Shown here: positions 1-61,303 of the stretch, piece by piece | Position numbering within the stretch: position 1 is the stretch's first letter | Layout: the number at the start of each line of letters is the position of its first letter | Source of the DNA: Armatimonadota bacterium | GTDB taxonomy: Bacteria; Armatimonadota; UBA5829; JAUSEB01 | Length of the DNA: 61,303 nt | Assembly: GCA_030649165.1 (NCBI GenBank) | Contig: JAUSGG010000243.1 | Span: 1 to 61,303 of the forward strand | Direction: 5' to 3' | Program-made: the position numbers and the translations under genes | Notes under the pieces: model-generated | Seen by the model: the letters and a program-made list of their open reading frames with translations, nothing else | Database searches by the model: none | Told to the model about the DNA's origin: nothing

Positions 1-204
1 CGCGTGGAATATGTTGATCGTTACGCCACGCTCCCGCTCCTCAGGAGCGCCGTCGATCTTGTCATAAGGCGTGAACTCAGCCTGGCCTTTCGTCGCCAAC
101 GCCGCCGTTATCGCCGCCGTTAACGTCGTCTTGCCATGGTCCACGTGACCTATAGTGCCAATGTTTACGTGCGGCTTAGTCCGCTCAAACCGCTGCTTTC
201 CCAT
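1..204 (-). CDS. tuf: Elongation factor Tu, N-terminal part (runs off the window)
   Basis: EF-Tu is the GTPase that delivers aminoacyl-tRNA to the ribosome. Only the first 68 codons are present; the gene continues past base 1. The reading frame starts [20 protein letters not shown] and contains the P-loop GHVDHGKTT, followed by the ERERGVTIN switch I region, which is diagnostic. The ATG at 202-204 is preceded by GGAGG (213-217) at 8 nt spacing. It lies downstream of three tRNA genes on the same strand, the classic tRNA-tuf arrangement, and is probably co-transcribed from the promoter at 1014-1042. Confidence 0.98.
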
Positions 205-227
205 TTATCTCGCCTCCCCAAATTGGT

Positions 228-272
228 GTTGGAAGTTGCATACCTTCTGATTTCCTAACTTCTAACTTCTGA
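228..272. repeat. AGAAGTTAG-type low-complexity repeat
   Basis: Between tuf and tRNA-Thr(GGT) there is a short run of degenerate units. On the minus strand it reads as repeated AGAAGTTAG-like words followed by an inverted CAACTTCC word. It belongs to the same family as the spacers at 355-424 and 516-628. Confidence 0.6.
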
Positions 273-276
273 ACAC

Positions 277-351
277 TGGAGCCCACGATGGGAGTCGGAC
301 CCATGACCTCCTCTTTACCAAAGAGGTGCGCTACCACTGCGCTACGTGGGC
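277..351 (-). tRNA. tRNA-Thr (anticodon GGT)
   Basis: The minus strand folds as a 75-nt tRNA. The acceptor stem GCCCACG pairs with CGTGGGC, the anticodon stem CCTCT/AGAGG encloses the loop TTGGTAA (anticodon GGT, Thr), and there is a GGTCCGACTCCC T arm. The CCA end is encoded (277-279). It lies directly upstream of tuf. Confidence 0.95.
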
Positions 352-354
352 ACG

Positions 355-424
355 TTAGAGGTTGGAAGCTGTAGGTTGGAAGCTAGACTGATCTAACCTC
401 AAACCACCAACTTCCAACCTCTGA
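355..424. repeat. Inverted GTTGGAAG/CTTCCAAC repeat pair in place of tRNA-Gly
   Basis: The spacer between tRNA-Tyr and tRNA-Thr(GGT) is made of GTTAGAGGTTGGAAGC-like words on the left and their inverse (ACTTCCAACCTCT) on the right, so it can fold back on itself. In many bacteria a tRNA-Gly sits at this point; no tRNA fold is present here. Confidence 0.7.
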
Positions 425-427
425 ATC

Positions 428-512
<85 letters not shown>

Positions 513-515
513 GCG

Positions 516-628
516 ATTTAGAAGTTAGAAGCTAGATATTAGAGGTTGGACGCCGGAATGACTCCAGCGCTTCCATCCTCTAATCTATGACCTTCTAACC
601 TCTAGCTTCCAACCTCTAACCCTAGAAT
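516..628. repeat. Inverted TTAGAAG/CTTCTAA repeat spacer
   Basis: Left part (518-549) consists of TTAGAAG/TTAGAGG-type words. Right part (592-626) consists of the inverse words CTTCTAACCTCTAGC. Together they form a degenerate long inverted repeat between tRNA-Thr(TGT) and tRNA-Tyr. Confidence 0.65.
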
Positions 629-631
629 GCC

Positions 632-707
632 TGGAGCCGACGATGGGACTCGAACCCGCAACCTGAGGTTTACAAAACCCCTGCTCTGCCAATTGAGCTA
701 CGTCGGC
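632..707 (-). tRNA. tRNA-Thr (anticodon TGT)
   Basis: A 76-nt tRNA on the minus strand. Acceptor stem GCCGACG/CGTCGGC, D arm GCTC/GAGC, anticodon stem GGGGT/ACCTC around TTTGTAA (anticodon TGT, Thr), T arm GGGTTCGAGTCCC, encoded CCA at 632-634. It is the first gene of the tRNA-tuf transcription unit. Confidence 0.95.
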
Positions 708-1013
708 GTCAACACTCCCCAGCGAATCTGCGACCCACAATCTGTAGTCCCCGCTACCCCAATACGTCAACCGCCATAGATAATAATGGTGGATTTTGCG
801 CCGCGGCGCAACCTCCGTCGGACACTGTATCCGGGCAGGCGTCACCGAGAGGTTCGGCTGGACTGAGGGGCAGGCGCTCGGTCTTCCTCCCTGCCCGCTC
901 ACCACAGCGGCCGACGGGGAGAACAACAGAGCAAGCTTCTCCCGCGAAAGCGACGATGGCGGACACGAGCCCTCGAACGCTTCCGCCGGGCATTATTCAG
1001 TTTTGCACGCTAT
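708..1013 (-). other. Leader between the tuf-operon promoter and the first tRNA
   Basis: About 300 nt separate the promoter at 1014-1042 from tRNA-Thr(TGT). I see no tRNA and no convincing gene: the 79-codon minus-strand frame at 754-993 has no recognisable features. A weak second promoter-like pair (TTGACG, 18 nt, TACAGA) lies just upstream of the tRNA. The stretch may simply be a long processed leader. Confidence 0.4.
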
Positions 1014-1042
1014 ATTATATTGACTGGCGAACGCCCTGTCAA
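1014..1042 (-). promoter_or_regulatory. Consensus sigma-70 promoter of the tRNA-tuf operon
   Basis: On the minus strand TTGACA (1037-1042) and TATAAT (1014-1019) are separated by exactly 17 nt, a full consensus match. It points at the tRNA-tuf cluster and is the strongest promoter-like sequence I found in the window, as expected for tRNA and translation genes. Confidence 0.92.
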
Positions 1043-1081
1043 CCGGTTTTTCGCAACCCCCTATCCATAACCCGATGACCG

Positions 1082-1594
1082 TCATCTATCACCCAACCTT
1101 CGCAGCCACAGGGCAAGCGCAAATTTGACCGCCGGCGCAACGGTAGCGGTCAGTAGTGGACCCAGGATCGGTATGCCAAAACCATACTCCGTGTTCAACT
1201 CGATCCGCTCCTGCCCGGCGTCCGACGGAAACCGAATCCGGCCCGAATGCCGGAGACGCAGGTCACCTGACTCGCTTTTCCATTCAACGACGCCCTTCGT
1301 CTTGTCCCAGGTCTTGGTGTACAGCGCCTCGACCAGAGTCATCCCAACACCAAATCCGACGCGGTAATCCACGTGACTGCTGCCGCGTTCCAGTATCTCG
1401 ACTGACCGCACGAACGGTATGAGCTTCGGTTCGCGCTCCACCTGCGAAATCAGTTCAATGAGCGCGTTCGCCTTCGCGCGGCGCCGGCTTGTGATGCGAA
1501 TGGTGTTCAGGCCGTTGTCGCGCACAATCTTCGCCAACGCAGCGCCGAGGAACGCGCCCAGGATGAAAGCCGCAACGGCCCCGAGTATCTTCAT
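1082..1594 (-). CDS. Membrane-anchored SRPBCC-like (polyketide cyclase/START fold) protein
   Basis: A 170-residue protein. Residues 1-22 form a hydrophobic N-terminal helix (MKILGAVAAFILGAFLGAAL) that could be an anchor or uncleaved signal. The rest resembles the SRPBCC/coenzyme Q-binding fold: an early helix with ANALIELISQVEREPKLIPFV, a beta-rich centre with VGFGVGMTLVEALYTKTW, and a C-terminal long helix. Members bind hydrophobic ligands, and no ligand can be assigned. It stands alone on the minus strand, divergent from the cyclic-di-GMP block. The start ATG has GGGGC upstream. Family assignment is by pattern only. Confidence 0.6.
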   Translation of the reverse strand: MKILGAVAAFILGAFLGAALAKIVRDNGLNTIRITSRRRAKANALIELISQVEREPKLIPFVRSVEILERGSSHVDYRVGFGVGMTLVEALYTKTWDKTKGVVEWKSESGDLRLRHSGRIRFPSDAGQERIELNTEYGFGIPILGPLLTATVAPAVKFALALWLRRLGDR

Positions 1595-1617
1595 CTACAG
1601 CCCCGATCTCCCAGGAA

Positions 1618-1682
1618 TAGCTGCAATCTGAAATCTGCAATCCGAACTTAAGAAAGCCACAATCTGAAATCTCCTATACCCA
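1618..1682. repeat. CAATCTGAAATCTGCAATC-type repeat
   Basis: Between the divergent genes at 1594 and 1722, words of the type CAATCTGAAATCTGC recur three times with drift. It may overlap the regulatory space of both genes; I see no clear promoter here. Confidence 0.6.
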
Positions 1683-1721
1683 CTCGCTTCCACGCTCACT
1701 CACTCGTGTTCCTGCCCCTGC

Positions 1722-4700
1722 ATGCCGATAACTAATACTGGCATTACTGCCGGCAGAGCGCCGGCCGGCGGCAGCAGGTTGCCGATATTGGCTGAATTCT
1801 TCGAAGCACAGATAGATTATATAGTATTCTTCTACGGGCTCGCGTTTATCATACTTGCAGCGACCTGCCTCACCCTTGCAAAGGGAAGGGACCGCAGGCT
1901 GCCGTGGGTGTGGTTCGGCCTGTTTGGTATCACGCGCGGCGTCAGCGAGTGGATGGATCTGCTCGCGTTCAGCCTCGGTGATTCCCCGCTTTTCGTCGCC
2001 TCGCAGTCGATTCTGCTCGCTCTCTCGTTCACTTTCCTGGTTGAATTCGGCCGGGACGGACTCGTCAGGCTCACGGGCAAAGGTCCACCCAGGTGGGTCC
2101 TGCTTCCATTGCTCGTTTTGGCAGCCTGGGCAGCGCAGATAGACGCGCTCTGGCCGAATTTGATGGAGAGGTACACTCTCGGGCTCTTCGGCGGTCTGCT
2201 GGCGGCGCTGGTATTGCGCATTGCCGCGGACCGCGCTCCTCGTCCCTGCAGCCTTTGGCTTAGAGCGACCTCTGCCCTGGTGGCCGCATACGCCGTTGTC
2301 GCCGGCGCGGTAGTCCCCAAGGGGGACTTCTTCCCAGCCTCATTGATCAACGAACAGACTTTTCCCGAGGCTTTCGGCATCCCCGTGCAACTCGTCAGAG
2401 GTATTCTTGCCGTTCTGGTAGCCGTGGCGGTGACGGCTTACTCCGACGCGCTGCTTGTAGCCGAAGCAAGCGCGGACGAGCCTCGGCAAACGCCGCGCAC
2501 GAATATGTGGCGGGGCCTGGCCCTGTTGGCCGTCATTGTGGGCGGATGGGCGTTGACGAGGACGATGGGAGACGCAGGCGACACGTTCTGCCGCCGGAAT
2601 CTGCTGCGCCGCGCGGTAACGGCCGCCTCGGCCATCGATCCATCCCTGCTAGCCGGGCTGACCGGCAGCCGAGCCGACATAGGATCCGAACAGTACCGGC
2701 GACTCCGAAACCAATTACGCACCATCGGGTTGACGAATAGCGACTGCCGGTTCGTTTACCTGATGGGCCGCGGCGATGGCAAGGTCATCTTCCTTGTTGA
2801 CGCCGAGCCGGAGAACTCAAACGATTATTCCGCTCCGGGTGACGGGTACGATGAAGCCACTCCCGAGCTGCTGAGATTGTTCTCCGGAGGGAAAGCGTTC
2901 GTGGAGGGACCGCTCACGGACAGTTGGGGATCCTGGGTTTCGGGCTTGGCGCCCGTGCCCGAAGCCAGGATGAACGGTTCGGCCGTCATCCTGGGCATGG
3001 ACGTCGATGCTCAAGACTGGCTCCGGTCCGTGGGCGCCTATCGCCTGTTCTGCATTGTAGTCACGCTCCTCGTCTGCGTGCTCATACTGACTTTCTTCTA
3101 CGTGTTGCAGAGCGCAAGAGACACGAACCGGAAGCTGGCCGCGTCGGAAAGTCGCTACCGAAGCGTGGTGGAGGGTTCCCCCAATTGGGTCTCGCTGCTC
3201 GATCTGCAGGGCCAATGTGTCGGCATCAACCGGGCCGGACTGGAAACCGTTGACCGGACCGAGGATGAAATCCTCGGACAGCGATTTGTCGAACTCTGGC
3301 CGGACGAGTACTGGGAAAGCGTAGAGACCGCCCTCGAAAAGGCGCGCGAAGGATCAACGTCTTCGCTGGAGGCCGACTATGTGCGCCAGGACGGACAGCG
3401 GACAAGCCTGCAGGTCAGCGTGGGACCTGTCGCGGCCGACGACGGCAGGATTCGACGGTTGGTGGCGCTCGCCAGCGATATAACTCAGCGAAAGCGCGCC
3501 GAACAGGCGCTGAGGGAAAGCGAAGAGAAATACCGCAACGTCGTGGAGCGAGCCAACGATGGTATCGCAATCTTCCAGGACGACACTATTGTGTTTGCCA
3601 ATCGCCGGTTCGCCGAGATGGCGGGATACACCGTCGTGGAGATGACGGGAATGCCTATCGGGGACTACGCGGAGTTGTGCGGTGTTCCGGTCCTGGCCGA
3701 GCGGTACACGAAGCGCATGGCCGGCGAGGACGTTCCCGCGGTCTACGACAGCGCTATTATCAGCAAAGACGGCGGCCGCCTGGATGTCGAAGTGAACGCC
3801 GGGATCATCAGCTATCAGGGCAGGCCCGCTGACCTCGTGCTTTTCAGAAACATCACCGAGCGAAAACGGATCGAAGAGGCGGTCGAGCGGTCACGTGATT
3901 CGTACCTGTCCCTATTCGAAGAGTTCCCGGCATTGATCTGGAGGTCCGGCGCCGACGGCAAGTGCGATTACTTCAATGGCACCTGGCTCGCTTTCACCGG
4001 CAGAACGATCGAGCAGGAGAGCGGAGGCGGCTGGATAGAGGGCATCCACCCCGACGACATCAAGAGGCGGATGACCACGTACTTCCAGGCTTTCAAGTCG
4101 CGCCAGCCATTTGAGCTGGAGTACCGCCTCCAGCGACATGACGGCGAGTACCGATGGATCATCGATCGCGGAGCGCCGATCAACGACGTTGACGGCAAGT
4201 TCATGGGCTATGTCGGATCGTGTTTCGACATAACTGATATGAAACACGCCGAGTCCAACATGCGGATGCACACTTCGGCAATGAACGCCGCTGGTGACCA
4301 GATAGTCATTACGGACCCTGATGGGCGAATCGAGTTTGTAAACCTCGCGTTCGAGCGTGAAACGGGCTACGGTTCCGAAGAAGTGATCGGGAAAAAGCCG
4401 AGTGTTCTCAAATCGGGCGAGCATGACGCTGCGTTTTACGACGAGCTTTGGAACACCATCAGGTCCGGACGGACCTGGCAGGGAGAGATAGTGAACCGTC
4501 GCAAAGACGGCGGCCTCTATACAGAAGACATGACGATCACCCCGGTCAAGAACGAAAGCGGGGAGATCGAGCGGTTCATAGCGATCAAACGAAACATTAC
4601 CGAGAAGAAGGTATACGAGAAACAGCTCGATCGTCTCGCTCACTACGACCACCTCACCGGCCTGCCTAACCGTCTCTTGTTCGCCGACCGTTTGACGCAG

Positions 4701-5957
4701 AACCTGGCTAAAGCGCGCCGGAACGGGGAGTCGCTCGCTGTGATGTTCCTCGACCTCGACAGGTTCAAGAACATCAACGACACGCTCGGTCACAGCATCG
4801 GCGATATACTCCTCAACGGCGTCGCTCGCAGGCTGACCGCTTGTCTCCGCGAGATGGACACTGTTGCCCGAATGGGCGGGGACGAATTCACCATCATCCT
4901 GTCGCAGATATCGCAACCCGACGATGCCACAAACGTGGCCCAGAAGATCCTTGATTCTCTGGCAAAACCGTTTGACGTCGGGGGCGGATACGAGTTATTC
5001 GTCAGCGCGAGCATCGGCATAACTATGTTCCCACTGGACGGATCCGATGTGGAGACTCTGGTCAAGAATGCGGATACCGCCATGTACCGGGCGAAGGAGC
5101 AGGGCAGGAACAACTGGCAGCTCTGCACATCGGCGACGAACGCCGCGGCTCTCCAGCGAATGGAGCTTGAGACTTCCTTGAGGAGAGCCGTGGACCGCGA
5201 AGAGCTCCTGGCGCATTACCAGCCGCGTGTGGATTTGTCCACCGGGCGAATTGTCGGAACGGAAGCCCTCCTGCGCTGGCAGCATCCCGAGCTTGGCCTC
5301 GTGTCGCCGGCCGAGTTTATCCCGCTCGCGGAGGATACCGGCCTGATAATCCCGATAGGCGAGTGGGCGCTGCGCGAAGCTTGCGCCCAAAACAAGGCGT
5401 GGCAGGATTCAGGTCTTCCCAAGATGCCCGTCGCTGTGAACCTCTCTCCTCGCCAGTTCCGGCAGAAGGACCTCGTGGAAATCGTCGCGGGCATTCTCAA
5501 GGAAACCGGCCTCGATCCGAAGTACCTGGAACTCGAAGTCACTGAGAGCGCGATCATGCACAAGCCCTCTGTCGCCGCGGCGGCCCTGCGAAGGTTGAAG
5601 GATATGGGAGTTCAGGTTTCCATAGACGATTTCGGAGCGGGCCAGTCTTCACTGAGCTACCTCAAACGGTTCCCCATTGACACCCTCAAGATCGACCAGT
5701 CGTTCATAAGAGACATCACGACCGATCCCGACGACGCTGCCATCGCGCGGGCGATCGTGGCAATGGCGCATAGTCTGAAGCTGAACGTCATAGCTGAGGG
5801 AGTGGAAACTCTGGAGCAACTGCAGTTCCTCCGGTCGCTCGACTGCGACGAGGTCCAAGGTTACTTCATAAGCAGACCGGTTCCCGCGGAAGAGTTCGCC
5901 AGGCAGGTATGGGAGGCGGACAACCTCCGCTCGACTGGGATTCTACCGGCGGCCTGA
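1722..5957 (+). CDS. Membrane-bound PAS-GGDEF-EAL cyclic-di-GMP enzyme
   Basis: A 1411-residue bifunctional-type cyclic-di-GMP turnover protein. Residues ~28-285 contain about eight hydrophobic segments, followed by an extracytoplasmic sensor region (~290-440) and another membrane helix (~442-465). Four PAS domains start near residues 475, 601, 725 and 846. The GGDEF motif is intact at 1052-1056 with an RxxD inhibitory site (REMD) just upstream. The EAL domain has E1181 (EALLRW), ELEVTES, DDFGAGQSSLSYLK, KIDQSF and EGVET, so both cyclase and phosphodiesterase sites look complete; net activity cannot be predicted. The GGDEF-EAL half is a close paralogue of that in the gene at 12491. No good Shine-Dalgarno precedes the ATG, so the start is the weak point. 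Confidence 0.92.
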   Translation: MPITNTGITAGRAPAGGSRLPILAEFFEAQIDYIVFFYGLAFIILAATCLTLAKGRDRRLPWVWFGLFGITRGVSEWMDLLAFSLGDSPLFVASQSILLALSFTFLVEFGRDGLVRLTGKGPPRWVLLPLLVLAAWAAQIDALWPNLMERYTLGLFGGLLAALVLRIAADRAPRPCSLWLRATSALVAAYAVVAGAVVPKGDFFPASLINEQTFPEAFGIPVQLVRGILAVLVAVAVTAYSDALLVAEASADEPRQTPRTNMWRGLALLAVIVGGWALTRTMGDAGDTFCRRNLLRRAVTAASAIDPSLLAGLTGSRADIGSEQYRRLRNQLRTIGLTNSDCRFVYLMGRGDGKVIFLVDAEPENSNDYSAPGDGYDEATPELLRLFSGGKAFVEGPLTDSWGSWVSGLAPVPEARMNGSAVILGMDVDAQDWLRSVGAYRLFCIVVTLLVCVLILTFFYVLQSARDTNRKLAASESRYRSVVEGSPNWVSLLDLQGQCVGINRAGLETVDRTEDEILGQRFVELWPDEYWESVETALEKAREGSTSSLEADYVRQDGQRTSLQVSVGPVAADDGRIRRLVALASDITQRKRAEQALRESEEKYRNVVERANDGIAIFQDDTIVFANRRFAEMAGYTVVEMTGMPIGDYAELCGVPVLAERYTKRMAGEDVPAVYDSAIISKDGGRLDVEVNAGIISYQGRPADLVLFRNITERKRIEEAVERSRDSYLSLFEEFPALIWRSGADGKCDYFNGTWLAFTGRTIEQESGGGWIEGIHPDDIKRRMTTYFQAFKSRQPFELEYRLQRHDGEYRWIIDRGAPINDVDGKFMGYVGSCFDITDMKHAESNMRMHTSAMNAAGDQIVITDPDGRIEFVNLAFERETGYGSEEVIGKKPSVLKSGEHDAAFYDELWNTIRSGRTWQGEIVNRRKDGGLYTEDMTITPVKNESGEIERFIAIKRNITEKKVYEKQLDRLAHYDHLTGLPNRLLFADRLTQNLAKARRNGESLAVMFLDLDRFKNINDTLGHSIGDILLNGVARRLTACLREMDTVARMGGDEFTIILSQISQPDDATNVAQKILDSLAKPFDVGGGYELFVSASIGITMFPLDGSDVETLVKNADTAMYRAKEQGRNNWQLCTSATNAAALQRMELETSLRRAVDREELLAHYQPRVDLSTGRIVGTEALLRWQHPELGLVSPAEFIPLAEDTGLIIPIGEWALREACAQNKAWQDSGLPKMPVAVNLSPRQFRQKDLVEIVAGILKETGLDPKYLELEVTESAIMHKPSVAAAALRRLKDMGVQVSIDDFGAGQSSLSYLKRFPIDTLKIDQSFIRDITTDPDDAAIARAIVAMAHSLKLNVIAEGVETLEQLQFLRSLDCDEVQGYFISRPVPAEEFARQVWEADNLRSTGILPAA

Positions 5958-6107
5958 TCGCGCGCCCAGCCCTAACGCGGTCAACCGGCTTTGCCGATAA
6001 TTCAGTGGAACGATAGCATCTGACCGTACAGATTCGGCCAGCGGTTTACTTCCGGTTCCCTACGCGGGCCCTTTGCAGTATCAGCGACTTGACAGGGGGT
6101 AGGTCCA

Positions 6108-8246
6108 ATGAAATGCGTTTTGCAGGGAGTGAACATCCGCGGAGGCTTCAGGACCCCTCAGCGCCTGCTGCCTGCTTATTCGGCAGCCTTCATTCCGCCA
6201 ACAGTATATTGGCGAGTGTTCAGCGCCTCGTGCCTGGTGGCCCTTCTGTTCACCACAGCCCTTTGCATGGCTCACGCCGCCGAGGCGCCTGCCGCCGTGA
6301 CCTCGGAAGCGCCCGAAACCCGTGATCTGACCGAGTTGAGCCTGGAAGACCTCTTAGACGTCGAAGTCAAGGTCACCTCAGCCTCGAAAAAGTCGGAAGC
6401 CCTTTTTGACGCCTCGGCGGCTATCTATGTGATAACCGCGGAGGATATTCGCCGTTCCGGGGCGACGTCCATCGTGGAGGCTCTGCGACTGGCCCCAGGG
6501 CTTCACGTCGCTCGAATAGACGCCAACAAGTGGGCCGTGTCTTCCCGTGGCTTCAGCGATAGGTTCTCAAACAAACTGCTTGTCCTTATAGACGGGCGGA
6601 GCGTGTACACGCCAAGCTTTGCGGGCGTCTGGTGGGACGTGCAGGGCGCCCTGATGGAGGATATTGACCGCATAGAGGTCATAAGAGGTCCCGGGGCGAC
6701 GCTGTGGGGAGCCAACGCGGTGAATGGCGTCATCAACATCATCACCAAAAGCGCAAGCAAGACCGCGGATAGCTTCGTTACGTCCACGGTCGAGTCCGGT
6801 GACCGGACCATCCAGGCGGCCCGCTATGGCGGGAAACTCGGCGACCATGGATTCCTCCGAGTGTACGGAAAGTACTTCAGCGACGGAGGCTTTGTCAGCG
6901 CATCGGGTGACACGGCCGCGGACAGATGGAGGCAGGAGCGCACCGGGTTCAGGATGGACTGGGAGCGCCCGGGAAAACGCTCGACGATGCTCCAGGGAGA
7001 AATGTACCAGGGTCATTCCGGCGGAACATGGACGAGGCGGAGCTATACGCCTCCGTACTACACGACATTTGACGACGTGGGCTTCGCATCCGGAGGCAAT
7101 CTGGTCGCGCGGGGATCTCGGGTCGTTTCCGACTTTTCAGAGGTGACCTGGCAGGCGTACTATGACCGGACCAACCGAAGGGACTTCCTGGCCGATGATA
7201 GCCGCGACACCATCGACCTCGAGTTCCAGAAACGCGGCCGGCACAGGCCGGGGCACGAGGTAACGTACGGGTTCAACTACCGATGGACCAGCGATAAGAT
7301 CGGGGCCACCCCCATAGTGTCATACGACCCGTCGGAACGTTCTCTGCATCTCATGAGCGCTTTCGCTCAAGAAGATATGGTCTTGAAACCTAACAGACTG
7401 AGGCTCACCTTCGGCTCAAAGTTGGAGAGTACGCATTACACCGGGATGGAGATCGAGCCGAACGTGCGTCTTCTTTGGACGCCCGACCGCCGCCGTGCCG
7501 GCTGGCTCGCTGTTTCCCGAGCCGTACGGACGCCATCACGTTTCGATAGAGACGGAACCCTGACCTCAGGAGTCTACCGTTCGGGGGGATCGTTGTATGA
7601 GTGGAACCTTATCGGCAATTCCGATTTCAGATCGGAAGAGCTTGTATCCCACGAAGTTGGCTACCGAGTGAGACCTACCAGGCGCTCGTCCGTCGACATA
7701 GCGGGCTTCTACAACGTGTACCGGCATTTGAGAACATTTGAACTTGGGCAATGGTACATCGATCCGTCACCTGTGCCGCACGTCGTCCTCCCGTACTTTG
7801 TGAGGAACGGGGCCCGCGGCAAGACTTACGGCGGAGAGGTCGCCGCAAACTGGAACCTGACGCGCGCGTGGAATCTTTCTGCCGCCTTCACCTGGCTTGG
7901 CGACGGCGTGGAAACGTCTTTGGATGAAGACGAGGGTTTTGTAGGATCGGAATATCAGGGGAATACGCCGCACACGCAATTTCAGATGCGTTCATATCTC
8001 GACCTTCCAAACAATCTTGAGTTGGACGTCATGCTGTACTCCGTGAGGCGCCTGCCCTCCGGCAATACCCCCGGGTTTAACCGGTTGGACATCCAGTTGG
8101 GATGGAGGCCGCCCCGGGGTCCGGAGATCAGCCTGGTGGGCCGGAACCTGCTGTCACCGAGTCACAGGGAGTACGACTCCGTACTGGGAGAGCATCCTAC
8201 AGAGGTTCCTCGAAGCATTTACGCCAAGATCGCGTGGCGACTGTAG
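6108..8246 (+). CDS. TonB-dependent outer-membrane receptor
   Basis: A 712-residue outer-membrane receptor. After a long N-terminal region with a hydrophobic stretch ending in AHA (~residues 35-61), the mature part starts with LTELSLEDLLDVEVKVTSAS, a signature of one TonB receptor subgroup. It continues with the plug domain (ITAEDIRRSGATSIVEALRL, DGRSVYTP, IEVIRGPGATLWGANAVNGV) and a beta-barrel that ends in aromatic-plus-basic residues. Substrate unknown. Start ATG preceded by AGGGGG. It is followed after 18 bp by the YfiR-like gene and then the sensor kinase, suggesting the receptor feeds a signalling system rather than, or as well as, nutrient import. Confidence 0.9.
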   Translation: MKCVLQGVNIRGGFRTPQRLLPAYSAAFIPPTVYWRVFSASCLVALLFTTALCMAHAAEAPAAVTSEAPETRDLTELSLEDLLDVEVKVTSASKKSEALFDASAAIYVITAEDIRRSGATSIVEALRLAPGLHVARIDANKWAVSSRGFSDRFSNKLLVLIDGRSVYTPSFAGVWWDVQGALMEDIDRIEVIRGPGATLWGANAVNGVINIITKSASKTADSFVTSTVESGDRTIQAARYGGKLGDHGFLRVYGKYFSDGGFVSASGDTAADRWRQERTGFRMDWERPGKRSTMLQGEMYQGHSGGTWTRRSYTPPYYTTFDDVGFASGGNLVARGSRVVSDFSEVTWQAYYDRTNRRDFLADDSRDTIDLEFQKRGRHRPGHEVTYGFNYRWTSDKIGATPIVSYDPSERSLHLMSAFAQEDMVLKPNRLRLTFGSKLESTHYTGMEIEPNVRLLWTPDRRRAGWLAVSRAVRTPSRFDRDGTLTSGVYRSGGSLYEWNLIGNSDFRSEELVSHEVGYRVRPTRRSSVDIAGFYNVYRHLRTFELGQWYIDPSPVPHVVLPYFVRNGARGKTYGGEVAANWNLTRAWNLSAAFTWLGDGVETSLDEDEGFVGSEYQGNTPHTQFQMRSYLDLPNNLELDVMLYSVRRLPSGNTPGFNRLDIQLGWRPPRGPEISLVGRNLLSPSHREYDSVLGEHPTEVPRSIYAKIAWRL

Positions 8247-8264
8247 CCTGGAGAGCGCAATTCG

Positions 8265-8885
8265 GTGACAAGTACTTTTGAGGTGGGAAAAGCAACTGGC
8301 TCGAAGATCGGCGCCGGCGCATGGCGCGGGAGCGCGTTCGCCAAAATTTCCGGCCTGGTTCTAGCCCTGGTCCTCTGCTGCGCGTTCGCTAATACACGCA
8401 GACACTGCGCGGAGGCTGCCGCCGTTGGCGAATATCAGATCAAGGCAGTGTTCCTGTACAACTTCGCGAAGTTCGTGGAGTGGCCTTCGAGCGCATTCGC
8501 GGACGCCAATTCGCCTATAGTCATAGCCGTGCTGGGCGAGGACCCCTTCGGATCCTCTCTGGAGCAGGTCGTCAAGGGCAAGACAGTCGGCGGACGGAGG
8601 TTTTCCATCAAGCGATTTGAGAAGATTCGCGATTTGGAGCCCTGCCACATCCTGTTTATCAGCTCTTCCGAATCGGGCCACCTGTCGAAAGCTTTGGACT
8701 CGATCAAGGGGCCGAATGTCCTGACCGTCAGCGAGATCGAACGTTTCGCTCAACGAGGGGGCATTATCGGTTTCGTAGTTACAGACAATAAAGTGGGCTT
8801 CGAGATCAACCTCGACGCAGCCAAAAAGGTCAATCTCAAATTGAGCTCCAAACTACTGAAAGTGGCGCGGGTGGTCAGAGACTAA
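8265..8885 (+). CDS. YfiR-like (DUF4154) periplasmic protein
   Basis: A 206-residue protein starting at GTG with GGAGAG upstream. A hydrophobic segment (~residues 28-42) is followed by the YfiR-family pattern: EYQIKAVFLYNFAKFVEWP, VIAVLGEDPFG, HILFISSSE, VLTVSE, GGIIGFV and KVGFEINLDAAKKVNLKLSSKLL at the C-terminus. In Pseudomonas YfiR is a periplasmic repressor of a membrane diguanylate cyclase. Here it sits between a TonB receptor and a CHASE8 kinase, so I infer that it transmits a periplasmic signal to the kinase at 8904. Spacing on both sides is about 18 bp, consistent with one operon. Confidence 0.88.
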   Translation: MTSTFEVGKATGSKIGAGAWRGSAFAKISGLVLALVLCCAFANTRRHCAEAAAVGEYQIKAVFLYNFAKFVEWPSSAFADANSPIVIAVLGEDPFGSSLEQVVKGKTVGGRRFSIKRFEKIRDLEPCHILFISSSESGHLSKALDSIKGPNVLTVSEIERFAQRGGIIGFVVTDNKVGFEINLDAAKKVNLKLSSKLLKVARVVRD

Positions 8886-8903
8886 CCAGGGATAAACAAC
8901 AGT

Positions 8904-11900
8904 ATGCGCTATTACAGAGACCTGTCGATTCAGAGAAAACTAAGCGCCTTGACCATGATCACGAGCTGCCTGTCCCTGTTGCTGGCCTGCGCGGCATTCC
9001 TCACGTACGAGTTCGTGACGTTCCGCGACGCCACAGTCAGAAACCTTACGAGTCTTGCGGAAATCGTCGGGTCGAACAGCACCGCCGCTGTGGCGTTCAA
9101 TGATCGAACGACAGCCGAAGAGATACTGTCTGCTCTGAAGGACGAGAAACACGTAGTTTCCGCGTGCATCTACGACGCGCAGGGACACGTTTTTGCGCGG
9201 TACGTCCGAGTCGGCGTCACAACCGCTCGACTGCCGGATTCCCCTGACAAGCCCGGCTACAGGTTCGAGGGCGGATATCTGCATCTGTTCCGAAGCGTGG
9301 AGACAGACGGCGACTCGTGCATGGTCTACCTTCAGTATGACCTGCAGGACATGAAAGCCCGCCTCAAACGGTACGTTTGGATTCTGGCCGCGGTCGGCCT
9401 AGCGTCTTCCCTGCTTGCATTTGCCCTGTCTTCGAAGCTGCAGCGGGTGATATCAGAGCCGATCCTGCACCTTGTCCGTACGGCGAAAGTTGTCTCGGAC
9501 GAGAAGAACTACGATGTCAGGGCCGTGAAGCACGGCGATGACGAAGTCGGCCTGCTGATCGACACGTTTAACGATATGCTGGAGCAGATACGCGAGCGCG
9601 ACGCAGCCCTGCAGGACTCGCGCGACAACCTGGAGAAACGGGTCAAACTGCGGACTAAGGAACTTCAGCAGGAGGTGGCCGACCGCAAGCGCGCGGAGAA
9701 AAACCTCGAACAGTCGCTGTCCATACTGAAAGCCACCATCGAGTCCACGGCGGATGGTATCCTCGTCGTCGGGCGTGACGGCAATATCCTCACCTACAAT
9801 AATAAACTTACCGAGATGTGGGCAATACCGGAGGAGGCCATGCAGGCCCAGCAAGACGCGAGGGTCCTGCCGATACCTCTACCCCCGCTGAAGGATCCCA
9901 AATCGTTCGCAAAAAGGGTTGAGGAGCTTTATGCGAGTCCGGATGAGGAAAGCTATGATGTTGTCGATTTCAAAGACGGCAGGGCTTTCGAATGGTACTC
10001 ACAGCCATATCGCATGGGCGGGAAGACAGTCGGCCGCGTCTGGAGCTTCAGAGACATAACCGAGAGGAAACGGGCGGACGAGCGCCTTACGAAGCTGAAC
10101 CAGTGCTTCCTGAGCTTCGGCCCGGATCCCAACGAGAACATCAACCGGCTGACGGCTTTGTGCGGAGAGCTGATGGCCGCCGGTTGCGTAATCTACCAAC
10201 GCGCGCATGGTGATGCGGTCCGGACCGTAGGATCCTGGAATGCGCCTCCGGATCTTCCGGAGGTTATCGAATGGGGCAATCGCGTGTCGTGCCTCCGCGC
10301 CAATAGCGCTGGAGACGAGCCATTCGTCACGAAGAACTTGTCCGACGTCACGTGCGCGGCCGGCGTCTCAGCGTTCGGCTTTGAGACGTGCGTCGCGCAA
10401 GTCGTGAAAGCCCAGGGTGGTTCCGTAGGGTTAATATCCGTGTTGTACGCTAAGGACTTCACCCCCAGCGCCAAAGACAAGAAACTGCTGGGAATCGCAG
10501 CCGCGGCCATCGGTGTGGAGGAAGGTCGCCTGAAAGCTCAGATAGAGCTCAACCATGCAAAGGAAGCCGCTGAGGCCGCTAACCTGGCCAAGAGTGAGTT
10601 CCTCGCAAACATGAGCCACGAGATCAGAACTCCCATGAACGGTGTTATAGGCATGACCGAATTGGCCCTCGATACGGACCTGACGCCCGAACAGAGAGAT
10701 TACCTCGAGTCCGTTCAGACGTCGGCCGATTCACTCCTGGCGGTCATTAACGACATACTCGATTTCTCCAAGATCGAAGCCAGGAAGTTCGAACTCGACA
10801 ATCACGACTTCGACCTGAGAGATGTTGTCGGCGAAACCGTCGGCGCCTTGGCTCTGCGAGCGCACGAAAAGGGCTTGGAACTCGCCTATCGCATTGCGCC
10901 GGACGTGCCGGACGCGCTGATCGGTGACGCGAGACGCCTCGGCCAGATACTGCTCAACCTGGTCGGCAACGCGATCAAGTTTACCGAGGTCGGAGAGGTC
11001 GTCGTCTCTGTTGACAAGGAATCCGAGTCAAAGGACAGGATAGGTCTCCGGTTCACGGTTACCGACACAGGGATCGGGATTTCGGCGGACAAGCGGAGAA
11101 TGATCTTCGAAGCGTTCTCCCAAGCGGACGGATCCACAACGCGCAGATACGGAGGCACCGGCCTCGGTCTGACCATCTCCTCGCAATTGGCCCACATGAT
11201 GGGTGGACGAATTTGGGTGGACAGCGAGGTCGGCAAAGGGAGCGCATTCCATTTCACAGCTCTTTTCCGCAAGCAGGGCCGACACCAAAGTCCGCCTGCC
11301 GAACTGCCGGATCTGACGGGCTTGACCGCGCTGGTTGTCGACGATAACGCCACTAACCGCCGCATCCTGGAGGAAACTCTTATCAGTTGGCGCATGGCGC
11401 CGCGCGTGGTGGAAAGCGCCGGGGACGCGCTCGTCGCCTTGAGCGACGCGCAAGAGACGGGCAACCCTTACGCGCTCGTGCTGCTGGACGCGCACATGCC
11501 GGAAATGGACGGCTTCGAGCTGGCTGAGAAGATAAAGGAAAGCCCGGAGCTTTCCGGGACGACCGTCATAATGCTGACTTCGGCCGGGCAGTACGGCGAT
11601 TCCCGCCGATGCGAAGACCTCGGTATTGCCACACGATTGGTCAAACCTGTCCGGCAGTCCGAGTTGCTGGATGCGATCCTGACCGTCCTTACCGGTTCCA
11701 AACAACGCGCCGCCGCGTCATCCGGACCCGTTTTCGAACAGAAAGACCGTCTGCGGGCGCTGCTTGCGGAGGACAACCCTGTCAATCAGAAGTTGGCTGT
11801 GACGGTCCTGCGGAAGTTCAACCACTGTGTTACGGTTGTGGACAATGGAAAACAGGCCTTGGCCGAACTCGACAAGCATGAGTTCGACGTCGTGCTGATG

Positions 11901-12494
11901 GACCTTCAAATGCCCGAGATGGATGGTTTCGAGACGACCGCCGCTATCCGCGAGAAAGAAAAACGGACGGGCGAGCATATACCGATAGTGGCGCTCACGG
12001 CTCACGCAGTCAAAGGAGACATGGAGCGCTGCCTCGCGGCCGGAATGGACGGGTACATCTCTAAGCCTATACAGGCAAGGGACCTTCAGAGCGCTTTGGA
12101 GAACGCCGTGACGACAACCCGAGGCGCGCGCGCAAGCAGGGCGGTCGAGAAACCCTTCGACTTTGGGCCTGCCCTCCAGCGTGTGGATGGAGATAGGGAA
12201 CTGCTGATCGAGCTTTTGGACATCTTCTTCAAAGACTTTCCGAACCTGTTCGACAGGATAAGGGAGAGCATCACGAACGGCAACACCGGGGAGCTTCAGC
12301 GCGCTGCTCATACGCTCAAGGGCGCTGTGGGCACCTTCTCGGCGCGCGACTTTTTCGACGCGGCGTCGGCGCTCGAACAAGCGGGCCGTAAGGGAGATTT
12401 GGTGTCTGCTCCGCGCTTATGTGACACGATCGAAAGAGAGGCGGATCGCCTGAGACAAGCTGTGGCGACGCTGACTATGGGGGAGGCGGCATGA
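8904..12494 (+). CDS. CHASE8-HAMP-PAS-GAF hybrid histidine kinase with two REC domains and HPt
   Basis: A 1196-residue hybrid sensor kinase. Membrane helices at ~15-33 and ~157-175 flank a CHASE8-like periplasmic domain. Then come HAMP (~178-232), a coiled coil, PAS (~265-385), a GAF-like domain (~395-545), HisKA with phospho-accepting H572 (NMSHEIRTP), and HATPase_c (~670-795, N box [11 protein letters not shown]). Two receiver domains have D862 ([11 protein letters not shown]) and D1000 ([11 protein letters not shown]), and a C-terminal HPt has H1136 ([10 protein letters not shown]). The full internal phosphorelay is intact. Its stop overlaps the start of the REC-GGDEF-EAL gene (ATGA), so that protein is the likely phosphate acceptor. 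Confidence 0.95.
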
Positions 12495-14206
12495 GGGCCC
12501 TTGTCGCGGAAGACGATCCCATCTCCCGACGATTGCTTGAGGCAATGCTCGTCAAGTGGGGCTATGAGCTCATCGTCGCCTCCAGCGGAGAGGAAGCCTG
12601 GCGGCTGCTCCAAGAGGAAGACGCCCCGAGGCTCGTGATACTTGACTGGATGATGCCCGGGATGGATGGCGTCCAGATATGCAGGGAGATACGAAAACAG
12701 GAGGGCCGTCCTTACACGTACATAGTCCTGCTGACCGCGAAGAATGAGAAGCAGGACGCGGTCGAAGGGCTGCACGCGGGCGCTGACGATTATGTGGCGA
12801 AGCCTTTCAACCCGCAGGAGCTGAAGGTGCGTCTGCGCGCGGGCAAGCGGGTCTTGGACCTGCAGTCCGAGCTTTTGGCCGCAAGAGCCGAACTGCAGGA
12901 GCGGGCCACGCACGATTCGCTCACGGGCCTGCCAAATCGTCTACTTTTCGCGGACCGTTTGAACCAGTGCCTGGCAGCCGCGCGGCGCAGAAAAGATTTG
13001 CTTGCCGTTATGTTCCTCGATCTGGACCGTTTCAAGCTCATAAACGATACGCTGGGCCACAACGCGGGCGACCAATTGCTGCGCAAAGTGGCGGACCGGC
13101 TGAAGACCTGTCTCAGAGAAGGCGACACACTGGCAAGGATGGGCGGAGATGAATTCACCATTACCCTCGCGGACATGCAATCGGAACGCGACGCCGTCGC
13201 CGTCGCCCAGAGGGCGCTGGACGCCCTTACCGACCAGTTCCTGATTGCAGGACACGAGTTGTTCATTTCCACCAGCATCGGAATAAGTCTCTTCCCCGCG
13301 CACGGCTCCGACGTAGAAACGCTGGTGAAGAACGCCGACGCCGCAATGTACCGAGCCAAAGAGCAGGGGCGCAACTGCTATAAGGTGTTTTCAGGTTCTC
13401 TCAACGTGGACGCCACGGCCAGGGTGCGGCTGGAGAGCGGCCTGCGGAAAGCCATTGACAAAGACCAGCTCGTTCTCCATTACCAGCCGCGCGTTGACAT
13501 CCGCTCCGGACGAATCACCGGTGGCGAGGCTCTGGTCCGCTGGCAGCACCCGGAACTGGGATTGCTTCCGCCGGACCAGTTCATCCCCGTGGCTGAGGAA
13601 ACCGGGCTGATAGTAGGACTCACGGAGTGGGTGCTTCGCACCGCATGCGACCAGAATATGGCGTGGCAGCGGGCAGGCCACCCGATAATGGACGTGGCGG
13701 TCAACGTGTCTGCGCGCCATTTCCAGAATGCAAGCCTTCTGACCGCGGTGGAAAACGCGCTCCATTCGTCGGGACTCGCGGCCGAATGCCTCTGTCTCGA
13801 ACTTACGGAAAACGCTCTCACTCTGAATCCCGAAGCGGCCGCCGGAGTTCTGCGCGACCTGAAGAGTATGGGCGTTCGGTTGGCAATCGACGATTTCGGC
13901 GCAGGGCGCGCTTCGCTTAACTATCTGAAACGGTTCCCGGTTGACGTCGTGAAGATCGACCGCTCCTTCGTCCGAGACCTCACAACCGATCCGAACGACG
14001 CGGCGATCGCCGGAGCGGTAGTGGCTATGGCCCACAGTCTTAAGCTCAAGGTCGTTGCGGAGGGTGTTGAGACCCTGGAGCAACTCGATTTCCTTCGTTC
14101 CCTGAACTGTGACGAAATGCAGGGCTACTTCGTCAGCAGGCCGGTCCGGCCCGCCGCCTTCGCCGATCTCCTGATGGAGCCTGTCGCAGCGGTCATAGGG
14201 TCATAG
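12491..14206 (+). CDS. Response regulator with REC-GGDEF-EAL output
   Basis: A 571-residue cytoplasmic regulator. The REC domain has phospho-acceptor D52 in [15 protein letters not shown] at 218-222 carries an RxxD I-site (REGD), and the EAL domain has E346 (EALVRW), [28 protein letters not shown] and EGVET. Both cyclic-di-GMP domains look catalytically complete. It is translationally coupled to the hybrid kinase (4-bp overlap) and is the output of the TonB/YfiR/CHASE8 system. The last residues (VIGS) and the TAG stop lie inside the low-complexity repeat at 14192-14262. Confidence 0.95.
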
Positions 14207-14262
14207 GTCTTAGGGTGAGGCCCTTAGAACCCTTAGAACCTTAGAACCCTATAACCCCAACA
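14192..14262. repeat. Convergent inverted repeat containing both flanking stop codons
   Basis: Plus strand reads ATAGGGTCATAGGTCTTAGGG, then GCCC, then TTAGAACCC words ending CCCTATAACCCC. The two halves are degenerate inverses. The TAG of the plus-strand gene (14204-14206) and the TAG of the minus-strand gene (14249-14251) both lie inside the arms. It could act as a bidirectional terminator-like structure. Confidence 0.8.
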
Positions 14263-15058
14263 CCAGACACTTCGCCGCGCCGCCAGCTTTGATGTACTCA
14301 CTGAAGCCGAGCGCCCGGACGTCGTATCCGCGTCTCTCCAAATCACCCCGCAGAATCGGGCAGCCCGCCGCCGTAATCACAGTCTTTCCGACCACGACTG
14401 CATTGCAGCAGAACCGTTCGGCTTCCTCGTCGGACACGGCGATTATCCGTGGAAAGCGATCGTGAAGGACCTGCCGGGAATACTCGTCGAAGGCATCCGG
14501 GTAGACTATGGCCGAATCCTCCTCCAAGGGATGGAAGCAGGTGTCGAGGTGGTAGTACCTTGGGTCGATCAGCCGGAGCGGCAGCGTCTCCTGCCCGAGC
14601 AGACCCGAAAGGCGCTCGTGCGCCCTTGCATCAGATCGGAAGTAGTATCCCACGAACCACGTATCGCCCGACCGCAGAGCGTCGCCTTCCCCCTCGAAGA
14701 AGATATCCTCGGGCAACCGTTCTACCTGATACCCCCGGTCCGCGAACCATCGCTCGTAATGCGGCGTTTCCCCGCGCCTCTGAGGCGGACGGAATCTTGA
14801 GGCGATGAAGCGCTTGCCCACGACTAATCCGGCGTTCGCCGCGAAAACCATGTCCGGCAAACCAGGCCGCGGCTCGATCACGTTCACCGTCACGCCCGGA
14901 AGGGAGCCGAGCGCACCCGCCAAAGCGTTCCACTGGGCGCGCGCAACCTCTCTTGTAGCGTTGCGCCGCACGTCCATCCACGGGTTGATCTCGTATTCAA
15001 CACCGTAGTAGTCCGGAGGACACATCAGAAAACTCGGCAATTGACGTTCACCGTTCAC
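14249..15058 (-). CDS. Arginine dihydrolase-like guanidino-group-modifying enzyme (ArgZ/AgrE N-domain type)
   Basis: About 269 residues of the amidinotransferase/arginine deiminase superfamily. Visible are FLMCPPDYYGVEYEINPWMD, the active-site loop LPDMVFAANAG with N75, EGEGDAL, the catalytic-type His in YYHLDTCFHPL, and the C-terminal Cys in GGAAKCLVLGL. The N-terminus matches the arginine dihydrolase domain of cyanobacterial ArgZ/AgrE, which converts arginine to ornithine, CO2 and ammonia, more than dimethylargininase. It follows a LOR/SDH ornithine cyclodeaminase gene by 10 bp, supporting arginine catabolism. The longest frame starts at a GTG that lies within a GTGAACG repeat; M12 or an earlier TTG are alternatives. 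The stop also falls in a repeat. Confidence 0.8.
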   Translation of the reverse strand: MNGERQLPSFLMCPPDYYGVEYEINPWMDVRRNATREVARAQWNALAGALGSLPGVTVNVIEPRPGLPDMVFAANAGLVVGKRFIASRFRPPQRRGETPHYERWFADRGYQVERLPEDIFFEGEGDALRSGDTWFVGYYFRSDARAHERLSGLLGQETLPLRLIDPRYYHLDTCFHPLEEDSAIVYPDAFDEYSRQVLHDRFPRIIAVSDEEAERFCCNAVVVGKTVITAAGCPILRGDLERRGYDVRALGFSEYIKAGGAAKCLVLGL

Positions 15059-15090
15059 CGTTCACTGTTCACCGCTCACTGGTCACTTTC
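15046..15090. repeat. GTGAACG tandem-like repeat at a gene junction
   Basis: On the minus strand five degenerate copies of AGTGAACGGTGAAC-type units span the junction. They supply the last codons and stop (AGTGAGCGGTGA) of the LOR/SDH gene and the apparent GTG start of the downstream gene. Confidence 0.8.
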
Positions 15091-16307
15091 CCCGCCGCCA
15101 GCCGCCGCAGCTCTTGCTCCAACTCCACCAGGAAAAGACCGACGTCGGTAACCACACCCATCGCCTGAGTCGTGCCGCGGTCTATCAGCTTTGTCACCAC
15201 GGCGGGATCGATATCCACGCAAGCCACCTTCACTCTGGCCGGGAGCAGATTCCCGGTCGCGATGGAGTGCAGCACAGTCGCGGCCATCAGGGCAAAGCCC
15301 ACCCCCTTCAGTTTGCGTCGCATCTCCTCCTGCGCCCGCGGCGTGTCGGTTATGACCTCAGGAAGCGGACCGTCATCGCGGATAGACCCCGCAAGCACGA
15401 ACGGAACGCCCGCCTCCACACACGCGTGCATGATCCCGCTTTTCAAGACGCCCTGTTCGACCGCCTGCCTGATCCCGCCGAGCTTCCGTATTGTGTTGAC
15501 CGCTCTCAGGTGATGCTCGTGACCGTGAGCCGACGACCTGCCTTCCTTCACACTGACGCCGAGCGACGTGCCGAACAGCGCGCTCTCGATGTCGTGCAGC
15601 GGCAGCGCGTTTCCGGCGAACAAGACGTCTATGCGGCCATCCTCTATCATACGCTCCACGCACGGCCCGGCGCCGGAATGGATGATGGCGGGACCACCCA
15701 CGAGCAGGACCTTCTCCCCTCTGCTCTTGGTCTCGACCATAGCGCGAGCGATCTCCTGCACGATCAGTCCCTTTGGCCGTTCAGCGGAAACCTCGCTCGT
15801 CATGAATTCGAAGGCCCCGGGGACCTCCTTGCGCTCGGGCGGCTCGACCCTGACACCTCTGTGTCCGACTACGACTATCTGTCCCGCAAGCACGAGGTTC
15901 ATCGGCACGGTCTTCGCCACGCCGTCCTCGACGACGATGCCACAGTCCATCTCGATGTCCTGCACGGGAGTCCATCGCCCCGCGATCCGGACTTCCGTGG
16001 ACAGGTTCGTGGTGCAGTAGAAATCATCCGGGAGAATGCCGTCGCGCGGCGCGGGAGCGAGCTCGGCGTCCCACTGCCAGACGCGAGAAGCGCCGTCCTT
16101 CTCGACAAACGCCAGGATATCCTCCAAGGTCTGCTCGGAATCCGCGCTGACGCGGATCCGCGCATAGCTTGGCTCGGGCCTGGTCTTGCCGATGTCTATC
16201 TCCTCGATCTCGAACTGCCCGCCCTGAGCCAGAATATCGTCCAGCACACGCGGCAGGCTGAGCGAGTCGATAATGTGACCCTTGAGTTCGATAAGCTCGG
16301 AAGCCAT
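15069..16307 (-). CDS. LOR/SDH-family ornithine cyclodeaminase
   Basis: 412 residues of the LOR/SDH (TIGR00300-like) family, the C-terminal domain type of cyanobacterial AgrE/ArgE, which turns ornithine into proline and ammonia. Diagnostic stretches include the N-terminal LKGHIIDSLSLPRVLDDI, CTTNLSTEVRI, VLLVGGPAIIHSGAG, DVLFAGNALPLHDIESALFGTSLG, VLAGSIRDDGPLPEVITD and VKVACVDIDPAVVTKLIDRGT. I start at ATG 16305-16307 (GAGGGA upstream); the open frame extends 35 codons further without family resemblance. It shares an operon with the arginine dihydrolase-like gene, so together they could take arginine to proline via ornithine. A TATAAT box on the minus strand lies about 30 nt upstream of the start, with no good -35. 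Confidence 0.85.
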   Translation of the reverse strand: MASELIELKGHIIDSLSLPRVLDDILAQGGQFEIEEIDIGKTRPEPSYARIRVSADSEQTLEDILAFVEKDGASRVWQWDAELAPAPRDGILPDDFYCTTNLSTEVRIAGRWTPVQDIEMDCGIVVEDGVAKTVPMNLVLAGQIVVVGHRGVRVEPPERKEVPGAFEFMTSEVSAERPKGLIVQEIARAMVETKSRGEKVLLVGGPAIIHSGAGPCVERMIEDGRIDVLFAGNALPLHDIESALFGTSLGVSVKEGRSSAHGHEHHLRAVNTIRKLGGIRQAVEQGVLKSGIMHACVEAGVPFVLAGSIRDDGPLPEVITDTPRAQEEMRRKLKGVGFALMAATVLHSIATGNLLPARVKVACVDIDPAVVTKLIDRGTTQAMGVVTDVGLFLVELEQELRRLAAGKVTSER

Positions 16308-16487
16308 GCGTGTTCCCTCGCTGCAAATCGCTCTATTATATTGATACCCAAAGAAGCGGGCAGACGTATCGCGAAAACAGGGATTACGAAAGGATGAAAA
16401 GCTCCTTACCACAGATGTGACGAGGACGGGATAACGGGTGTTGCGTGATGCGTGAGGGCCGTGCCGCGCTTGGCGTTCTCGTCTTCT

Positions 16488-17579
16488 TCAGTCCGGTTCG
16501 CTGACGCGCCTTTCCGCGGATTCGAGGATGCGTGGGTTGATTGTCACGCCCCAGCCGGGGCCGTCGGGGATTTGGACCTTGCCATCCTTCGCCTGTAGCG
16601 CCGGCGAGAATAGCCCCTCGGTCCAGTCGTTCTCTTCGATGGTAAACTCAAGGTAAGGTCCGGCATTTGGGATGGCGCCGAGCATGTGCAGGGCGAAGAC
16701 GGTTACCATTGACCTGTTTGCTGAGTGCGGTACGCAGGGCATACCGGCCTCGGCAGCCATTTGCGCCACGCGCAGGGCCCTGGTGAGACCTCCGACGTAG
16801 CAAACGTCCGGTTGGACGATGTCGACCGCGCGCATCGCGATCATCCGCCGCCACTGCGCCAGGTCCGTGTCCTGCTCGCCTCCGGCGACGGGGACTTCCA
16901 GCGCCGCGGCCACTTCGGCGGTCCACTCCAACTCCCAATATGGGCAGGGCTCTTCGAAGTGGCAGACGTTCTGTTCCTGCAGGAGCCGGCCGACCTCGAT
17001 CGCGCGTTGCGGGGTGTAGCAACTATTGGCGTCTACGAGCAGGGACACATCGCCACCTATAGCGCTCCGCACCGCCGGCACGAGCGCCTCCGTCCGTCCC
17101 GCCCATTCGTCTTCGTCGTGGCCGCAGACCTTCCCGATGCGGATTTTGAACGCGGGGTAGCCGTGGCTGTCTCTAAGCAGAGCGAGTCGAGCCGCCTCGT
17201 CCTCGGGGGCAATGTCCCGTCGCATACTCGATCCGTACGCCGGAAACGGCCTCGGGCTGCCGCCCAGCAATTCGCAAACACTCTTTCCCTCCAGCCTGCC
17301 CCGGAGGTCCCACAGAGCCGTGTCCAGCCCTCCTACCGCCCGGCAAACGTAGGAGCCGGGGAATTTGTACTCGCGCTCGACGCAGAGGTCGACAAGCCCC
17401 GCGATGTCGCTCACATCGCGGCCCAAGACGTGCGGGGCTACCTGACGGTGGACTACGGCGCTGGTGATATCCGCGTTGAACGGGGCGGTTTGACCGATTC
17501 CCTCAGCGCCGTCGTCAGTCCGCACGCGGAGGAGGCACACGTGGCCAAGAGTGAAGGTTTCTATGCTTTGGATTCGCAT
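16488..17579 (-). CDS. Mandelate racemase/muconate-lactonizing (enolase superfamily) enzyme
   Basis: A 363-residue enolase-superfamily protein: N-terminal capping domain ([22 protein letters not shown]) and TIM barrel. Barrel residues are visible in order: FKIRIGK (Lys after strand 2), LLVDANSCY (metal Asp), [10 protein letters not shown] (metal Glu), VAGGEQDTD (metal Glu), [12 protein letters not shown] and [10 protein letters not shown] (His). Members abstract a proton alpha to a carboxylate, acting as acid-sugar dehydratases or epimerases. The specificity is not readable. A perfect 12-bp palindrome lies 12 nt upstream of the start. Confidence 0.88.
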
Positions 17580-17590
17580 GGGAAATCTAC

Positions 17591-17602
17591 GACTTATAAG
17601 TC
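17591..17602. promoter_or_regulatory. 12-bp perfect palindrome upstream of the enolase-superfamily gene
   Basis: GACTTATAAGTC, a perfect dyad, ends 12 nt before the ATG of the gene at 16488-17579 and contains TATAAG. It may be an operator overlapping a -10 box; no -35 at proper spacing is evident. Confidence 0.35.
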
Positions 17603-17782
17603 ATCCATGGCGCTGCGCACCAGCCAAGAGGATGGAAACTGGTTGCGACTTCCTGCGGGAACTGACTTCGGCGATATCCGATGACTCGGCCGTACCAGGC
17701 CGTTCCCGCAGCATAGGCTCGTTTTCGATGTAGGGATGAGGCGTGAGCGAGCGGACCAGGTTGCGCACGTTCCCGTGGCCCT

Positions 17783-17825
17783 TCACAAACCTTATAAACC
17801 TCATAAACCTGACAAACCTCTACTA
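17783..17825. repeat. AGGTTTGTC-type repeat at the 3' end of the phosphatase gene
   Basis: On the minus strand, directly after the stop at 17823, come TAGAGGTTTGTCAGGTTTAT and further AGGTTTATA/AGGTTTGTG units. Four near-copies of a 9-nt unit. Confidence 0.8.
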
Positions 17826-20639
17826 CTTCTTCCCTGCTTGCCGGATCGTCTTGAGGCTGAGCGCCACAATGGCCGCGTCGTCTTTGAGTTTTCCGCCGGC
17901 GTGTTCCTTCGCAGCCTCTAGAATGCCGGCCGCGATCCTTTCAACAGAGCCGTTGCCAAACTGCTGCAAGTGGCTCTTGACTCCTTTGAGCCCGAACAAC
18001 GTGCGCGAATCGGGCCGAGCCTCCGTAACGCCATCGGTCACCATGACGAGAACGTCTCCGGGACCAAGCAGGCGTGTATCCTCACTGTAATCCCAGCCGC
18101 TCATCGCCCCGAGGGCGCGGCCCTGCAGGTCCAGCTCTTCGATCTTTCCGCCGGCGGTTCGTATGAGGGGCGACTCGTGCCCTCCGTTTGCGTACGTGAC
18201 CACGCCGACGCGCGTATCTACGACGGCGAAGAAGGCGGTCAACATGTTCGTCATGTCCGATCCGTCTCTACACAGTGCGTCATTGGCCCGGGCCATTACC
18301 CTGGATGGGCGGGGATCGAGAAACGCGTAGCTGCGTATCGAGTGTCTTGCCGCCGCCACACGTATGGCCGCGGCCAGTCCCTTGCCCGCCACATCGCCGA
18401 TCAGGACCCCTACCTTGCCGTCCCCAAGATCGAACACGTCGTAGAAGTCTCCCCCTACTTCGGCCTCATCGAGGGCCGCCTCATACTTGACGGCGATGTC
18501 ACAGCCGGACACGTTGTATTTGGTGTCGGGGATCAACGCCTTCTGAAGGATTTCGGCGATGTGGTGCTCGCGTTCGTAGAGTTCCTCTGCTCTGGCGCGG
18601 GCCTGCGCCAGTTCCCGCTCCGCCTGCTTGCGCTCCGTAACATCGTGCACCATTCCGACTGAGAGGATGATACGTCCGGATTTGTCGCGGATATGCTCAC
18701 ACCGCTCGTGGACGACCCGGATCTTACCCTCGGATTGCCTTACCACGCGATGCTCGATCTCGTATGTATCCCTCCCCTCGCGCAATGAGCCGGAATAGGC
18801 CGCGTCCACAGCCGCACGGTCGTCCGGGTGCACGGCCTCGAGGAACGCCTCATAGGTGGCGCCGAACTCCTGAGGCTTGAGGCCGAAGATGCGGTAGACC
18901 TCATCGGACCAGTACAGGTGGTTGTTCAGCAGATCGAGTTCCCAACTGCCAAGATGCGCGATCTCCTGTGAGCGGTTCAACCGGCGTGCGCTTGCGCGCA
19001 GCGCGTCCTCGGCGGCCTTGCGTTCTTGTTCCCGCAACCCCCTTTGAACCCATGTGTAGAGCAACGGAGCTATACTGTTCGTGACCGCGCCAATAAACTC
19101 CCGGTCCTCCTCGGTGTAGTCGGTGTCCTTGTTTGCCAGGTTAATGAGACCAATGACCTCGTCTTGAAGCAGTATCGGAGCTGCCATATTGCGACTGATA
19201 GGCACGTGGCCGCGGGGAACGGCAGGCGGCTCGTTTGTGTAGAGGATTCTCCCTTCCAGAAGGGCGCGGCTCCAGAGGCCCGTCCATTCTTCCCGCGTGT
19301 AACAGATACACTTGTGCTCCCCGTCCATATCGCATTGATTGAACAACTTCGACATTGTCGGACAGACCAGATTGCCCTTGTCGTCGATATAGCCGAACAC
19401 GCCGTGCTTGCTTTCCGTCGCTTCAAGCACAATGTCCAGGACCTTGTCGTACAGGTCATTTCCCGTCTCTTGGGCAAATAGCTCCAGAATCCTGTTGGCG
19501 TATGAGATTCGTCGGCTTTCTTTATGCAGGGCCTCTTCCGCTTGCCTGCGATGCTTGACCTCCACGTGGAGTTCGTCCGTAGTCACTCGAAGCTCTTCGT
19601 TTGTCGCCTCCAGTTCCTCGTTCGAGGCCGCAAGTTCCTCATTGGCGGCCTCCAGTTTCTCCTCAGCCTGCACGCGTTTGGTAACATCCATGAATATAAC
19701 GGCAAATCGGCCCGGAGCCGGACTGAAGGCGTGTACTTCAAAATGCCTGCCAAGCGTCTCCGCGTAATCTTGAAAGTGAACCGGCTCGCCTGTTGACGCG
19801 ACTCTGCTGTATGTGTCGATCCATTTCGGCTCAATACCCGGAAAGATCTCGCGCATGGTCTTTCCAACCACGTCGGTCAGGCCGGTTTGCGCCTCGAAAG
19901 CGGGGTTGACTTCCAGGAAACGATAATCGCGCGGTTTGCCGTTTTCGTCGCGGATTATCTCGTGCAGCGCAAAAGCTTCGCCGATGGAGGTGAACAGCGT
20001 TTGGTAGCGCTGCTCCGTCAGGCGCAGCGCTTCCCGCGCTTGCTTATAGTCGGAGCTTTCGATGATAGTCCATTCGCCTTCGCGCTTCATCAGCGCAAAC
20101 TGGTGGTTGACGACCACATCCGCGATCTCTGAGGCGTTGCACTTTTCGAGGGAATAGGTGCAGATGGCGACTATGCGGTAGTTGCCTATGACTTCGTTGA
20201 CCGCGGCCTCGCAGTCGGCGAAATCGCGCCAGTCGGATTTTTCGAGCCAGAACGTATTTCCGGTCAGCCGGAGGCCGTCGAAGCCGCGCGACATGGCGTC
20301 GTTGAGCTTCGCAACCCAACCGTTGAGGACTCTGTTCTGTTCGAAGCTTCCACCCAGGAGGTACCACTGCGTGTGGGGGATGATCTCAATCTGCCCGTTC
20401 TCTATGCGACTGTCGAGATCCGGCACGACTTTCCGGAGGGCCGCCGTGGCCTCTTTTTCGTCGAGGTGCTCCGCCGTTACCCACATGCAGAATTCGTTGT
20501 TGGCCAGCCCCGCCGCGAAATAGGGAACAAGAATGTCGATGAGGTCTTCTTTGGTCGCGTAGAACTGGCAGAAGTGTGTTCCCCACTCCACATCGCCGAT
20601 CAGGTCGATTCCGGACTTGCGAAGAGATCCGTCATTCAT
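17823..20639 (-). CDS. MEDS-PAS-GAF-PAS-SpoIIE serine/threonine phosphatase
   Basis: 938 residues, soluble. Order: MEDS domain (~10-195, GTHFCQFYATKEDLIDILVPYF, GLRLTGNTFWLEKSDW), PAS (~210-330), coiled coil (~330-375, repeated EELEATNEEL heptads), GAF (~385-535), PAS (~550-670, YWSDEVYRIFGLKPQEFG), then a PP2C-type SpoIIE domain (~700-930) with VGGDFYDVFDLGDGKVGVLIGD, GKGLAAA, TYANGGH and DVLVMVTDGVTEA carrying the metal-binding Asp residues. Such proteins dephosphorylate anti-anti-sigma or related partners in partner-switching. None is encoded nearby. It probably reads from its own promoter at 20794-20822. Confidence 0.93.
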   Translation of the reverse strand: MNDGSLRKSGIDLIGDVEWGTHFCQFYATKEDLIDILVPYFAAGLANNEFCMWVTAEHLDEKEATAALRKVVPDLDSRIENGQIEIIPHTQWYLLGGSFEQNRVLNGWVAKLNDAMSRGFDGLRLTGNTFWLEKSDWRDFADCEAAVNEVIGNYRIVAICTYSLEKCNASEIADVVVNHQFALMKREGEWTIIESSDYKQAREALRLTEQRYQTLFTSIGEAFALHEIIRDENGKPRDYRFLEVNPAFEAQTGLTDVVGKTMREIFPGIEPKWIDTYSRVASTGEPVHFQDYAETLGRHFEVHAFSPAPGRFAVIFMDVTKRVQAEEKLEAANEELAASNEELEATNEELRVTTDELHVEVKHRRQAEEALHKESRRISYANRILELFAQETGNDLYDKVLDIVLEATESKHGVFGYIDDKGNLVCPTMSKLFNQCDMDGEHKCICYTREEWTGLWSRALLEGRILYTNEPPAVPRGHVPISRNMAAPILLQDEVIGLINLANKDTDYTEEDREFIGAVTNSIAPLLYTWVQRGLREQERKAAEDALRASARRLNRSQEIAHLGSWELDLLNNHLYWSDEVYRIFGLKPQEFGATYEAFLEAVHPDDRAAVDAAYSGSLREGRDTYEIEHRVVRQSEGKIRVVHERCEHIRDKSGRIILSVGMVHDVTERKQAERELAQARARAEELYEREHHIAEILQKALIPDTKYNVSGCDIAVKYEAALDEAEVGGDFYDVFDLGDGKVGVLIGDVAGKGLAAAIRVAAARHSIRSYAFLDPRPSRVMARANDALCRDGSDMTNMLTAFFAVVDTRVGVVTYANGGHESPLIRTAGGKIEELDLQGRALGAMSGWDYSEDTRLLGPGDVLVMVTDGVTEARPDSRTLFGLKGVKSHLQQFGNGSVERIAAGILEAAKEHAGGKLKDDAAIVALSLKTIRQAGKK

Positions 20640-20793
20640 GATGTAACACTTCCCATCTCAGGCTTGGCCCTGAACATCTGGTTCTCCCTTCGCGGCATGC
20701 AGCGGAGGTGTGCAATAAGCGCGGGCCAGTGGGATTTGCAGAGCTGTTGAGGTTGTCGCTGAATCAGTATTAGACCGAATCTCGATTACAGCA

Positions 20794-20822
20794 ATTCTAC
20801 CATAGCGCACAGGCCGTGTCGA
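20794..20822 (-). promoter_or_regulatory. Sigma-70-like promoter for the SpoIIE phosphatase gene
   Basis: Minus strand TCGACA (20817-20822) and TAGAAT (20794-20799) with a 17-nt spacer. TGG directly before the -10 gives an extended -10. It lies about 155 nt upstream of the start at 20639. Confidence 0.75.
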
Positions 20823-20911
20823 GAAGATCATAAAATTTAAGGAAACGGCGAATGCGCGCCTCCTTGGAAAGTGTCGCGGTTTCGGGAGCAAGTCTCCGGT
20901 ACGAAGCAGAT

Positions 20912-20956
20912 AGATGGGACGGACCGGACCGATCAGACCGATGCGACGGCAATCGG
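20912..20956. repeat. GATCGGTCCGGTCC-type repeat
   Basis: Begins about 20 nt after the stop of the radical SAM gene. On the minus strand there are repeated CGGTCTGATCGGTCCGGTCC words. The same word type recurs at 55268-55313. Confidence 0.7.
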
Positions 20957-20975
20957 CAGCCATCAACCTGCATCG

Positions 20976-22448
20976 TTACTCGCCTTCGACGGCGGCCGCC
21001 ATTTCCTCGAGCCTGCCCTCCAGCCGCAGACGCCGGAGAATGTCCCAATACGCGCCCCGATAGCCGTGTTTGATCGCGTTAACCAGGATAGTGTTGTCGT
21101 TGTAGTTGTAGTTCCGTTCGGACTGCTCCGGCGTAACCAAGAAGAACCTCGGATCGCCGCCTATAAGCTGCTCGACGTAACCTTCGACACCGGAACCGAC
21201 GGCGGGTGAGATATAGAATAAGGGCTTGATGAACCCCGGATTGTCTTCCTTGACGCCATGAAGCGCGGGATTCGTCTCAATCGGCCCCTCATTTCGGACC
21301 ATCTCAGCTATTCTGGTTCCGCTGTACACTCTCACGCCGATTGCCGTGCCGACGCAATCGGGGCCGATTTCCTTCATCAGGTTGATCGTGTGCTTTACGC
21401 TCATGAACGTCTCTCCGGGTCCGCCTATGAGAAGGTCGTACATAAAGGGAATTTCATATTCGCGGCAGACCCTGGCCGTGCGTCGAAGGTCATCCGACTT
21501 GAAGTGTCGCTTGAGATTGGCGAGCATTTCGTCGTCGCCGCTGTCCGCTCCGAAATCGACACCCGCACATCCGGCTTCTTTCATGGCGCCGGCCAGTTCA
21601 TGAGAGAATGGAGTCGGAGCGCAGTACGCGTACCAGCGGATTCTGCCGGCTAAGCCGGCGGCCGTGATCGCTTCACACACCGCGACTCCGTGGTCCTCAG
21701 GGACGTTGAACTCGCTGTCGCACGTGTGGAAGTGATCGACACCCTGGTCCAACAACGCCTTCAACTCGTCCACAACTTTGCCCGGCGAGCGCATGCGGAT
21801 TTGTCGCCCTTTTGCGACCGGGTCCGCGCAGTAAATGCACGCCATAGTGCAGCCGCGCTTCGTCTCAAAGCCGATCTGCCCACCTTCTTTGAAATACCGC
21901 GCATTGTCTACGAAGCGGCGCGTGTGGGCCGGGAAGCTGTCCACCTGGCTGAACTTGGGAACGGTGTGGATGGTCTGTCCTTTCCGGCGGAACAGCAGGC
22001 CGGGAATGCCGATCGGATCGCCTCCACGCGCGATTCCCTCGACGAGTTCGCAATACGCTTCCTCGCCCTCGCCTTCGATGCCGAAGTCCCCGTCCAGAAA
22101 CTCCAGTGTTTCCTTCGGAGCTATCGAAAACCCTACGCCTCCGAGGACAACCGGCGCGCTCGACTTCTCCCTGATGGTCTGCAGAACGTGTTTGATCCGG
22201 GGAAGGACGAAATCCCGGCCCGCGTAATAGCAGTCGTCGGTGTTGCGGACGGATACCCCGATGACGTGCGGGCGGAAGTCATGAAGCGCGTCGATGATCG
22301 GCTGAGTGACCTTAGGATGGAAGCAGAGGTCCAGTAACCTGACCTCGAACTTGCGGTCCGCAAGCGCGTCTCCCAGGTAGTCCAGTCCTACCGGGGCTAT
22401 CGGCGGCTGCATCTGGTTAGGATTTACAAGAAGTACGCGGATTGCCAT
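20976..22448 (-). CDS. B12-binding-domain radical SAM protein
   Basis: 490 residues. An N-terminal cobalamin-binding-like Rossmann domain (VLLVNPNQMQPPIAPVGLDYLGDAL) is followed by the radical SAM core with the 4Fe-4S motif CTMACIYC (C200, C204, C207) and the conserved ETFMSVKHTINLM region after the barrel. The DxHxxG motif for base-off cobalamin is not seen, so B12 use is uncertain. Such enzymes do methylations or rearrangements; substrate unknown. I choose ATG at 22446-22448 over a GTG six bases upstream. The Mut7-C gene ends 20 bp upstream of this ATG, so the two are probably co-transcribed. Confidence 0.88.
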   Translation of the reverse strand: MAIRVLLVNPNQMQPPIAPVGLDYLGDALADRKFEVRLLDLCFHPKVTQPIIDALHDFRPHVIGVSVRNTDDCYYAGRDFVLPRIKHVLQTIREKSSAPVVLGGVGFSIAPKETLEFLDGDFGIEGEGEEAYCELVEGIARGGDPIGIPGLLFRRKGQTIHTVPKFSQVDSFPAHTRRFVDNARYFKEGGQIGFETKRGCTMACIYCADPVAKGRQIRMRSPGKVVDELKALLDQGVDHFHTCDSEFNVPEDHGVAVCEAITAAGLAGRIRWYAYCAPTPFSHELAGAMKEAGCAGVDFGADSGDDEMLANLKRHFKSDDLRRTARVCREYEIPFMYDLLIGGPGETFMSVKHTINLMKEIGPDCVGTAIGVRVYSGTRIAEMVRNEGPIETNPALHGVKEDNPGFIKPLFYISPAVGSGVEGYVEQLIGGDPRFFLVTPEQSERNYNYNDNTILVNAIKHGYRGAYWDILRRLRLEGRLEEMAAAVEGE

Positions 22449-22468
22449 TCCCACCCACCATCCTTAGC

Positions 22469-22966
22469 TTAAGTTGACTTCTTCCGCGAATGCAACGCTT
22501 GAAGCACGTGCTCTACGTGCGTGCCCTTCCAATATATGCGCCCGCATCCGGCGCAGCGGCCGAACTGTTCCTGTGTCCGATACACGTACGATGGAACGTG
22601 TTCTTCGACGGTCGATTTGAGAGCTTGTTCGATCTCCGAATTGCAGACGGGACAGCGGCTGAAGGCCATCGACTCATCGATTCTGAGATCGAGGTCCCGC
22701 ATAACTTGCCTCAACTGCGCTCCCGTTCCTTCTTCAGTCACAAAACAGCATCGACCGCGGACCATACGGCGTTCCGCAAGCGAGTGGTCTTTGGTTAACA
22801 ATATCCGGTTTTCACGAACGGAAACCCTCACGAGCTGGTCGTCCGTCGCATCGTGGATGAAGACAGTATCGTAGCCGACCAGTCTGAGCCATTTCGCCAG
22901 TTTGCCCAACATGCAGTCGGCCAGAAATCTTGGGGCCGGCTGCTCTTCTCCGGTAAGCTTGCTCAC
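22469..22966 (-). CDS. Mut7-C RNase domain protein with zinc ribbon
   Basis: 165 residues, GTG start. The N-terminal half is a PIN-like Mut7-C domain (PRFLADCMLGKLAKWLRLVGYDT, ILLTKDHSLAERR) with acidic residues D20 and D83-type positions. The C-terminal half is a zinc ribbon with CPVC and CAGC pairs, ending VEHVLQAL. Length and layout match the family. These proteins are predicted ribonucleases or RNA-binding proteins of unsettled role. It precedes the radical SAM gene. Confidence 0.88.
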   Translation of the reverse strand: MSKLTGEEQPAPRFLADCMLGKLAKWLRLVGYDTVFIHDATDDQLVRVSVRENRILLTKDHSLAERRMVRGRCCFVTEEGTGAQLRQVMRDLDLRIDESMAFSRCPVCNSEIEQALKSTVEEHVPSYVYRTQEQFGRCAGCGRIYWKGTHVEHVLQALHSRKKST

Positions 22967-23129
22967 CAGGTATCTATTCGTGATCTGTCTTTAAGCTTCC
23001 TGCTTTGCAGCATTGGAAGGGCCGGGGGATGATCGACGCAATTCAGCCCACCGTGACTGTATGCTTGCCCGCAACAGCGCACGGGCAAAACACCGCCGGC
23101 TCGCAGCCCACAAGCGCCAACCAGTGCGG

Positions 23130-23906
23130 CTATCCCGACAGGCCGAATATCCTCTCAGCGTTGCGCCACATTACAAGTTCTTCTTCGTGCGGCGTGAGAT
23201 TTGAGTCGCGAACGGCGCCAAAACATATTGCCGGATCGACCAGAGGCATATCGGACCCAAACAGTACCCGCTCCGGCCCCAGCGCGTCGAGCGCCCGCCT
23301 AATCCTCAACAGGTCCCACGCGTACATCTGGCCGGCGTTCTCCCTCCCGGCGGATATCTCCAGACTCAGGTTCGGACCGCAGGCGGCGCAGGCCCTTATG
23401 CCGCGCAAGGGATTGCCGCCCATGTGGCCCATGACGATCTGAACGTCGTAATCCCGCGCTACGTTCGCCAGACGTTCGGGGGCCGAAGCGCTCATGGTGT
23501 CGGACGTGGGGTCATAGGAGTGCGCAAGTACCGGCAGATGGAGTTCCTCGCAGCGTTTGAATATCGGGGCGTACGGTTTCGAATCGATGGGACATGAATG
23601 CCAGGCCGCGTGCAGTTTGACCCCGACGAACCTCACATCGCCTGCGTAGGTCTCCAGGTCCCGTCGCCACACGTCGGGATAGTGAGGATTCAGCGTGATA
23701 TAGCCGTACATCCTGCCCGGATATGCGGTGATCTGGTCCGCGAGCCGGCTGTTGGCGTCGCGACAGTCTTCCATAATCGCGCGCACCGACGAGAAGACCG
23801 CCTTGTCGATCCCCCACTTGTCCATAATTGGGGCCACGTCCGAAGCCGACTCTTGCCTGATTGGAAAGAACCACCAGCCGAGGTGAGCGTGGCAGTCGAT
23901 TATCAT
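23130..23906 (-). CDS. Amidohydrolase (metal-dependent TIM-barrel hydrolase), active copy
   Basis: 258 residues of the amidohydrolase-2 (COG2159) family. Metal-site residues are present: DCHAHLGWW (HxH), KLHAAW, LAHSYD, VMGHMGG and GSDMPLVDP (Asp). Family members hydrolyse or decarboxylate carboxylated substrates. It is the last gene of a four-gene minus-strand operon; its ATG overlaps the stop of the preceding paralogue (ATGA), which fixes the start at 23906 rather than at the longer frame. Together with its paralogue it may form a heteromer. Confidence 0.88.
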   Translation of the reverse strand: MIIDCHAHLGWWFFPIRQESASDVAPIMDKWGIDKAVFSSVRAIMEDCRDANSRLADQITAYPGRMYGYITLNPHYPDVWRRDLETYAGDVRFVGVKLHAAWHSCPIDSKPYAPIFKRCEELHLPVLAHSYDPTSDTMSASAPERLANVARDYDVQIVMGHMGGNPLRGIRACAACGPNLSLEISAGRENAGQMYAWDLLRIRRALDALGPERVLFGSDMPLVDPAICFGAVRDSNLTPHEEELVMWRNAERIFGLSG

Positions 23907-24646
23907 CGCCCCGCCCCCAGGATTCCGGCCAGGTTCCCGCCGAGGATCTTGTCCTTGTCCTCTTGCGAAATATCGGCCATCTTGACCATCAGCAAAGGCG
24001 AAGAGGGGGAAGCGAGCGGCATTCCACTTCCGAACACCAGCTTCTCGGCGCCGCATTCCTTCACGAGAAGCTCGACGCCGTCCTGAATGTCGAGCGCGAT
24101 TATGTCGAGCCACAGATTGGGCGCGCCATTTACCGCAATAATGGCCTCCGCGATGTTGCCGTAGCCGACGCCGGCGGCGATGAGCTTGATGCGCGGATAC
24201 GTTCTGGCAAGGGAAAGGACGACAGAGAACGGGAACCCGCTGTCGAGATAAACGGGTATCTTACGGGCCATGGCCTTTGCGAAAAGCCGCTCGTGCATTA
24301 GCCCGCGGACGCCGGCTGCCCACCCCGAAGTGAAGCTGGCTTCGTTGTTGAATATCCGCAGAGCGGCAAGGTCCAACTCGTCGAGACATCGGTCAACCTC
24401 ATCCAGAACGCCCAGATAACGCGCCGGATTGACCCCGAAAAAGCCGATAAACCTGTCCGGATGCTCGCGAACGACCCTGGCGGTCGTGCTGTTTCCCTCG
24501 ACGAAATCCTGGAACCGGCACTGCGTATGCGTGATACAAGCCTTGTCGATCCCGACCCGGTCCATAAGCGACAGGACGAACTCCGCCGACATGTCCCGGT
24601 TATCGTCGAGAGAGAAACCGACTGTTGCGTGGGCGTCTATTATCAT
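23903..24646 (-). CDS. Amidohydrolase paralogue lacking its metal ligands
   Basis: 247 residues, clearly related to the downstream gene (MIIDAHATVGF versus MIIDCHAHLGW, LVFGSGMPLASP versus VLFGSDMPLVDP). The usual ligands are missing: HxH is HAT, the strand-5/6 His positions read YLDSGFP and AGVGYGN, and the strand-8 Asp is Gly. I infer a pseudo-enzyme, perhaps a structural or regulatory partner of the active copy. Translationally coupled to it by a 4-bp overlap and placed 9 bp after the aminotransferase gene. Confidence 0.85.
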   Translation of the reverse strand: MIIDAHATVGFSLDDNRDMSAEFVLSLMDRVGIDKACITHTQCRFQDFVEGNSTTARVVREHPDRFIGFFGVNPARYLGVLDEVDRCLDELDLAALRIFNNEASFTSGWAAGVRGLMHERLFAKAMARKIPVYLDSGFPFSVVLSLARTYPRIKLIAAGVGYGNIAEAIIAVNGAPNLWLDIIALDIQDGVELLVKECGAEKLVFGSGMPLASPSSPLLMVKMADISQEDKDKILGGNLAGILGAGR

Positions 24647-24655
24647 GTCCGCGGG

Positions 24656-25915
24656 CTATCCTTTATAGTAGTGTCGGAACACTTTGGCCAGGCCGGAGGA
24701 CAAATCGGCCAGATGCTGATCCGTGTATCGCTCGCTCCAGGGCAACACGATCATTTCTCTCAGCGCCCTCTCCGCGTTCGGGCAGAGTCCGGGGCCGTAG
24801 GTGTACGTTCTGCCGGTTGTGCCCGAAATCGGCCAACCGCTTTTGCCAAACGTGCGGGGGACCGTAAGGATGTCGTATTGGTAGATTGGGACCTTCGTAT
24901 AGCCGGCCCAGGACTGGATACCCTCGGCCTTCAGGGCGTCGGCTATGTGCTGCATGCCGACTGAGAAGCTGTCGATATCGACTGCGATCGGGTATTTCCA
25001 ATACGTGTGGGTTGCCCAAGAATGCTCGACCGGCGGCCTGACTCCCGGAACCCTGCTTATCAGCGAACGCATCTTGTCCGCGTTCGCCCTGCGCGCGTCC
25101 ACGATGGATTGCAGTTTCCCGAGTTGCGCGATACCGACGGCGGCCTGGATCTCCGTCATGTGATACGCGGGCGCGAGGAAGAGATGATCGCGGAACTCTC
25201 CGTCCCGCGGCCAACCCTTGTCGGCTGCAAGCCGCGTTCTCTTGCCGAGCGCGTCGTTGTTGGTGATGACCATACCACCATCGCCGGTCGTCATGTGCTT
25301 CGACTGCTGAAAAGAAAAGCAGCCTATGTCGCCGATCGTTCCGCAAGTCTGATCCCTATACTTAGTCAGAAAGGCCTGGCAGCAGTCCTCGATCAGATAT
25401 AGGTCGCGCGCGCGGCAGAACTCAGCGATTGGACCCATCTCGCACGGATGGCCGAACATGTGCACGACGATGACCGCCTTGGTCCTGTCGGTCAGCTTTT
25501 CCGCGACACTCGCGGGATCGACGTTGTACGTGCTCGGATCGACGTCCGCGAACACGGGGATGAGCTGCTGCATCAGAATCGGGATGATCGTGCCCATGTC
25601 GGTGATAGGCGCGACTATCACTTCGCTGCCGGGATCCAGGTCCAACGCGATTACCGCGGCGTGTATGGAGGCGGTCCCGGAGCTTGTCGCAACGGCATGA
25701 CTAACGCCGTAAGCCGCGGCGAACTCCTGCTCGAAGCGCGCGACCTTTCCGCCGCCGGACAGGTAGTTGAGCTGTCCGGACTTCATGACCTCGGTGACGA
25801 GGGCAAGCTCTTCATCGCCGAAGAAACGCCCGGAAGCGTTTTCGACTACGGGAAGGTCATAAGGTACGGCTTTCGGGCCGCCGTTGATGGCCAACTCTTC
25901 CAATCCGCCCTCCAT
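24656..25915 (-). CDS. DegT/DnrJ/EryC1/StrS family PLP aminotransferase
   Basis: 419 residues, fold type I PLP enzyme of the sugar-aminotransferase family. Seen: NYLSGGGKVARFEQEFA, ATSSGTASIHAA (phosphate binding), YLIEDCCQAFL with D177, and SFQQSKHMTTGDGGM with Schiff-base K206. Family members aminate keto-sugars or cyclitols, and rarely act as dehydratases. It follows the TIM-barrel isomerase by 3 bp, so a keto-sugar made by that enzyme is a plausible substrate (inference). Confidence 0.92.
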   Translation of the reverse strand: MEGGLEELAINGGPKAVPYDLPVVENASGRFFGDEELALVTEVMKSGQLNYLSGGGKVARFEQEFAAAYGVSHAVATSSGTASIHAAVIALDLDPGSEVIVAPITDMGTIIPILMQQLIPVFADVDPSTYNVDPASVAEKLTDRTKAVIVVHMFGHPCEMGPIAEFCRARDLYLIEDCCQAFLTKYRDQTCGTIGDIGCFSFQQSKHMTTGDGGMVITNNDALGKRTRLAADKGWPRDGEFRDHLFLAPAYHMTEIQAAVGIAQLGKLQSIVDARRANADKMRSLISRVPGVRPPVEHSWATHTYWKYPIAVDIDSFSVGMQHIADALKAEGIQSWAGYTKVPIYQYDILTVPRTFGKSGWPISGTTGRTYTYGPGLCPNAERALREMIVLPWSERYTDQHLADLSSGLAKVFRHYYKG

Positions 25916-25918
25916 CCA

Positions 25919-26731
25919 CTACCAGCCGCGCGCGTCAGCCAGTTCTTCTACGTAACTGATCGACTTCGCCAGCGCCGCGTCCACATCCTCCGCCGACTGA
26001 AGCCCCTCCGGCGTGAACTCAAGCTCGAAGCTGAATGGCCCAGTGTAGCCGGAAGCAAGGACCGGACCGATGACTTTGGCAAAATCTACTGTGCCGTCTC
26101 CGATCGCTGGGAAATTCCACTCGTTTGGCCCGCCGATCTTGTCTTTGATGTGGAAGTGGCTGATCAGCCCGAGGACGCCGTGAACGTCCTCCTCCGGTCT
26201 GTCGCCGATGAAATAGATGATGTTCGCGGGGTCGTAGTTGATGCGAACGTTCGGGTGATCGATCGTCTCGATGGTCCGCCGGCAGTCGGCGCTCTTGCCC
26301 ATTATGCCCCCGTGGGTTTCGAAGCAAATGGTGACGTCATGGTCTCGGGCGAGATCGCCCAGCTTGCGCATCGCCGCAAAGAGGTCCCGGGTCTCCTCTT
26401 CCGTATGCGGATGCCCCGAGAGGGTATTGACGTACTTCGCGCCCACCTTGTTGGCAAGGACTATCCGATTCCGCAGTTTCCCCAGATGGCCTTCCTTGGT
26501 TGGGTCCACGTGGCCGCTTATGCTTATGGCCTCAAGTCCGCGGTCAGCGAGAGCTTTGTTCAGCGCGGCGAAGTCCGCGTCGGTCATTTCCTCAGGAACA
26601 ACGTGATCGGTGTGGCCGGCAATCGCGGCGAGCTCGACATACTTAAGGCCGCTCTTTGCGATTCCGTCCAGAGCGCGTTCGAGCGAATACTTCGAGTAAC
26701 AGTGCGTGCTGCAGCCGAGTTTGTTCTTCAT
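25919..26731 (-). CDS. Sugar phosphate isomerase/epimerase-like TIM-barrel protein
   Basis: 270 residues of the xylose-isomerase-like TIM barrel family (AP endonuclease 2 fold). Predicted metal residues are in TICFETHGG (Glu), RINYDPANI (Asp), ISHFHIKDK (His) and FSFELEF (Glu). First gene of an operon with a DegT aminotransferase and two amidohydrolases. Substrate unknown. Expression probably from the promoter at 26780-26810. The ATG follows an AGGAGGAACCAGCAAT context, a good ribosome-binding site. Confidence 0.88.
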   Translation of the reverse strand: MKNKLGCSTHCYSKYSLERALDGIAKSGLKYVELAAIAGHTDHVVPEEMTDADFAALNKALADRGLEAISISGHVDPTKEGHLGKLRNRIVLANKVGAKYVNTLSGHPHTEEETRDLFAAMRKLGDLARDHDVTICFETHGGIMGKSADCRRTIETIDHPNVRINYDPANIIYFIGDRPEEDVHGVLGLISHFHIKDKIGGPNEWNFPAIGDGTVDFAKVIGPVLASGYTGPFSFELEFTPEGLQSAEDVDAALAKSISYVEELADARGW

Positions 26732-26779
26732 ATTGCTGGTTCCTCCTGCAAGTTCACTGCTTCAGATGGGATTACGTCA

Positions 26780-26810
26780 ACTATAGGGCGAGGTGGGTAG
26801 GGGTTGTCAA
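26780..26810 (-). promoter_or_regulatory. Candidate promoter of the isomerase-aminotransferase-amidohydrolase operon
   Basis: Minus strand TTGACA (26805-26810) and TATAGT (26780-26785), spacer 19 nt, longer than ideal. It lies about 50 nt upstream of the start at 26731. Confidence 0.55.
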
Positions 26811-26811
26811 G

Positions 26812-26976
26812 TGGCAAATGAGTGGCAAATGAGTGAACGGTGAACAGCGAACAGAATCGAGGTCCCCTGACGATGCTTCGGAAAGTCGTTTACACCGAAG
26901 CAGCATCGGCTCCCCAGCGGGCAACGCGGACCCTCAGTCCTCAGTCCTCAGCGCTCAGAACTCAGCGCTCTCTCTA
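26812..26976. repeat. Composite repeat block: GTGGCAAATGA, GTGAACG, an inverted repeat and CTCAGTC units
   Basis: From left: two GTGGCAAATGA copies and GTGAACGGTGAACAGCGAAC, then an imperfect inverted repeat (CGATGCTTCGG ... CCGAAGCAGCATCG), then CTCAGTCCTCAGTCCTCAGCG units. The last units run into the stop codon of the gene at 26974. No gene seen. Confidence 0.75.
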
Positions 26977-27630
26977 GAGCGCGGGCTGGAGCACGACGAT
27001 CTGTCTCTCGGCGGGAAGCTCGGTGTTCTTCACCTCGATCTGCGACTCGTGAAATTTCTTGACGTTGGGTTTATCGGCGAGAAAATCGTCCACGCCCGCG
27101 ATCGGGAATTCTATCTTCGGCGTCTTGAAGTGCATCGGTATCACAATCTTCGCCGCGAGCTGCTCCGCGACCTTCCACGCTTCGTCGGAACCTATCGTGA
27201 AGAATCCACCCACCGGCGTCAGTAACACGTCTACCGCTCCGATCCGCGCCGCCTGGTCGCCGGAAAGCACGTGACCCAGATCGCCCAAGTGGCAGACTTT
27301 GACCCCGTCCACCACGAACGCGAACACGACGTTGGATCCCCGCTCGGCCCCCTGCTTTGCGTCGTGGAATGTGTGCACACCCTCGAACGTGATGCCCTCC
27401 GCCACGAAACTGCCGGCGTTTCGCAGAATGACCGGCTCACCGGAGAGGTCCTTTAAGTGACCGTGATCCGCGTGCTCGTGGCTGGACGTTACGATCTGGA
27501 CGTGCTCTGTTATAGGACCGTACCGAATGCTTCCGCCAAATCCGCCGGGCTCATAGGGGTCGGTCAGAATCTTTGTGCCGTTTTCAGCGGTGATCAGGAA
27601 AGACGAATGACCAAGCCATTTTATCTTCAT
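26974..27630 (-). CDS. Metallo-beta-lactamase-fold hydrolase (UPF0173/UlaG-like)
   Basis: 218 residues. MKIKWLGHSSFLI and the zinc motif SHEHADHG (H51, H53, D55, H56) identify the MBL fold. Further ligands are in VHTFHD, HLGDLGHVL and VIPMHFKT. The short UlaG/UPF0173 type acts on small phosphodiester or lactone substrates; here the substrate is unknown. The TAG stop is embedded in an AGAGAGCGCTGAG repeat. Confidence 0.9.
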   Translation of the reverse strand: MKIKWLGHSSFLITAENGTKILTDPYEPGGFGGSIRYGPITEHVQIVTSSHEHADHGHLKDLSGEPVILRNAGSFVAEGITFEGVHTFHDAKQGAERGSNVVFAFVVDGVKVCHLGDLGHVLSGDQAARIGAVDVLLTPVGGFFTIGSDEAWKVAEQLAAKIVIPMHFKTPKIEFPIAGVDDFLADKPNVKKFHESQIEVKNTELPAERQIVVLQPAL

Positions 27631-27720
27631 GTTTTTCCTCCATGCGTCCCGAGCAGCCCGCCTGGGCCTATAACGGGATTCAAGCTAGCAAGGACCGGAT
27701 AAAGTCCAATCACCAAGCAA

Positions 27721-27792
27721 GACCTCACCCCAGCCCTCTCCTAAAAGGAGAGGGAGTCCCCCCTCCTCTTAGGAGGGGGTTAGGGGGAGGTC
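27721..27792. repeat. 72-bp palindromic CTCACCCC/GGAGAGGG intergenic repeat
   Basis: Two facing CTCTCC-AAAA-GGAGAG type hairpins bounded by GACCTC and GAGGTC. Part of the same G/C-rich family as the copies at 34948-34980 and inside the methyltransferase gene. Lies between two minus-strand genes. Confidence 0.85.
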
Positions 27793-27823
27793 AAGGCGTT
27801 GCCTCGACTTTATCCGACCGCTG

Positions 27824-28747
27824 CTAGGAGATCTGCCGCAGTGTGTCTCCGAGCACGCGCCCGCAATTCTGCACGCCGGCCTTCTCGCCCTCGGTCAGCA
27901 CGATCTCCACAAGGCCCTCGACGCCGGATTTACCCACGATTGTCGGCACGCTCAGGCAAACGCCGCTGACGCCGAACATGCCCTCCTGCAGCGATGAGAC
28001 CGGCAGAACGGCCTTCTCGTCTAGAACAACGGCCTCCACGAGCCGCCTGATCGCCAGTCCCACGGCATATCCCGCCCCGCCCTTGAGCCTGATGACCTCG
28101 GCGCCGCTTTTCTTGGTAAAGTCGAATATATTCTGAACAGTCGTCTCATCATACCCTGGGAAGCTGGGGAGGGGAACGCCGTTGATCGCGGCCGAACTCC
28201 ATATCGGGACCATGCTGTCGCCGTGCTCGCCCAGTATCAGCGCGTTCACGTCCATTGGGTTCACCTTGAAGTGTTCGGCGAGCAGTGAGCGGAACCGGGT
28301 GGTGTCGAGCAGCGTGCCAAGTCCTATCACTCGCTTCGGCGGCGCCCCCGAGCCGTCAACGGCCAGTTTTGTCAGTACGTCCACCGGATTTGAAACGACC
28401 AGGACAATAGCCCCACCGGCCAGCTTGACCTTCCGGACCTCCTCCAGTATCGACCGGAAAAGCGCCACGTTGCGGCTTATGAGCTCCAGGCGGCTTTCGT
28501 CCGGCTTTCTGCGCAGGCCAGCGGTAATGACGACGATGTCCGATCCTTCCACCGCCTCGTATCCGCCCGCGTATATCCGCTGCGATCCCGCGAGCGCCGC
28601 GCCGTGACGAAGATCCAGCGCTTCGCCCTCGGCCATCTCCCTGGCCACATCCACAATAGCTATCTCGTTGACGTTGGCGCCAAGCTGGAGAGCGTACGCC
28701 GCGTTGGAGCCGACGCGCCCGCCTCCTCCGATTATACTGACTTTCAT
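27824..28747 (-). CDS. Malate/lactate dehydrogenase, probably malate-specific
   Basis: 307 residues. NAD-binding IIGGGGRVGS and D33, TAGLRRKPDESR loop, VSNPVDVLT, GLGTLLDTTRFR and catalytic LGEHGDS (H175). In the substrate loop Arg80 occupies the position that is Gln in lactate and Arg in malate dehydrogenases, so malate is the likelier substrate. The overall sequence is of the LDH-like MDH group. Malate dehydrogenase interconverts malate and oxaloacetate in the TCA cycle. Driven by a clear promoter at 28806-28835. Confidence 0.9.
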   Translation of the reverse strand: MKVSIIGGGGRVGSNAAYALQLGANVNEIAIVDVAREMAEGEALDLRHGAALAGSQRIYAGGYEAVEGSDIVVITAGLRRKPDESRLELISRNVALFRSILEEVRKVKLAGGAIVLVVSNPVDVLTKLAVDGSGAPPKRVIGLGTLLDTTRFRSLLAEHFKVNPMDVNALILGEHGDSMVPIWSSAAINGVPLPSFPGYDETTVQNIFDFTKKSGAEVIRLKGGAGYAVGLAIRRLVEAVVLDEKAVLPVSSLQEGMFGVSGVCLSVPTIVGKSGVEGLVEIVLTEGEKAGVQNCGRVLGDTLRQIS

Positions 28748-28805
28748 TCCGCACCTCTCACGATTCAGGCGTTATTTGAGTTGAGCTTAAACTCATTGCG
28801 ACTGC

Positions 28806-28835
28806 ATTATAGTAGGTCGCCCGCCCGCCAGTCAA
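28806..28835 (-). promoter_or_regulatory. Sigma-70 promoter of the malate dehydrogenase gene
   Basis: Minus strand TTGACT (28830-28835) and TATAAT (28806-28811), spacer 18 nt. The -10 is about 60 nt upstream of the ATG at 28747. Confidence 0.85.
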
Positions 28836-28837
28836 GG

Positions 28838-28907
28838 TGATGGTTGTTGGTTGTTGCGGTGTCGTATTCGTCCCATCAGTCGTATCCGTCCTATCCGTCC
28901 GACTCCC
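28838..28907. repeat. GGTTGTTG and GTCCTATCC unit repeats
   Basis: Between the divergent MDH and rplY promoters: GATGGTTGTTGGTTGTTG followed by CGTATCCGTCCTATCCGTCC units. Degenerate short-period repeats, no gene. Confidence 0.7.
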
Positions 28908-28915
28908 TCTGAAAT

Positions 28916-28944
28916 TTGACGCTGCTCGCCTGATTCGGTATACT
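28916..28944 (+). promoter_or_regulatory. Sigma-70 promoter of rplY/ctc
   Basis: TTGACG (28916-28921), 17 nt, TATACT (28939-28944), then about 30 nt to the ATG at 28976. Confidence 0.85.
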
Positions 28945-28975
28945 GAGTCGCGGACGTTGATGGAAGGACGGGAAA

Positions 28976-29629
28976 ATGCAGAAAGCCAAACTTAACGCAC
29001 AAATCAGAAGTACACATAGCAAGAGCGAACTGAAGCAAATACGGAGAACCGGCCAGATTGCGGCGAGCGTTTACGGGCACGGATTCGAATCGATGTCGAT
29101 TTCCGTCGACGCAGCCGAGTTGGCCGCCGCCGTCAGGACTGAGGCAGGGCTCCACGCCTTGATCGATATGAGCGTGGATGACGCGCCTAAGACAGCCAGC
29201 GGAGTGGTAGTGATAAAACAGATCCAAAAGGACCCGGTCTCGCGACGGCTGCTGCACGTTGATTTTCAACGCGTGCTGATGACTGAGAAGCTGAGCACCG
29301 AGACACCGATCGAACTGGTCGGGGCGGCGATAGGCGTGCACGAGGGAGGAGTCCTCGAGCATGTTATGAGGAGCCTGCATGTTCGATGCCTGCCGGACCA
29401 GATTCCCTCCCATATCGATCTCGATGTCTCGGACCTGGATATCGGCCACGCTTTGCACGTGAGCGATCTCCCGCTCCCCGCGGGAGTCGAGCCGCTCGCG
29501 CAGCCCGACGAAGTCGTCGTTGCGGTAAGGCAGCCCACTATCCACGTTGAGGTCGCCGCGGAAGAGGCTGCCCTGGCGGAAGGCGCGCCTGAAGTCACCG
29601 GGGAACAGCCATCCGCGGCAGAACAGTGA
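28976..29629 (+). CDS. rplY: 50S ribosomal protein bL25 (CTC form)
   Basis: 217 residues: an N-terminal L25 5S-rRNA-binding domain (KAKLNAQIRSTHSKSELKQIRRTGQIAASVYG ...) and a C-terminal TL5/CTC beta domain (VLEHVMRSLHVRCLPDQIPSHIDLDVSDLDIGHALHVSDL), ending in an acidic tail. This two-domain form is typical of CTC proteins, which bind 5S rRNA in the large subunit. AAGGA lies 8 nt before the ATG. Own promoter at 28916. The stop is followed by GTGGTTAGTGGTTAG repeats. Confidence 0.95.
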   Translation: MQKAKLNAQIRSTHSKSELKQIRRTGQIAASVYGHGFESMSISVDAAELAAAVRTEAGLHALIDMSVDDAPKTASGVVVIKQIQKDPVSRRLLHVDFQRVLMTEKLSTETPIELVGAAIGVHEGGVLEHVMRSLHVRCLPDQIPSHIDLDVSDLDIGHALHVSDLPLPAGVEPLAQPDEVVVAVRQPTIHVEVAAEEAALAEGAPEVTGEQPSAAEQ

Positions 29630-29673
29630 TTCGTGGTTAGTGGTTAGCCCCAATATCGTTCACTTTGGCCTAT

Positions 29674-29697
29674 AGCGTCCCGATGCATCGGGACGCT
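29674..29697. terminator. 24-bp perfect palindrome, possible bidirectional terminator
   Basis: A perfect inverted repeat centred on GATGCATC with arms AGCGTCCCGATG, between rplY (plus) and the small-peptide transcription unit (minus). There is only a short TTTA tract on the plus strand, so factor-independent termination is uncertain. Confidence 0.55.
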
Positions 29698-29717
29698 TTA
29701 CCGATCCTTCGGTAGCA

Positions 29718-29757
29718 GAGCGGGCCTGTCCCGAAAATCGGGAAGTGTCGCTGCCGA
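29718..29757. repeat. Nested inverted repeat (TTCGGTAGC ... GCTGCCGAA)
   Basis: Outer arms TTCGGTAGC/GCTGCCGAA enclose an inner TCCCGA-AAA-TCGGGA hairpin. A similar TTCGGTAGC...GCCGAAGC arrangement occurs at 37555-37583. Confidence 0.6.
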
Positions 29758-29800
29758 ACGAGGCAACCACAACCCCTGGTGCAGGCCGAAGTATTGGGTC

Positions 29801-29896
29801 CTATTTCGCTCTTTTCTTCTCCTCCTGCAGTCGTTCCCTGCGCCTTTCCTCGGCGCGCTTGCGAGCCCGCCTCAGTTCTTTCTTGCGTATTTTCAG
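29801..29896 (-). CDS. Candidate 31-residue highly basic helical peptide, CTG start
   Basis: A minus-strand frame of 31 codons, CTG AAA ATA CGC to TAG, giving a peptide made almost only of Lys, Arg, Glu, Ala and Leu (starts KIRKKELRRARKRAEERRRE). It would form a single charged helix, perhaps RNA- or ribosome-binding. Evidence that it is real: an excellent promoter at 29928-29956 only ~25 nt upstream and GGGGGTGAG at 29902-29910, 5 nt before the CTG. CTG starts are rare, but another strong case occurs in this window at 58341. I do not recognise a family. The alternative GTG frame (to 29670) has no protein-like composition. Confidence 0.5.
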   Translation of the reverse strand: MKIRKKELRRARKRAEERRRERLQEEKKRAK

Positions 29897-29927
29897 TTTG
29901 TCTCACCCCCAGTATGGATTACGACTG

Positions 29928-29956
29928 ATTCTAGGCCGACGCCGCCCGGTTGTCAA
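29928..29956 (-). promoter_or_regulatory. Strong sigma-70 promoter of the small-peptide unit
   Basis: Minus strand TTGACA (29951-29956), 17-nt spacer, TAGAAT (29928-29933). No annotated-size gene lies downstream on this strand, so it must drive the 31-codon frame or a small RNA of roughly 100-250 nt. Confidence 0.85.
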
Positions 29957-30030
29957 CGATCCCCCGGGTTATTGGTTGACCGCTTGGTGACTGTCGTCGG
30001 GCTGGTCCCACTCCCAACTGGACTTCGCTC

Positions 30031-30086
30031 CCTCGTCCCCTCCGACTCCTTCGACTCCTTCGACTCCTCCGACTCCTTCCACTCCT
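30031..30086. repeat. CGACTCCTT tandem repeat
   Basis: About five near-copies of CGACTCCTT in a row, just upstream of the pilin genes. The region 29957-30155 otherwise shows nothing I can identify. Confidence 0.85.
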
Positions 30087-30155
30087 TTTTGTTGTTCTCG
30101 CCGGCTCGGACGTGGAACAAGACATTTGGATATGTCACGGCCAAGAGGTGATCAC

Positions 30156-30599
30156 ATGATGCGTTCCAAGCGCGGCGCCGGCCTGCTGGAGGTGATGTTC
30201 GGGCTGTTCATGATCGGAATAGCCGGAATCGTTTTCTCAACTTCATTTCCGCCGGCCTTCAGAACTCTAAGCCAGGCGAGCGAAAACACGAACGCCGCCT
30301 TGCTCGCTCAAAAGAAGATGGAGCAGATCAGGGGCCTCGACTACGCCAGCCTGACCTACGCCAACCTGACGAGCTCCGGAATACTGGATTCCCTGCCTGG
30401 TCCATCCGGATATACTTTCACTATTGTGGACTCCGTCGCGACCACGCTTCCGAGTGGGGCCGGGACTATGACTATTACAACCGAATCGGGCGCGCTCAAG
30501 CGAGTCGTCGTCTCCGTGGACTGGACTGCTGTTAATCAAGTGCAGCGAAACCTCACGGTGACTACTTTGGTGGCCGACACAACTCCGTGGGTGAATTAG
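30156..30599 (+). CDS. Prepilin-like protein (minor pilin/pseudopilin)
   Basis: 147 residues. MMRSKRG is followed by AGLLEVMFGLFMIGIAGIVF: a prepilin peptidase site with cleavage after Gly7 and Glu at mature position 5, then a hydrophobic helix. The rest is a small beta-rich domain. Prepilins are exported and assembled into type IV pili or type II secretion pseudopili. I start at ATG 30156 because AAGAGGTG sits 5 nt upstream; the frame is open 10 codons further. First of three pilin-type genes. Confidence 0.88.
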   Translation: MMRSKRGAGLLEVMFGLFMIGIAGIVFSTSFPPAFRTLSQASENTNAALLAQKKMEQIRGLDYASLTYANLTSSGILDSLPGPSGYTFTIVDSVATTLPSGAGTMTITTESGALKRVVVSVDWTAVNQVQRNLTVTTLVADTTPWVN

Positions 30600-30602
30600 A
30601 AG

Positions 30603-31136
30603 ATGCGACTAACATCGAAGATTAGAGGAAATAACGGTTTTTCGCTCGTCGAAATGGCGGTTGTCGTTTTCGTGGCCGGCCTCGCGACTGTCTCCGTGAT
30701 GGCGATGATCGTCGGTTCGCTTGACGCCTGGTCGCGCGGGACGAGCAATACCTATGCGCAAACCTCAACCAGCATTGGCGCACAAAAGCTCGCCCAGGAA
30801 ATACGCGAGGGGCAAACCGCCTCCGTCGCTTCGGATCGATTGACCGTGGTGCTGCCGCTGCAGACCGAGGGAGATAACGACGAGGTGTTCTACAACAGGG
30901 GAACGCCCGGCGAGACGCGAGTCTATTACATCTCGAATGGCTCCTTGAAGCGACTGGTGGACGGAGTTGAGAGCGTCGTACTGACTCGTGTCTCAGCGGC
31001 GACATTCGTCGTCTCCGGAGCCAACGTAACTGTCACTTTGACGAGTAACGAAAGCGAAGGCACCGCCGACGTTCGGAGCAAACTGCAGGACAAGACTGCT
31101 ACGGTGAAGGTGCGGCTTCGCAATTGCGGGACCTAG
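30603..31136 (+). CDS. PulJ/PilW-like prepilin
   Basis: 177 residues with the prepilin signature NNGFSLVEMAVVVFVAGLATV (cleavage before Phe, Glu5). Three bases separate it from the previous pilin gene. The C-terminal domain (LAQEIREGQTAS, GETRVYYISNGSLKRLV) resembles PulJ/PilW minor pilins, which cap or initiate the fibre. Ends in a cysteine-containing RNCGT. Confidence 0.85.
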   Translation: MRLTSKIRGNNGFSLVEMAVVVFVAGLATVSVMAMIVGSLDAWSRGTSNTYAQTSTSIGAQKLAQEIREGQTASVASDRLTVVLPLQTEGDNDEVFYNRGTPGETRVYYISNGSLKRLVDGVESVVLTRVSAATFVVSGANVTVTLTSNESEGTADVRSKLQDKTATVKVRLRNCGT

Positions 31137-31176
31137 TCCGGGTTGCGCGAGTCATTCGGGGGATAGAGGAGAGCAA

Positions 31177-32886
31177 GTGAACAGAATCATTCCGCGTAGA
31201 AAACGGCAGCAGGGTTCGGTAATGTTTGTGGCCCTGTTCGCCTTGATGGTCATTTCCGCATTCGGCGTATCGCTGCTCGGCATGTCGATGGCCCAGTTGA
31301 CTACGGCAAAGCGTGACACGATGCGGGCGAGGGCGCTGAGCTCGGCCGAAGCCGGGGTGCAGCGCGCGATATCGTTCCTGAGAGACACTGCTCCCGACGG
31401 CACGACCGACGGCACGTGGCGCACCAATCACCCTTCTGAGGACGCCGACGACCATGACGGAGACGACTGGTACGAGGAGACCCTCAGTACCGGAGAGACC
31501 TTCAAGCTTTGCGTGCGCGACGGAACGGACATAAACGCAGGTAAGATCGTCATCACATCCATCGGCACGGTGACCAACGGAAGCTCGGTCACGACCCGAA
31601 CGGTTGAGGCCATCGTAGTCAGAGAAGAGGAGAATGTCTGCGTTTGGAATAACGTGATCTTCGGCGGCGTTGGCCAGAGCGGGAAGAGCATCAACGGCAA
31701 TGTCGTGATGAGAGGCTCGATCCACCTCCTCGGCGACGGAGAGACCTACACCGACGTCGATGGCGACGGTCATTGGGATGCCGAAGAAGCATATGTCGAC
31801 CTGCCTCCCTTTAACGGCCAGTACGACGCGGGAGAAGTGTACGTCGATTCTGATGGCGACGGCCACTGGGACGGAACCGAGCCGTACGATGATGTCAACG
31901 GTAACGGGACCCGCGACCCGGCGCTGACCGTCACGGACATAGCCGAGGAAATCGCGGGCACTGCAAACGTGGGCAACAACTATTCCGGTATGACGGCCGG
32001 CCTGCGCAGCAAGCTCCCCGGGATCCCAACGGGATGGTGGCAGGGAGAGAGCGTTGAGCTGCTCAGCTCCAAACTCCGGGTCAAGCACGGCAAGGTCAAT
32101 GTGTCAGGATCAGCGACCGTTGGTGATCCGGACCAGTCCGGAGGATCGCCCGCGGTTAAGGAGACTCTTAACGGCGTCTACGTAAGCGACGGATGGGGTG
32201 GAAATCAGGGCTCGTCCAGCGTGTATTCGGACAATGGTGTCGGAGCCGACTACGATCTCGGCGATGGCATCGTGTCATTCCCTGCGTTGACCGAAGCCTA
32301 CACCGATGCCTTTGGGGTAAGCTATCCCAGTTACATGGACTACTTGAATGCAAACGCGACAGTGGTCGCCGGTCCGCTCAATCTGGCCCCAGGAACCGCG
32401 TACAGCGTCAACGGGCCAAAGGGCAGCCTGAGCATTGATGGAGCCGGAAACATGACCGTGTCGGGCATCGTTTATGTCACGGGCAACATAAACCTCAATC
32501 GGACGGGGGGATCGACCCTCACTTACGAGGGAAGTGGGACCCTTGTCTCCACAGGCAGCGTATACGTACACTGCAACGTTCTGCCGAAGACAACTTTTGC
32601 CACGGTGGACAGGATCGGCATAATCGCTCGACGGCGTATAGAACTGGCCACGGGCGGCGGCGACTCTCAGTTGACGTTGGCGGGGGCCTTTTACGCGCAG
32701 GAGAAAATAATCTCGCAAAAACAGTCGGAGATAGCGGGCACGGTGGTCGCCAGTTATTTCCAGATGCAGAATGTGCCGCACCTGTACCAGGTCCCGGCGC
32801 TTACGGACAACCTGCCCCCGGGAATGCCGGGCGGCGATCCGATTTACGTTGTGACTATCAACGTCCAGAGCTGGCGGGAGCTTTAG
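31177..32886 (+). CDS. PilX-like pilus assembly protein with calcium-loop insert
   Basis: 569 residues, GTG start with AGAGGAG upstream. The N-terminal QQGSVMFVALFALMVISAFGVSLLGMSM is a PilX-type membrane segment followed by ALSSAEAGVQRA, typical of PilX_N. Residues ~195-255 hold repeated calcium-binding loops (DVDGDGHWDAEE, DSDGDGHWDGTE, DVNGNGTRDP). The C-terminal part is a repetitive beta region like bactofilin or adhesin sheets (GNMTVSGIVYVTGNINL). It is third in the pilin operon. Its last 29 bp overlap the 3' end of the convergent anti-sigma gene. Confidence 0.82.
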   Translation: MNRIIPRRKRQQGSVMFVALFALMVISAFGVSLLGMSMAQLTTAKRDTMRARALSSAEAGVQRAISFLRDTAPDGTTDGTWRTNHPSEDADDHDGDDWYEETLSTGETFKLCVRDGTDINAGKIVITSIGTVTNGSSVTTRTVEAIVVREEENVCVWNNVIFGGVGQSGKSINGNVVMRGSIHLLGDGETYTDVDGDGHWDAEEAYVDLPPFNGQYDAGEVYVDSDGDGHWDGTEPYDDVNGNGTRDPALTVTDIAEEIAGTANVGNNYSGMTAGLRSKLPGIPTGWWQGESVELLSSKLRVKHGKVNVSGSATVGDPDQSGGSPAVKETLNGVYVSDGWGGNQGSSSVYSDNGVGADYDLGDGIVSFPALTEAYTDAFGVSYPSYMDYLNANATVVAGPLNLAPGTAYSVNGPKGSLSIDGAGNMTVSGIVYVTGNINLNRTGGSTLTYEGSGTLVSTGSVYVHCNVLPKTTFATVDRIGIIARRRIELATGGGDSQLTLAGAFYAQEKIISQKQSEIAGTVVASYFQMQNVPHLYQVPALTDNLPPGMPGGDPIYVVTINVQSWREL

Positions 32887-34117
32887 GGGCTTCGCTCAGC
32901 TTCCGTATTCTTTCTTTCACATCAGCCTCGGAACTGCCGGTCAGTCCGAGGCTGATCGCTTGTTTGTACGCCGCGACCGCTTCGGCCGTCTGTGAGTTTG
33001 ACTCATAAGCGCGGCCAAGCTCCGCCCAGCGCGCGGGATCCTTCGGACAGACTTCAGTCAGTCTCTTACGCCATTTAACGACGGCGGCTTTGTCCGCCCG
33101 TTTCTCATCGAGTTCGGCGAGTTTCGACAGCGTCTGCGCGTCGTCCGGCTTCTTCGCCAGTTCTTCGTTGTAGCGATCACGAAGCTGGCCAAGCTCGCGC
33201 TGTCCCTTGTCGTCGGCGATCCGTCCCGATACCTCCGCCTTGGGCGAAACTCCAGCGCTTGCCGACGCCGCCGGCTTTGCCGGGACGGCGGCCGCATCTG
33301 CCGCCGGAGGCGGCGAAGCCGCACGCGCAAAGCTGTCGGAATCTGCCGCTTTCAAGCCTTCTTTGGACGCAGATACTTGGCCGGGAGCGGACGGAGCGGC
33401 ATACCCGACCTTGGGACCAGCGCTCCCGGACGCGTACCCCGGGTTGTAGTGGAAGGTTGTCGTCGATTGGTCACGGCCCGCCGCGGTCGGTCCGCTCGGA
33501 GCAGGAGGCGGTGGGAGAGGGAACACACGATCGAACGCCTTGGGTTCCACCTCGCGATAGATCGGAGCGGACGGCATCGCGGGCGTTGAATAGTAGAAGG
33601 GGCTTACGGCCCTGTCCGCGCGCGGTTCGAACCTAAGCTCCTTTGGTACAGGAACGTACAGCGATCCCTTGCCGCGCGGCCTGGCTGTCGTCACGCGCTC
33701 GCCTGCCGGCAAGGGAACCTGCAGAGACTTACCAAGCGCGGACACTTCGCTCTTTGCTGATCGGGTGGACTCCTTTCGCTGGACGGGGGCGTTTGGCAAA
33801 CGGATCAGAACAAACAAAAGGAGAACCGCCGCAACCGCTCCAGCGGACGCGGCCTGGAAGCTTCTGACCCGCCAGATGGCGCGCGGCTCCGGCCGCGCCT
33901 CTATTTCGCTCCGCACCCTGGCCCAAAGATCGGCGGAGGGCTCCATCGCGGGAATCTCCGCCTGGCGCAGGGTCCTTGCCATCGCCGTTATTGCCGACAG
34001 CTCTTCGCCGCATCGAGCGCACGAAGCCACGTGCCGCCGCAGCCGCGCCGCCGCGGCCGGCGCCAGAGCGCCTTCCGAATAAGGCATCAACAGTTTTCGA
34101 TACCTAAAGCAGAACAT
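32858..34117 (-). CDS. Anti-sigma factor: zinc finger, membrane helix, TPR tail
   Basis: About 419 residues. The N-terminal zf-HC2 zinc finger (RRHVASCARCGEE: HxxxCxxC) binds ECF sigma factors. A membrane helix (AGAVAAVLLLFVLIRL, ~residue 95-110) is followed by a Pro/Ala-rich linker and a C-terminal TPR segment (AKKPDDAQTLSKLAELDE, AELGRAYESNSQTAEAVAAYKQAISLG). I infer an extracytoplasmic tail that senses envelope state. It follows the sigma factor gene on the same strand after a repeat. ATG 34115-34117 is chosen; a GTG 4 codons upstream is possible. Confidence 0.85.
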   Translation of the reverse strand: MFCFRYRKLLMPYSEGALAPAAAARLRRHVASCARCGEELSAITAMARTLRQAEIPAMEPSADLWARVRSEIEARPEPRAIWRVRSFQAASAGAVAAVLLLFVLIRLPNAPVQRKESTRSAKSEVSALGKSLQVPLPAGERVTTARPRGKGSLYVPVPKELRFEPRADRAVSPFYYSTPAMPSAPIYREVEPKAFDRVFPLPPPPAPSGPTAAGRDQSTTTFHYNPGYASGSAGPKVGYAAPSAPGQVSASKEGLKAADSDSFARAASPPPAADAAAVPAKPAASASAGVSPKAEVSGRIADDKGQRELGQLRDRYNEELAKKPDDAQTLSKLAELDEKRADKAAVVKWRKRLTEVCPKDPARWAELGRAYESNSQTAEAVAAYKQAISLGLTGSSEADVKERIRKLSEAPKAPASSGR

Positions 34118-34129
34118 AAGACACCGCAC

Positions 34130-34180
34130 AAAACCCCTACAACCCTATAACCCTATAACCCTAAGACCCTAACCAATCAA
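34130..34180. repeat. TATAGGGT-type repeat containing the sigma-factor stop
   Basis: On the minus strand: TTGGTTAGGGTCTTAG, then two TTATAGGG units, then TTGTAGGGG. The sigma factor's last residues (LGS) and TAG stop are in the first unit. Confidence 0.85.
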
Positions 34181-34793
34181 GCTGGCCGCGCAGTTTCTTG
34201 CAGGCGTAGTGCAGTCTCGACCAGACGGTTCCCACGGAACAGCGCAGCATCTTCGCTATCTCCTCACAAGTGCAGTCCTCGAAGTAGTGGAGAATCACGA
34301 CGGCGCGCTGCTTGTCCGGAAGGGAATCTATCGCCTTCCTGACTGCCGCGTCCCGGGCGCGCGCCTGGACAGCGTCCTCCGGACTCGGCCCGCCGGCTGC
34401 AAGGACCTCACCCAAGGCGGTTTCCGGGTCGTCGATAGACAGCGCCTGACGGTTCTTGGCCCTTTTCATATACTTCAGCGTAGTGTTTACGGCAATCGCG
34501 CCCAACCAGGTCGAAAAACTGGAATCGCCTCGAAAAGAACCGATGGAGCGATATGCAAGGACAAAAACATCCTGTACGAGGTCGTCAACGTCGTCCCGCC
34601 GTTGAACCATGCGGGATACGATACCGTAAACGGCCCGTTGATGCCTGGACACAAGCTCCGCGTAAGCATCTACGTCGCCTTTGGCGCAGAGCTTCACAAG
34701 TTCGATGTCCTGGCCCACTTTGGAGTAATCGGTTCCAGTCACAGCCCGGACGATTTGCTCTTTACTCCTGCCTCCGCCTTCTAAGCGCTCCAT
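34161..34793 (-). CDS. ECF-type RNA polymerase sigma factor
   Basis: 210 residues. Region 2: AYAELVSRHQRAVYGIVSRMVQRRDDVDDLVQDVFVLAYRSIGSFRGDSSFSTWLGAIAVNTTLKYMKR. Region 4: VRKAIDSLPDKQRAVVILHYFEDCTCEEIAKMLRCSVGTVWSRLHYACKKLR. Standard ECF layout and length with a ~40-residue N-terminal extension. It is encoded upstream of its presumed membrane anti-sigma factor. Its target regulon is unknown; the convergent pilin operon is a neighbour but is read from the other strand. Confidence 0.95.
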   Translation of the reverse strand: MERLEGGGRSKEQIVRAVTGTDYSKVGQDIELVKLCAKGDVDAYAELVSRHQRAVYGIVSRMVQRRDDVDDLVQDVFVLAYRSIGSFRGDSSFSTWLGAIAVNTTLKYMKRAKNRQALSIDDPETALGEVLAAGGPSPEDAVQARARDAAVRKAIDSLPDKQRAVVILHYFEDCTCEEIAKMLRCSVGTVWSRLHYACKKLRGQLDWLGS

Positions 34794-34839
34794 GTTCTTA
34801 GAGGCGGTTGATGATGAAAACCTTCAGTCCAGAAGGTAG

Positions 34840-35060
34840 AAGTTACAAGTTAGAGGTTGGCCGCTGTGCGCGGGTCTCCCGATGCCGTCCCGAAACCGTA
34901 CCAGCTTCCGCATTCCAGCCCACCCTTCGGGCTGCGACCAGCGTAATCCCCTCTCCCCCGGCGGGCTAGGGTGAGGGTGATACAATTAGGACCTCCGCTG
35001 ACCTTTTGGGACAACCTGCGCCCGCCTCTGCGCCATTCTAACTTCCAACCTCTAACCCGC
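34840..35060. repeat. Inverted TTAGAGGTTGG repeats flanking a CTCTCCC/GGGTGAGG element
   Basis: Left AGAAGTTACAAGTTAGAGGTTG (34845-34861) and right TTCTAACTTCCAACCTCTAA (35037-35055) words face each other. Between them is a G/C-rich CTCTCCCCCGGCGGG hairpin (34948-34980). The TAG stop of the PepF gene lies in the right arm. No gene in 34794-35051. Confidence 0.7.
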
Positions 35061-36845
35061 CGACTCCTCGTAAAGCTCCTCGAACCTGTCGATGAGCCCG
35101 CGCAACACATCCACGCCGCCCTGCCAAAACTCGCGCCGGCTGATGTCTATCTGCACGTGAGAGAGCAGTTCCTCCGGACTCATCGAGCCGCCCGCTTTGA
35201 GCATCTCGATGTACCTGGGAGGAAAATCACTGCCCTCGCGCTGATACTTCGCATACAGAGCAAGAACGAGCAACTCGCCGAAGGAGTATGCGTAGACGTA
35301 AAACGGAGCTTCTATGAAATGGCTGACGTACTGCCACCAAAACTTGTGCTCATCGCCCAGTTCCACCGAGTCGGCGAACATCTCTTGAATCCGCTGCTGC
35401 CAGATCTCGCCGATCTGCTCCGTGGTCAGCTCGCCCTGCTCTCTTCGCGCTCTGTGCAGGTCCTGTTCGAATCGGTACATTGCCGCCTGCCGGAATATCG
35501 TCGCGAACACGCCCTCTATCTTCTCGGCGTACAGGGCGATCTTGTCGTCCCGGTCGGCTTCCCTCACCAGCGAGTCGAAGACCAGCATCTCGCCGAATGT
35601 GCTTGCCAGCTCGGCAAGAGGCAGCGTACCGTGGAAGTTTAGGTACGACTGCTCCCGCGACAGTGAGGAATGGACTCCATGTCCCAACTCGTGGCCGAGG
35701 GTCGTGACGTCGTCCATCCGGTCCAGATAGTTGACGAATACAAAGGGATGCAAATCGGGCGTAATGTACGCGCAAAACGCTCCGCCGCGCTTGCCCTTCC
35801 TGACCTCGGCGTCGATCCAGTTCCGGTCGAAGAACTCCCGGGCGCGCTGCGCAATCACTTCCGAAAAAACGCCGAATGAGTTCAGCACGATCTCTTTAGC
35901 GTGTTCGAATGAGACTTTCTTGCGCGTCTCGAACAGCGGAGCGTACCGGTCGTAGTGCATCAGCTTGTCATAGCCGAGTATCCGGCGTTTCAGGTGATAG
36001 TACCTGGCCACGAGATCGTAGTTATCCTCCGCTGTCTTCACCACGAGCTCGACAGTTTCGGGGGCCAGCTCATTCGACAAATGGCGCGCCTGCTCGGGGA
36101 ACTCATAGCGCCTCAAGCGGTCGTTTACGGCCTTGTCCTGAACCAAAGTATTGAAAATGAAAGTGAGCGTCCGGCTGTTCGCCTTCAGCCCTTCCGTAAG
36201 GCTGCTGGCCGCCGTGCGCCTCAACTCGCGATCGGGCTCGCGCAGCAGAGCCATGATCTCCGGCTCGGTAAGCGTCGTAGTCTCGCCGTTCCAGACCAGG
36301 GTAAAGGGGATATTCGACAGCGTCTCCTCAAAGAGTCTGGAGAACGCGCGGCTGCCGGTGTTGGCCTTTTCCTCCATCAGCCTTTCCTCCGGCTCAGAGA
36401 GGTGATGATCCCGGAACAGCCGGGCCGACTTGACGTAGTGGCGGTAACCGTCCAGTTTGGAGTTCTGCAAAACGGCTGCAATCGTCTCCTGGGACGCATC
36501 GAGCAGCTCGACGTCGAAGAAGATCAGATGAACGGATATCTCCGTCGCCTTCTCGTGCATTTTCTGCAGAAACGCGCCGCGCGCCGGATCGCTGGTATCC
36601 GCGGCGAAAAGCAACCCCGCGAAGTTGGACGGCTTGGACGCTTCCTGGTTGATGCTCTCGAATTCCCGAATAGCCTCCAGCAGCGTCTGGGCGTCCAGTT
36701 GGGAGCTGTTGATGCGCCCCCGGTACTTCTTGGCGAACTCCTCCGCCCGCGCAAGCTGCTCGCGCAGAGTCTGCTCTATGCGAGGATCTTCCATGCTCTC
36801 GTAAAGACTGCTGAGGTCCCACTGAACCTGAGCCGGTTGGGTCAT
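35052..36845 (-). CDS. pepF: Oligoendopeptidase F (M3 family zinc peptidase)
   Basis: 597 residues. M3B peptidase with zinc motif LGHELGHGVHS near residue 385 and downstream Glu region STFGEMLVFDSLV. N-terminal PepF domain (WDLSSLYESMEDPRIEQTL, FEETLSNIPFTLVWNGE). Cleaves short peptides in the cytoplasm. I start at ATG 36843-36845 (AGGGAG upstream, homologous N-terminus), not at the longer frame. Own promoter at 36901-36929. The final Gly-stop falls in a TTAGAGGTTGG repeat. Confidence 0.93.
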   Translation of the reverse strand: MTQPAQVQWDLSSLYESMEDPRIEQTLREQLARAEEFAKKYRGRINSSQLDAQTLLEAIREFESINQEASKPSNFAGLLFAADTSDPARGAFLQKMHEKATEISVHLIFFDVELLDASQETIAAVLQNSKLDGYRHYVKSARLFRDHHLSEPEERLMEEKANTGSRAFSRLFEETLSNIPFTLVWNGETTTLTEPEIMALLREPDRELRRTAASSLTEGLKANSRTLTFIFNTLVQDKAVNDRLRRYEFPEQARHLSNELAPETVELVVKTAEDNYDLVARYYHLKRRILGYDKLMHYDRYAPLFETRKKVSFEHAKEIVLNSFGVFSEVIAQRAREFFDRNWIDAEVRKGKRGGAFCAYITPDLHPFVFVNYLDRMDDVTTLGHELGHGVHSSLSREQSYLNFHGTLPLAELASTFGEMLVFDSLVREADRDDKIALYAEKIEGVFATIFRQAAMYRFEQDLHRARREQGELTTEQIGEIWQQRIQEMFADSVELGDEHKFWWQYVSHFIEAPFYVYAYSFGELLVLALYAKYQREGSDFPPRYIEMLKAGGSMSPEELLSHVQIDISRREFWQGGVDVLRGLIDRFEELYEESAG

Positions 36846-36900
36846 GTGTGTAACTCCCTGGTCCGAATGTTCTTGCCGCGCGAAAGGCCGCGGACAACTA

Positions 36901-36929
36901 ATAATAACGGAATTCATCGGCCGCTACAA
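36901..36929 (-). promoter_or_regulatory. Sigma-70-like promoter of pepF
   Basis: Minus strand TTGTAG (36924-36929), 17 nt, TATTAT (36901-36906); about 55 nt upstream of the chosen ATG. Confidence 0.7.
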
Positions 36930-36944
36930 CGGCAAAGGGGATGA

Positions 36945-37125
36945 CGAGGCATGAGGTATGAGGCCGGAGCCGCAAGGTTTGTACGTTTGTAGGGTTGTAT
37001 GGGTCCGGATGGAAGGGCGTTGGCGATCAGGGGCCGGCTATGTATGAGGGATGAGGGATGAGTAACCTTCAACAATCCGCGTTCATCTGCGGATATTGGC
37101 GTTCATCTGCGTTCTCCCCTGAACG
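36945..37125. repeat. Mixed GATGAG, GTTTGTAGG and TTCATCTGCG repeats
   Basis: Runs of GGCATGAGGTATGAGG, TTTGTACGTTTGTAGG, GATGAGGGATGAG and two GCGTTCATCTGCG units. The last type recurs at 52770-52860. The 335 bp between pepF and the small lipoprotein gene otherwise hold only the pepF promoter. Confidence 0.75.
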
Positions 37126-37180
37126 TCACCGCCGAAACCTGCTCAGCCGGTGAGCGTCTATACCTATAGAGGTGACACAG

Positions 37181-37549
37181 ATGAAATCGTTTCGGCCAAT
37201 ATATATTCCGGCGCTGATAGCCGCGGTCGTCCTGCTCGCGGCGCTTGCCGGGTGCCATAATGACCGTATCAGTATCGCGAGAATACTGGAGAATCCCGAC
37301 AGATACATGGACAGGGAGGTAACCGTAGCGGGTGAAGTCACCAAGGCGTATACGGCCCCGCTTTTCATCGCCGAGCCGGGCGTTTACCAGATCGACGACG
37401 GGACCGGGCTGATCTGGGTCATAACCAAACACGGCGCGCCGCGGGTCGGCTCAGAGGTTGGGCTAAAGGGCATCGTGTCGAGCCCGATAAGGATTCTGGG
37501 TGACCACTTCGGCGCGGTCATACGGGAGGACAGAAGAAAGAGCAGGTGA
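37181..37549 (+). CDS. Small lipoprotein with OB-fold-like domain
   Basis: 122 residues. Signal peptide with lipobox LAALAGC (Cys at ~25 of the chosen start), then a ~95-residue domain: ISIARILENPDRYMDREVTVAGEV, VYQIDDGTGLIWVITK and VGLKGIVSS. The pattern (strand, DGTG turn, strand) is that of bacterial OB-fold domains in lipoproteins of unknown role. ATG 37181 is 6 nt after GAGGTGA; the GTG at 37172 is an alternative. Convergent with the glycosidase gene. Confidence 0.7.
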   Translation: MKSFRPIYIPALIAAVVLLAALAGCHNDRISIARILENPDRYMDREVTVAGEVTKAYTAPLFIAEPGVYQIDDGTGLIWVITKHGAPRVGSEVGLKGIVSSPIRILGDHFGAVIREDRRKSR

Positions 37550-37598
37550 TTGGTTCGGTAGCTTGCCGCCGAAGCAACGAACTTTGCTATCAACCTCC

Positions 37599-38780
37599 TC
37601 ACCCCACCCCGTGCAGCAATTGCGCCTGGTGCGATTCCAGCTCGTCGAAAACCGGCTCCTTTCCCTGCTCCACGCACGTATGGGCGTAAAGGAACATTCC
37701 CGCCGACCAGCATTGGTGCGCGGAACCGCGAGGCTCGCCGGTAATCCCGTGCAGCCATTCGTTGAACTCCCACTCACCGCGCCGCCCAAGCCTGTTCGCC
37801 AGCGAAAGCTTTGCGAGCACATCGCGCGCATGCTCGCGCCTGCCCGCCCTCACCAATGCTGCGACGTATAGCCCCCCCACCCACGGCCAAATCCCCCCGT
37901 TGTGGTACTGGTCCGGCAGGTTCAGCTCGTGTTCCGTCCGGTAGTATTCTCGCCAGTCCTTATCGCCGGGCAGGATCGGCGGATGGAGGACTCTTACCGG
38001 AAATGGCTGCTCGAGCTGGTTCTTCTCCACGTAACCCAGAATACTTTCCGTCTGCTCCGGGTCCGCCAGCCCGAAGGCGATTGCGAACGTATTTGCAGTC
38101 GTGTCGAACCAGTCGCCGTGCTCCTGCTTCCACGACCACGGACGGAAATAGCCGGATTTCGTGTTCCAGAGAAAGCCGTTGATCGCCTCGCGGACCAGGT
38201 GCGCTCTTTTCACGTCGCCCCGCAGCTCCAGTGCGGCGAAATAGAGGACGTTGCTGTACAGAACGTGGCCGCGGTTGGCGGTTATATCCATCCAGTCGGT
38301 GGCTTCCTGCTGCTCTATCAGGCCCTCTTCGTGCGCATCCTGGTAGGACAGCCAGATCATCGCCCGCTCGGCGGCCTTGTGGAACTCTTCAAATGGACCG
38401 AGAAGCCTCTCCGCGTAGGCCAGTGTCAGGACGAACCACAGCGATGCGTCGGCCGCCCCGAAGCACACCTTGCGGTCCCGGGTCGTCACGAACGTGTCCA
38501 CGCAGTTGGGTATCTGGCCGGAAGGAGACTGCCGGTCCATAAGCGTGTCCATAGTCTTGACCCATTGGCGCGCGTAGCGATCTTCCCCCGAAGGGAGACC
38601 CCCAAGCGAGGCGATCAGCGCGTCACGGGCGTAGACCGCGTTATACATCTTTGGCGAAGCAAACAGCCCGTTGGGCGTCGAGCACCTGTCAAGTACCTTT
38701 TTGGCCTGCTCCAACGCCGCTGCCAGCAGCTCTTCCCTGGGCAGTTCGCGCGCCGTTTCTGTTTTTGCCATTCTTACCAT
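37599..38780 (-). CDS. (alpha/alpha)6-barrel glycoside hydrolase (debranching/neutral invertase-like)
   Basis: 393 residues. Visible: YNAVYARDALIASLGG, ASLWFVLTLAYAERL, TDWMDITANRGHVLYSNVLYFAAL, YFRPWSWKQEHGDWFDTTANTFAIAFG, PDQYHNGGIWPWVGGLYVAAL and EFNEWLHGITGEPRGSAHQCWSAGMFLYA. These are typical of the GH100/GH63/amylo-alpha-1,6-glucosidase clan. A sucrose or alpha-glucan substrate is likely but not determinable. Its start (ATG 38778-38780, CGGAG upstream) lies 92 bp inside the 3' end of the glycosyltransferase gene in a different frame. Confidence 0.78.
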   Translation of the reverse strand: MVRMAKTETARELPREELLAAALEQAKKVLDRCSTPNGLFASPKMYNAVYARDALIASLGGLPSGEDRYARQWVKTMDTLMDRQSPSGQIPNCVDTFVTTRDRKVCFGAADASLWFVLTLAYAERLLGPFEEFHKAAERAMIWLSYQDAHEEGLIEQQEATDWMDITANRGHVLYSNVLYFAALELRGDVKRAHLVREAINGFLWNTKSGYFRPWSWKQEHGDWFDTTANTFAIAFGLADPEQTESILGYVEKNQLEQPFPVRVLHPPILPGDKDWREYYRTEHELNLPDQYHNGGIWPWVGGLYVAALVRAGRREHARDVLAKLSLANRLGRRGEWEFNEWLHGITGEPRGSAHQCWSAGMFLYAHTCVEQGKEPVFDELESHQAQLLHGVG

Positions 38781-39957
38781 TCACTCCGTTCCCGCCGCCG
38801 TGTCCGGGTTGACTTTCAACTATGGGAATTCGCTCCCGTATCAAATCCGCCAGGCGCCGCGCCAGCGCCCGATAGTCGAAATTCCTGAACGCATGCTCTC
38901 TCGCCGCGGTTCCCATTGTTCGTGCGAGAGCGTCGTCGCAGAGCAATCGCTCGACATATTCAGCTAGTTGTTCCACGTTCGCCCGCACCGCAATGACCTT
39001 CGGTTCGTCGAACTTGATGGTCGCCCTCTCCTGAAAGCCCATGTTGCGGTCAACAATGCCCTCCTTCAGGGCAACGACGTGGGCAATATCGGCCAGGAAC
39101 CCCGTTTCCCCGTGCACTACCGTCTCCTTGATTCCCATCGCGTCCACACTTAGGACCGGTCTGCCGCACGCCTGCGCTTCCACGTGTGGCATACCGAACC
39201 CCTCCTGCCTGCTGGGTCCCGCGTAGATATCGCACGCGTTATACACGTAAGGCATGAACTCCCGGGAAAGGACCCCGTCCACGTACAGGACTTTGTCGCG
39301 TATCCCGAGCTGCTCCGCGAGCTTCATGTCCAGCCGGTTCTGCTTCTCCGTCCGCTCCTGGAACCAGACCTTGCAGACGTATTTCCACTTCTTGAACCGC
39401 CGGTTCACCTTCGCCAGAGCGCGCATCATTTCACGGCTGCCCTTGCTGGCGCCGTCTCCGCCGATGGTCAGTATCAGCTTCTCGTCGTCTGCCACGCCAA
39501 GCGACTCGCGGACCGCCCGAACCTTCTCATTGCTCCGCGGGAGAGGCCGGAACGAATCCACGTCGCACCCGATCGGGAACGAGACCATGTTCTTCGGCGA
39601 CACCCCGTCCCGTACGTATGTGTCGAGCACCCAGCGGCTCGTGGTCAATAGGAGCGGCAGCGAGTTCAACACGTCCTGGTAATTCGCCACCCAGCCGTCC
39701 GCGACAAGCCAGGGAACCGCCTCTATGCCGAACTTTCTCGGGTGCAGAACCAGAGACGGTATCTGGCCCCACCAGCCGACTCCTACCGCAACGTCCGGCC
39801 TGTACCAACGGTACATCCACTCTTTCTGGAGATCGGTGGTAAGGTGGACCGGCTTGCAGTCCTCGCCGATCTCGCGAAGACCCCTGTACAGGAGGTCGCC
39901 CTGTGTAGCCAGCCCGGCGGGGGGCGGCGGATATTCATAGAGAATGAGTGTACGCAA
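38689..39957 (-). CDS. Glycosyltransferase (GT-B, family 1/4-like)
   Basis: 422 residues. N-terminal LILYEYPPPPAGLATQGDLLYRGL, LTIGGDGASKGSREMMRALAKV and the GT4 donor-binding pattern VYNACDIYAGPSRQEGFGMPHVEAQACGRPVLSVDAMGIKETV with the E(x7)E pair. It transfers a nucleotide-sugar residue to an unknown acceptor. TTG start 39955-39957 with AGAGGT upstream overlaps the deacetylase gene by 23 bp. The C-terminal ~40 residues (Gly/Asn/Lys-rich) overlap the glycosidase gene and look like a non-conserved run-on. Confidence 0.85.
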   Translation of the reverse strand: MRTLILYEYPPPPAGLATQGDLLYRGLREIGEDCKPVHLTTDLQKEWMYRWYRPDVAVGVGWWGQIPSLVLHPRKFGIEAVPWLVADGWVANYQDVLNSLPLLLTTSRWVLDTYVRDGVSPKNMVSFPIGCDVDSFRPLPRSNEKVRAVRESLGVADDEKLILTIGGDGASKGSREMMRALAKVNRRFKKWKYVCKVWFQERTEKQNRLDMKLAEQLGIRDKVLYVDGVLSREFMPYVYNACDIYAGPSRQEGFGMPHVEAQACGRPVLSVDAMGIKETVVHGETGFLADIAHVVALKEGIVDRNMGFQERATIKFDEPKVIAVRANVEQLAEYVERLLCDDALARTMGTAAREHAFRNFDYRALARRLADLIRERIPIVESQPGHGGGNGVNGKNGKNRNGARTAQGRAAGSGVGAGQKGT

Positions 39958-40600
39958 AGCCTTTACCTCTCTTCCTTTCAAACTCTTCAAGCGGTCGCAA
40001 CTCACTCCGAGTCCCCGACCGGTTGTACGCCCTGAATGCTTCCACATCACCGCAAGCGGAGTACTCGAAACTTCCCACCCCGAAACCGTAGATTTCCGAC
40101 ACTATCCTTCGCTTGACCTCGAACTCCTCGTCGGTCAGCCGCAGAAGCAGGTCCGCGTCCGGGGCGGGTATCGGGGAGTAAGCCCCGCCGCCGTCCTCAT
40201 AGGCGAAAAAAGCCAATCGCCCGGCCAACTCCCGCCGGGCGACCAGGTCGCTGACTGCCGTGTGGACCTGTTCATGACGCTCGTGGCGCGTGTATTCGCC
40301 GCGTTCGCCATGCGTGAGGATGAAGTCGTAGTCGCGCGAAGGAAGGAGATCGAGAACCCTGGACTTGATCTCATCCAGGCCAGCGGAGAGAACGAACGGT
40401 ACCGGGCTGTCATCGAGGTCTGAGATAATCCCCGCCGCGCCCAACGCCCTGGTCGCCGCCGCAAACCGCGGCGCGCGGTCAGGATCATCCGACCTGCACA
40501 AACTGAGCGCGGTCCATTCCCAATTCCTGTGTCTCAATATCGCGCCGCCCGCCCAGATCGTTTCATCGTCCGGGTGCGCCACGACTACGAGAACTCTCAA
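39935..40600 (-). CDS. PIG-L/LmbE-family N-acetylglucosaminyl deacetylase-like protein
   Basis: 221 residues. AHPDDE (residues 8-13) and HERHEQVH supply the zinc ligands and general base of the family, which deacetylates N-acetylglucosamine conjugates (for example in GPI, mycothiol and bacillithiol synthesis). TTG start with GGAGGTGG 7 nt upstream. First gene of an overlapping deacetylase-glycosyltransferase-glycosidase run, which suggests a shared glycoconjugate pathway. Confidence 0.9.
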   Translation of the reverse strand: MRVLVVVAHPDDETIWAGGAILRHRNWEWTALSLCRSDDPDRAPRFAAATRALGAAGIISDLDDSPVPFVLSAGLDEIKSRVLDLLPSRDYDFILTHGERGEYTRHERHEQVHTAVSDLVARRELAGRLAFFAYEDGGGAYSPIPAPDADLLLRLTDEEFEVKRRIVSEIYGFGVGSFEYSACGDVEAFRAYNRSGTRSELRPLEEFERKRGKGFAYTHSL

Positions 40601-40678
40601 AACCCATCCACCTCCACTGTATGCTAATACCCAGGAATTCCGCCGGTCGCACAGGTTTTTTGAGAATAGGGGATGCTG

Positions 40679-40783
40679 TGGAGTGCGGCGGCTTGACGCC
40701 GCCTTAGGAAAGTCGGGCTATCGGATTGCGAAGTCGAGAGTCTGAAGGGCTGACCAAGAGCGGCGTCGAGCCGCCGCACTCCA
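40679..40783. mobile_element. MITE-like element with 24-bp terminal inverted repeats
   Basis: A 105-bp segment whose ends (starting TGGAGTGCGGCGGCTTGACG) are inverted copies over 24 bp with one mismatch. Each arm also holds its own GCGGC..GCCGC palindrome. Non-coding centre. It lies between the deacetylase and radical SAM genes. Confidence 0.75.
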
Positions 40784-40807
40784 AAATGGGTCCACGCTGG
40801 AACAGGT

Positions 40808-42208
40808 TCACTTGCTGGAGCTGTCCGCGGTCGTCGCGACTTGAGCGGGAAGCGGAGGCTGTGCGCCGGCTGGTCGCCAGCGCTTCCAGAAAGCGCCGAT
40901 CGCTTTGGAGACGCCTGAGCCGCGGCGCACCCCGCGGTAGCTCAGGTTCACGACCAGCTTGGGGAGCAGCCTGCCTCGCAGAGTCAGGCTGCGCCGCAGG
41001 ATGGATGGGATGGAGTAAAAACGGCCGTAGGCTCTCCCCTGACCGATAGTCAGCTCGGCGGCGGTCATCTGCTTTGGTCTAAACACGACATTGCTCATTG
41101 TGTAGCGCGCCCAGTCGTGGTCTCCGATGCGGCCCTCCTCCTCGAGTTCCCTGCGTATGACTGTGCCGGGAAAAGGAGTAAGCACGGCGAACTGCGCGGC
41201 CAGCAGTTTGTGCCTCTTCGCGAAGTCCACTGTGCGGTCAAACACACTGGTATCATCGCCGTCGAGTCCGAGCACGAAAGAACCGATTATCTCGATTCCG
41301 GCCCTGTGGATCTTGCCGATGGCCTCGCCCATGTCCCCGCGCAGATTCACGGATTTCCCTGTGGCGCGCAGGTTTTCCTGGGAGACCGACTCCAGTCCCA
41401 TGAACATTGCCTGGCAGCCGCTCCGCGCGGCCAGGGCAAGCAGTTCCGGGTCCCGTGCGAGCGACAGGTCCCCCTGGCCCACCCACTTGATCTTCAGCGG
41501 TATGAGCGCCTCGAACAACTCCTTGCCTCTTCCGGGATGTCCGCAGATGTTGTCATCCACGAACCCGATCCACCCACTGAGCGAACGGACCTCGTCCACG
41601 ACCTCTGGAATCGGTCGGAAGCGGTACTTCCTTCCGAACACTGGAGTGACCGAACAGAAACTGCAGCCGTGCGGGCACCCGCGAGCGGTTTGAACGACGT
41701 TTAACGTGACGTACCGGTCCGCTCGGAGAAGGTCCCGGCGGGGAATCGGCAAGCCCGTCAGATCCGCCCAGCCGGAGCTATCATAACGCGGCCTGAGCCT
41801 GCCCGCCGCCAGATCCTCGATGATGGTCCGCCATACGGGTTCAGCCTCGCCGATAGCGACGGCGTCGGTGCGGGCGCTCGCCTCATCCGGCATGACGCTT
41901 GGGTGTATACCGCCCACGACCACCGGAACGCCCCTTTTGCGGAAGCCGTCGGCAAGCTCGTAAGCCCGCGGGGCGGATGCGGTCATGCAGGTCATCGCGA
42001 CCCAATCGGCGGGTGTGTTTACGTCAACACGCTCGACGTTCTCGTCGATCAGCCGCACATCGACGTCGGAAGGAGTCAATGCGGCGAGGAGAGGAAGGCT
42101 GAGAGGGGGAGACAATACCTTGCCTCCGCCCCAGAATCCTGTTGACCAGGATGGTGATATGATGAGAAGTCTTGGCTTGTCTTTGATCAAATAAGCGCTA
42201 CCAGGCAC
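40808..42208 (-). CDS. B12-binding radical SAM protein (BchE/HpnJ-like)
   Basis: About 466 residues from the GTG at 42206-42208. N-terminal cobalamin-type domain (LIISPSWSTGFWGGGKVLSPPLSLPLLAAL, VGGIHPSVMPDEA), then the 4Fe-4S motif CPHGCSFC (C178, C182, C185) and radical SAM barrel (MGLESVSQENLRATGKS, ETIGSFVLGLDGDD-type). Resembles the anaerobic cyclase/methylthio and HpnJ group; substrate unknown. The open frame reaches 42259, but the extra residues look non-protein-like, so the start is uncertain (a TTG at 42190 is also possible). Confidence 0.85.
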   Translation of the reverse strand: MPGSAYLIKDKPRLLIISPSWSTGFWGGGKVLSPPLSLPLLAALTPSDVDVRLIDENVERVDVNTPADWVAMTCMTASAPRAYELADGFRKRGVPVVVGGIHPSVMPDEASARTDAVAIGEAEPVWRTIIEDLAAGRLRPRYDSSGWADLTGLPIPRRDLLRADRYVTLNVVQTARGCPHGCSFCSVTPVFGRKYRFRPIPEVVDEVRSLSGWIGFVDDNICGHPGRGKELFEALIPLKIKWVGQGDLSLARDPELLALAARSGCQAMFMGLESVSQENLRATGKSVNLRGDMGEAIGKIHRAGIEIIGSFVLGLDGDDTSVFDRTVDFAKRHKLLAAQFAVLTPFPGTVIRRELEEEGRIGDHDWARYTMSNVVFRPKQMTAAELTIGQGRAYGRFYSIPSILRRSLTLRGRLLPKLVVNLSYRGVRRGSGVSKAIGAFWKRWRPAGAQPPLPAQVATTADSSSK

Positions 42209-42379
42209 ATCGTGCCTATCCCCTTCTTGGCGATCCGCTGTACGTGCCGCAGTCCGCACCGATCTGTTTTTGCCTAGCCATTATAACATATTTCCGAACC
42301 TCACGCGCAATCGATCGCGAAAATCAGTTATCTCGGTCGCCTGCAACCGACGTAGGCACGCGCCCGCACCCCGAAAACA

Positions 42380-42425
42380 CGACATTTCTTTTTCGTCCTT
42401 TCCCCCTTTCGTGTTTTCGTGATAA
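42380..42425. repeat. CGAAAACACGA / TCGTGTTTTCG inverted repeat
   Basis: GAAAACACGACATTTC on the left and TTTCGTGTTTTCGTG on the right are inverses around a pyrimidine-rich centre. A related word (TCACGAAAGCACGAAAGGGG) is at 58420-58439. Confidence 0.65.
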
Positions 42426-42493
42426 ACGCCTGCCTGAAGGACTCCGCGGCATCGGTGAGTTAGTAGTCAGTAGGAAAAGCAGGAGGACCAGCT

Positions 42494-44392
42494 ATGGCGA
42501 AAGCAAAGAAAGTCATCGTGCTCGGCTTCGACGGCGCGACCGTCGAGTTCGTGCAGCATTACATGAAGCAGGGCAGACTCCCCAACTACCGCAAACTCAT
42601 GAAGATGGGCTCGTTCATGAGGAACTGCCTCTGCCCCTACCCGACCATCACGCCGCCCAACTGGACAACAATCGCTACCGGCGCGCGCATCGGGACCCAC
42701 GGCGTGACCTGTTTCTGGCAGCACCACCCCGGCGACCCGCTGGACAAATTCCGCACCGGTTTCGACTCGCGCGACAACCGCGCCGAGTACTTCTGGGCCG
42801 CGGCAGGGCGCGCCGGCAAGCGCAGCATCGTCTTCAATTTCCCCTCCACCTGGCCGCCCGTGAAGTTCCCCGGAATACAGGTGGACGGATCGGACCTCAC
42901 CGTCGGCAACCGCGCCATGCTGCGGCGGTACGTTATCTACTCCAGCCCGGCGGTCGCCGCGCCGACGCGGGAAGTGGACGGCTGGCTCTATCAGCCGGAC
43001 CAGAGCGACGAGCTGGCGCAGTTGAAACCCGCGGCGGGGTGGCGTAATATCAAACTCCGACCTGACGCGCTGGAGATGGAGCTGGAGTTCAAGGACGACG
43101 GCCCCAAGTCTTACGTCGGCCACCCCGATTTCCCCGACCGCGCGTTCATAGCTCCGGTGAATCGATACCTGCTGATCGACAAGTCGCGCGGGAAGAACTA
43201 TGACCGGGTCAGGCTGTTCTCCGACAAGGACGGGCGAAAGCTATTGGGCGAATCAACGAGCCGAAAGGTCTGGAGCGACTGGATTCAGGACCGGTTCGAG
43301 CTTACGGATGGCGACGAGAAGGTCTGGTACAAGATTCGCATTCTGAGCCTCGATCCCGGCGGAAAGTTCGTGCGGACGCTCGTTACCAGCCTGATGGTCC
43401 CCAAGGGCTGGAGCCGTCCCGCGACCCTCGGGCAGGAGCTATTGCGCGAAGTCGGCCCGCACTTCCCAGCCACAGCGTGGATATTCCGGGAAGACGAAAC
43501 CGGCCTGGAGATCGAGAGCGAGATGCACGATTGGTACGGCCGGGCCATCAATTACCTCGCGGAGAAAGACCCGTGGGACGCCATCTTCATGCACGCCCAC
43601 GTGATCGATTTCGCTAACCACTGGTGGATCGACAGGGTCGAGCCGGAGTCGATCGACTGGCCGGGGAACGACAAATACGACAAACTGCTGCGCAAGGCTT
43701 ACGAGATAACAGACCGCCTCCTCGGCCAGGTGATGGAGCTTGCGGACGAGGACACGCTGTTCGTCCTGGTTTCCGACCACGGCAGCACCACTCGCAGTCA
43801 ACAAATCCCGCCGTTCGGCAACCCACACCGCACGTCGGGCAAGATACTGGAGGACGCGGGGCTGCTGGTCTACGACGACGGCGATCCGACCGGAGCGCGC
43901 AAGATCGACTGGAGCAAAACAAAGGCCGCCTGCCAGCGCGCCGGCTACGTCTACGTCAACCTCAAGGGACGCGACCCGGACGGGATTGTCGAACCCGGCG
44001 AGGAATACGAGAAGGTGCGCACGCAGGTGATCAACCTGTTCTACGACTACACCGACCCAGCCACAGGCAAGAAGCCGATCACGCTCGCGATACGGAACGA
44101 ACACGCCGCCCTGCTCGGCCTTTACGGCGACCGCATCGGCGACATCGTCTATGCGCTGGAGCCGGAGTTCGAGCATGCTCACGGCCAGGAGCTTCCCACC
44201 GCCAAGTTCGGCAGAGGCTCACAAACGTCGCTGCTGATAATGGCCGGCCCAGGCATCAGGAAAAACCACACAGTCGCCCGCCCAACCGCCCTGACGGACA
44301 TAGTCCCAACAATCTGCCACCTGACCGGCTTCCCCGTGCCGAAGGAGTGTGAGGGCGGGGTGATATACCAGGCGTTGGAGGAGGCGCCGTAA
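42494..44392 (+). CDS. Type I phosphodiesterase / nucleotide pyrophosphatase-family protein
   Basis: 632 residues of the alkaline-phosphatase superfamily. Metal and nucleophile residues: VIVLGFDGAT (Asp), PYPTITPPNWTTIATG (nucleophile Thr), HAHVIDFANHWW (Asp and His), LVSDHGST (Asp-His) and the C-terminal TDIVPTICHLTGFP with GVIYQALEE. No signal peptide is obvious. Such enzymes cleave phosphodiester or phosphate bonds; the substrate is unknown. AGGAGGA lies before the ATG. The last ~95 bp are repeated at 44991-45095 and 45839-45938. Confidence 0.88.
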   Translation: MAKAKKVIVLGFDGATVEFVQHYMKQGRLPNYRKLMKMGSFMRNCLCPYPTITPPNWTTIATGARIGTHGVTCFWQHHPGDPLDKFRTGFDSRDNRAEYFWAAAGRAGKRSIVFNFPSTWPPVKFPGIQVDGSDLTVGNRAMLRRYVIYSSPAVAAPTREVDGWLYQPDQSDELAQLKPAAGWRNIKLRPDALEMELEFKDDGPKSYVGHPDFPDRAFIAPVNRYLLIDKSRGKNYDRVRLFSDKDGRKLLGESTSRKVWSDWIQDRFELTDGDEKVWYKIRILSLDPGGKFVRTLVTSLMVPKGWSRPATLGQELLREVGPHFPATAWIFREDETGLEIESEMHDWYGRAINYLAEKDPWDAIFMHAHVIDFANHWWIDRVEPESIDWPGNDKYDKLLRKAYEITDRLLGQVMELADEDTLFVLVSDHGSTTRSQQIPPFGNPHRTSGKILEDAGLLVYDDGDPTGARKIDWSKTKAACQRAGYVYVNLKGRDPDGIVEPGEEYEKVRTQVINLFYDYTDPATGKKPITLAIRNEHAALLGLYGDRIGDIVYALEPEFEHAHGQELPTAKFGRGSQTSLLIMAGPGIRKNHTVARPTALTDIVPTICHLTGFPVPKECEGGVIYQALEEAP

Positions 44393-44439
44393 GACGGGGA
44401 TCAGCGATTCCTGAACTGACACGAAAGTGAGTGAGCGGC

Positions 44440-44649
44440 TCAGGCGGCCTTGCGCTTCGCCTGCTGGACAGTCAGGTGACCGTCTCTTATCGCCATGCAC
44501 GCGCGCAGCACGTGGAGTTCCCACATCATGTCGTCTGTTGGGAATTCGAGACGCATATTCTCGCATATCGCCGCAAGGTCTTGCGGCGATATGCCTGCCT
44601 CGCGGGCGACACTTTCGTAATCGAAGTAATCCGTAAAGGAACACCTCAC
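44440..44649 (-). CDS. Small protein downstream of a PIN-domain gene
   Basis: 69 residues, GTG start overlapping the stop of the PIN fragment upstream (GTGA). Sequence features: FTDYFDYESVAREAGISPQDLAAICENM and MMWELHVLRACMAIRDG, a compact helical protein. I recall similar short proteins following PIN genes and infer that it is the partner in a toxin-antitoxin-like pair, although no DNA-binding motif is visible. The frame is intact while the PIN gene is not. Confidence 0.55.
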   Translation of the reverse strand: MRCSFTDYFDYESVAREAGISPQDLAAICENMRLEFPTDDMMWELHVLRACMAIRDGHLTVQQAKRKAA

Positions 44650-44916
44650 AGTTCCGATGGGGCGAGAATCTCGATAGTCCGCAACCCAAGCGATACATTC
44701 AACTGGTCTACTTGAGCGCGCTTCCGTCTGTTGACGAGATGCCGGAAGTTCCATGAGACCAGGATATCCTGTCGGGCCGATATGGCTATGGCGACATACA
44801 GCGCGTCGTTATACATCGCTGGGCCGAACAGGCCGTTCGCCACGTAAACACCGGCCAACTCGCGCATTTCCTCCGAGACAGACGACAGATGTGTCCAGAT
44901 ACACCCGCACTTTCAA
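44646..44916 (-). pseudogene. PIN-domain (VapC-like) toxin, internally deleted and frameshifted
   Basis: A TTG-started frame reads KVRVYLDTSVV, the N-terminus of a PIN RNase with its first Asp, then at about 44885-44870 the homology jumps frame to SEEMRELAGVYVANGLFGPAMYNDALYVAIAISARQDILVSWNFRHLVN and ends TIEILAPSEL. The central ~50 residues of a normal ~140-residue PIN protein are missing. It is therefore a non-functional remnant. The next gene overlaps its stop. Confidence 0.75.
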
Positions 44917-44990
44917 TAGCAGTATACCCCGCTGTTTCCCTACGTTTACTGTTAGTATACTCTCTACGCTGGCGGCGTTCCTTTGTCTTC

Positions 44991-45095
44991 GACCCGCGTG
45001 ACCGACATCGTGCCGACAATCTGCCACCTGACGGGGTTTCCGTCGCCAAGAGAGTGCGAGGGAGGAGTATTTATCAGGCGTTGGAGGGGAGTTCG
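44991..45095 (+). repeat. Second copy of the phosphodiesterase 3' end
   Basis: Encodes TDIVPTICHLTGFPSPRECEGGV in the same sense as the end of the gene at 42494, then loses frame. Roughly 80% identical by eye to 44294-44392. Confidence 0.85.
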
Positions 45096-45141
45096 TAGTT
45101 AGGCGGCCCGAAATGGTATAATGCTGGTGGAGGTGGATGGC

Positions 45142-45387
45142 GTGTCCCTTGTCATTCGAGTGCATTACGACGGAAAGACCATCGTGCCCGACGAACCGGT
45201 AGACCTTCCGATCAACCAACCGATGGAAGCCGAGTTGCGTGTTCCTGAGGCCAAGCTTACGCCCGCTGAGATCAAGCGGCGCAGAGCGGCTATGAAACGT
45301 TTTGCGTCCCGTGCGGTGAAGGGCGCCAACATTCCGTTGGAAGCGCTGCGGCGCGAGAACATGTACGAGCCGCCTCGGGGCTTATGA
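45142..45387 (+). CDS. AF2212-like antitoxin
   Basis: 81 residues. VIRVHYDGKTIVPDEPVDLPINQPMEAEL is the signature of the DUF104/AF2212-like antitoxins that pair with PIN toxins. The C-terminal half is a basic helix (KLTPAEIKRRRAAMKRFASR). GTG 45142 follows GGAGGTGG by 5 nt; the ATG at 45121 is an alternative. Its stop overlaps the start of the PIN gene (ATGA). Confidence 0.8.
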   Translation: MSLVIRVHYDGKTIVPDEPVDLPINQPMEAELRVPEAKLTPAEIKRRRAAMKRFASRAVKGANIPLEALRRENMYEPPRGL

Positions 45388-45837
45388 GATACCTCGTTGA
45401 CACGAATGTACTTCTGAGATGGTCTCACGCCGACAGTTCAGACCATGCCACGTGCACGAAAACCGTGGACAGTTTGCTGGGGGCGGGGCACGACCCTTGT
45501 ATTTGCGCTCAGGCGCTCATTGAGTTCTGGACCGTCGCCACTCGCCCGCCGGATGTCAACGGCCTGGGGCTTGCCGCCTGGAGCGGTCCGGGCACAAGTG
45601 GCGGATCTCCGAGACATGTTCACGTGCCTCCCGGAACCGGTCGACATGGCGGACCGCTGGCAAGCTGTAGCCTACAGGCATTCGGTAATCGGCAAGCAGG
45701 CTCATGACGCTCGAATTGCCGCGCTCATGATCGCTCACGGCGTCACGCACCTTCTCACCCTCAATCCCACCGATTTCGCCCGCTACGACGGCATAACGCC
45801 GGTTACTCCTCAAGAGATCGTCAGTCAAGGCCGGTAG
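45384..45837 (+). pseudogene. PIN-domain (VapC-like) toxin with one frameshift
   Basis: Frame 1 encodes MRYLVDTNVLLRW ... CAQALIEFWTVATRPPDVNGLGL (first Asp and Glu of the PIN site). At about 45560-45575, beside a GGGG run, the homology moves by one base to GAVRAQVADLRDMFTCLPEPVDM, HDARIAALMIAHGVTHLLTLNPTDFARY and stops at 45837. Correcting one base would give an intact ~150-residue toxin, so this is either a recent mutation or a sequencing or assembly error. Confidence 0.8.
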
Positions 45838-45838
45838 C

Positions 45839-45938
45839 AGTCTCGCCACATCCTGTCGACAATTTGCCATTTGACTGGGTTTTCGGTCCCGAGGGAGTGT
45901 GAGGGGGGAGTGATATACCAGGCGTTGGAGGAGGGATG
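45839..45938 (+). repeat. Third copy of the phosphodiesterase 3' end
   Basis: Reads STICHLTGFSVPRECEGGV IYQALEEG and a stop, in frame throughout, so the last ~30 codons of the phosphodiesterase are preserved here without the rest of the gene. Confidence 0.85.
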
Positions 45939-45978
45939 AGGACAGTGGTTAGCAGCTTGCGCAAAACGGTGCCAATGA

Positions 45979-46473
45979 TCAATAGGTCCAGCCCTCTGAA
46001 TGAATGAGATCGAAGAGGCTCAAATACCGGATGTTGTAGTATTGACAAGCGTTCGGAATCTGGAGAATTCGCGCGTTTGGTCCCCGCGGCTTTTCATGGG
46101 TCAAGGCACAGGCGTCGCCGGAGTAGGCCCCGTCATGAAGCCGAGCATTCTCCGCCATTGCCAAGGCAACAACAAAGGGATCTCCGGCATTCTTTGTGTC
46201 CTGAGGATCAATCAGTTTGGCACGTCAATCAAAAGCTGTCTCAAGCAGGCTGCAATCTCGAGATCGAAAGAACGGACCATCTCGCCATTGTTCTCGATCC
46301 ACTCCTGCTGCTGCTCGTTCGTACATTCGTCAGTAATCTGCCGCATAGTGATGATCCGACCTTCGCGCACCAGCGATGCCAGATCAGAGTACAGCCTCAC
46401 GAAAATCGAACGGGGGGTACCCTTCGAACAGATCGATTATCACACTGGCATCCAACACGTATATATTACTCAC
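45979..46473 (-). pseudogene. DUF4411 (PIN-like) toxin with two frameshifts
   Basis: Three consecutive frames join into one DUF4411 protein: NIYVLDASVIIDLFEGYPPFDFR, then YSDLASLVREGRIITMRQITDEC to QLLIDVP, then KLIDPQDTKNAGDPFVVALA to ALTHEKPRGPNARILQIPNAC and FDLIHSEGWTY. Breaks fall near 46395 and 46212. DUF4411 proteins are predicted toxins paired with Xre-ImmA/IrrE regulators, exactly the gene upstream here, whose TAA overlaps the GTG start (GTGAGTAA). Confidence 0.8.
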
Positions 46474-47653
46474 TAGCTGTCCCCGAGAAGAGTCTGGAGC
46501 GGGCCTGTCCGAACTTCCCAGGATCCAGCGACAGATATCGACTCGCTTGTCTAAGAGAGATGCGACCCATATCCAGGGCAGCAAATACGAGCTGCGAGAA
46601 ATCTCTGCCACGGCGGCTCATTGATATGGTAACCGGGCCCGGCCCCCCTGTCTTGTGTACCGGCGGGACGTATGCTGCTGCTTGGATATTCCAGATGGCT
46701 GCCCAACGTCGATAGTCGGATTCAGCCCTGTATCCCGCAGCAACAAGCCGACGCAACAGAACATACTTGCTAACCTTCAATCTCTTCGCGGCCCACCTTA
46801 TGTCGGCGTCCTCGTCTTTTCCGCCCTGAGCAGCTTTCACAAGATGGTTCTGCACAGTGGGATCATCGAGAGGCAACAGAACGCCACTGGCAAATCGATT
46901 GCAGAACTGCTCTATGTCTGATCTACTATCTGCGTGGCGAACCCTGAAGTCTGTGGGGACTGCTGATACGCCGGGCTGGCGGAGACACAAGTGACACAGT
47001 TCGTGGAATATGGAGAATATCCGTGCAGGAACCGCGTCTCTGGTGCTAACGCCAATGACTGAGAAGCGACTGTCGTACATGCTGAATCCACGCGCATCTG
47101 ACAAGGGCAACGGGAATTGCAGGGTCAACACACCCAGAGCGTACAACGCCTCGCGCCAAGCCGAGAGCGCTGCATACTCGTCCGGCCATTCCGTTTGGTG
47201 ATCTGCACTGACACCCATCTGCTCGCGGAACGCATTCGCTACCCGCTCGGGGTCGTCGCCGAGCGACACTTCAGGCAGACTCCGCGGTTGTTCTGGCCAT
47301 GTCAGATCCAAGAGTTCCAAATGCATCTGATGCAACGAGCGGGCTTCCCTGAAGGCAAGTAGCGTTTCAGGCCCAAACCTGCCACGTTCCGTTTCCGGCA
47401 GAGTACGAAAATCGCAAGGCAAAGGCGGGTCCGCAGGCGGCTCTGGCATGAAGAACGCGGCGAGTGGACGTTTAACTTTATTGGCGAATAATTCCAGCTG
47501 GCGCATGGTAGGGCCTTGGTCGCCCCGTTCCCATTCGTCAATCTTGTGGGGGGCTACACCAATCGATTTGGCTATCGCCTCCAATTCCCAGCCCGAAGAA
47601 GACCTAGCCCATGTCAGCAATTCCGGCTTAATGTTGACCCTGATACTCGTCAA
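46466..47653 (-). CDS. Xre-type regulator with ImmA/IrrE metallopeptidase domain
   Basis: 395 residues. An N-terminal helix-turn-helix (LLTWARSSSGWELEAIAKSIGVAPHKIDEWERG) is followed by the ImmA/IrrE zinc peptidase domain with HELCH at about residue 216 and CNRFASGVLLP. This is the antitoxin/regulator half of an Xre-COG2856/DUF4411 module. The TTG start (47651-47653, AGAGGT upstream) matches the usual TSIRVNIKPELL N-terminus; the frame is open to 47716. The reading frame is intact. Confidence 0.85.
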   Translation of the reverse strand: MTSIRVNIKPELLTWARSSSGWELEAIAKSIGVAPHKIDEWERGDQGPTMRQLELFANKVKRPLAAFFMPEPPADPPLPCDFRTLPETERGRFGPETLLAFREARSLHQMHLELLDLTWPEQPRSLPEVSLGDDPERVANAFREQMGVSADHQTEWPDEYAALSAWREALYALGVLTLQFPLPLSDARGFSMYDSRFSVIGVSTRDAVPARIFSIFHELCHLCLRQPGVSAVPTDFRVRHADSRSDIEQFCNRFASGVLLPLDDPTVQNHLVKAAQGGKDEDADIRWAAKRLKVSKYVLLRRLVAAGYRAESDYRRWAAIWNIQAAAYVPPVHKTGGPGPVTISMSRRGRDFSQLVFAALDMGRISLRQASRYLSLDPGKFGQARSRLFSGTASE

Positions 47654-48051
47654 CGCAGACCTCTCAAATCCAGAATTCGTCCACCTGTACCCATGGTATC
47701 GGCGCAACCTCGCCAACTACTTATACCCGCGCTCTGTGGATTCCTTTCGCGTACTCATGTGCATCCCATCTTTGCGACACTAGTTTGTCCGAGGATGAGA
47801 CCACAAAACCGGTGGATACGACGAGATTGATCGATGCAGCTTGTGCTTGGGAGCATGGATGGCCCCGTTCCAACCATCTACGTCGGCGACGCAGATGGTT
47901 CCTACCTTGCGGGAACGAGATCAAGGCACGGCCGCCACAATCAAGTCTCGCAGAAGCCGCACACCCGGTGATTCGCGATTCGAGGGTAGAGCGTTAAACC
48001 TATCCGCTCAAGAGGGAAGACCTTTCATCCCAACCCGGAAATCCCGAAACA
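47654..48051. other. Intergenic region with a 29-bp hairpin
   Basis: About 400 bp without a gene. The clearest feature is the inverted repeat at 47872-47900 (AACCATCT ... AGATGGTT with an inner CGTC/GACG). No tRNA, promoter or further copy of the phosphodiesterase tail seen. Confidence 0.5.
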
Positions 48052-50313
48052 TCACCTCTTCTCATAACGCCCTACGGCAACCACCGCCCCCGTCCGATGC
48101 GCCCAATCCTCAATATAATCCCGAGCGTAAAACCTCAGCCCGCTTCCCCCGTGCCCTTGCCCGGTCACAATGTCCACCTTCCCGTCCCCGTTCCAGTCAA
48201 CCGCGTCGGCGCCGGAGATGGTCATTACGGTCCACGGTCGGATGATCTCCACGCCGCCGTGGGCGAATTGCGGCTCTTGATTTGGGCCGCCTGAGCCGGT
48301 GTTGCGGTAGAGCCTTACGACGTGCTCGAACTCGCAGGCGATCAGGTCCTTCTTGCCGTCGCCGTCCCAATCCACGTACGAGCCGACGTTGGGACGCATG
48401 TAATCGAGCATTTGGGTCCCGCCGGGGCCGACGCCGATCCACTTCGGATAAGCCAATACCGGCTCCTCGTCCGTCCCGATGTTCTTGAAGAACAAGAGTC
48501 CGCAATCCTGAGCCGGGTTGCCGGGGTTGAGGTGCGGCCAGTCGTGGTACAGACTCGGCTTCCCCTCGCCGCCCATTCCCATGATCAGGTCCTTGCGCCC
48601 GTCGTTGTCCCAATCGCAGACGAGCGCGCTGCACCAGTGCGTCCCGCTGATCGGCTTGCCGTTGGCCTCCAACTGCTTCCCCTCACCGAACCTGGGGCTT
48701 TCGTCGGTCCCTTCGTTCAGATAGAGCACGACCTCGCCCGTCCTGTTGGTGATGACCAGATCCTTCTTCCCGTCGTTGTTCCAGTCAACGACGAACGATC
48801 TGGCGTCAGCCCCCACATCGCTCAGGATGCGCACGCCGTCGGCGAAGATAGGCCACTTGTTGCTCGACGTGTTGCGGAACCAAAAGACGCTCCCGCCGGA
48901 GTTGCTGACCAGCAGGTCGGTCTTGCCGTCGTTGTTCCAATCGACCGCGTGGACCGTATTCTGCCGCGCCCCCTCGCAAATCTGAAACTCCTCGGTGTAC
49001 GGCGCGCCGTTGTCCGCGTTTCGCTCCTCGAACTTCGGCTCGGTCGGCGTCCCCACGTTCTTATACATCCGCGCGTAAAGCCTTCGCTCCCCCGGCCCGC
49101 ATTGGGTCTCCCAGACGCAGCCGGTCACGTATTCCAGCATGCCGTCACCGTCGAAATCCGCCACCTTGACGCCGCAGTGACCGCCACGCGAAGACGGCAG
49201 CTCGACGGCGGTCTTGAAGACGGGATTCGTCCGCGTGCCGACGTTTTCGATGTAATACAGCGGCGGGCCTTGAGCGGTCATAAACAGGTCCAAATCGCCG
49301 TCGCCGTCGAAATCCACGCAATCGACCCTGGTCTCGCTGAACTTCTCAATCTCGCTCGGCAGATCGAGCGCAACGGGGTCCGCCAGCCGGATATTCGCGA
49401 CGTCGTCGCCGCCAAGGTTCCGGTAGAAGTCGACTCCCCCCCTTCGCCCGATCAGAATGTCCTTCTTCCCGTCGCCGTCCCAGTCCACAGCGGTGACCGC
49501 GGCAAACCAGTTGTTGCCCAGCGGCTTGCCGGACTCCGTGAGCAGCCGGCCCCGATTCGCGAACGTCAACTGCCCGCCCGGCTGGGTTACATTTTCGAAG
49601 ACGACCACGTGCCCGAAATCGGGGCTGTCGCAGCAGCTTACGAACAGGTCGGGATTCCCGTTGCCGTTCCAGTCGTCGAAGGTGATGGTCGCCCAGCTTC
49701 GATGCGTGCCCTCGCCCATCGGGAGGGTGAAAACGCTCCCGCCCGAGGTCAACTTGCCCCGATAGACGAACCTGTTCCCGCCGACGTTCTCGTAGCAGTA
49801 GATGAACGGCTCGGTAGTCACCTTGAAGAGGTCCGGGGCCCCGTCGCCGTCGAAGTCGCGGAAGCAATCCATGTGGCTCGCGCCGATCTCCCGGCGGGAG
49901 TACTCGACCCGAAAATAGTCGCCGTCACCCACCAAACCCGGGTAGCGACGCGGCTTGCCGAGTCCCGATTCAACCGTATCGAAGTACACCGCATACCCTG
50001 CGACGTTCTCATCCGGCAGGACGAAGTTGAGGGTCACGTAATCGACGCCGTAATATGGGTCGATCCGGTGTGGCAGGAGATACTTCTCGTAGCCCTCTCT
50101 GGCCTCGTCGAATACCTCCGGCTTGCCCGAGGCGTTGTACGCGACGACCTCCACCGTATGCTCGTCGAAGGCGCCGTTCTCGCCCATCGATCGAAGCGCA
50201 TCAACAAAGTCGATATTGACCGCCGCCGGCGAATCGGACCTCGTCCTCCCCCGGCAGTCCACCGTCATCAATATGCGGTAACCGTTCGGAGATGTCCACT
50301 CATGCCTCATCAC
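48052..50313 (-). CDS. FG-GAP/VCBS repeat protein, third paralogue, signal peptide lost
   Basis: 753 residues. Starts MMRHEWTSPNGYRILMTVDC without any signal peptide, unlike its two paralogues. An N-terminal ~150-residue beta domain is followed by ten Asp-rich calcium loops of the DWDGDGKKDL type, typical of FG-GAP beta-propellers, ending HGGSGLRFYARDYIEDW. The bases where a signal peptide would be encoded are GTTAGTGAGGTATGAGTGAT repeats. It may therefore be cytoplasmic, non-functional, or start elsewhere. Last gene of the ABC-transporter operon. Confidence 0.85.
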   Translation of the reverse strand: MMRHEWTSPNGYRILMTVDCRGRTRSDSPAAVNIDFVDALRSMGENGAFDEHTVEVVAYNASGKPEVFDEAREGYEKYLLPHRIDPYYGVDYVTLNFVLPDENVAGYAVYFDTVESGLGKPRRYPGLVGDGDYFRVEYSRREIGASHMDCFRDFDGDGAPDLFKVTTEPFIYCYENVGGNRFVYRGKLTSGGSVFTLPMGEGTHRSWATITFDDWNGNGNPDLFVSCCDSPDFGHVVVFENVTQPGGQLTFANRGRLLTESGKPLGNNWFAAVTAVDWDGDGKKDILIGRRGGVDFYRNLGGDDVANIRLADPVALDLPSEIEKFSETRVDCVDFDGDGDLDLFMTAQGPPLYYIENVGTRTNPVFKTAVELPSSRGGHCGVKVADFDGDGMLEYVTGCVWETQCGPGERRLYARMYKNVGTPTEPKFEERNADNGAPYTEEFQICEGARQNTVHAVDWNNDGKTDLLVSNSGGSVFWFRNTSSNKWPIFADGVRILSDVGADARSFVVDWNNDGKKDLVITNRTGEVVLYLNEGTDESPRFGEGKQLEANGKPISGTHWCSALVCDWDNDGRKDLIMGMGGEGKPSLYHDWPHLNPGNPAQDCGLLFFKNIGTDEEPVLAYPKWIGVGPGGTQMLDYMRPNVGSYVDWDGDGKKDLIACEFEHVVRLYRNTGSGGPNQEPQFAHGGVEIIRPWTVMTISGADAVDWNGDGKVDIVTGQGHGGSGLRFYARDYIEDWAHRTGAVVAVGRYEKR

Positions 50314-50361
50314 TCATACCTCACTAACCACGAACCACGAACCACGAACCACTCATCTTCA
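50314..50361. repeat. GTGGTTCGTGG repeats between FG-GAP genes
   Basis: On the minus strand: TGAAGATGAGTGGTTCGTGG, further TTCGTGG units, then TTAGTGAGGTATGAGTGATGAGG. Begins at the stop of the upstream gene and runs into the next start. Confidence 0.85.
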
Positions 50362-52716
50362 CTTCCGCTCGAACTTCTCCACCGTCACTACCGGAAACGT
50401 CTGATTGACCGTATCCTCGATATAATCCCTCTCGTAAAACCGCAGTCCGGTCCCGCCGTGGCCCTGGCCGGTGATGATGTCCAGGTCGCCGTCCCCGTTC
50501 CAATCGAGCGCGTCCACGCTTGAGATCATCTGCACGGTCCAGGGCTCGACGAGCTTGATCCCTTCCTCGGGCCACGCGAACTCAGGCTCGATGTTTTTCC
50601 CGCCCGGCCCCGTGTTGGGATTCACGCGGATCGAGTTCTCGAACTCGCAGTAGACGAAGTCCTTCTTCCCATCACCGTCCCAGTCGACGTATGAGCCCAG
50701 GTTCGGCCTGACATAATCAACCGGCTTCTGGTTTCCCACAAATCCGAACAGTATCCACTTCGGGTAAGCCAGGACAGGATCGGCGTCCGTTCCGACATTG
50801 CGATAGAACAGGAAGCCTTTGTCTCTTGCGGGGTTGTCCGTCAGCGGCGGCCAGTCGGTCGTCGGCCCATAAATAGCCTCGCCTCCCATGCCGTAGATCA
50901 GGTCCTTGCGACCGTCGTTGTCCCAATCGCAGACGAGCACGCTGTTCCGCCCCGTTCCGCCGATGGGCTTACCATTGAGCGTCAGTCGCATGCCCTTCCC
51001 CAGCTTCGGCGCCCCGGCGGCTTTCTCGTCAATCCCCTCATTAACGAACAGCGTAATCGCCCCCTGGCCGTTCGCAATGAGCAAATCCTCGCGTCCGTCG
51101 TTGTTCCAATCGCACGTGTCGAGCTTTGCAAAGGGGCTCACGTCGCGCAGAATCTGCCGGCTCGCCGCGAACACCGGAGACCGCGCGTCGGTCTCATTGC
51201 GGAAGTAATAGACAACACCCGCGTCCGTCGATGCCACGAGGTCCGTCTTGCCGTCGGCGTTCCAATCGACCGCGCGCGCGCCGCTTTGGCGCGCGGCATC
51301 GCATATCTGGAACTGCTCCGTGAAAAGCGACCCGGTTTCGGCAATTCTCGCCTCGAACTTCGGCTCAGTCTTCGTGCCGATGTTCTTGAACGTCCGCGCA
51401 TACAGCCTCGGCTGGCCCGCGCCGGGAGGCTGCTCCCAGAGATTGCTGACGGCGTAGTCCAGCAGTCCATCGCGATCGAAATCGGCGACCTTCACGCCCA
51501 GGTGCCCTCCCACGCCCGCGCCCAATTCCAAAGCCTTCGCCAGTTTCGGCTGGGTCTTCGTGCCGGTGTTCCTGTAGAGGAACAAGCGCCCGTCAAACGT
51601 CGCCGCGAACAGATCGAGATCGCCGTCGCCGTCGATATCCGCGCAGTCCAGGCGCGGCGACCACAGCTCGAGCTTCTGGCCCTCAGCTTCAAGCATCTGG
51701 GCGTCGGCCAGCTTCATATTGGCGACCTTCCTGTCCGAGCCGATGTTCTTGTGGAACTCGACTGCCTTCTTCCGCGCGACCAGCAGGTCTTTCTTGCCGT
51801 CGCCATCCCAATCTACGATGTTCACTGTCCCAAACCAGCCGTCACCCAACCCCTGTCCGGACTCCGTGAGCAGCCGCCCGCGATTAGTGAACGTTAGTGG
51901 CCCGCCCCTGGAGGTCGTGTTCTCGAACCGCACGAGCTGTTCGTGTTCCGGTCCGTCGTTGAACGTGGCGAAGAGGTCCTGGTCTCCGTCGCCGTCCCAA
52001 TCGTCGAATTCGACAATCGGCCAAGATCGATGGTTGTCGTTCATTGGGAAGACGAACAAGCTCCCGCCCGACGTCATCCTGCCCCGCTCGACGAAGCGGT
52101 TGCCACCCGCGTTCTCGTAGTAATACATGAACGGCTCGTTGGTGCACTTGATCAGATCCAGATCGCCGTCGCCGTCGAAATCACAGAAGTCGTCTTTCTG
52201 GCTGGGCCCAATCTCCCGGCGCCCGTATGCTTCTCTAAAGTAGTCGCCGTCGCCGACCAGTCCCTGGTACCGCCGGGGCTTACCAAGGCGCGATTCCTTC
52301 GTGTCGAAATAGACTGCGTAAGTCGCGCAGTTCTCGGTGTGGACGACAAAGTTCAGCGTGACGTAGTCCACGCCGAAGTACCTATCGATCCGGCACGGAA
52401 GCAGATACTTCTCGTAACCCGCCCGCGCCGCGTCGAATACTACCGGCTTCCCGGACGCGTCGTATCCGACGACCTCAATGGTATGCTGGTCGAAGGCTCC
52501 TTTGGCCTTGAGACTGGTCAAAGTCTGCCTGAAATCGAGATTGACCGACGCGGGCGAGTTGGTCCGCTTCATTCCGCGGCAGTCCACTGTCAGGACTATC
52601 CGGTGGCGGTCCGGCGAAACCCACTCCGGTTTCGAAGAAGGACCCGCCTCAACCGGCAACAAAGAACAGACGAGCAAACCCATTGCCGCACAAAAACACT
52701 TCAGCACATTAAACAC
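50359..52716 (-). CDS. Secreted FG-GAP/VCBS repeat protein, second paralogue
   Basis: 785 residues. GTG start with GGAGGT 7 nt upstream, then a signal peptide (VLKCFCAAMGLLVCSLLPVEA). N-terminal domain PEWVSPDRHRIVLTVDCRG ... YFGVDYVTLNFVV, then ten DxDxDGxxDL calcium loops (for example DWDGDGDQDLF, DIDGDGDLDLF, DWNNDGREDLL) of a beta-propeller, and the shared C-terminus GLRFYERDYIEDTVNQTFPVVTVEKFERK. FG-GAP propellers bind ligands outside the cell. Its place behind a sugar importer suggests glycan binding (inference). Confidence 0.9.
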   Translation of the reverse strand: MFNVLKCFCAAMGLLVCSLLPVEAGPSSKPEWVSPDRHRIVLTVDCRGMKRTNSPASVNLDFRQTLTSLKAKGAFDQHTIEVVGYDASGKPVVFDAARAGYEKYLLPCRIDRYFGVDYVTLNFVVHTENCATYAVYFDTKESRLGKPRRYQGLVGDGDYFREAYGRREIGPSQKDDFCDFDGDGDLDLIKCTNEPFMYYYENAGGNRFVERGRMTSGGSLFVFPMNDNHRSWPIVEFDDWDGDGDQDLFATFNDGPEHEQLVRFENTTSRGGPLTFTNRGRLLTESGQGLGDGWFGTVNIVDWDGDGKKDLLVARKKAVEFHKNIGSDRKVANMKLADAQMLEAEGQKLELWSPRLDCADIDGDGDLDLFAATFDGRLFLYRNTGTKTQPKLAKALELGAGVGGHLGVKVADFDRDGLLDYAVSNLWEQPPGAGQPRLYARTFKNIGTKTEPKFEARIAETGSLFTEQFQICDAARQSGARAVDWNADGKTDLVASTDAGVVYYFRNETDARSPVFAASRQILRDVSPFAKLDTCDWNNDGREDLLIANGQGAITLFVNEGIDEKAAGAPKLGKGMRLTLNGKPIGGTGRNSVLVCDWDNDGRKDLIYGMGGEAIYGPTTDWPPLTDNPARDKGFLFYRNVGTDADPVLAYPKWILFGFVGNQKPVDYVRPNLGSYVDWDGDGKKDFVYCEFENSIRVNPNTGPGGKNIEPEFAWPEEGIKLVEPWTVQMISSVDALDWNGDGDLDIITGQGHGGTGLRFYERDYIEDTVNQTFPVVTVEKFERK

Positions 52717-52738
52717 CCCACTTACCTCCAGCAAACGA

Positions 52739-52860
52739 CACCATCACGAACCACGAACCACTTAATCCCCATCCGTGGTTATCCGTGCATATCCGTGTTC
52801 ATCTGTGTTCTTCTCTGAGCCAGTTCCCACCGGCGTTCATCTGCGTTCTTCCGTGAATGC
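52739..52860. repeat. CCACGAACCAC, ATCCGTG and TTCATCTGCG repeats
   Basis: Left: CACGAACCACGAACCAC. Middle: ATCCGTGGTTATCCGTGCAT and further TATCCGTG/TTCATCTGTG words. Right: GCGTTCATCTGCGTTC. Ends exactly at the stop of the gene at 52861. Confidence 0.85.
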
Positions 52861-55185
52861 CTACTTCCGCTCAAATCGCTCGACCGTCACGACCGGGAAC
52901 GTATCGTTCGCCAGGTCCTCTATATAATCTCGCTCATAAAACCTAAGCCCGCTGCCGCCGTGGCCCTGGCCGGTCAGGATGTCGATATCGCCGTCGCCGT
53001 TGAAGTCGAGCGCATCGACCCCCGAGATCGTCTGCAGCGTCCATGCGATCAGCAGAGGCTTGCCATCGACCGGCCAGGAGAACTCCGGCGCCGCATTCGC
53101 ACTGCCCGGACCCGTATTCCTGTACAGATGGATCGCGTTCTCGAACTCGCAGGCAATGAAGTCTTTCTTCCCATCGCCGTCCCAGTCCACGTATGAGCCG
53201 ACGTTCGGCCTTGTATACTGGATCGGTCTGGAGTTTCCCGCAACCCCGGTCTGGACCCAGCTCGGGTACGCCAGCTCCGGCTCGGCGTCGGTCCCGACGT
53301 TCCTGTAGAAAAGGAATCCTCGCTCCGTCTCGATATTGCCGGTCCAGTGCGGCCAATCGTGCTCCCCGCTGGGGTTGAGTCCTCCGGCCATACCGAAGAT
53401 AATGTCTTTCCTGCCGTCGTTGTCCCAATCGCAGACGAGCGCGCTGCACCAGGTAGTCCCGTCTATGGGCTTGCCGTTGGCATAAATCTGCTTAGCCGGC
53501 CCCAGAACCGGGGCGGCGTCCGTGCCCTGGTTCAGATATATTTCGACCTTTCCATCGAAGTGCGTGACCAGCAGGTCTTTCTTGCCGTCGTTGTTCCAGT
53601 CGCACACGCAGGTCCGCGGCGCGCCACCCCCTGGTTCGAGCAGCCTCTCGCCATCGACAAACGACGGATAGAGGTTATTGCCGGTATTTCGGAAGTAATA
53701 GATGATCTGACTCTCGGTCCCGGCGATCAGGTCTTTCGCGCCGTCATTGTCCCAATCCACCGCTCGCACGGTATTCTGCCGGCCCGCCTCGCACATTTGG
53801 AACTGCTCGGTGTAGGGCGCGCCGTGGTAGGCGTCGCGCTCCTCGAACTCCGGCTTCGTCTTGCTGCCGACGTTCTTGTACAAGCGCGCGTAGAACCGGC
53901 GGTCTTCCGGCTCGGCCTTCCGCTCCCACACGCTGCCCGTGACGTAATCGAGAAGACCGTCTCCGTCGAAATCGGCGACTTTGATCCCGCCGTGGCCGCC
54001 GACGCGGTTCGGCAGGCTGACACCGGCCTTGAACACGGGGCTGCTTCGAGTCCCGATGTTTTCGTAGAGAAAAACCGCCTCGCCCTGCGTCGATGAGATC
54101 AGATCGAGGTCGCCGTCGGCGTCGATGTCAGCGCATTCAGCTCGCGCGGCCCTCAGCTCAATGTCCTTGCCGTCGGCCTTGATATGCTCGGAATCGGCAA
54201 ATCGCATGTCCTTCTTGTCCGCGCTCACGTTTCTGAACATCTCGATCTGGCGGTCCCTGCCGATTATGACATCCTTCTTGCCGTCGTTGTCCCAGTCGAC
54301 TATCGTCACGGCGGGGAACCAGCCGCCGCCCATCGACTTGCCGGTTTGCGTCCGCGGGGGGCTGCGCTTCGCAAAGGTGATCTGCCCGCCCTTCGCCGTC
54401 ACGTTCTCGAAGTACGCGATCTCCTTACCATCCGGCCCATCGCCGAAACCGGAGAACAGGTCCTGATCGCCGTCGCCGTCCCAATCGTGGAAAGTGATGA
54501 CGGCCCAGCTCCGGTGAGCGGGGCTGTGCGGCAGCATGAAAAGGCTCCCGCCGGAGGTCATCTTCCCTCGTTCGACAAAGCGATTGCCGCCCACGTTTTC
54601 ATAGCAGTAGATGAAAGGCTCCGTCGTTATCTCGAACAGGTCCAGATCGCCGTCGCCGTCGATGTCGCAGAAGCTGTCCATGTGGCTCGCGCCGATCTCT
54701 CGTCTCGTGTAACCGATCCTGAAATAATCGCCGTCGCCGACGAGCCCGGTGTACCGTTGCGGCTTGCCCGGCTTCGACTCTTTCGTATCGAAGTACACGC
54801 CGTATTTCGTGGTCGCTGCGTTCGGCACGACGAAGTGAACCGTCACATAATCCACGCCATAATACTTCTCGATGTAGAACGGCAGGAGGTACTTCTCGTA
54901 GCCTTTGCGGGATGCGTCGAATATCCTCGGTTTGCCTGACATGTCGTAGCCCACGACCTCGACCGTGCTCTCATCGAACGAGCCTTTGGCGCCCGTGTTT
55001 CGCAGAGCTTGTGGGAAATTCAGGTTGACAGTCGCCGGGGAATTAGACCGATTGACCCCGCGAGAGTCAACTGTGAGGAGAATCCTGTGGCGGTCGGGCG
55101 AAGTCCACTGTGGAGCTGCGCCAATAGCGCCCGACGCTGCAATTGCCACCATCAGCGCCGCGCTTAGCGGGAGGGAGAGCCTCAT
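52861..55185 (-). CDS. Secreted FG-GAP/VCBS repeat protein, first paralogue
   Basis: 774 residues from ATG 55183-55185 (AGGAAC upstream); the longer open frame upstream runs through repeat DNA. Signal peptide LSLPLSAALMVAIAASGAIGA, mature start APQWTSPDRHRILLTVDSRG. Ten calcium loops (DIDGDGDLDLF, DWDGDGDQDLF, DWDNDGKKDVI, DIDADGDLDLI, DFDGDGLLDYV and others) and C-terminus FYERDYIEDLANDTFPVVTVERFERK. The first of three tandem paralogues after the ABC permease genes. Confidence 0.9.
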   Translation of the reverse strand: MRLSLPLSAALMVAIAASGAIGAAPQWTSPDRHRILLTVDSRGVNRSNSPATVNLNFPQALRNTGAKGSFDESTVEVVGYDMSGKPRIFDASRKGYEKYLLPFYIEKYYGVDYVTVHFVVPNAATTKYGVYFDTKESKPGKPQRYTGLVGDGDYFRIGYTRREIGASHMDSFCDIDGDGDLDLFEITTEPFIYCYENVGGNRFVERGKMTSGGSLFMLPHSPAHRSWAVITFHDWDGDGDQDLFSGFGDGPDGKEIAYFENVTAKGGQITFAKRSPPRTQTGKSMGGGWFPAVTIVDWDNDGKKDVIIGRDRQIEMFRNVSADKKDMRFADSEHIKADGKDIELRAARAECADIDADGDLDLISSTQGEAVFLYENIGTRSSPVFKAGVSLPNRVGGHGGIKVADFDGDGLLDYVTGSVWERKAEPEDRRFYARLYKNVGSKTKPEFEERDAYHGAPYTEQFQMCEAGRQNTVRAVDWDNDGAKDLIAGTESQIIYYFRNTGNNLYPSFVDGERLLEPGGGAPRTCVCDWNNDGKKDLLVTHFDGKVEIYLNQGTDAAPVLGPAKQIYANGKPIDGTTWCSALVCDWDNDGRKDIIFGMAGGLNPSGEHDWPHWTGNIETERGFLFYRNVGTDAEPELAYPSWVQTGVAGNSRPIQYTRPNVGSYVDWDGDGKKDFIACEFENAIHLYRNTGPGSANAAPEFSWPVDGKPLLIAWTLQTISGVDALDFNGDGDIDILTGQGHGGSGLRFYERDYIEDLANDTFPVVTVERFERK

Positions 55186-55264
55186 CCTTATGCAGTTCCT
55201 TTCCTGAAGGTTGCTGCCTACAGAATAGCGCTTACCTCGGCAATTCGGCAATGGCTTGGCAATA

Positions 55265-55340
55265 AAACCAATCGGACTGATCGGACCCATCCGACCGATC
55301 CGACGGAACCAACAACTAACAACCATCAACCAACAAGCGC
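55265..55340. repeat. GATCGG and GTTGGTTGATGG repeats containing the permease stop
   Basis: On the minus strand GTTGGTTGATGGTTGTTAGT follows the last permease codons and provides its TGA stop (55326-55328). Then come GGATCGGTCGGATGGGTCCG-type words. Confidence 0.85.
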
Positions 55341-56183
55341 TCCCGCCGTCAGCCCCTTCACGATTTGCCGCTGGAGGAGCACGAAGAACAATGCCATCGG
55401 GATCATAACGATCACCAGCCCGGCTGCGATGCCGGTCTGATTTGTCGCCAGCGCGCCCTGGAGCATTCGCACTCCGACCGGCAGCGTCCTCGCATGTTCG
55501 GAGCTTGTGAGGAAAAACGCCATCATGAACTCGTTCCAGACCGCCAGAGTGTGGAACGTCGCCAGCGTGATCAGCGGGGCCTTCGACAGCGGGACGATGA
55601 CGTGACGGAACACCTGCCAGACGCTCGCGCCGTCCACCACGGCGGCGTCTTCATACTCGCTCGGTATCCTCTCCATGAACGCCCTCAGGAAGAAGGTGTT
55701 CCAGGGTATGCCGCCCGCGGCGTATATCAATACCAGCGCCCAGATGCTGTCGTGGAGGTGAATCCTTGTCAGGAACACAACGAGCGGGAAGAAGCGGACC
55801 GAGTCGGGCACGAGGAAACCGAACATAACATAGGTCCAGAAGAAGGTTTTCAGCGATCCGAAGTTCAGCCGGGAAAAGGCAAACGCGCAGAACATGGACA
55901 GCGTCAGCGCGAGGACGAGCGAGATGAAAGTAACGAGCAGGCTGTTTTTCACGCACGGCTGGAGGTACTTCCAGACGACCGCGTAGTTCTCCCAGCTCGC
56001 GTGAAGCGGCAGGGAGAAGGGGGATGCGTATAACTCCGCGTCTTTCTTCAGCGACGTGAACAGCATGAAAACCAGCGGATATCCGGCCACTACCGCCCAC
56101 GCAATGAGGGTTCCGTAGATCACGATCCAACCGGGAATCAAGCGAACGACTCGCCAGGCGCGCCAAATCACTCTGATTTTCAT
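55326..56183 (-). CDS. Carbohydrate ABC transporter permease (MalG-like)
   Basis: 285 residues, six membrane helices. The EAA-type loop is EYEDAAVVDGASVWQVFRHVIVPLSKAPLITL. Forms the inner-membrane channel with the permease encoded upstream (4-bp overlap). The ATPase is not in the window. C-terminus LTAGALVG and stop lie in a repeat. Confidence 0.93.
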   Translation of the reverse strand: MKIRVIWRAWRVVRLIPGWIVIYGTLIAWAVVAGYPLVFMLFTSLKKDAELYASPFSLPLHASWENYAVVWKYLQPCVKNSLLVTFISLVLALTLSMFCAFAFSRLNFGSLKTFFWTYVMFGFLVPDSVRFFPLVVFLTRIHLHDSIWALVLIYAAGGIPWNTFFLRAFMERIPSEYEDAAVVDGASVWQVFRHVIVPLSKAPLITLATFHTLAVWNEFMMAFFLTSSEHARTLPVGVRMLQGALATNQTGIAAGLVIVMIPMALFFVLLQRQIVKGLTAGALVG

Positions 56184-57088
56184 AGCGCTTTGCTCTCATG
56201 GCGCTCAGACCGCGCCAAATATCGCACAAAAAGCGTCAAAAACACTGCGATAAAGAAGTGAAAAACAGCAATAGCGCTTCCATAACCGATTCTATACTTC
56301 TCAAAAGCTTGCCAAACTGCGTAGGAAGTGAGCGTTTCTGTCCTGTGCAGCGGCCCCCCATTTGTAAGTATGAACGGAAAGACAAACGCCGATAACGCAT
56401 CCGTCACACCAAGCACGACCGCCATGAGGTACACTCCGCGCACGCTCGGAAGGGTAATATGGACGAGCTGCTGCCGCCAGTTTGCGCCATCGATGGCCGC
56501 GGCTTCGAACAGCGACTCCGGAATCTCCGATATGGCCGCCATGAATATGATGACGAAGAACCCCACCCCCGCGTAGACGCCCGGCACGGCCACGGCCCAC
56601 TGCACAACGCCGTCACCGCTCAGCCACTTGAGCCCCTCCACGTGAACGAGGCCGAGTATCGCGTTCAGCAGCCCGTTCTGATGATAGATGAAGGTCCACA
56701 TCAACGCCATGGTCGCCGCTCCGACCAGGCCGGGCACGAAGTACACCAGGCGGAAGAACCCGGCGACACGCCGAGTTCTGCTCAACACAAAAGCCAGAGT
56801 CAGGGCAATCGGTAGTTGGAAAACCAGTATCAGCAGCAGCACGCGCAGATTGTTCGCCAGTCCGATCCAGACCAGTTTATCGTGGAGTACCTCGGCAAAA
56901 TTGGCCAGGCCGTTGAAATGCCCTACGCGGCCCGTCCGGTCCTGCAGCGAATAGAAAACAGACTGCGCGGTCGGATACAGGATCAGGGCGGAGTAAAGCG
57001 CCAGCCCCGGCGACAGAAACAGCAGCGCCCATCTCACCCGCGCTCGATGCCGCCGCCTCGCCCCGATGCCGTTCTTGCCGCTGCTCAC
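56180..57088 (-). CDS. Carbohydrate ABC transporter permease (MalF-like)
   Basis: 302 residues with six membrane helices; ABC contact loop SLFEAAAIDGANWRQQLVHITLPSVRGVYLM. ATG overlaps the stop of the binding-protein gene (ATGA), and its own stop overlaps the next permease. Partner of the gene at 55326. Confidence 0.93.
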   Translation of the reverse strand: MSSGKNGIGARRRHRARVRWALLFLSPGLALYSALILYPTAQSVFYSLQDRTGRVGHFNGLANFAEVLHDKLVWIGLANNLRVLLLILVFQLPIALTLAFVLSRTRRVAGFFRLVYFVPGLVGAATMALMWTFIYHQNGLLNAILGLVHVEGLKWLSGDGVVQWAVAVPGVYAGVGFFVIIFMAAISEIPESLFEAAAIDGANWRQQLVHITLPSVRGVYLMAVVLGVTDALSAFVFPFILTNGGPLHRTETLTSYAVWQAFEKYRIGYGSAIAVFHFFIAVFLTLFVRYLARSERHESKAL

Positions 57089-58341
57089 GACCTCAAGACC
57101 TCCGCGAAGAACTTCAGCGCCCGATCGGCGCTCGCGCCCTCGTTCAGGCTGGCGAACATATCCGGCAGCGCGCGGACGGACACCTGTTCGTTGAAGAAGC
57201 CGGGCTTGTTGGGCAGGGTGAACACGCTGGTCGCCAGGTCCCTCGACTTGATGAACTTGTAGAGCAGCGGACCCGCCATTTGCTCGGTGACGTCCACCTT
57301 TATCCCCTCCGGCGAATGCGCGTCGGAGACGAACCTCCGCGCGGCCTCGTCGCTGACCATCAGTTCGAGGAACTTCAGCGCGTACTTCAGCTTCTCCTTA
57401 TCGTCTTTGAGGCTGCTGTTCAACGCGGTCTTGGTGGCGACCCAGGCGCGAATCGGCCTCACCCCACCGTACGCGGGAAAGGGGGTGAACTCCACGTGGT
57501 TGCGAAGCCGCGGATCGACCGCCGGGGCGGTGATCTCGTTGATCAGCGTCCACGCGCCGTTCGCGTAGTGGCCCAGTTGGTCTCTCTGGAACAGCGACGC
57601 GGCGCCGCCGAACTGCAACTCGATGTCGTTATCCGGCACGAAGCCGCCGTCAACGATTTGCTTCACCGCCGAAACAGCGCGCCGGAACGGCTCCGATTCC
57701 CACTCCTCGCGAGCGATTGCCTCCACGGCGTCAGGATGGCCGAAGAGTATCGAGAAGAAGACCGCGTGGCCTGCTATGCTGAGGCTCGTCAGGGAGATTC
57801 CCTTCCTCTTGAAGGCTTCCCCAAGCTCCAGGTATTCCTCGAAAGTCTTCGGGATGCCTTTACCCACTTTCTCAAGGACGCGCGTGTTCCAGATGCAGGG
57901 AACGTACGAGTATTCCGTCGGGAGTTGATACGTGCGGCCATCGTAAGTGCAGGCGGCGAGGGCGGCCGGGTAGAACCGGTCGCGCCTCTCGTTGACGAAA
58001 TCCGTGAGGTCGAGGCAGTAGGCAGCCCGAACGTGATCGTAGGTAGTGTCGTGGAGAATATCCGGCCCCGCGCCCGCCGCCAGCTCAGCCATCAGCTTCC
58101 GACCGTTGTCCTGAGCGCCGCCGGCGACCTCGGTTGCCTGGAAATCCACCTGAGGGTATTTCAATCGGAACTGGCTGCACAGCCACGTGGTGACGGGCGC
58201 GTGGGCGTCCAGGTCGGTCCAATGGGTGTTGTAGGTCAGCCTGAGTTTGCCGGACGAGCGTCTGCCGCAGCCGGAAACCCCGGAAAGAGCCAGCGCCGCG
58301 CCGGCGCTCAACGCGCCCGTGATGAAGTCTCTGCGTTTCAG
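57085..58341 (-). CDS. Sugar ABC transporter substrate-binding lipoprotein with Tat signal, CTG start
   Basis: 418 residues from the CTG at 58339-58341. AGGAGG lies 8 nt upstream, and the CTG opens a twin-arginine signal (KRRDFITGALSAGAALALSG) ending in a lipobox Cys (VSGC). Starting at the next TTG (58311) would remove the RR motif. The mature part is a cluster B sugar-binding protein (LTYNTHWTDLDAHAP, GPDILHDTTYDHVRAAYCLDLTDFVNERRDRFYPAALAACTYDGRTYQLPTEYS, ANGAWTLINE). First gene of the operon, with promoter at 58376-58404. Confidence 0.9.
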   Translation of the reverse strand: MKRRDFITGALSAGAALALSGVSGCGRRSSGKLRLTYNTHWTDLDAHAPVTTWLCSQFRLKYPQVDFQATEVAGGAQDNGRKLMAELAAGAGPDILHDTTYDHVRAAYCLDLTDFVNERRDRFYPAALAACTYDGRTYQLPTEYSYVPCIWNTRVLEKVGKGIPKTFEEYLELGEAFKRKGISLTSLSIAGHAVFFSILFGHPDAVEAIAREEWESEPFRRAVSAVKQIVDGGFVPDNDIELQFGGAASLFQRDQLGHYANGAWTLINEITAPAVDPRLRNHVEFTPFPAYGGVRPIRAWVATKTALNSSLKDDKEKLKYALKFLELMVSDEAARRFVSDAHSPEGIKVDVTEQMAGPLLYKFIKSRDLATSVFTLPNKPGFFNEQVSVRALPDMFASLNEGASADRALKFFAEVLRS

Positions 58342-58375
58342 TTCGAGGGCCTCCTGGGATTGCAGAGTCGAGACA

Positions 58376-58404
58376 AGTATATAGTATCACAAGCTCTACA
58401 ACAA
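58376..58404 (-). promoter_or_regulatory. Sigma-70 promoter of the sugar ABC/FG-GAP operon
   Basis: Minus strand TTGTTG (58399-58404), 17 nt, TATACT (58376-58381), about 35 nt before the CTG start. Confidence 0.78.
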
Positions 58405-58455
58405 CGCTGGGAAACCTTATCACGAAAGCACGAAAGGGGAGAGAGGCATCGGCTT

Positions 58456-58478
58456 GGGCCGGATTGTGGATCCGGCCC
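58456..58478 (-). terminator. Stem-loop downstream of the methyltransferase gene
   Basis: GGGCCGGAT-TGTGG-ATCCGGCCC: 9-bp perfect stem, 5-nt loop, 42 nt after the methyltransferase stop. No U-tract follows, so termination is only suggested. Confidence 0.45.
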
Positions 58479-58519
58479 CGAAAGGCTGGTGAGGGAGTCC
58501 CAAACCCCCGTGTTCAACT

Positions 58520-61303
58520 TCAGACGTCGTAGACCTTCAACACCTCGTCCCCGTAATGGTTGATGACCTTCACGGCGATCTTGCCGGTGGACGGTGGGTC
58601 GAATGCGCGGCTGACGGTGGAGTACAGGGACGCCCAGGCCACTTCGTCTATCTCAGCCTTGAGGGCGCGTTTGAGCTTGTCGTACGGCTCGTCAGCGCCG
58701 GTGAAGTAGGCGTGGCGGACGAAGAAGCTCTCCTCGTTGTAGTCCGTGTCGATGAACCAGCAGGCGATGTCATCGGTGGTGTTCGAGCGGATTTCGCCGG
58801 TCGTGGGATCATAGACATCCAGTCCGTTGATTTTCACTACGACCTTATCCCCCTCCCCGTTTCGGGGAGGGCTGGGGAGGGGTCTTCCGGCATCTGAGTC
58901 CGCAGCCACCCGTCTTATCTCGATATCCGGCTCGCCGAAGACCATGAACAGGTTGCCCGCGCCGGTCTTCTTGAGCAGGTCCTCGCCCATCATAAGGTCG
59001 GCGTTCATGCGGGCAATGAGCACATTCAGGTTGCCGTATTGCTTGGCCTCGTCCGTCACGGTAGGCTCGAACGCGAAGCCGCAAATGATAAGCGTGTCGA
59101 ACCCGATGCCCTTTACAGCCTCCTTCGCTGCTTCCCTGATGAGTTCCGGGCCGACGGTTCCGAATTCCGGTCCTATGCACACCGCAACACGCTTGGTGCA
59201 TCCTGAGCCTGTCGAAGGATCGCCTTCGGTGTATTCGCCGGCGGCGTGCAGCCACTCGCCTGCAAATGTCTCCAGCCGGTCGAACTTGAGCCGTTCATTC
59301 TTGATGGTGTTCTGGACCCCGGCTTTACGGAGGTTGTCGATGATAGTCAAAGCAAACTGCCCGCCGCCCATCACGGTCATCTTGACGCCCGCTATGCCCT
59401 CTTCCTTCAGCTTGATCTTCTCATCCACGCTGAACCGGCGGTGTGGCGACAGGCTCTCCACCGTGAACGGTCCGGTGACGCGGATTCGCTTGTTGTCCTC
59501 GTAAGGCTGGTCGTAGAGGAGTTCCGTGTCGGCATTGCGCGCGATGGAAGCGTCGATCTCCTTCTGCCGCTCGCGCCTCAGCTTCCACCACTTTTCGAGC
59601 AAACGCGCCGCCTCTCCGGCAGAGGGACCACCTGCCCCCTCTCCCTGTGGGGGAGGGTTGGGGAGGGGTCGTCGCGGTTTCTCGTCTCCCTCTGCGACAC
59701 AAGAACCGCCTGCCCCCTCTCCCCTGGCGGGAGAGGGTTGGGGTGAGGGGGGAAGATCACGCGGTATCTCCCACTCCTCCCAGGTCTTCCCCAGCAGCTT
59801 GTTCAGTTTCTCTCGAACCGGCTCCAGCTTCTCCTGCCATTTGGTGTGAATCGTATCTATTTCCTCGTTGTTGGCGATGGCCTTGAGGGTGACATGTGGC
59901 ACGCGTTTGTAGACGAAACCCTTCTTGATATCGTCCAGCGTCTTGTAGGCCGGTGGAATCTTGCCGGTGATCTCGGCTTCCTTGACTACGCCTTCGGCGG
60001 AGTCCGAGAGCGTGTAGTAAGGATACTTCGCCGCCATCAGGCGTGTGCGGGCAAGGGCAAGGGATACCCGGCTGGTGTCAATTGTGATCCAACGTCGGGC
60101 CCAGTTTTCGGAGACATACGCGGTTGTACCTCCACCACAGGTAGGGTCTAGGACGAGATCGCCGGGGTCTGTCGACATCAGCATGCAGCGTTCGATCACT
60201 TTGTTCGCTGTCTGGACTACGTATACGCGGTCATCGGTTTGGGATCCAGTTCCGGTATCATCCCACTGGCTGTTCAGAAGCATAACGGGGAAATCAAACA
60301 GCATCCGCTTGTAGCGTAATGTGTCTCCGACAGCAGCGAGTCGGCCAGCAGCCGCCAGTTTCTGTAGGCCACTAGAAGACGTGGACCAGTACCGGCCTTT
60401 CGGTGTAAAACGGCGACCCTGGAAATCGAATGCTGGACTATCATAGTAGTGAGAAGAAGTCAGATCACTTAGGCCAAATAGCTGCCAGTCAGAAGGCAAT
60501 GCCTGTGGAGCTTGCTTTTCTTGCTGATTAAGCCTTCGCCAACTGCCGTCCGGGAGCTCCGCGCATCCGAACGTATCGCTCGATACCGAGTCGAATGTCT
60601 TTGCGATATGGAGTTGGCGATACTTCAACTGTGATATGTCTTTGCCATACCACAAGATGAAATCGGTTGCCGTTGGCAGATAGAGTGCCGTCAGATTGCT
60701 TGTCTTGCGGAAGGGTATGAGTGACACGAAATTCTCGTCGCCAAAGACCTCGTCGAGAAGGCACCGCACACGGTGGACATTCTCATCGCTGATCTGCACG
60801 AACACACTGCCGGTTTCCGTCAGCAGTTCTCTCGCTACCACCAGCCGGTCCCGCAGATAGGCAAGGTACGAGTGAATACCGAGTTGCCAAGTATCGCGAA
60901 ATGCCTTGATCTGCTCGGGCTGCCGGGTGGCATCGACCGCGCTGCCGTCCTTCACATCGCGCTTGCGGGTGGATACCTGCCAATTGGAGCCGAACTTGAT
61001 GCCGTAGGGCGGGTCAATGTAGATCATCTGTACCTTGCCCTTGAGCCCCTCTTTCTCGGCCAGGGAGGTCATCACCAGCAGCGAGTCGCCTAGGATCATC
61101 CGGTTGGACCAGTTCTGCTCGTGGCGGTAGAAGTCCACCATATCCTCGAAGGAGATGCCGTTGAAGTCGGCAAAGAGCGATGCCTGCTGGGGCACGCCCT
61201 TCTTCGCCTCCGCCCGCACCTGCTCCACGATGGCCTGCGGCTGTATCTTCTCCTGGATGTAGATGGGCACCACCGGCACGGCCAGGTCCTGGCTGTCCTG
61301 CTC
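58520..61303 (-). CDS. Site-specific DNA methyltransferase (type III Mod-like), 5' end outside the window
   Basis: At least 927 residues, open to the window edge. Beta-class order: DPPY motif IV (MIYIDPPYGIKFGSNW), a target-recognition region, then motif I DPTCGGGTTAYVSENW. Such enzymes methylate adenine-N6 (or cytosine-N4), usually in restriction-modification systems; a partner nuclease or helicase would lie outside. The C-terminal third contains four repeat-derived peptides in frame: PSPARGEGAG, PNPPPQGEGAG, PSPPRNGEG and DPSTGSGCTK. The rest of the frame is intact, so the gene may still function. Confidence 0.88.
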   Translation of the reverse strand, partial: EQDSQDLAVPVVPIYIQEKIQPQAIVEQVRAEAKKGVPQQASLFADFNGISFEDMVDFYRHEQNWSNRMILGDSLLVMTSLAEKEGLKGKVQMIYIDPPYGIKFGSNWQVSTRKRDVKDGSAVDATRQPEQIKAFRDTWQLGIHSYLAYLRDRLVVARELLTETGSVFVQISDENVHRVRCLLDEVFGDENFVSLIPFRKTSNLTALYLPTATDFILWYGKDISQLKYRQLHIAKTFDSVSSDTFGCAELPDGSWRRLNQQEKQAPQALPSDWQLFGLSDLTSSHYYDSPAFDFQGRRFTPKGRYWSTSSSGLQKLAAAGRLAAVGDTLRYKRMLFDFPVMLLNSQWDDTGTGSQTDDRVYVVQTANKVIERCMLMSTDPGDLVLDPTCGGGTTAYVSENWARRWITIDTSRVSLALARTRLMAAKYPYYTLSDSAEGVVKEAEITGKIPPAYKTLDDIKKGFVYKRVPHVTLKAIANNEEIDTIHTKWQEKLEPVREKLNKLLGKTWEEWEIPRDLPPSPQPSPARGEGAGGSCVAEGDEKPRRPLPNPPPQGEGAGGPSAGEAARLLEKWWKLRRERQKEIDASIARNADTELLYDQPYEDNKRIRVTGPFTVESLSPHRRFSVDEKIKLKEEGIAGVKMTVMGGGQFALTIIDNLRKAGVQNTIKNERLKFDRLETFAGEWLHAAGEYTEGDPSTGSGCTKRVAVCIGPEFGTVGPELIREAAKEAVKGIGFDTLIICGFAFEPTVTDEAKQYGNLNVLIARMNADLMMGEDLLKKTGAGNLFMVFGEPDIEIRRVAADSDAGRPLPSPPRNGEGDKVVVKINGLDVYDPTTGEIRSNTTDDIACWFIDTDYNEESFFVRHAYFTGADEPYDKLKRALKAEIDEVAWASLYSTVSRAFDPPSTGKIAVKVINHYGDEVLKVYDV
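58847..58887. repeat. CCCTCCCC/GGGGAGGG repeat inside the methyltransferase gene
   Basis: Hairpin CCCTCCCCG-TTT-CGGGGAGGG plus GGGGAGGGGTC; encodes PLPSPPRNGEGD in frame. Same family as 27721-27792. Confidence 0.9.
59197..59224. repeat. GATCCTTCGACAGGCTCAGG repeat inside the methyltransferase gene
   Basis: On the minus strand the word runs from GATCCTTCGACAGG to TCAGGATGCA and encodes DPSTGSGC in frame. This word is, from memory, a common intergenic repeat in several bacterial genomes. Confidence 0.75.
59632..59751. repeat. Two CCCCTCTCCC/GGGAGAGGG repeats in tandem inside the methyltransferase gene
   Basis: Copies at 59632-59670 and 59711-59751, each preceded by ACC(A/G)CCTGCC. They encode PNPPPQGEGAGG and PSPQPSPARGEGAGG, separated by a short unique stretch. 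Confidence 0.9.

Follow-up and report, generated by a model that had tools for sequence, protein, structure and literature searches.

A conserved miniprotein gene with a putative CTG start in one order of Armatimonadota, and its relationship to DUF6800

Background

The ribosomal peptides bS22 and eL41 are short and helical, with positively charged residues making up 55-65% of their sequences (PMC10085706). Initiation from weak start codons has also been described. The weak start of rpsT has been tied to autoregulation (PMC10931766), while IF3 represses noncanonical starts and sigR, with its GTC start, provides a precedent (PMC5472188). A further group of small basic proteins is the Pfam family DUF6800 (PF20607). 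A literature search on DUF6800, or on CTG starts in Armatimonadota, returned nothing relevant.

Here, a locus from an Armatimonadota bacterium is compared with these systems. The window is the whole stretch of DNA that was analysed (61,303 nucleotides). An earlier note on this stretch had proposed that a near-consensus minus-strand promoter drives either a 31-residue basic peptide or a small RNA.

The gene and its expression signals

The features of the locus are as follows.

29928-29956, minus strand: sigma-70-type promoter TTGACA-17-TAGAAT with 11/12 consensus matches
29903-29910, minus strand: Shine-Dalgarno (SD) sequence GGGGGTGA, based on the sequence and on an SD in 14/14 orthologs
29894-29896, minus strand: putative CTG start codon, present at codon 1 in 14/14 orthologs and aligned with the ATG, GTG or TTG of homologs outside the order
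29801-29896, minus strand: 31-codon gene LKIRKKELRRARKRAEERRRERLQEEKKRAK with TAG stop, based on orthologs, codon-position differences and a predicted helix
29671-29700, no strand assigned: inverted repeat containing a 24-nt perfect palindrome (29674-29697), a putative terminator
29699-29718, minus strand: one copy of the dispersed 20-nt hairpin repeat CTGCTACCGAAGGATCGGTA, which has 40 genome copies

The promoter hexamers TTGACA (29956-29951) and TAGAAT (29933-29928) lie on the minus strand with a spacer of 17 nt; when the 110 nt upstream were shuffled 300 times, no shuffle scored as high. Judged by its sequence, this would be a strong housekeeping promoter. The reading frame is closed on its 5' side, where an in-frame TGA is followed by GAC AAA and then by the CTG, and it ends at a TAG stop (29803-29801). 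The initiator CTG is shown as L in LKIRKKELRRARKRAEERRRERLQEEKKRAK and would be read as fMet. Lys or Arg occupies 17 of the 31 residues of the product, the net charge is about +11, and structure prediction returns a single helix spanning residues 5-30 (mean pLDDT 87). The miniprotein gene is separately promoted and monocistronic.

The earlier note had placed the gene opposite rplY and had used this adjacency as an argument for function, and neither point holds. Since rplY (28976-29629, plus strand) ends at 29629 and an intergenic stretch separates it from the facing miniprotein gene, the orientation is convergent and not antisense. The adjacency itself is accidental, as the neighbours of the gene differ between families. 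The perfect palindrome that had been noticed at 29674 is present, and the inverted repeat around it is possibly a terminator between the two convergent genes that is not specific to the miniprotein. Of the hairpins downstream of the gene, smaller ones are located at 29699-29714 and 29729-29743; the element at 29699-29718 is a dispersed repeat and no part of the gene. The 40 copies of CTGCTACCGAAGGATCGGTA in the window genome have 0-1 mismatch and lie in both orientations (reversed-pattern control, 0), related repeats of about 65 nt are also found there, and the repeat is possibly a REP-like element. Elsewhere in the window, a simple repeat of CTCC/TTCGACTCC units (30028-30086) lies upstream of pilin-like genes.

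Conservation within the order

A protein search covered 61 related genomes. The order to which the window belongs yielded the miniprotein gene in 14 genomes, the window included, so that the whole arrangement of promoter, SD and CTG-initiated basic frame recurs in 13 other genomes, well beyond what chance would give. The promoter matches the consensus at 11-12 of 12 positions in all 14 genomes, with a spacing of 17-18 nt, and lies 29-37 nt before the start. The SD (GGGGGT, GGAGGT or AGGAGG) is likewise found in 14/14 genomes and begins 13-16 nt before the CTG. Frames of 30-38 codons open at the aligned CTG in the majority of the order's genomes, usually with a stop shortly upstream. A start upstream of the CTG was considered and is ruled out in most orthologs by this in-frame stop.

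Codon usage within the gene bears on the identity of the start. The invariant Leu8 is encoded freely among the 14 orthologs (CTG in 4, CTC in 4, CTA in 3 and CTT in 3) while CTG is fixed at codon 1, which suggests that codon 1 is the initiator. Because the 14 genomes share ancestry, the CTG represents one conserved state and not 14 independent ones; neutral third positions turned over during the same time that it stayed fixed. Pairwise differences among the 14 orthologs are 0.338, 0.230 and 0.558 at codon positions 1, 2 and 3, respectively, and dN has a median of 0.27, most of the dS values being saturated, a pattern indicating that selection acts on the reading frame.

A separate observation concerns codon 2, which is always A-initial in the CTG orthologs (AGA in 10, AGG in 1 and AAA in 3), whereas Arg elsewhere in the gene is often encoded by CGN. 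An A-initial codon 2 suits initiation.

Within the same order, the family profile search gave no confident match in G006, G008 and G016, and in G005 and G013 the gene was not found by profile and is absent beside their sbcC homolog. Consequently, the gene may be dispensable.

Distribution across Armatimonadota

The family was searched with a profile (A1) and then with a second profile of 58 ungapped rows (A2). Matches at E<=0.05 were obtained in 177 of 397 genomes, 175 within the phylum, whose identity as Armatimonadota follows from named loci, and 2 outside, corresponding to homologs in about 175 of the 291 Armatimonadota genomes. The conservation of the frame in relatives, for which the earlier note had called, is thus seen both in the order and phylum-wide. 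Among the 92 members whose start position was read, ATG is used by 57, CTG by 14, GTG by 11 and TTG by 10 (the starts of G019 and G021 being placed by alignment), and CTG occurs only in the window's order. The family shares the core MR(I/V)RxKE(L/I)RxxRxR, which forms one predicted helix and is followed by tails that range from KKK to >100 residues. Long K/A/P-rich tails (AAKKPAAKK-type) are found in members of other classes. Gene neighbours vary from family to family; in family f2 of the order the gene is convergent with an sbcC-like gene, and the neighbourhood comparison found no ribosomal operon kept beside the gene in Armatimonadota. Outside the phylum, a 38-residue homolog MGKHKKVERMKEIGRRRKRREERLKERIREAKAAVKGK with an ATG start and AGGAGG was observed in G312 (C10, about 39320 onward; L175); it scores 47 bits, above 500 of its 500 shuffles.

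The existence of a conserved, CTG-started miniprotein gene is well supported by these sequence comparisons. The miniprotein reading of the earlier note is borne out by the conserved frame, CTG start, SD and promoter, together with the homologs that start with ATG, GTG or TTG. Gene finders that accept only these three codons cannot call a CTG start, and a conserved, probably well-expressed protein would therefore be missed in the whole order. The locus also offers a natural case in which all orthologs found keep CTG as the initiator; noncanonical starts are rarely documented.

Relationship to DUF6800

The window protein has no Pfam match above cut-off (searched up to E 10) and no NCBIfam match, the window genome contains no PF20607 match, and PDB profile searches returned no solved structure that matches the window protein by sequence. 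A weak DUF6800 match was first seen for one Armatimonadota member. The protein of G133, itself a family member, scores 25.7 bits against PF20607, above the curated cut-off of 25 bits, while G184, G045, G023 and G219 are near the cut-off yet below it. Comparison of the family with a DUF6800-like set using hhalign gave a probability of 93.8%, with G298 as one row of that set.

Since such proteins are compositionally biased, each candidate was compared with 500 of its own shuffles. The G298 match to DUF6800 failed this test and was dropped as a link. For the DUF6800 proteins of G365, G433, G436, G410 and G432, which belong to another phylum, 0/500 shuffles reach the family-HMM score; the family-HMM scores of bS20 and bS21 do not beat every one of their own 500 shuffles. 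By the profile comparison and the shuffle test, the N-terminal helix is homologous to that of DUF6800 beyond composition. DUF6800 is the closest known kind of protein, and the family of the window protein is a shortened, one-helix, diverged branch related to it.

DUF6800 occurs in 11 of the 43 genomes of the other phylum. In six genomes of one family there (G365, G431-434 and G436; loci L217, L252, L254, L255, L259 and L260) the gene lies directly behind tuf-rpmG; several of the six loci also have tRNA-Trp close by, and secE is seen in G365. Other DUF6800 members of that phylum sit elsewhere. The tuf-rpmG neighbourhood provides a functional hint for this uncharacterised Pfam family. DUF6800 thereby acquires a relative that is spread across a phylum, and translation as a hypothesis to work with.

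Proposed function and alternatives

It is proposed that the product is probably a small, basic, single-helix protein that docks on rRNA and serves as a lineage-restricted ribosomal or assembly protein, with a weak start that caps its output. First, the strong housekeeping promoter would produce a transcript with a short leader. Next, translation would begin at the CTG behind the strong SD, as suggested by the conservation of both. The protein would then dock as a helix in rRNA, a step to which its charge, size, gene layout and DUF6800 context point, and would belong to the ribosome or its assembly in this lineage alone, much as bS22 and eL41 are ribosomal peptides. Finally, output is probably limited by the conserved weak start even though the promoter is strong, and this start may permit control by IF3 or feedback, as seen for the UUG of rpsT and the GTC of sigR.

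A role at the ribosome is plausible and gains indirect support from the location of DUF6800 behind tuf-rpmG and from the SD/weak-start layout of bS20. Within the order, bS20 starts with TTG in 12/13 genomes and GTG in 1/13, and bS21 apparently starts with TTG in 13/13 (loci L177-L202), so weak starts seem usual for small 30S proteins of the order. The bS20 leader contains an SD very similar to GGGGGTGA and has a similar weak-start layout. A more detailed form of the proposal, in which the product is an undescribed one-helix ribosomal protein of much of Armatimonadota, related to DUF6800, with CTG in one order and start selection under IF3 control, is tentative.

Identity with known small ribosomal proteins was also considered. 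COX24/bS22 was dismissed, as neither the window genome nor any CTG genome is matched by PF08213 (COX24_C), and among 31 genomes no match exceeded the cut-off. bS20 (PF01649) and bS21 (PF01165) were rejected because they are encoded by separate genes in the window genome and show no relation in the family HMM.

The very basic character of the protein would also suit a histone H1-like peptide that condenses the nucleoid, or DNA or RNA more generally, instead of a ribosome component. The histone-like tails of the long forms make a DNA-binding role possible, and they weakly match histone H1-like families, with E values of 0.0004 and 0.012 and scores well short of the cut-offs. However, these matches fall in the low-complexity tail, outside the conserved helix; the short forms, including that of the window, have no tail, and the DUF6800 relatives lie behind tuf-rpmG. 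This explanation is considered unlikely. Somewhat harder to sustain is a regulatory or stress-linked miniprotein that binds RNA polymerase, an RNase or another partner, with the CTG acting as a switch that is released when IF3 activity falls. The conserved noncanonical start with a strong SD fits such a switch, and sigR offers a precedent for IF3 repression (PMC5472188), but the promoter has the appearance of a constitutive one, and the genes next to it include no conserved partner.

The small-RNA option of the earlier note, in which the frame is incidental, draws on the strong promoter, the downstream hairpins and a fold z-score of -2.14. It is very improbable given that the frame, start and SD are kept in 14 genomes with third-position-biased substitutions, that homologs with ATG, GTG or TTG exist, that one of the hairpins downstream belongs to a repeat dispersed over the window genome, and that the Rfam search at gathering threshold gave only tRNAs. 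A short frame behind a strong promoter might finally be a leader peptide controlling a downstream gene, which is scarcely credible here, as no co-directional downstream gene is conserved and the gene is convergent with rplY in the window and with the sbcC-like gene in family f2.

Comparison with known systems

The preferred reading, a small ribosomal or ribosome-assembly protein, can be set against three kinds of known system. Like the members of PF20607, the window protein is small and basic with an RxRELRRRRHRRE-type N-terminal helix. In contrast to them, it has the first helix only: the frame ends after 31 codons and the C-terminal segment of DUF6800 (about 20-25 residues) is absent, its APW motif belonging to the members in the other phylum. 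Compared with bS22 (AURKAIP1-COX24) and eL41, the window protein is similarly short, with 17/31 Lys/Arg and a predicted helix. Although CTG is a different codon from the start of rpsT (bS20, UUG), infC or sigR, and the miniprotein is not homologous to bS20 or bS21, a weak start behind a strong SD is common to all of these genes.

Follow-up and report, generated by a model that had tools for sequence, protein, structure and literature searches.

What does a bacterium do with a sugar importer encoded beside three large calcium-loop propellers? The window analysed here, a stretch of 61,303 nucleotides from an Armatimonadota bacterium, carries on its minus strand, between positions 48052 and 58341, genes for a binding protein (SBP), two permeases and three propeller paralogues, and these genes are real. 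A sequence-only reading had taken them for one operon, transcribed from one promoter, in which secreted propellers catch glycans and feed a dedicated importer. The features are as follows.

57085..58341, minus strand: SBP of a sugar importer of the CUT1 type (418 aa, CTG start behind AGGAGG)
56180..57088, minus strand: permease 1, UgpA/MalF-like (302 aa)
55326..56183, minus strand: permease 2, UgpE/MalG-like (285 aa)
52861..55329, minus strand: prop1, a secreted ten-calcium-loop propeller (774 aa from ATG 55185, the likely start)
54691..55116, minus strand: beta-rich domain at the N-terminus of prop1 (142 aa, counted from the start of the mature chain)
50359..52734, minus strand: prop2, a secreted ten-calcium-loop propeller (785 aa from GTG 52716, the likely start)
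48052..50313, minus strand: prop3, a ten-calcium-loop propeller that lacks a signal peptide (753 aa; 752 if ATG 50310 is the start)

Transcription as a single unit is not borne out. A sigma-70 scan gave 3 sites versus a shuffle mean of 2.4 and nothing promoter-like ahead of the SBP gene. Counted from the likely starts, gaps of about 140-145 bp separate permease 2 from prop1 and prop1 from prop2, and in the sister genome G001 an opposite-strand flavodoxin gene (L023:3591-4109) parts the importer from the propellers. Terminator-like sites number 18 (shuffle mean 9.1). One of them, a weak minus-strand stem at 55284-55268, lies between permease 2 and prop1, and we assign it no transcriptional meaning.

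In Pfam the SBP matches SBP_bac_8 (9.5e-16) and SBP_bac_1 (3.4e-13), its match to TIGR03851 NgcE being weak and below cut-off; by eye, its leader is twin-arginine-like with a lipobox-like VSGC. Both permeases match BPD_transp_1 (2.7e-13 for permease 1, 1.4e-21 for permease 2), and their matches to the UgpA (5.5e-23) and GlcU (3.6e-32) models respectively fall below cut-off. An SBP with two BPD_transp_1 permeases identifies a CUT1 importer. No ATPase gene lies within the importer-propeller gene set; a MalK/MsmX-type ATPase, the one OB_MalK protein of the genome, is encoded on another contig (C9) and would serve the window importer.

The propellers belong to the VCBS/FG-GAP calcium-blade type, matching FG-GAP_3 (PF13517) at 1.1e-47 (prop1), 1.1e-45 (prop2) and 2.1e-50 (prop3), with scores of 154-170 bits versus a cut-off of 26.9. 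Each contains exactly ten DxDxDG-type calcium loops, as had been read from the sequence; shuffled prop1 (1000 replicates) averaged 0.09 such loops and never exceeded 2. The layout had been called identical: the loop count is indeed the same in all three, and the loop spacing is nearly but not fully so. Loop 2 of prop3 is degenerate (DWNGNG). Conserved residues outside the loops include RPN, GQGH and WER motifs, and EFE residues are conserved as well, but the propellers yielded neither an identified catalytic residue nor a known enzyme domain. TcdB_midN matches prop1 just over cut-off and prop3 over cut-off; since the best stretches sit at calcium loops and are just 18 and 43 residues long, we read these as calcium-loop cross-matches. 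FusH (fusidic acid esterase) scores far below its model cut-off. PMC8023676 counts the PVL lectin, AUDH and the rhamnogalacturonan lyase RGL11 among the propellers of the VCBS supercluster. With this superfamily (PVL lectin, integrin, AUDH, RGL11) the window propellers share the DxDxDG loops and FG-GAP_3 matches of about 1e-45 or better; they differ from it in their ten-loop layout and in a conserved N-terminal domain to which no fold was assigned.

The propeller family as counted here comprises 29 genes from 21 loci in 11 genomes, and its tree has 28 rows (L022 left out). All three window propellers had been thought to be secreted, which holds for two of them. The likely start of prop1 is preceded by AGGAAAGG and that of prop2 by GGAGG, and both proteins carry leaders, which in prop1 is hydrophobic and read as a signal peptide. 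In prop3 there is no signal peptide; an in-frame stop lies just upstream of the start, and a ribosome-binding-site-like GAGG precedes the leaderless start. Because it lacks a signal peptide, prop3 is probably cytoplasmic, and ten calcium loops in a cytoplasmic protein are unexpected. The leader survey covered 26 members (all but L035, L022 and the partial L024 copy), of which 20 were scored by script, three (L027, L028 and C80_18180) were scored by eye, and three are leaderless. The leaderless, prop3-type proteins, one in each of three genomes, form a subclade (support 100/99) and have ribosome-binding-site-like sequences at their leaderless starts. Between prop3 and its orthologue dN is 0.14, dS 1.59 and dN/dS about 0.09; for prop1, prop2 and a further two pairs dS was saturated and has no value. 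The leaderless propeller is thus a conserved subclade under purifying selection, and the existence of such an unexported form hints specifically at catalysis.

In an AF2 model of mature prop1 (pLDDT 86.8) the two halves, residues 136-432 and 436-735, each align to five-bladed GH43 propellers with Z scores of 15.5-16.9. The model suggests that the ten-loop propellers probably hold two five-bladed propellers. Among the five-bladed propellers of GH43, GH32 and GH130, the likeness is to GH43, whereas in the Pfam listing the window propellers match none of these families; because a shared fold shows no function, we do not accept the GH43 likeness as proof of a hydrolase. The PVL and Agrocybe lectins are among the best Foldseek matches at 15-18% identity, PVL reaching TM 0.22 (query) and 0.36 (target) at 18% identity. 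Structure prediction of the N-terminal domain, which had been proposed as a check, yielded a beta-rich model (pLDDT 78.7) to which no fold could be assigned. The candidate that it is a known carbohydrate-binding module was set aside, with no Foldseek match at E<=0.001 and a best Z of 4.8 with VIA. Pfam searches with this domain from 20 members gave five families, each in one or two members, with a best E of 0.048 and none in prop1, and a PDB profile search reached E 1.3 at best.

The company kept by the relatives is more informative. A six-frame scan of 20 of the 21 loci (all except the one on the contig of L022; several contigs are shorter than 12 kb, so that the absence of a partner there is weak evidence) found a pectate-lyase-like PL2 partner in seven, four of them as fusions within one protein. 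These fusions of propeller and PF06917 are planctomycete-type proteins (L034, L036, L029 and L098), all above the Pfam cut-off, and one or two further PL2-like genes lie directly downstream in L034, L036, L097 and L098. PF06917 exceeded its cut-off in all seven PL2-like proteins tested and in both of those in a separate test, although these proteins cover only some 120 of the 491 positions of the Pfam model. Their profile aligns to the solved PL2 lyases 2v8i and 6ojk at E about 1e-19, across the GEH, HEF and RH motifs. By our own residue count these columns fall on the metal-binding residues His109, Glu130 and His172 and the catalytic Arg171 that PMC10992409 names for PL2; in the PL2-like protein of L026 the Glu of HEF is missing, as is RH in the separate copy of L036. 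Fused or adjacent partners thus resemble PL2 pectate lyases such as YePL2A, whereas the window's own propellers have no PL2 domain. GH130-like genes, the usual armatimonad partner, occur at six of the 20 loci, and heparinase II/III and sulfatase genes at L025/L026. Together with the co-occurrence of the SBP and the window's propeller clade described below, these partners uphold the earlier suggestion of a glycan association, and the propeller family probably belongs to a glycan-utilisation pathway rather than to a pure sugar-catching system.

The closest parallel is the rhamnogalacturonan (yes) locus of Bacillus subtilis, in which one propeller lyase would be exported and the other, YesX, intracellular. 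Against this, PMC7596534 describes YesWX as secreted. Like the window, yesOPQRSTUVWXYZ has calcium-loop VCBS-type propellers and a CUT1-type SBP with two permeases, and its ATPase is not in the operon; PMC5730181 gives MsmX as the probable shared ATPase. The PL11 lyases YesW and YesX have a single eight-bladed propeller, whereas the window proteins, with their ten loops, probably have two of five blades each and do not match RGL11_C. Membership of PL11 was rejected by sequence: RGL11_C (PF21348) is absent among Pfam matches to E 0.1 and on contig C132 at E<=0.001. Two further results do not count towards this rejection: hhalign to PL11 reaches a probability of 63%, along a stretch that holds just three calcium blades, and PL11 does not appear among the 50 structural matches listed for the prop1 model.

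By analogy with YesW/YesOPQ/YesX, we give a probability of about 50% to the locus being a polysaccharide-utilisation pathway with exported and unexported propellers around a shared-ATPase importer. Outside the cell, the substrate of prop1 and prop2 would be a complex glycan, perhaps one that contains uronate. The SBP and permeases would take up the oligosaccharides set free, powered by a MalK/MsmX-type ATPase that is shared and encoded elsewhere, and inside the cell prop3 would act on these oligosaccharides. The least certain step, which we infer, is direct cleavage of the glycan by the propellers as lyases or glycosidases; their role might be limited to binding or presenting it. Tentatively, they may represent a class of polysaccharide lyase or glycosidase not described before, with an N-terminal domain and two five-bladed calcium propellers, exported and cytoplasmic isoforms, a shared-ATPase importer and, in planctomycetes, a PL2 fusion; we found no description of this propeller family in the open-access papers searched. 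FG-GAP/VCBS propellers are abundant and mostly have no assigned function, so a rare, well-delimited family tied to pectate-lyase-like domains by fusion and to one importer by co-occurrence can be tested on pectic and sulfated glycans.

It is less likely that the propellers are instead non-catalytic glycan-binding modules, lectin- or CBM-like, which keep polysaccharide in place for partner enzymes or raise the supply of oligosaccharides to the importer; this extends the sequence-only reading to partner enzymes. The lectins among the best Foldseek matches and the leaders of two window copies speak for such modules, of which PL2-like fusion and GH130-like adjacency are typical; the PL2 fusion, equally expected of a binding module, is compatible with either role. 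A capture lectin, however, does not explain the leaderless prop3 with its orthologues in three genomes, nor the strong purifying selection on it, and the importer is absent at 19 of the 21 propeller loci. For a conserved unexported copy an enzyme fits better.

The polysaccharide pathway must also accommodate a loose physical linkage. Propeller homologues are rare, occurring in four of 291 Armatimonadota and three of 392 sampled planctomycete-phylum genomes (the best two or three candidates per genome scored), and prop1 has no match in the plasmid collection. The sequence-only reading had held that finding the propellers mostly unlinked to transporters would count against it, and this is the case: a permease is nearby at just two of the 21 loci, and these two are orthologous, found in two genera that belong to one family. 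Co-occurrence is tighter. The window SBP (E<=1e-35) is present in three of the 291 Armatimonadota (G000, G001 and G012), and the window's propeller clade (seven rows, support 100/100) in the same three, which span two families; at the thresholds used, the other 288 yielded neither. The fourth armatimonad genome with propellers, G007, lacks both. Chance neighbourhood within one bacterial family, with an importer for another sugar and propellers for a separate degradation pathway, would suit the two orthologous linkages, the intervening gene in G001 and the separation in G012, yet is improbable given this exact co-occurrence, even in related genomes that are not an independent sample. In G001 the closest relative of prop1 by identity lies on another contig (L024). 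In G012 the importer orthologue is on a different contig from the propellers, and its neighbours are GH2, GH4, DUF4838 and sulfatase genes.

Gene order in the window (contig C132), whose host assembly spans 5.48 Mb and is 99% complete, is confirmed as a minus-strand series that runs from a solute-binding protein through a pair of permeases to three paralogous propellers:

57085-58341, minus strand, solute-binding protein
56180-57088, minus strand, permease
55326-56183, minus strand, permease
52861-55329, minus strand, FG-GAP/VCBS calcium-loop propeller (prop1)
50359-52734, minus strand, second propeller (prop2)
48052-50313, minus strand, third propeller (prop3)

The apparent start codon of the binding protein is a rare CTG at 58341, right after AGGAGG, in agreement with the start coordinate of the sequence-only reading. 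That reading also counted ten calcium loops per propeller, and the DxDxDG-type loops do number exactly ten in each, with nearly identical register (average in shuffled prop1, 0.09; n = 1000). Its single promoter for the whole set was not borne out by a promoter scan. No ATPase gene accompanies the importer genes; the search for one turned up a single OB_MalK-type ATPase, encoded on contig C9. The gaps between propeller genes (50314-50355 and 52735-52780) are filled with short GGTTCGTGGTTCGTGGTT-type repeats, and the DNA methylase (N6_N4_Mtase) at 58520-61303 has proline/glycine-rich PSPQPSPARGEGAGG-type insertions within its reading frame. Orthology of the window with locus L023 of the sister genome is supported by a phosphodiesterase-like gene near both (42494-44392; L023:13087-14979), very similar by eye.

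The propellers had been described as secreted, which fits prop1 and prop2, with their hydrophobic leaders, but not leaderless prop3, whose start follows an in-frame stop just upstream and a ribosome-binding-site-like GAGG. Its nearest orthologues, L023:7026 and L026:9998, also lack a leader and have AGGAGG or GAGG ahead of the start. These three proteins form a single supported subclade (100/99); among 26 examined members they alone lack a leader, the other 23 having one (20 by script, 3 by eye). At 79% identity to its sister-genome counterpart, against 63-64% for the others, prop3 has diverged least among the window copies and is therefore not a decaying one (dN 0.14, dS 1.59 against the orthologue).

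A BPD_transp_1 search across all 11 carrier genomes found a permease near a propeller at just two of 21 loci, namely the window itself and L023, its orthologue in the sister genus, so most propellers are not linked to importers. Elsewhere the nearest permeases lie ~118 kb (G007, contig C8), ~32 kb (G007, C3) and ~171 kb (the phycisphaeral genome G061) away, and the search found none on the remaining propeller contigs. The solute-binding protein (E<=1e-35) occurs in three of 291 Armatimonadota genomes, the window's, its sister and G012, and the window's propeller clade (7 rows, 100/100) is present in precisely the same three; G007 has other propellers and lacks both. This co-occurrence is suggestive of an importer-propeller association, not independent evidence, because the carriers are related. 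In G012 the importer orthologue (L103:5718-18239) is part of a glycan locus that also carries GH2, GH4, DUF4838 and sulfatase genes, with no propeller within the 20 kb covered.

A six-frame scan of 20 loci found a GH130-like gene adjoining the propeller at six (all four C80 copies; L027, L028, L030, L031, L033), a PL2-like partner at seven (L025, L026, L029, L034, L036, L097, L098), an importer at two and none of these at five. Pfam matches of the GH130-like proteins are weak, above cut-off in L028 alone of four examined. Contig C80 of the window's genome has an 18 kb array (L086/L087; 14513-32795), all on one strand, in which propellers and GH130-like proteins, four of each, take turns. The PL2-like domain is fused within the propeller protein in L034, L036, L029 and L098 (PF06917, 60-69 bits; cut-off 26.6), with extra PL2-like genes in L034, L036 and L098 (one each) and L097 (two); in L025 and L026 the gene is on the opposite strand, 3-4 kb from the propeller. 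A profile of these proteins matches two PL2 lyases of solved structure, 6ojk and 2v8i (~1e-19). By alignment and residue count, their GEH, HEF and RH motifs coincide with His109, Glu130, Arg171 and His172, the PL2 metal ligands and catalytic residue as numbered in PMC10992409; the Glu is missing from L026, and the RH from the unfused L036 copy. L025 and L026 also hold heparinase II/III and sulfatase genes, and GH20 and GH29 lie close to the L034 propeller. A C-terminal post-propeller domain occurs in 908-918 aa proteins (L025:12638, L026:14951), and propellers with this domain are found in C80 (three of four), L088, L025, L026, L027, L028, L030, L033 and L037.

The prop1 AF2 model, of good quality (pLDDT 86.8, pTM 0.86), suggests two five-bladed propellers in one chain, because VIA aligns each of its halves (~136-432 and 436-735) with GH43 propellers of five blades at Z 15.5-16.9 (up to 18.1 in rows that span both). 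Foldseek matches include PVL lectin and CRTAC1. Profile and structure searches assigned no known fold to the N-terminal domain.

The B. subtilis yes locus offers the nearest working model: with YesX taken as unexported, its arrangement corresponds to the window's exported-looking propellers, ATPase-less importer and unexported propeller. The likeness is one of working, not of membership, because by sequence these propellers do not belong to PL11. PMC7596534 has YesO binding pectin oligosaccharide released by the YesW/YesX lyases and calls YesWX secreted; YesOPQ most likely relies on the shared MsmX ATPase, according to PMC5730181. We favour a polysaccharide-processing pathway in which propellers would act on both sides of the membrane. 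VCBS-supercluster propellers are described, in PMC8023676 and PMC3123361, as sugar binders (PVL) as well as enzymes (RGL11 lyase, AUDH); here we judge catalysis slightly likelier than binding alone, chiefly because the copy without a leader is conserved. The observations of the sequence-only reading stand, the promoter excepted, and its secreted glycan-capture system is only partly supported; the window would represent a rare propeller family within an already known kind of pathway.

At E<=1e-60, homologues occur in four of 291 Armatimonadota genomes and three of 392 sampled from the phylum of G061, with further ones in named Planctomycetota and one Acidobacteria MAG. The family comprises 29 genes at 21 loci in 11 genomes, eight of them in the window's genome (three in the window, four on C80, one on C60). 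A 1468-aa protein (L038:4120-8526) is a possible outgroup: its score of ~319 bits against prop1 is intermediate between those of family members and of the remaining FG-GAP proteins.
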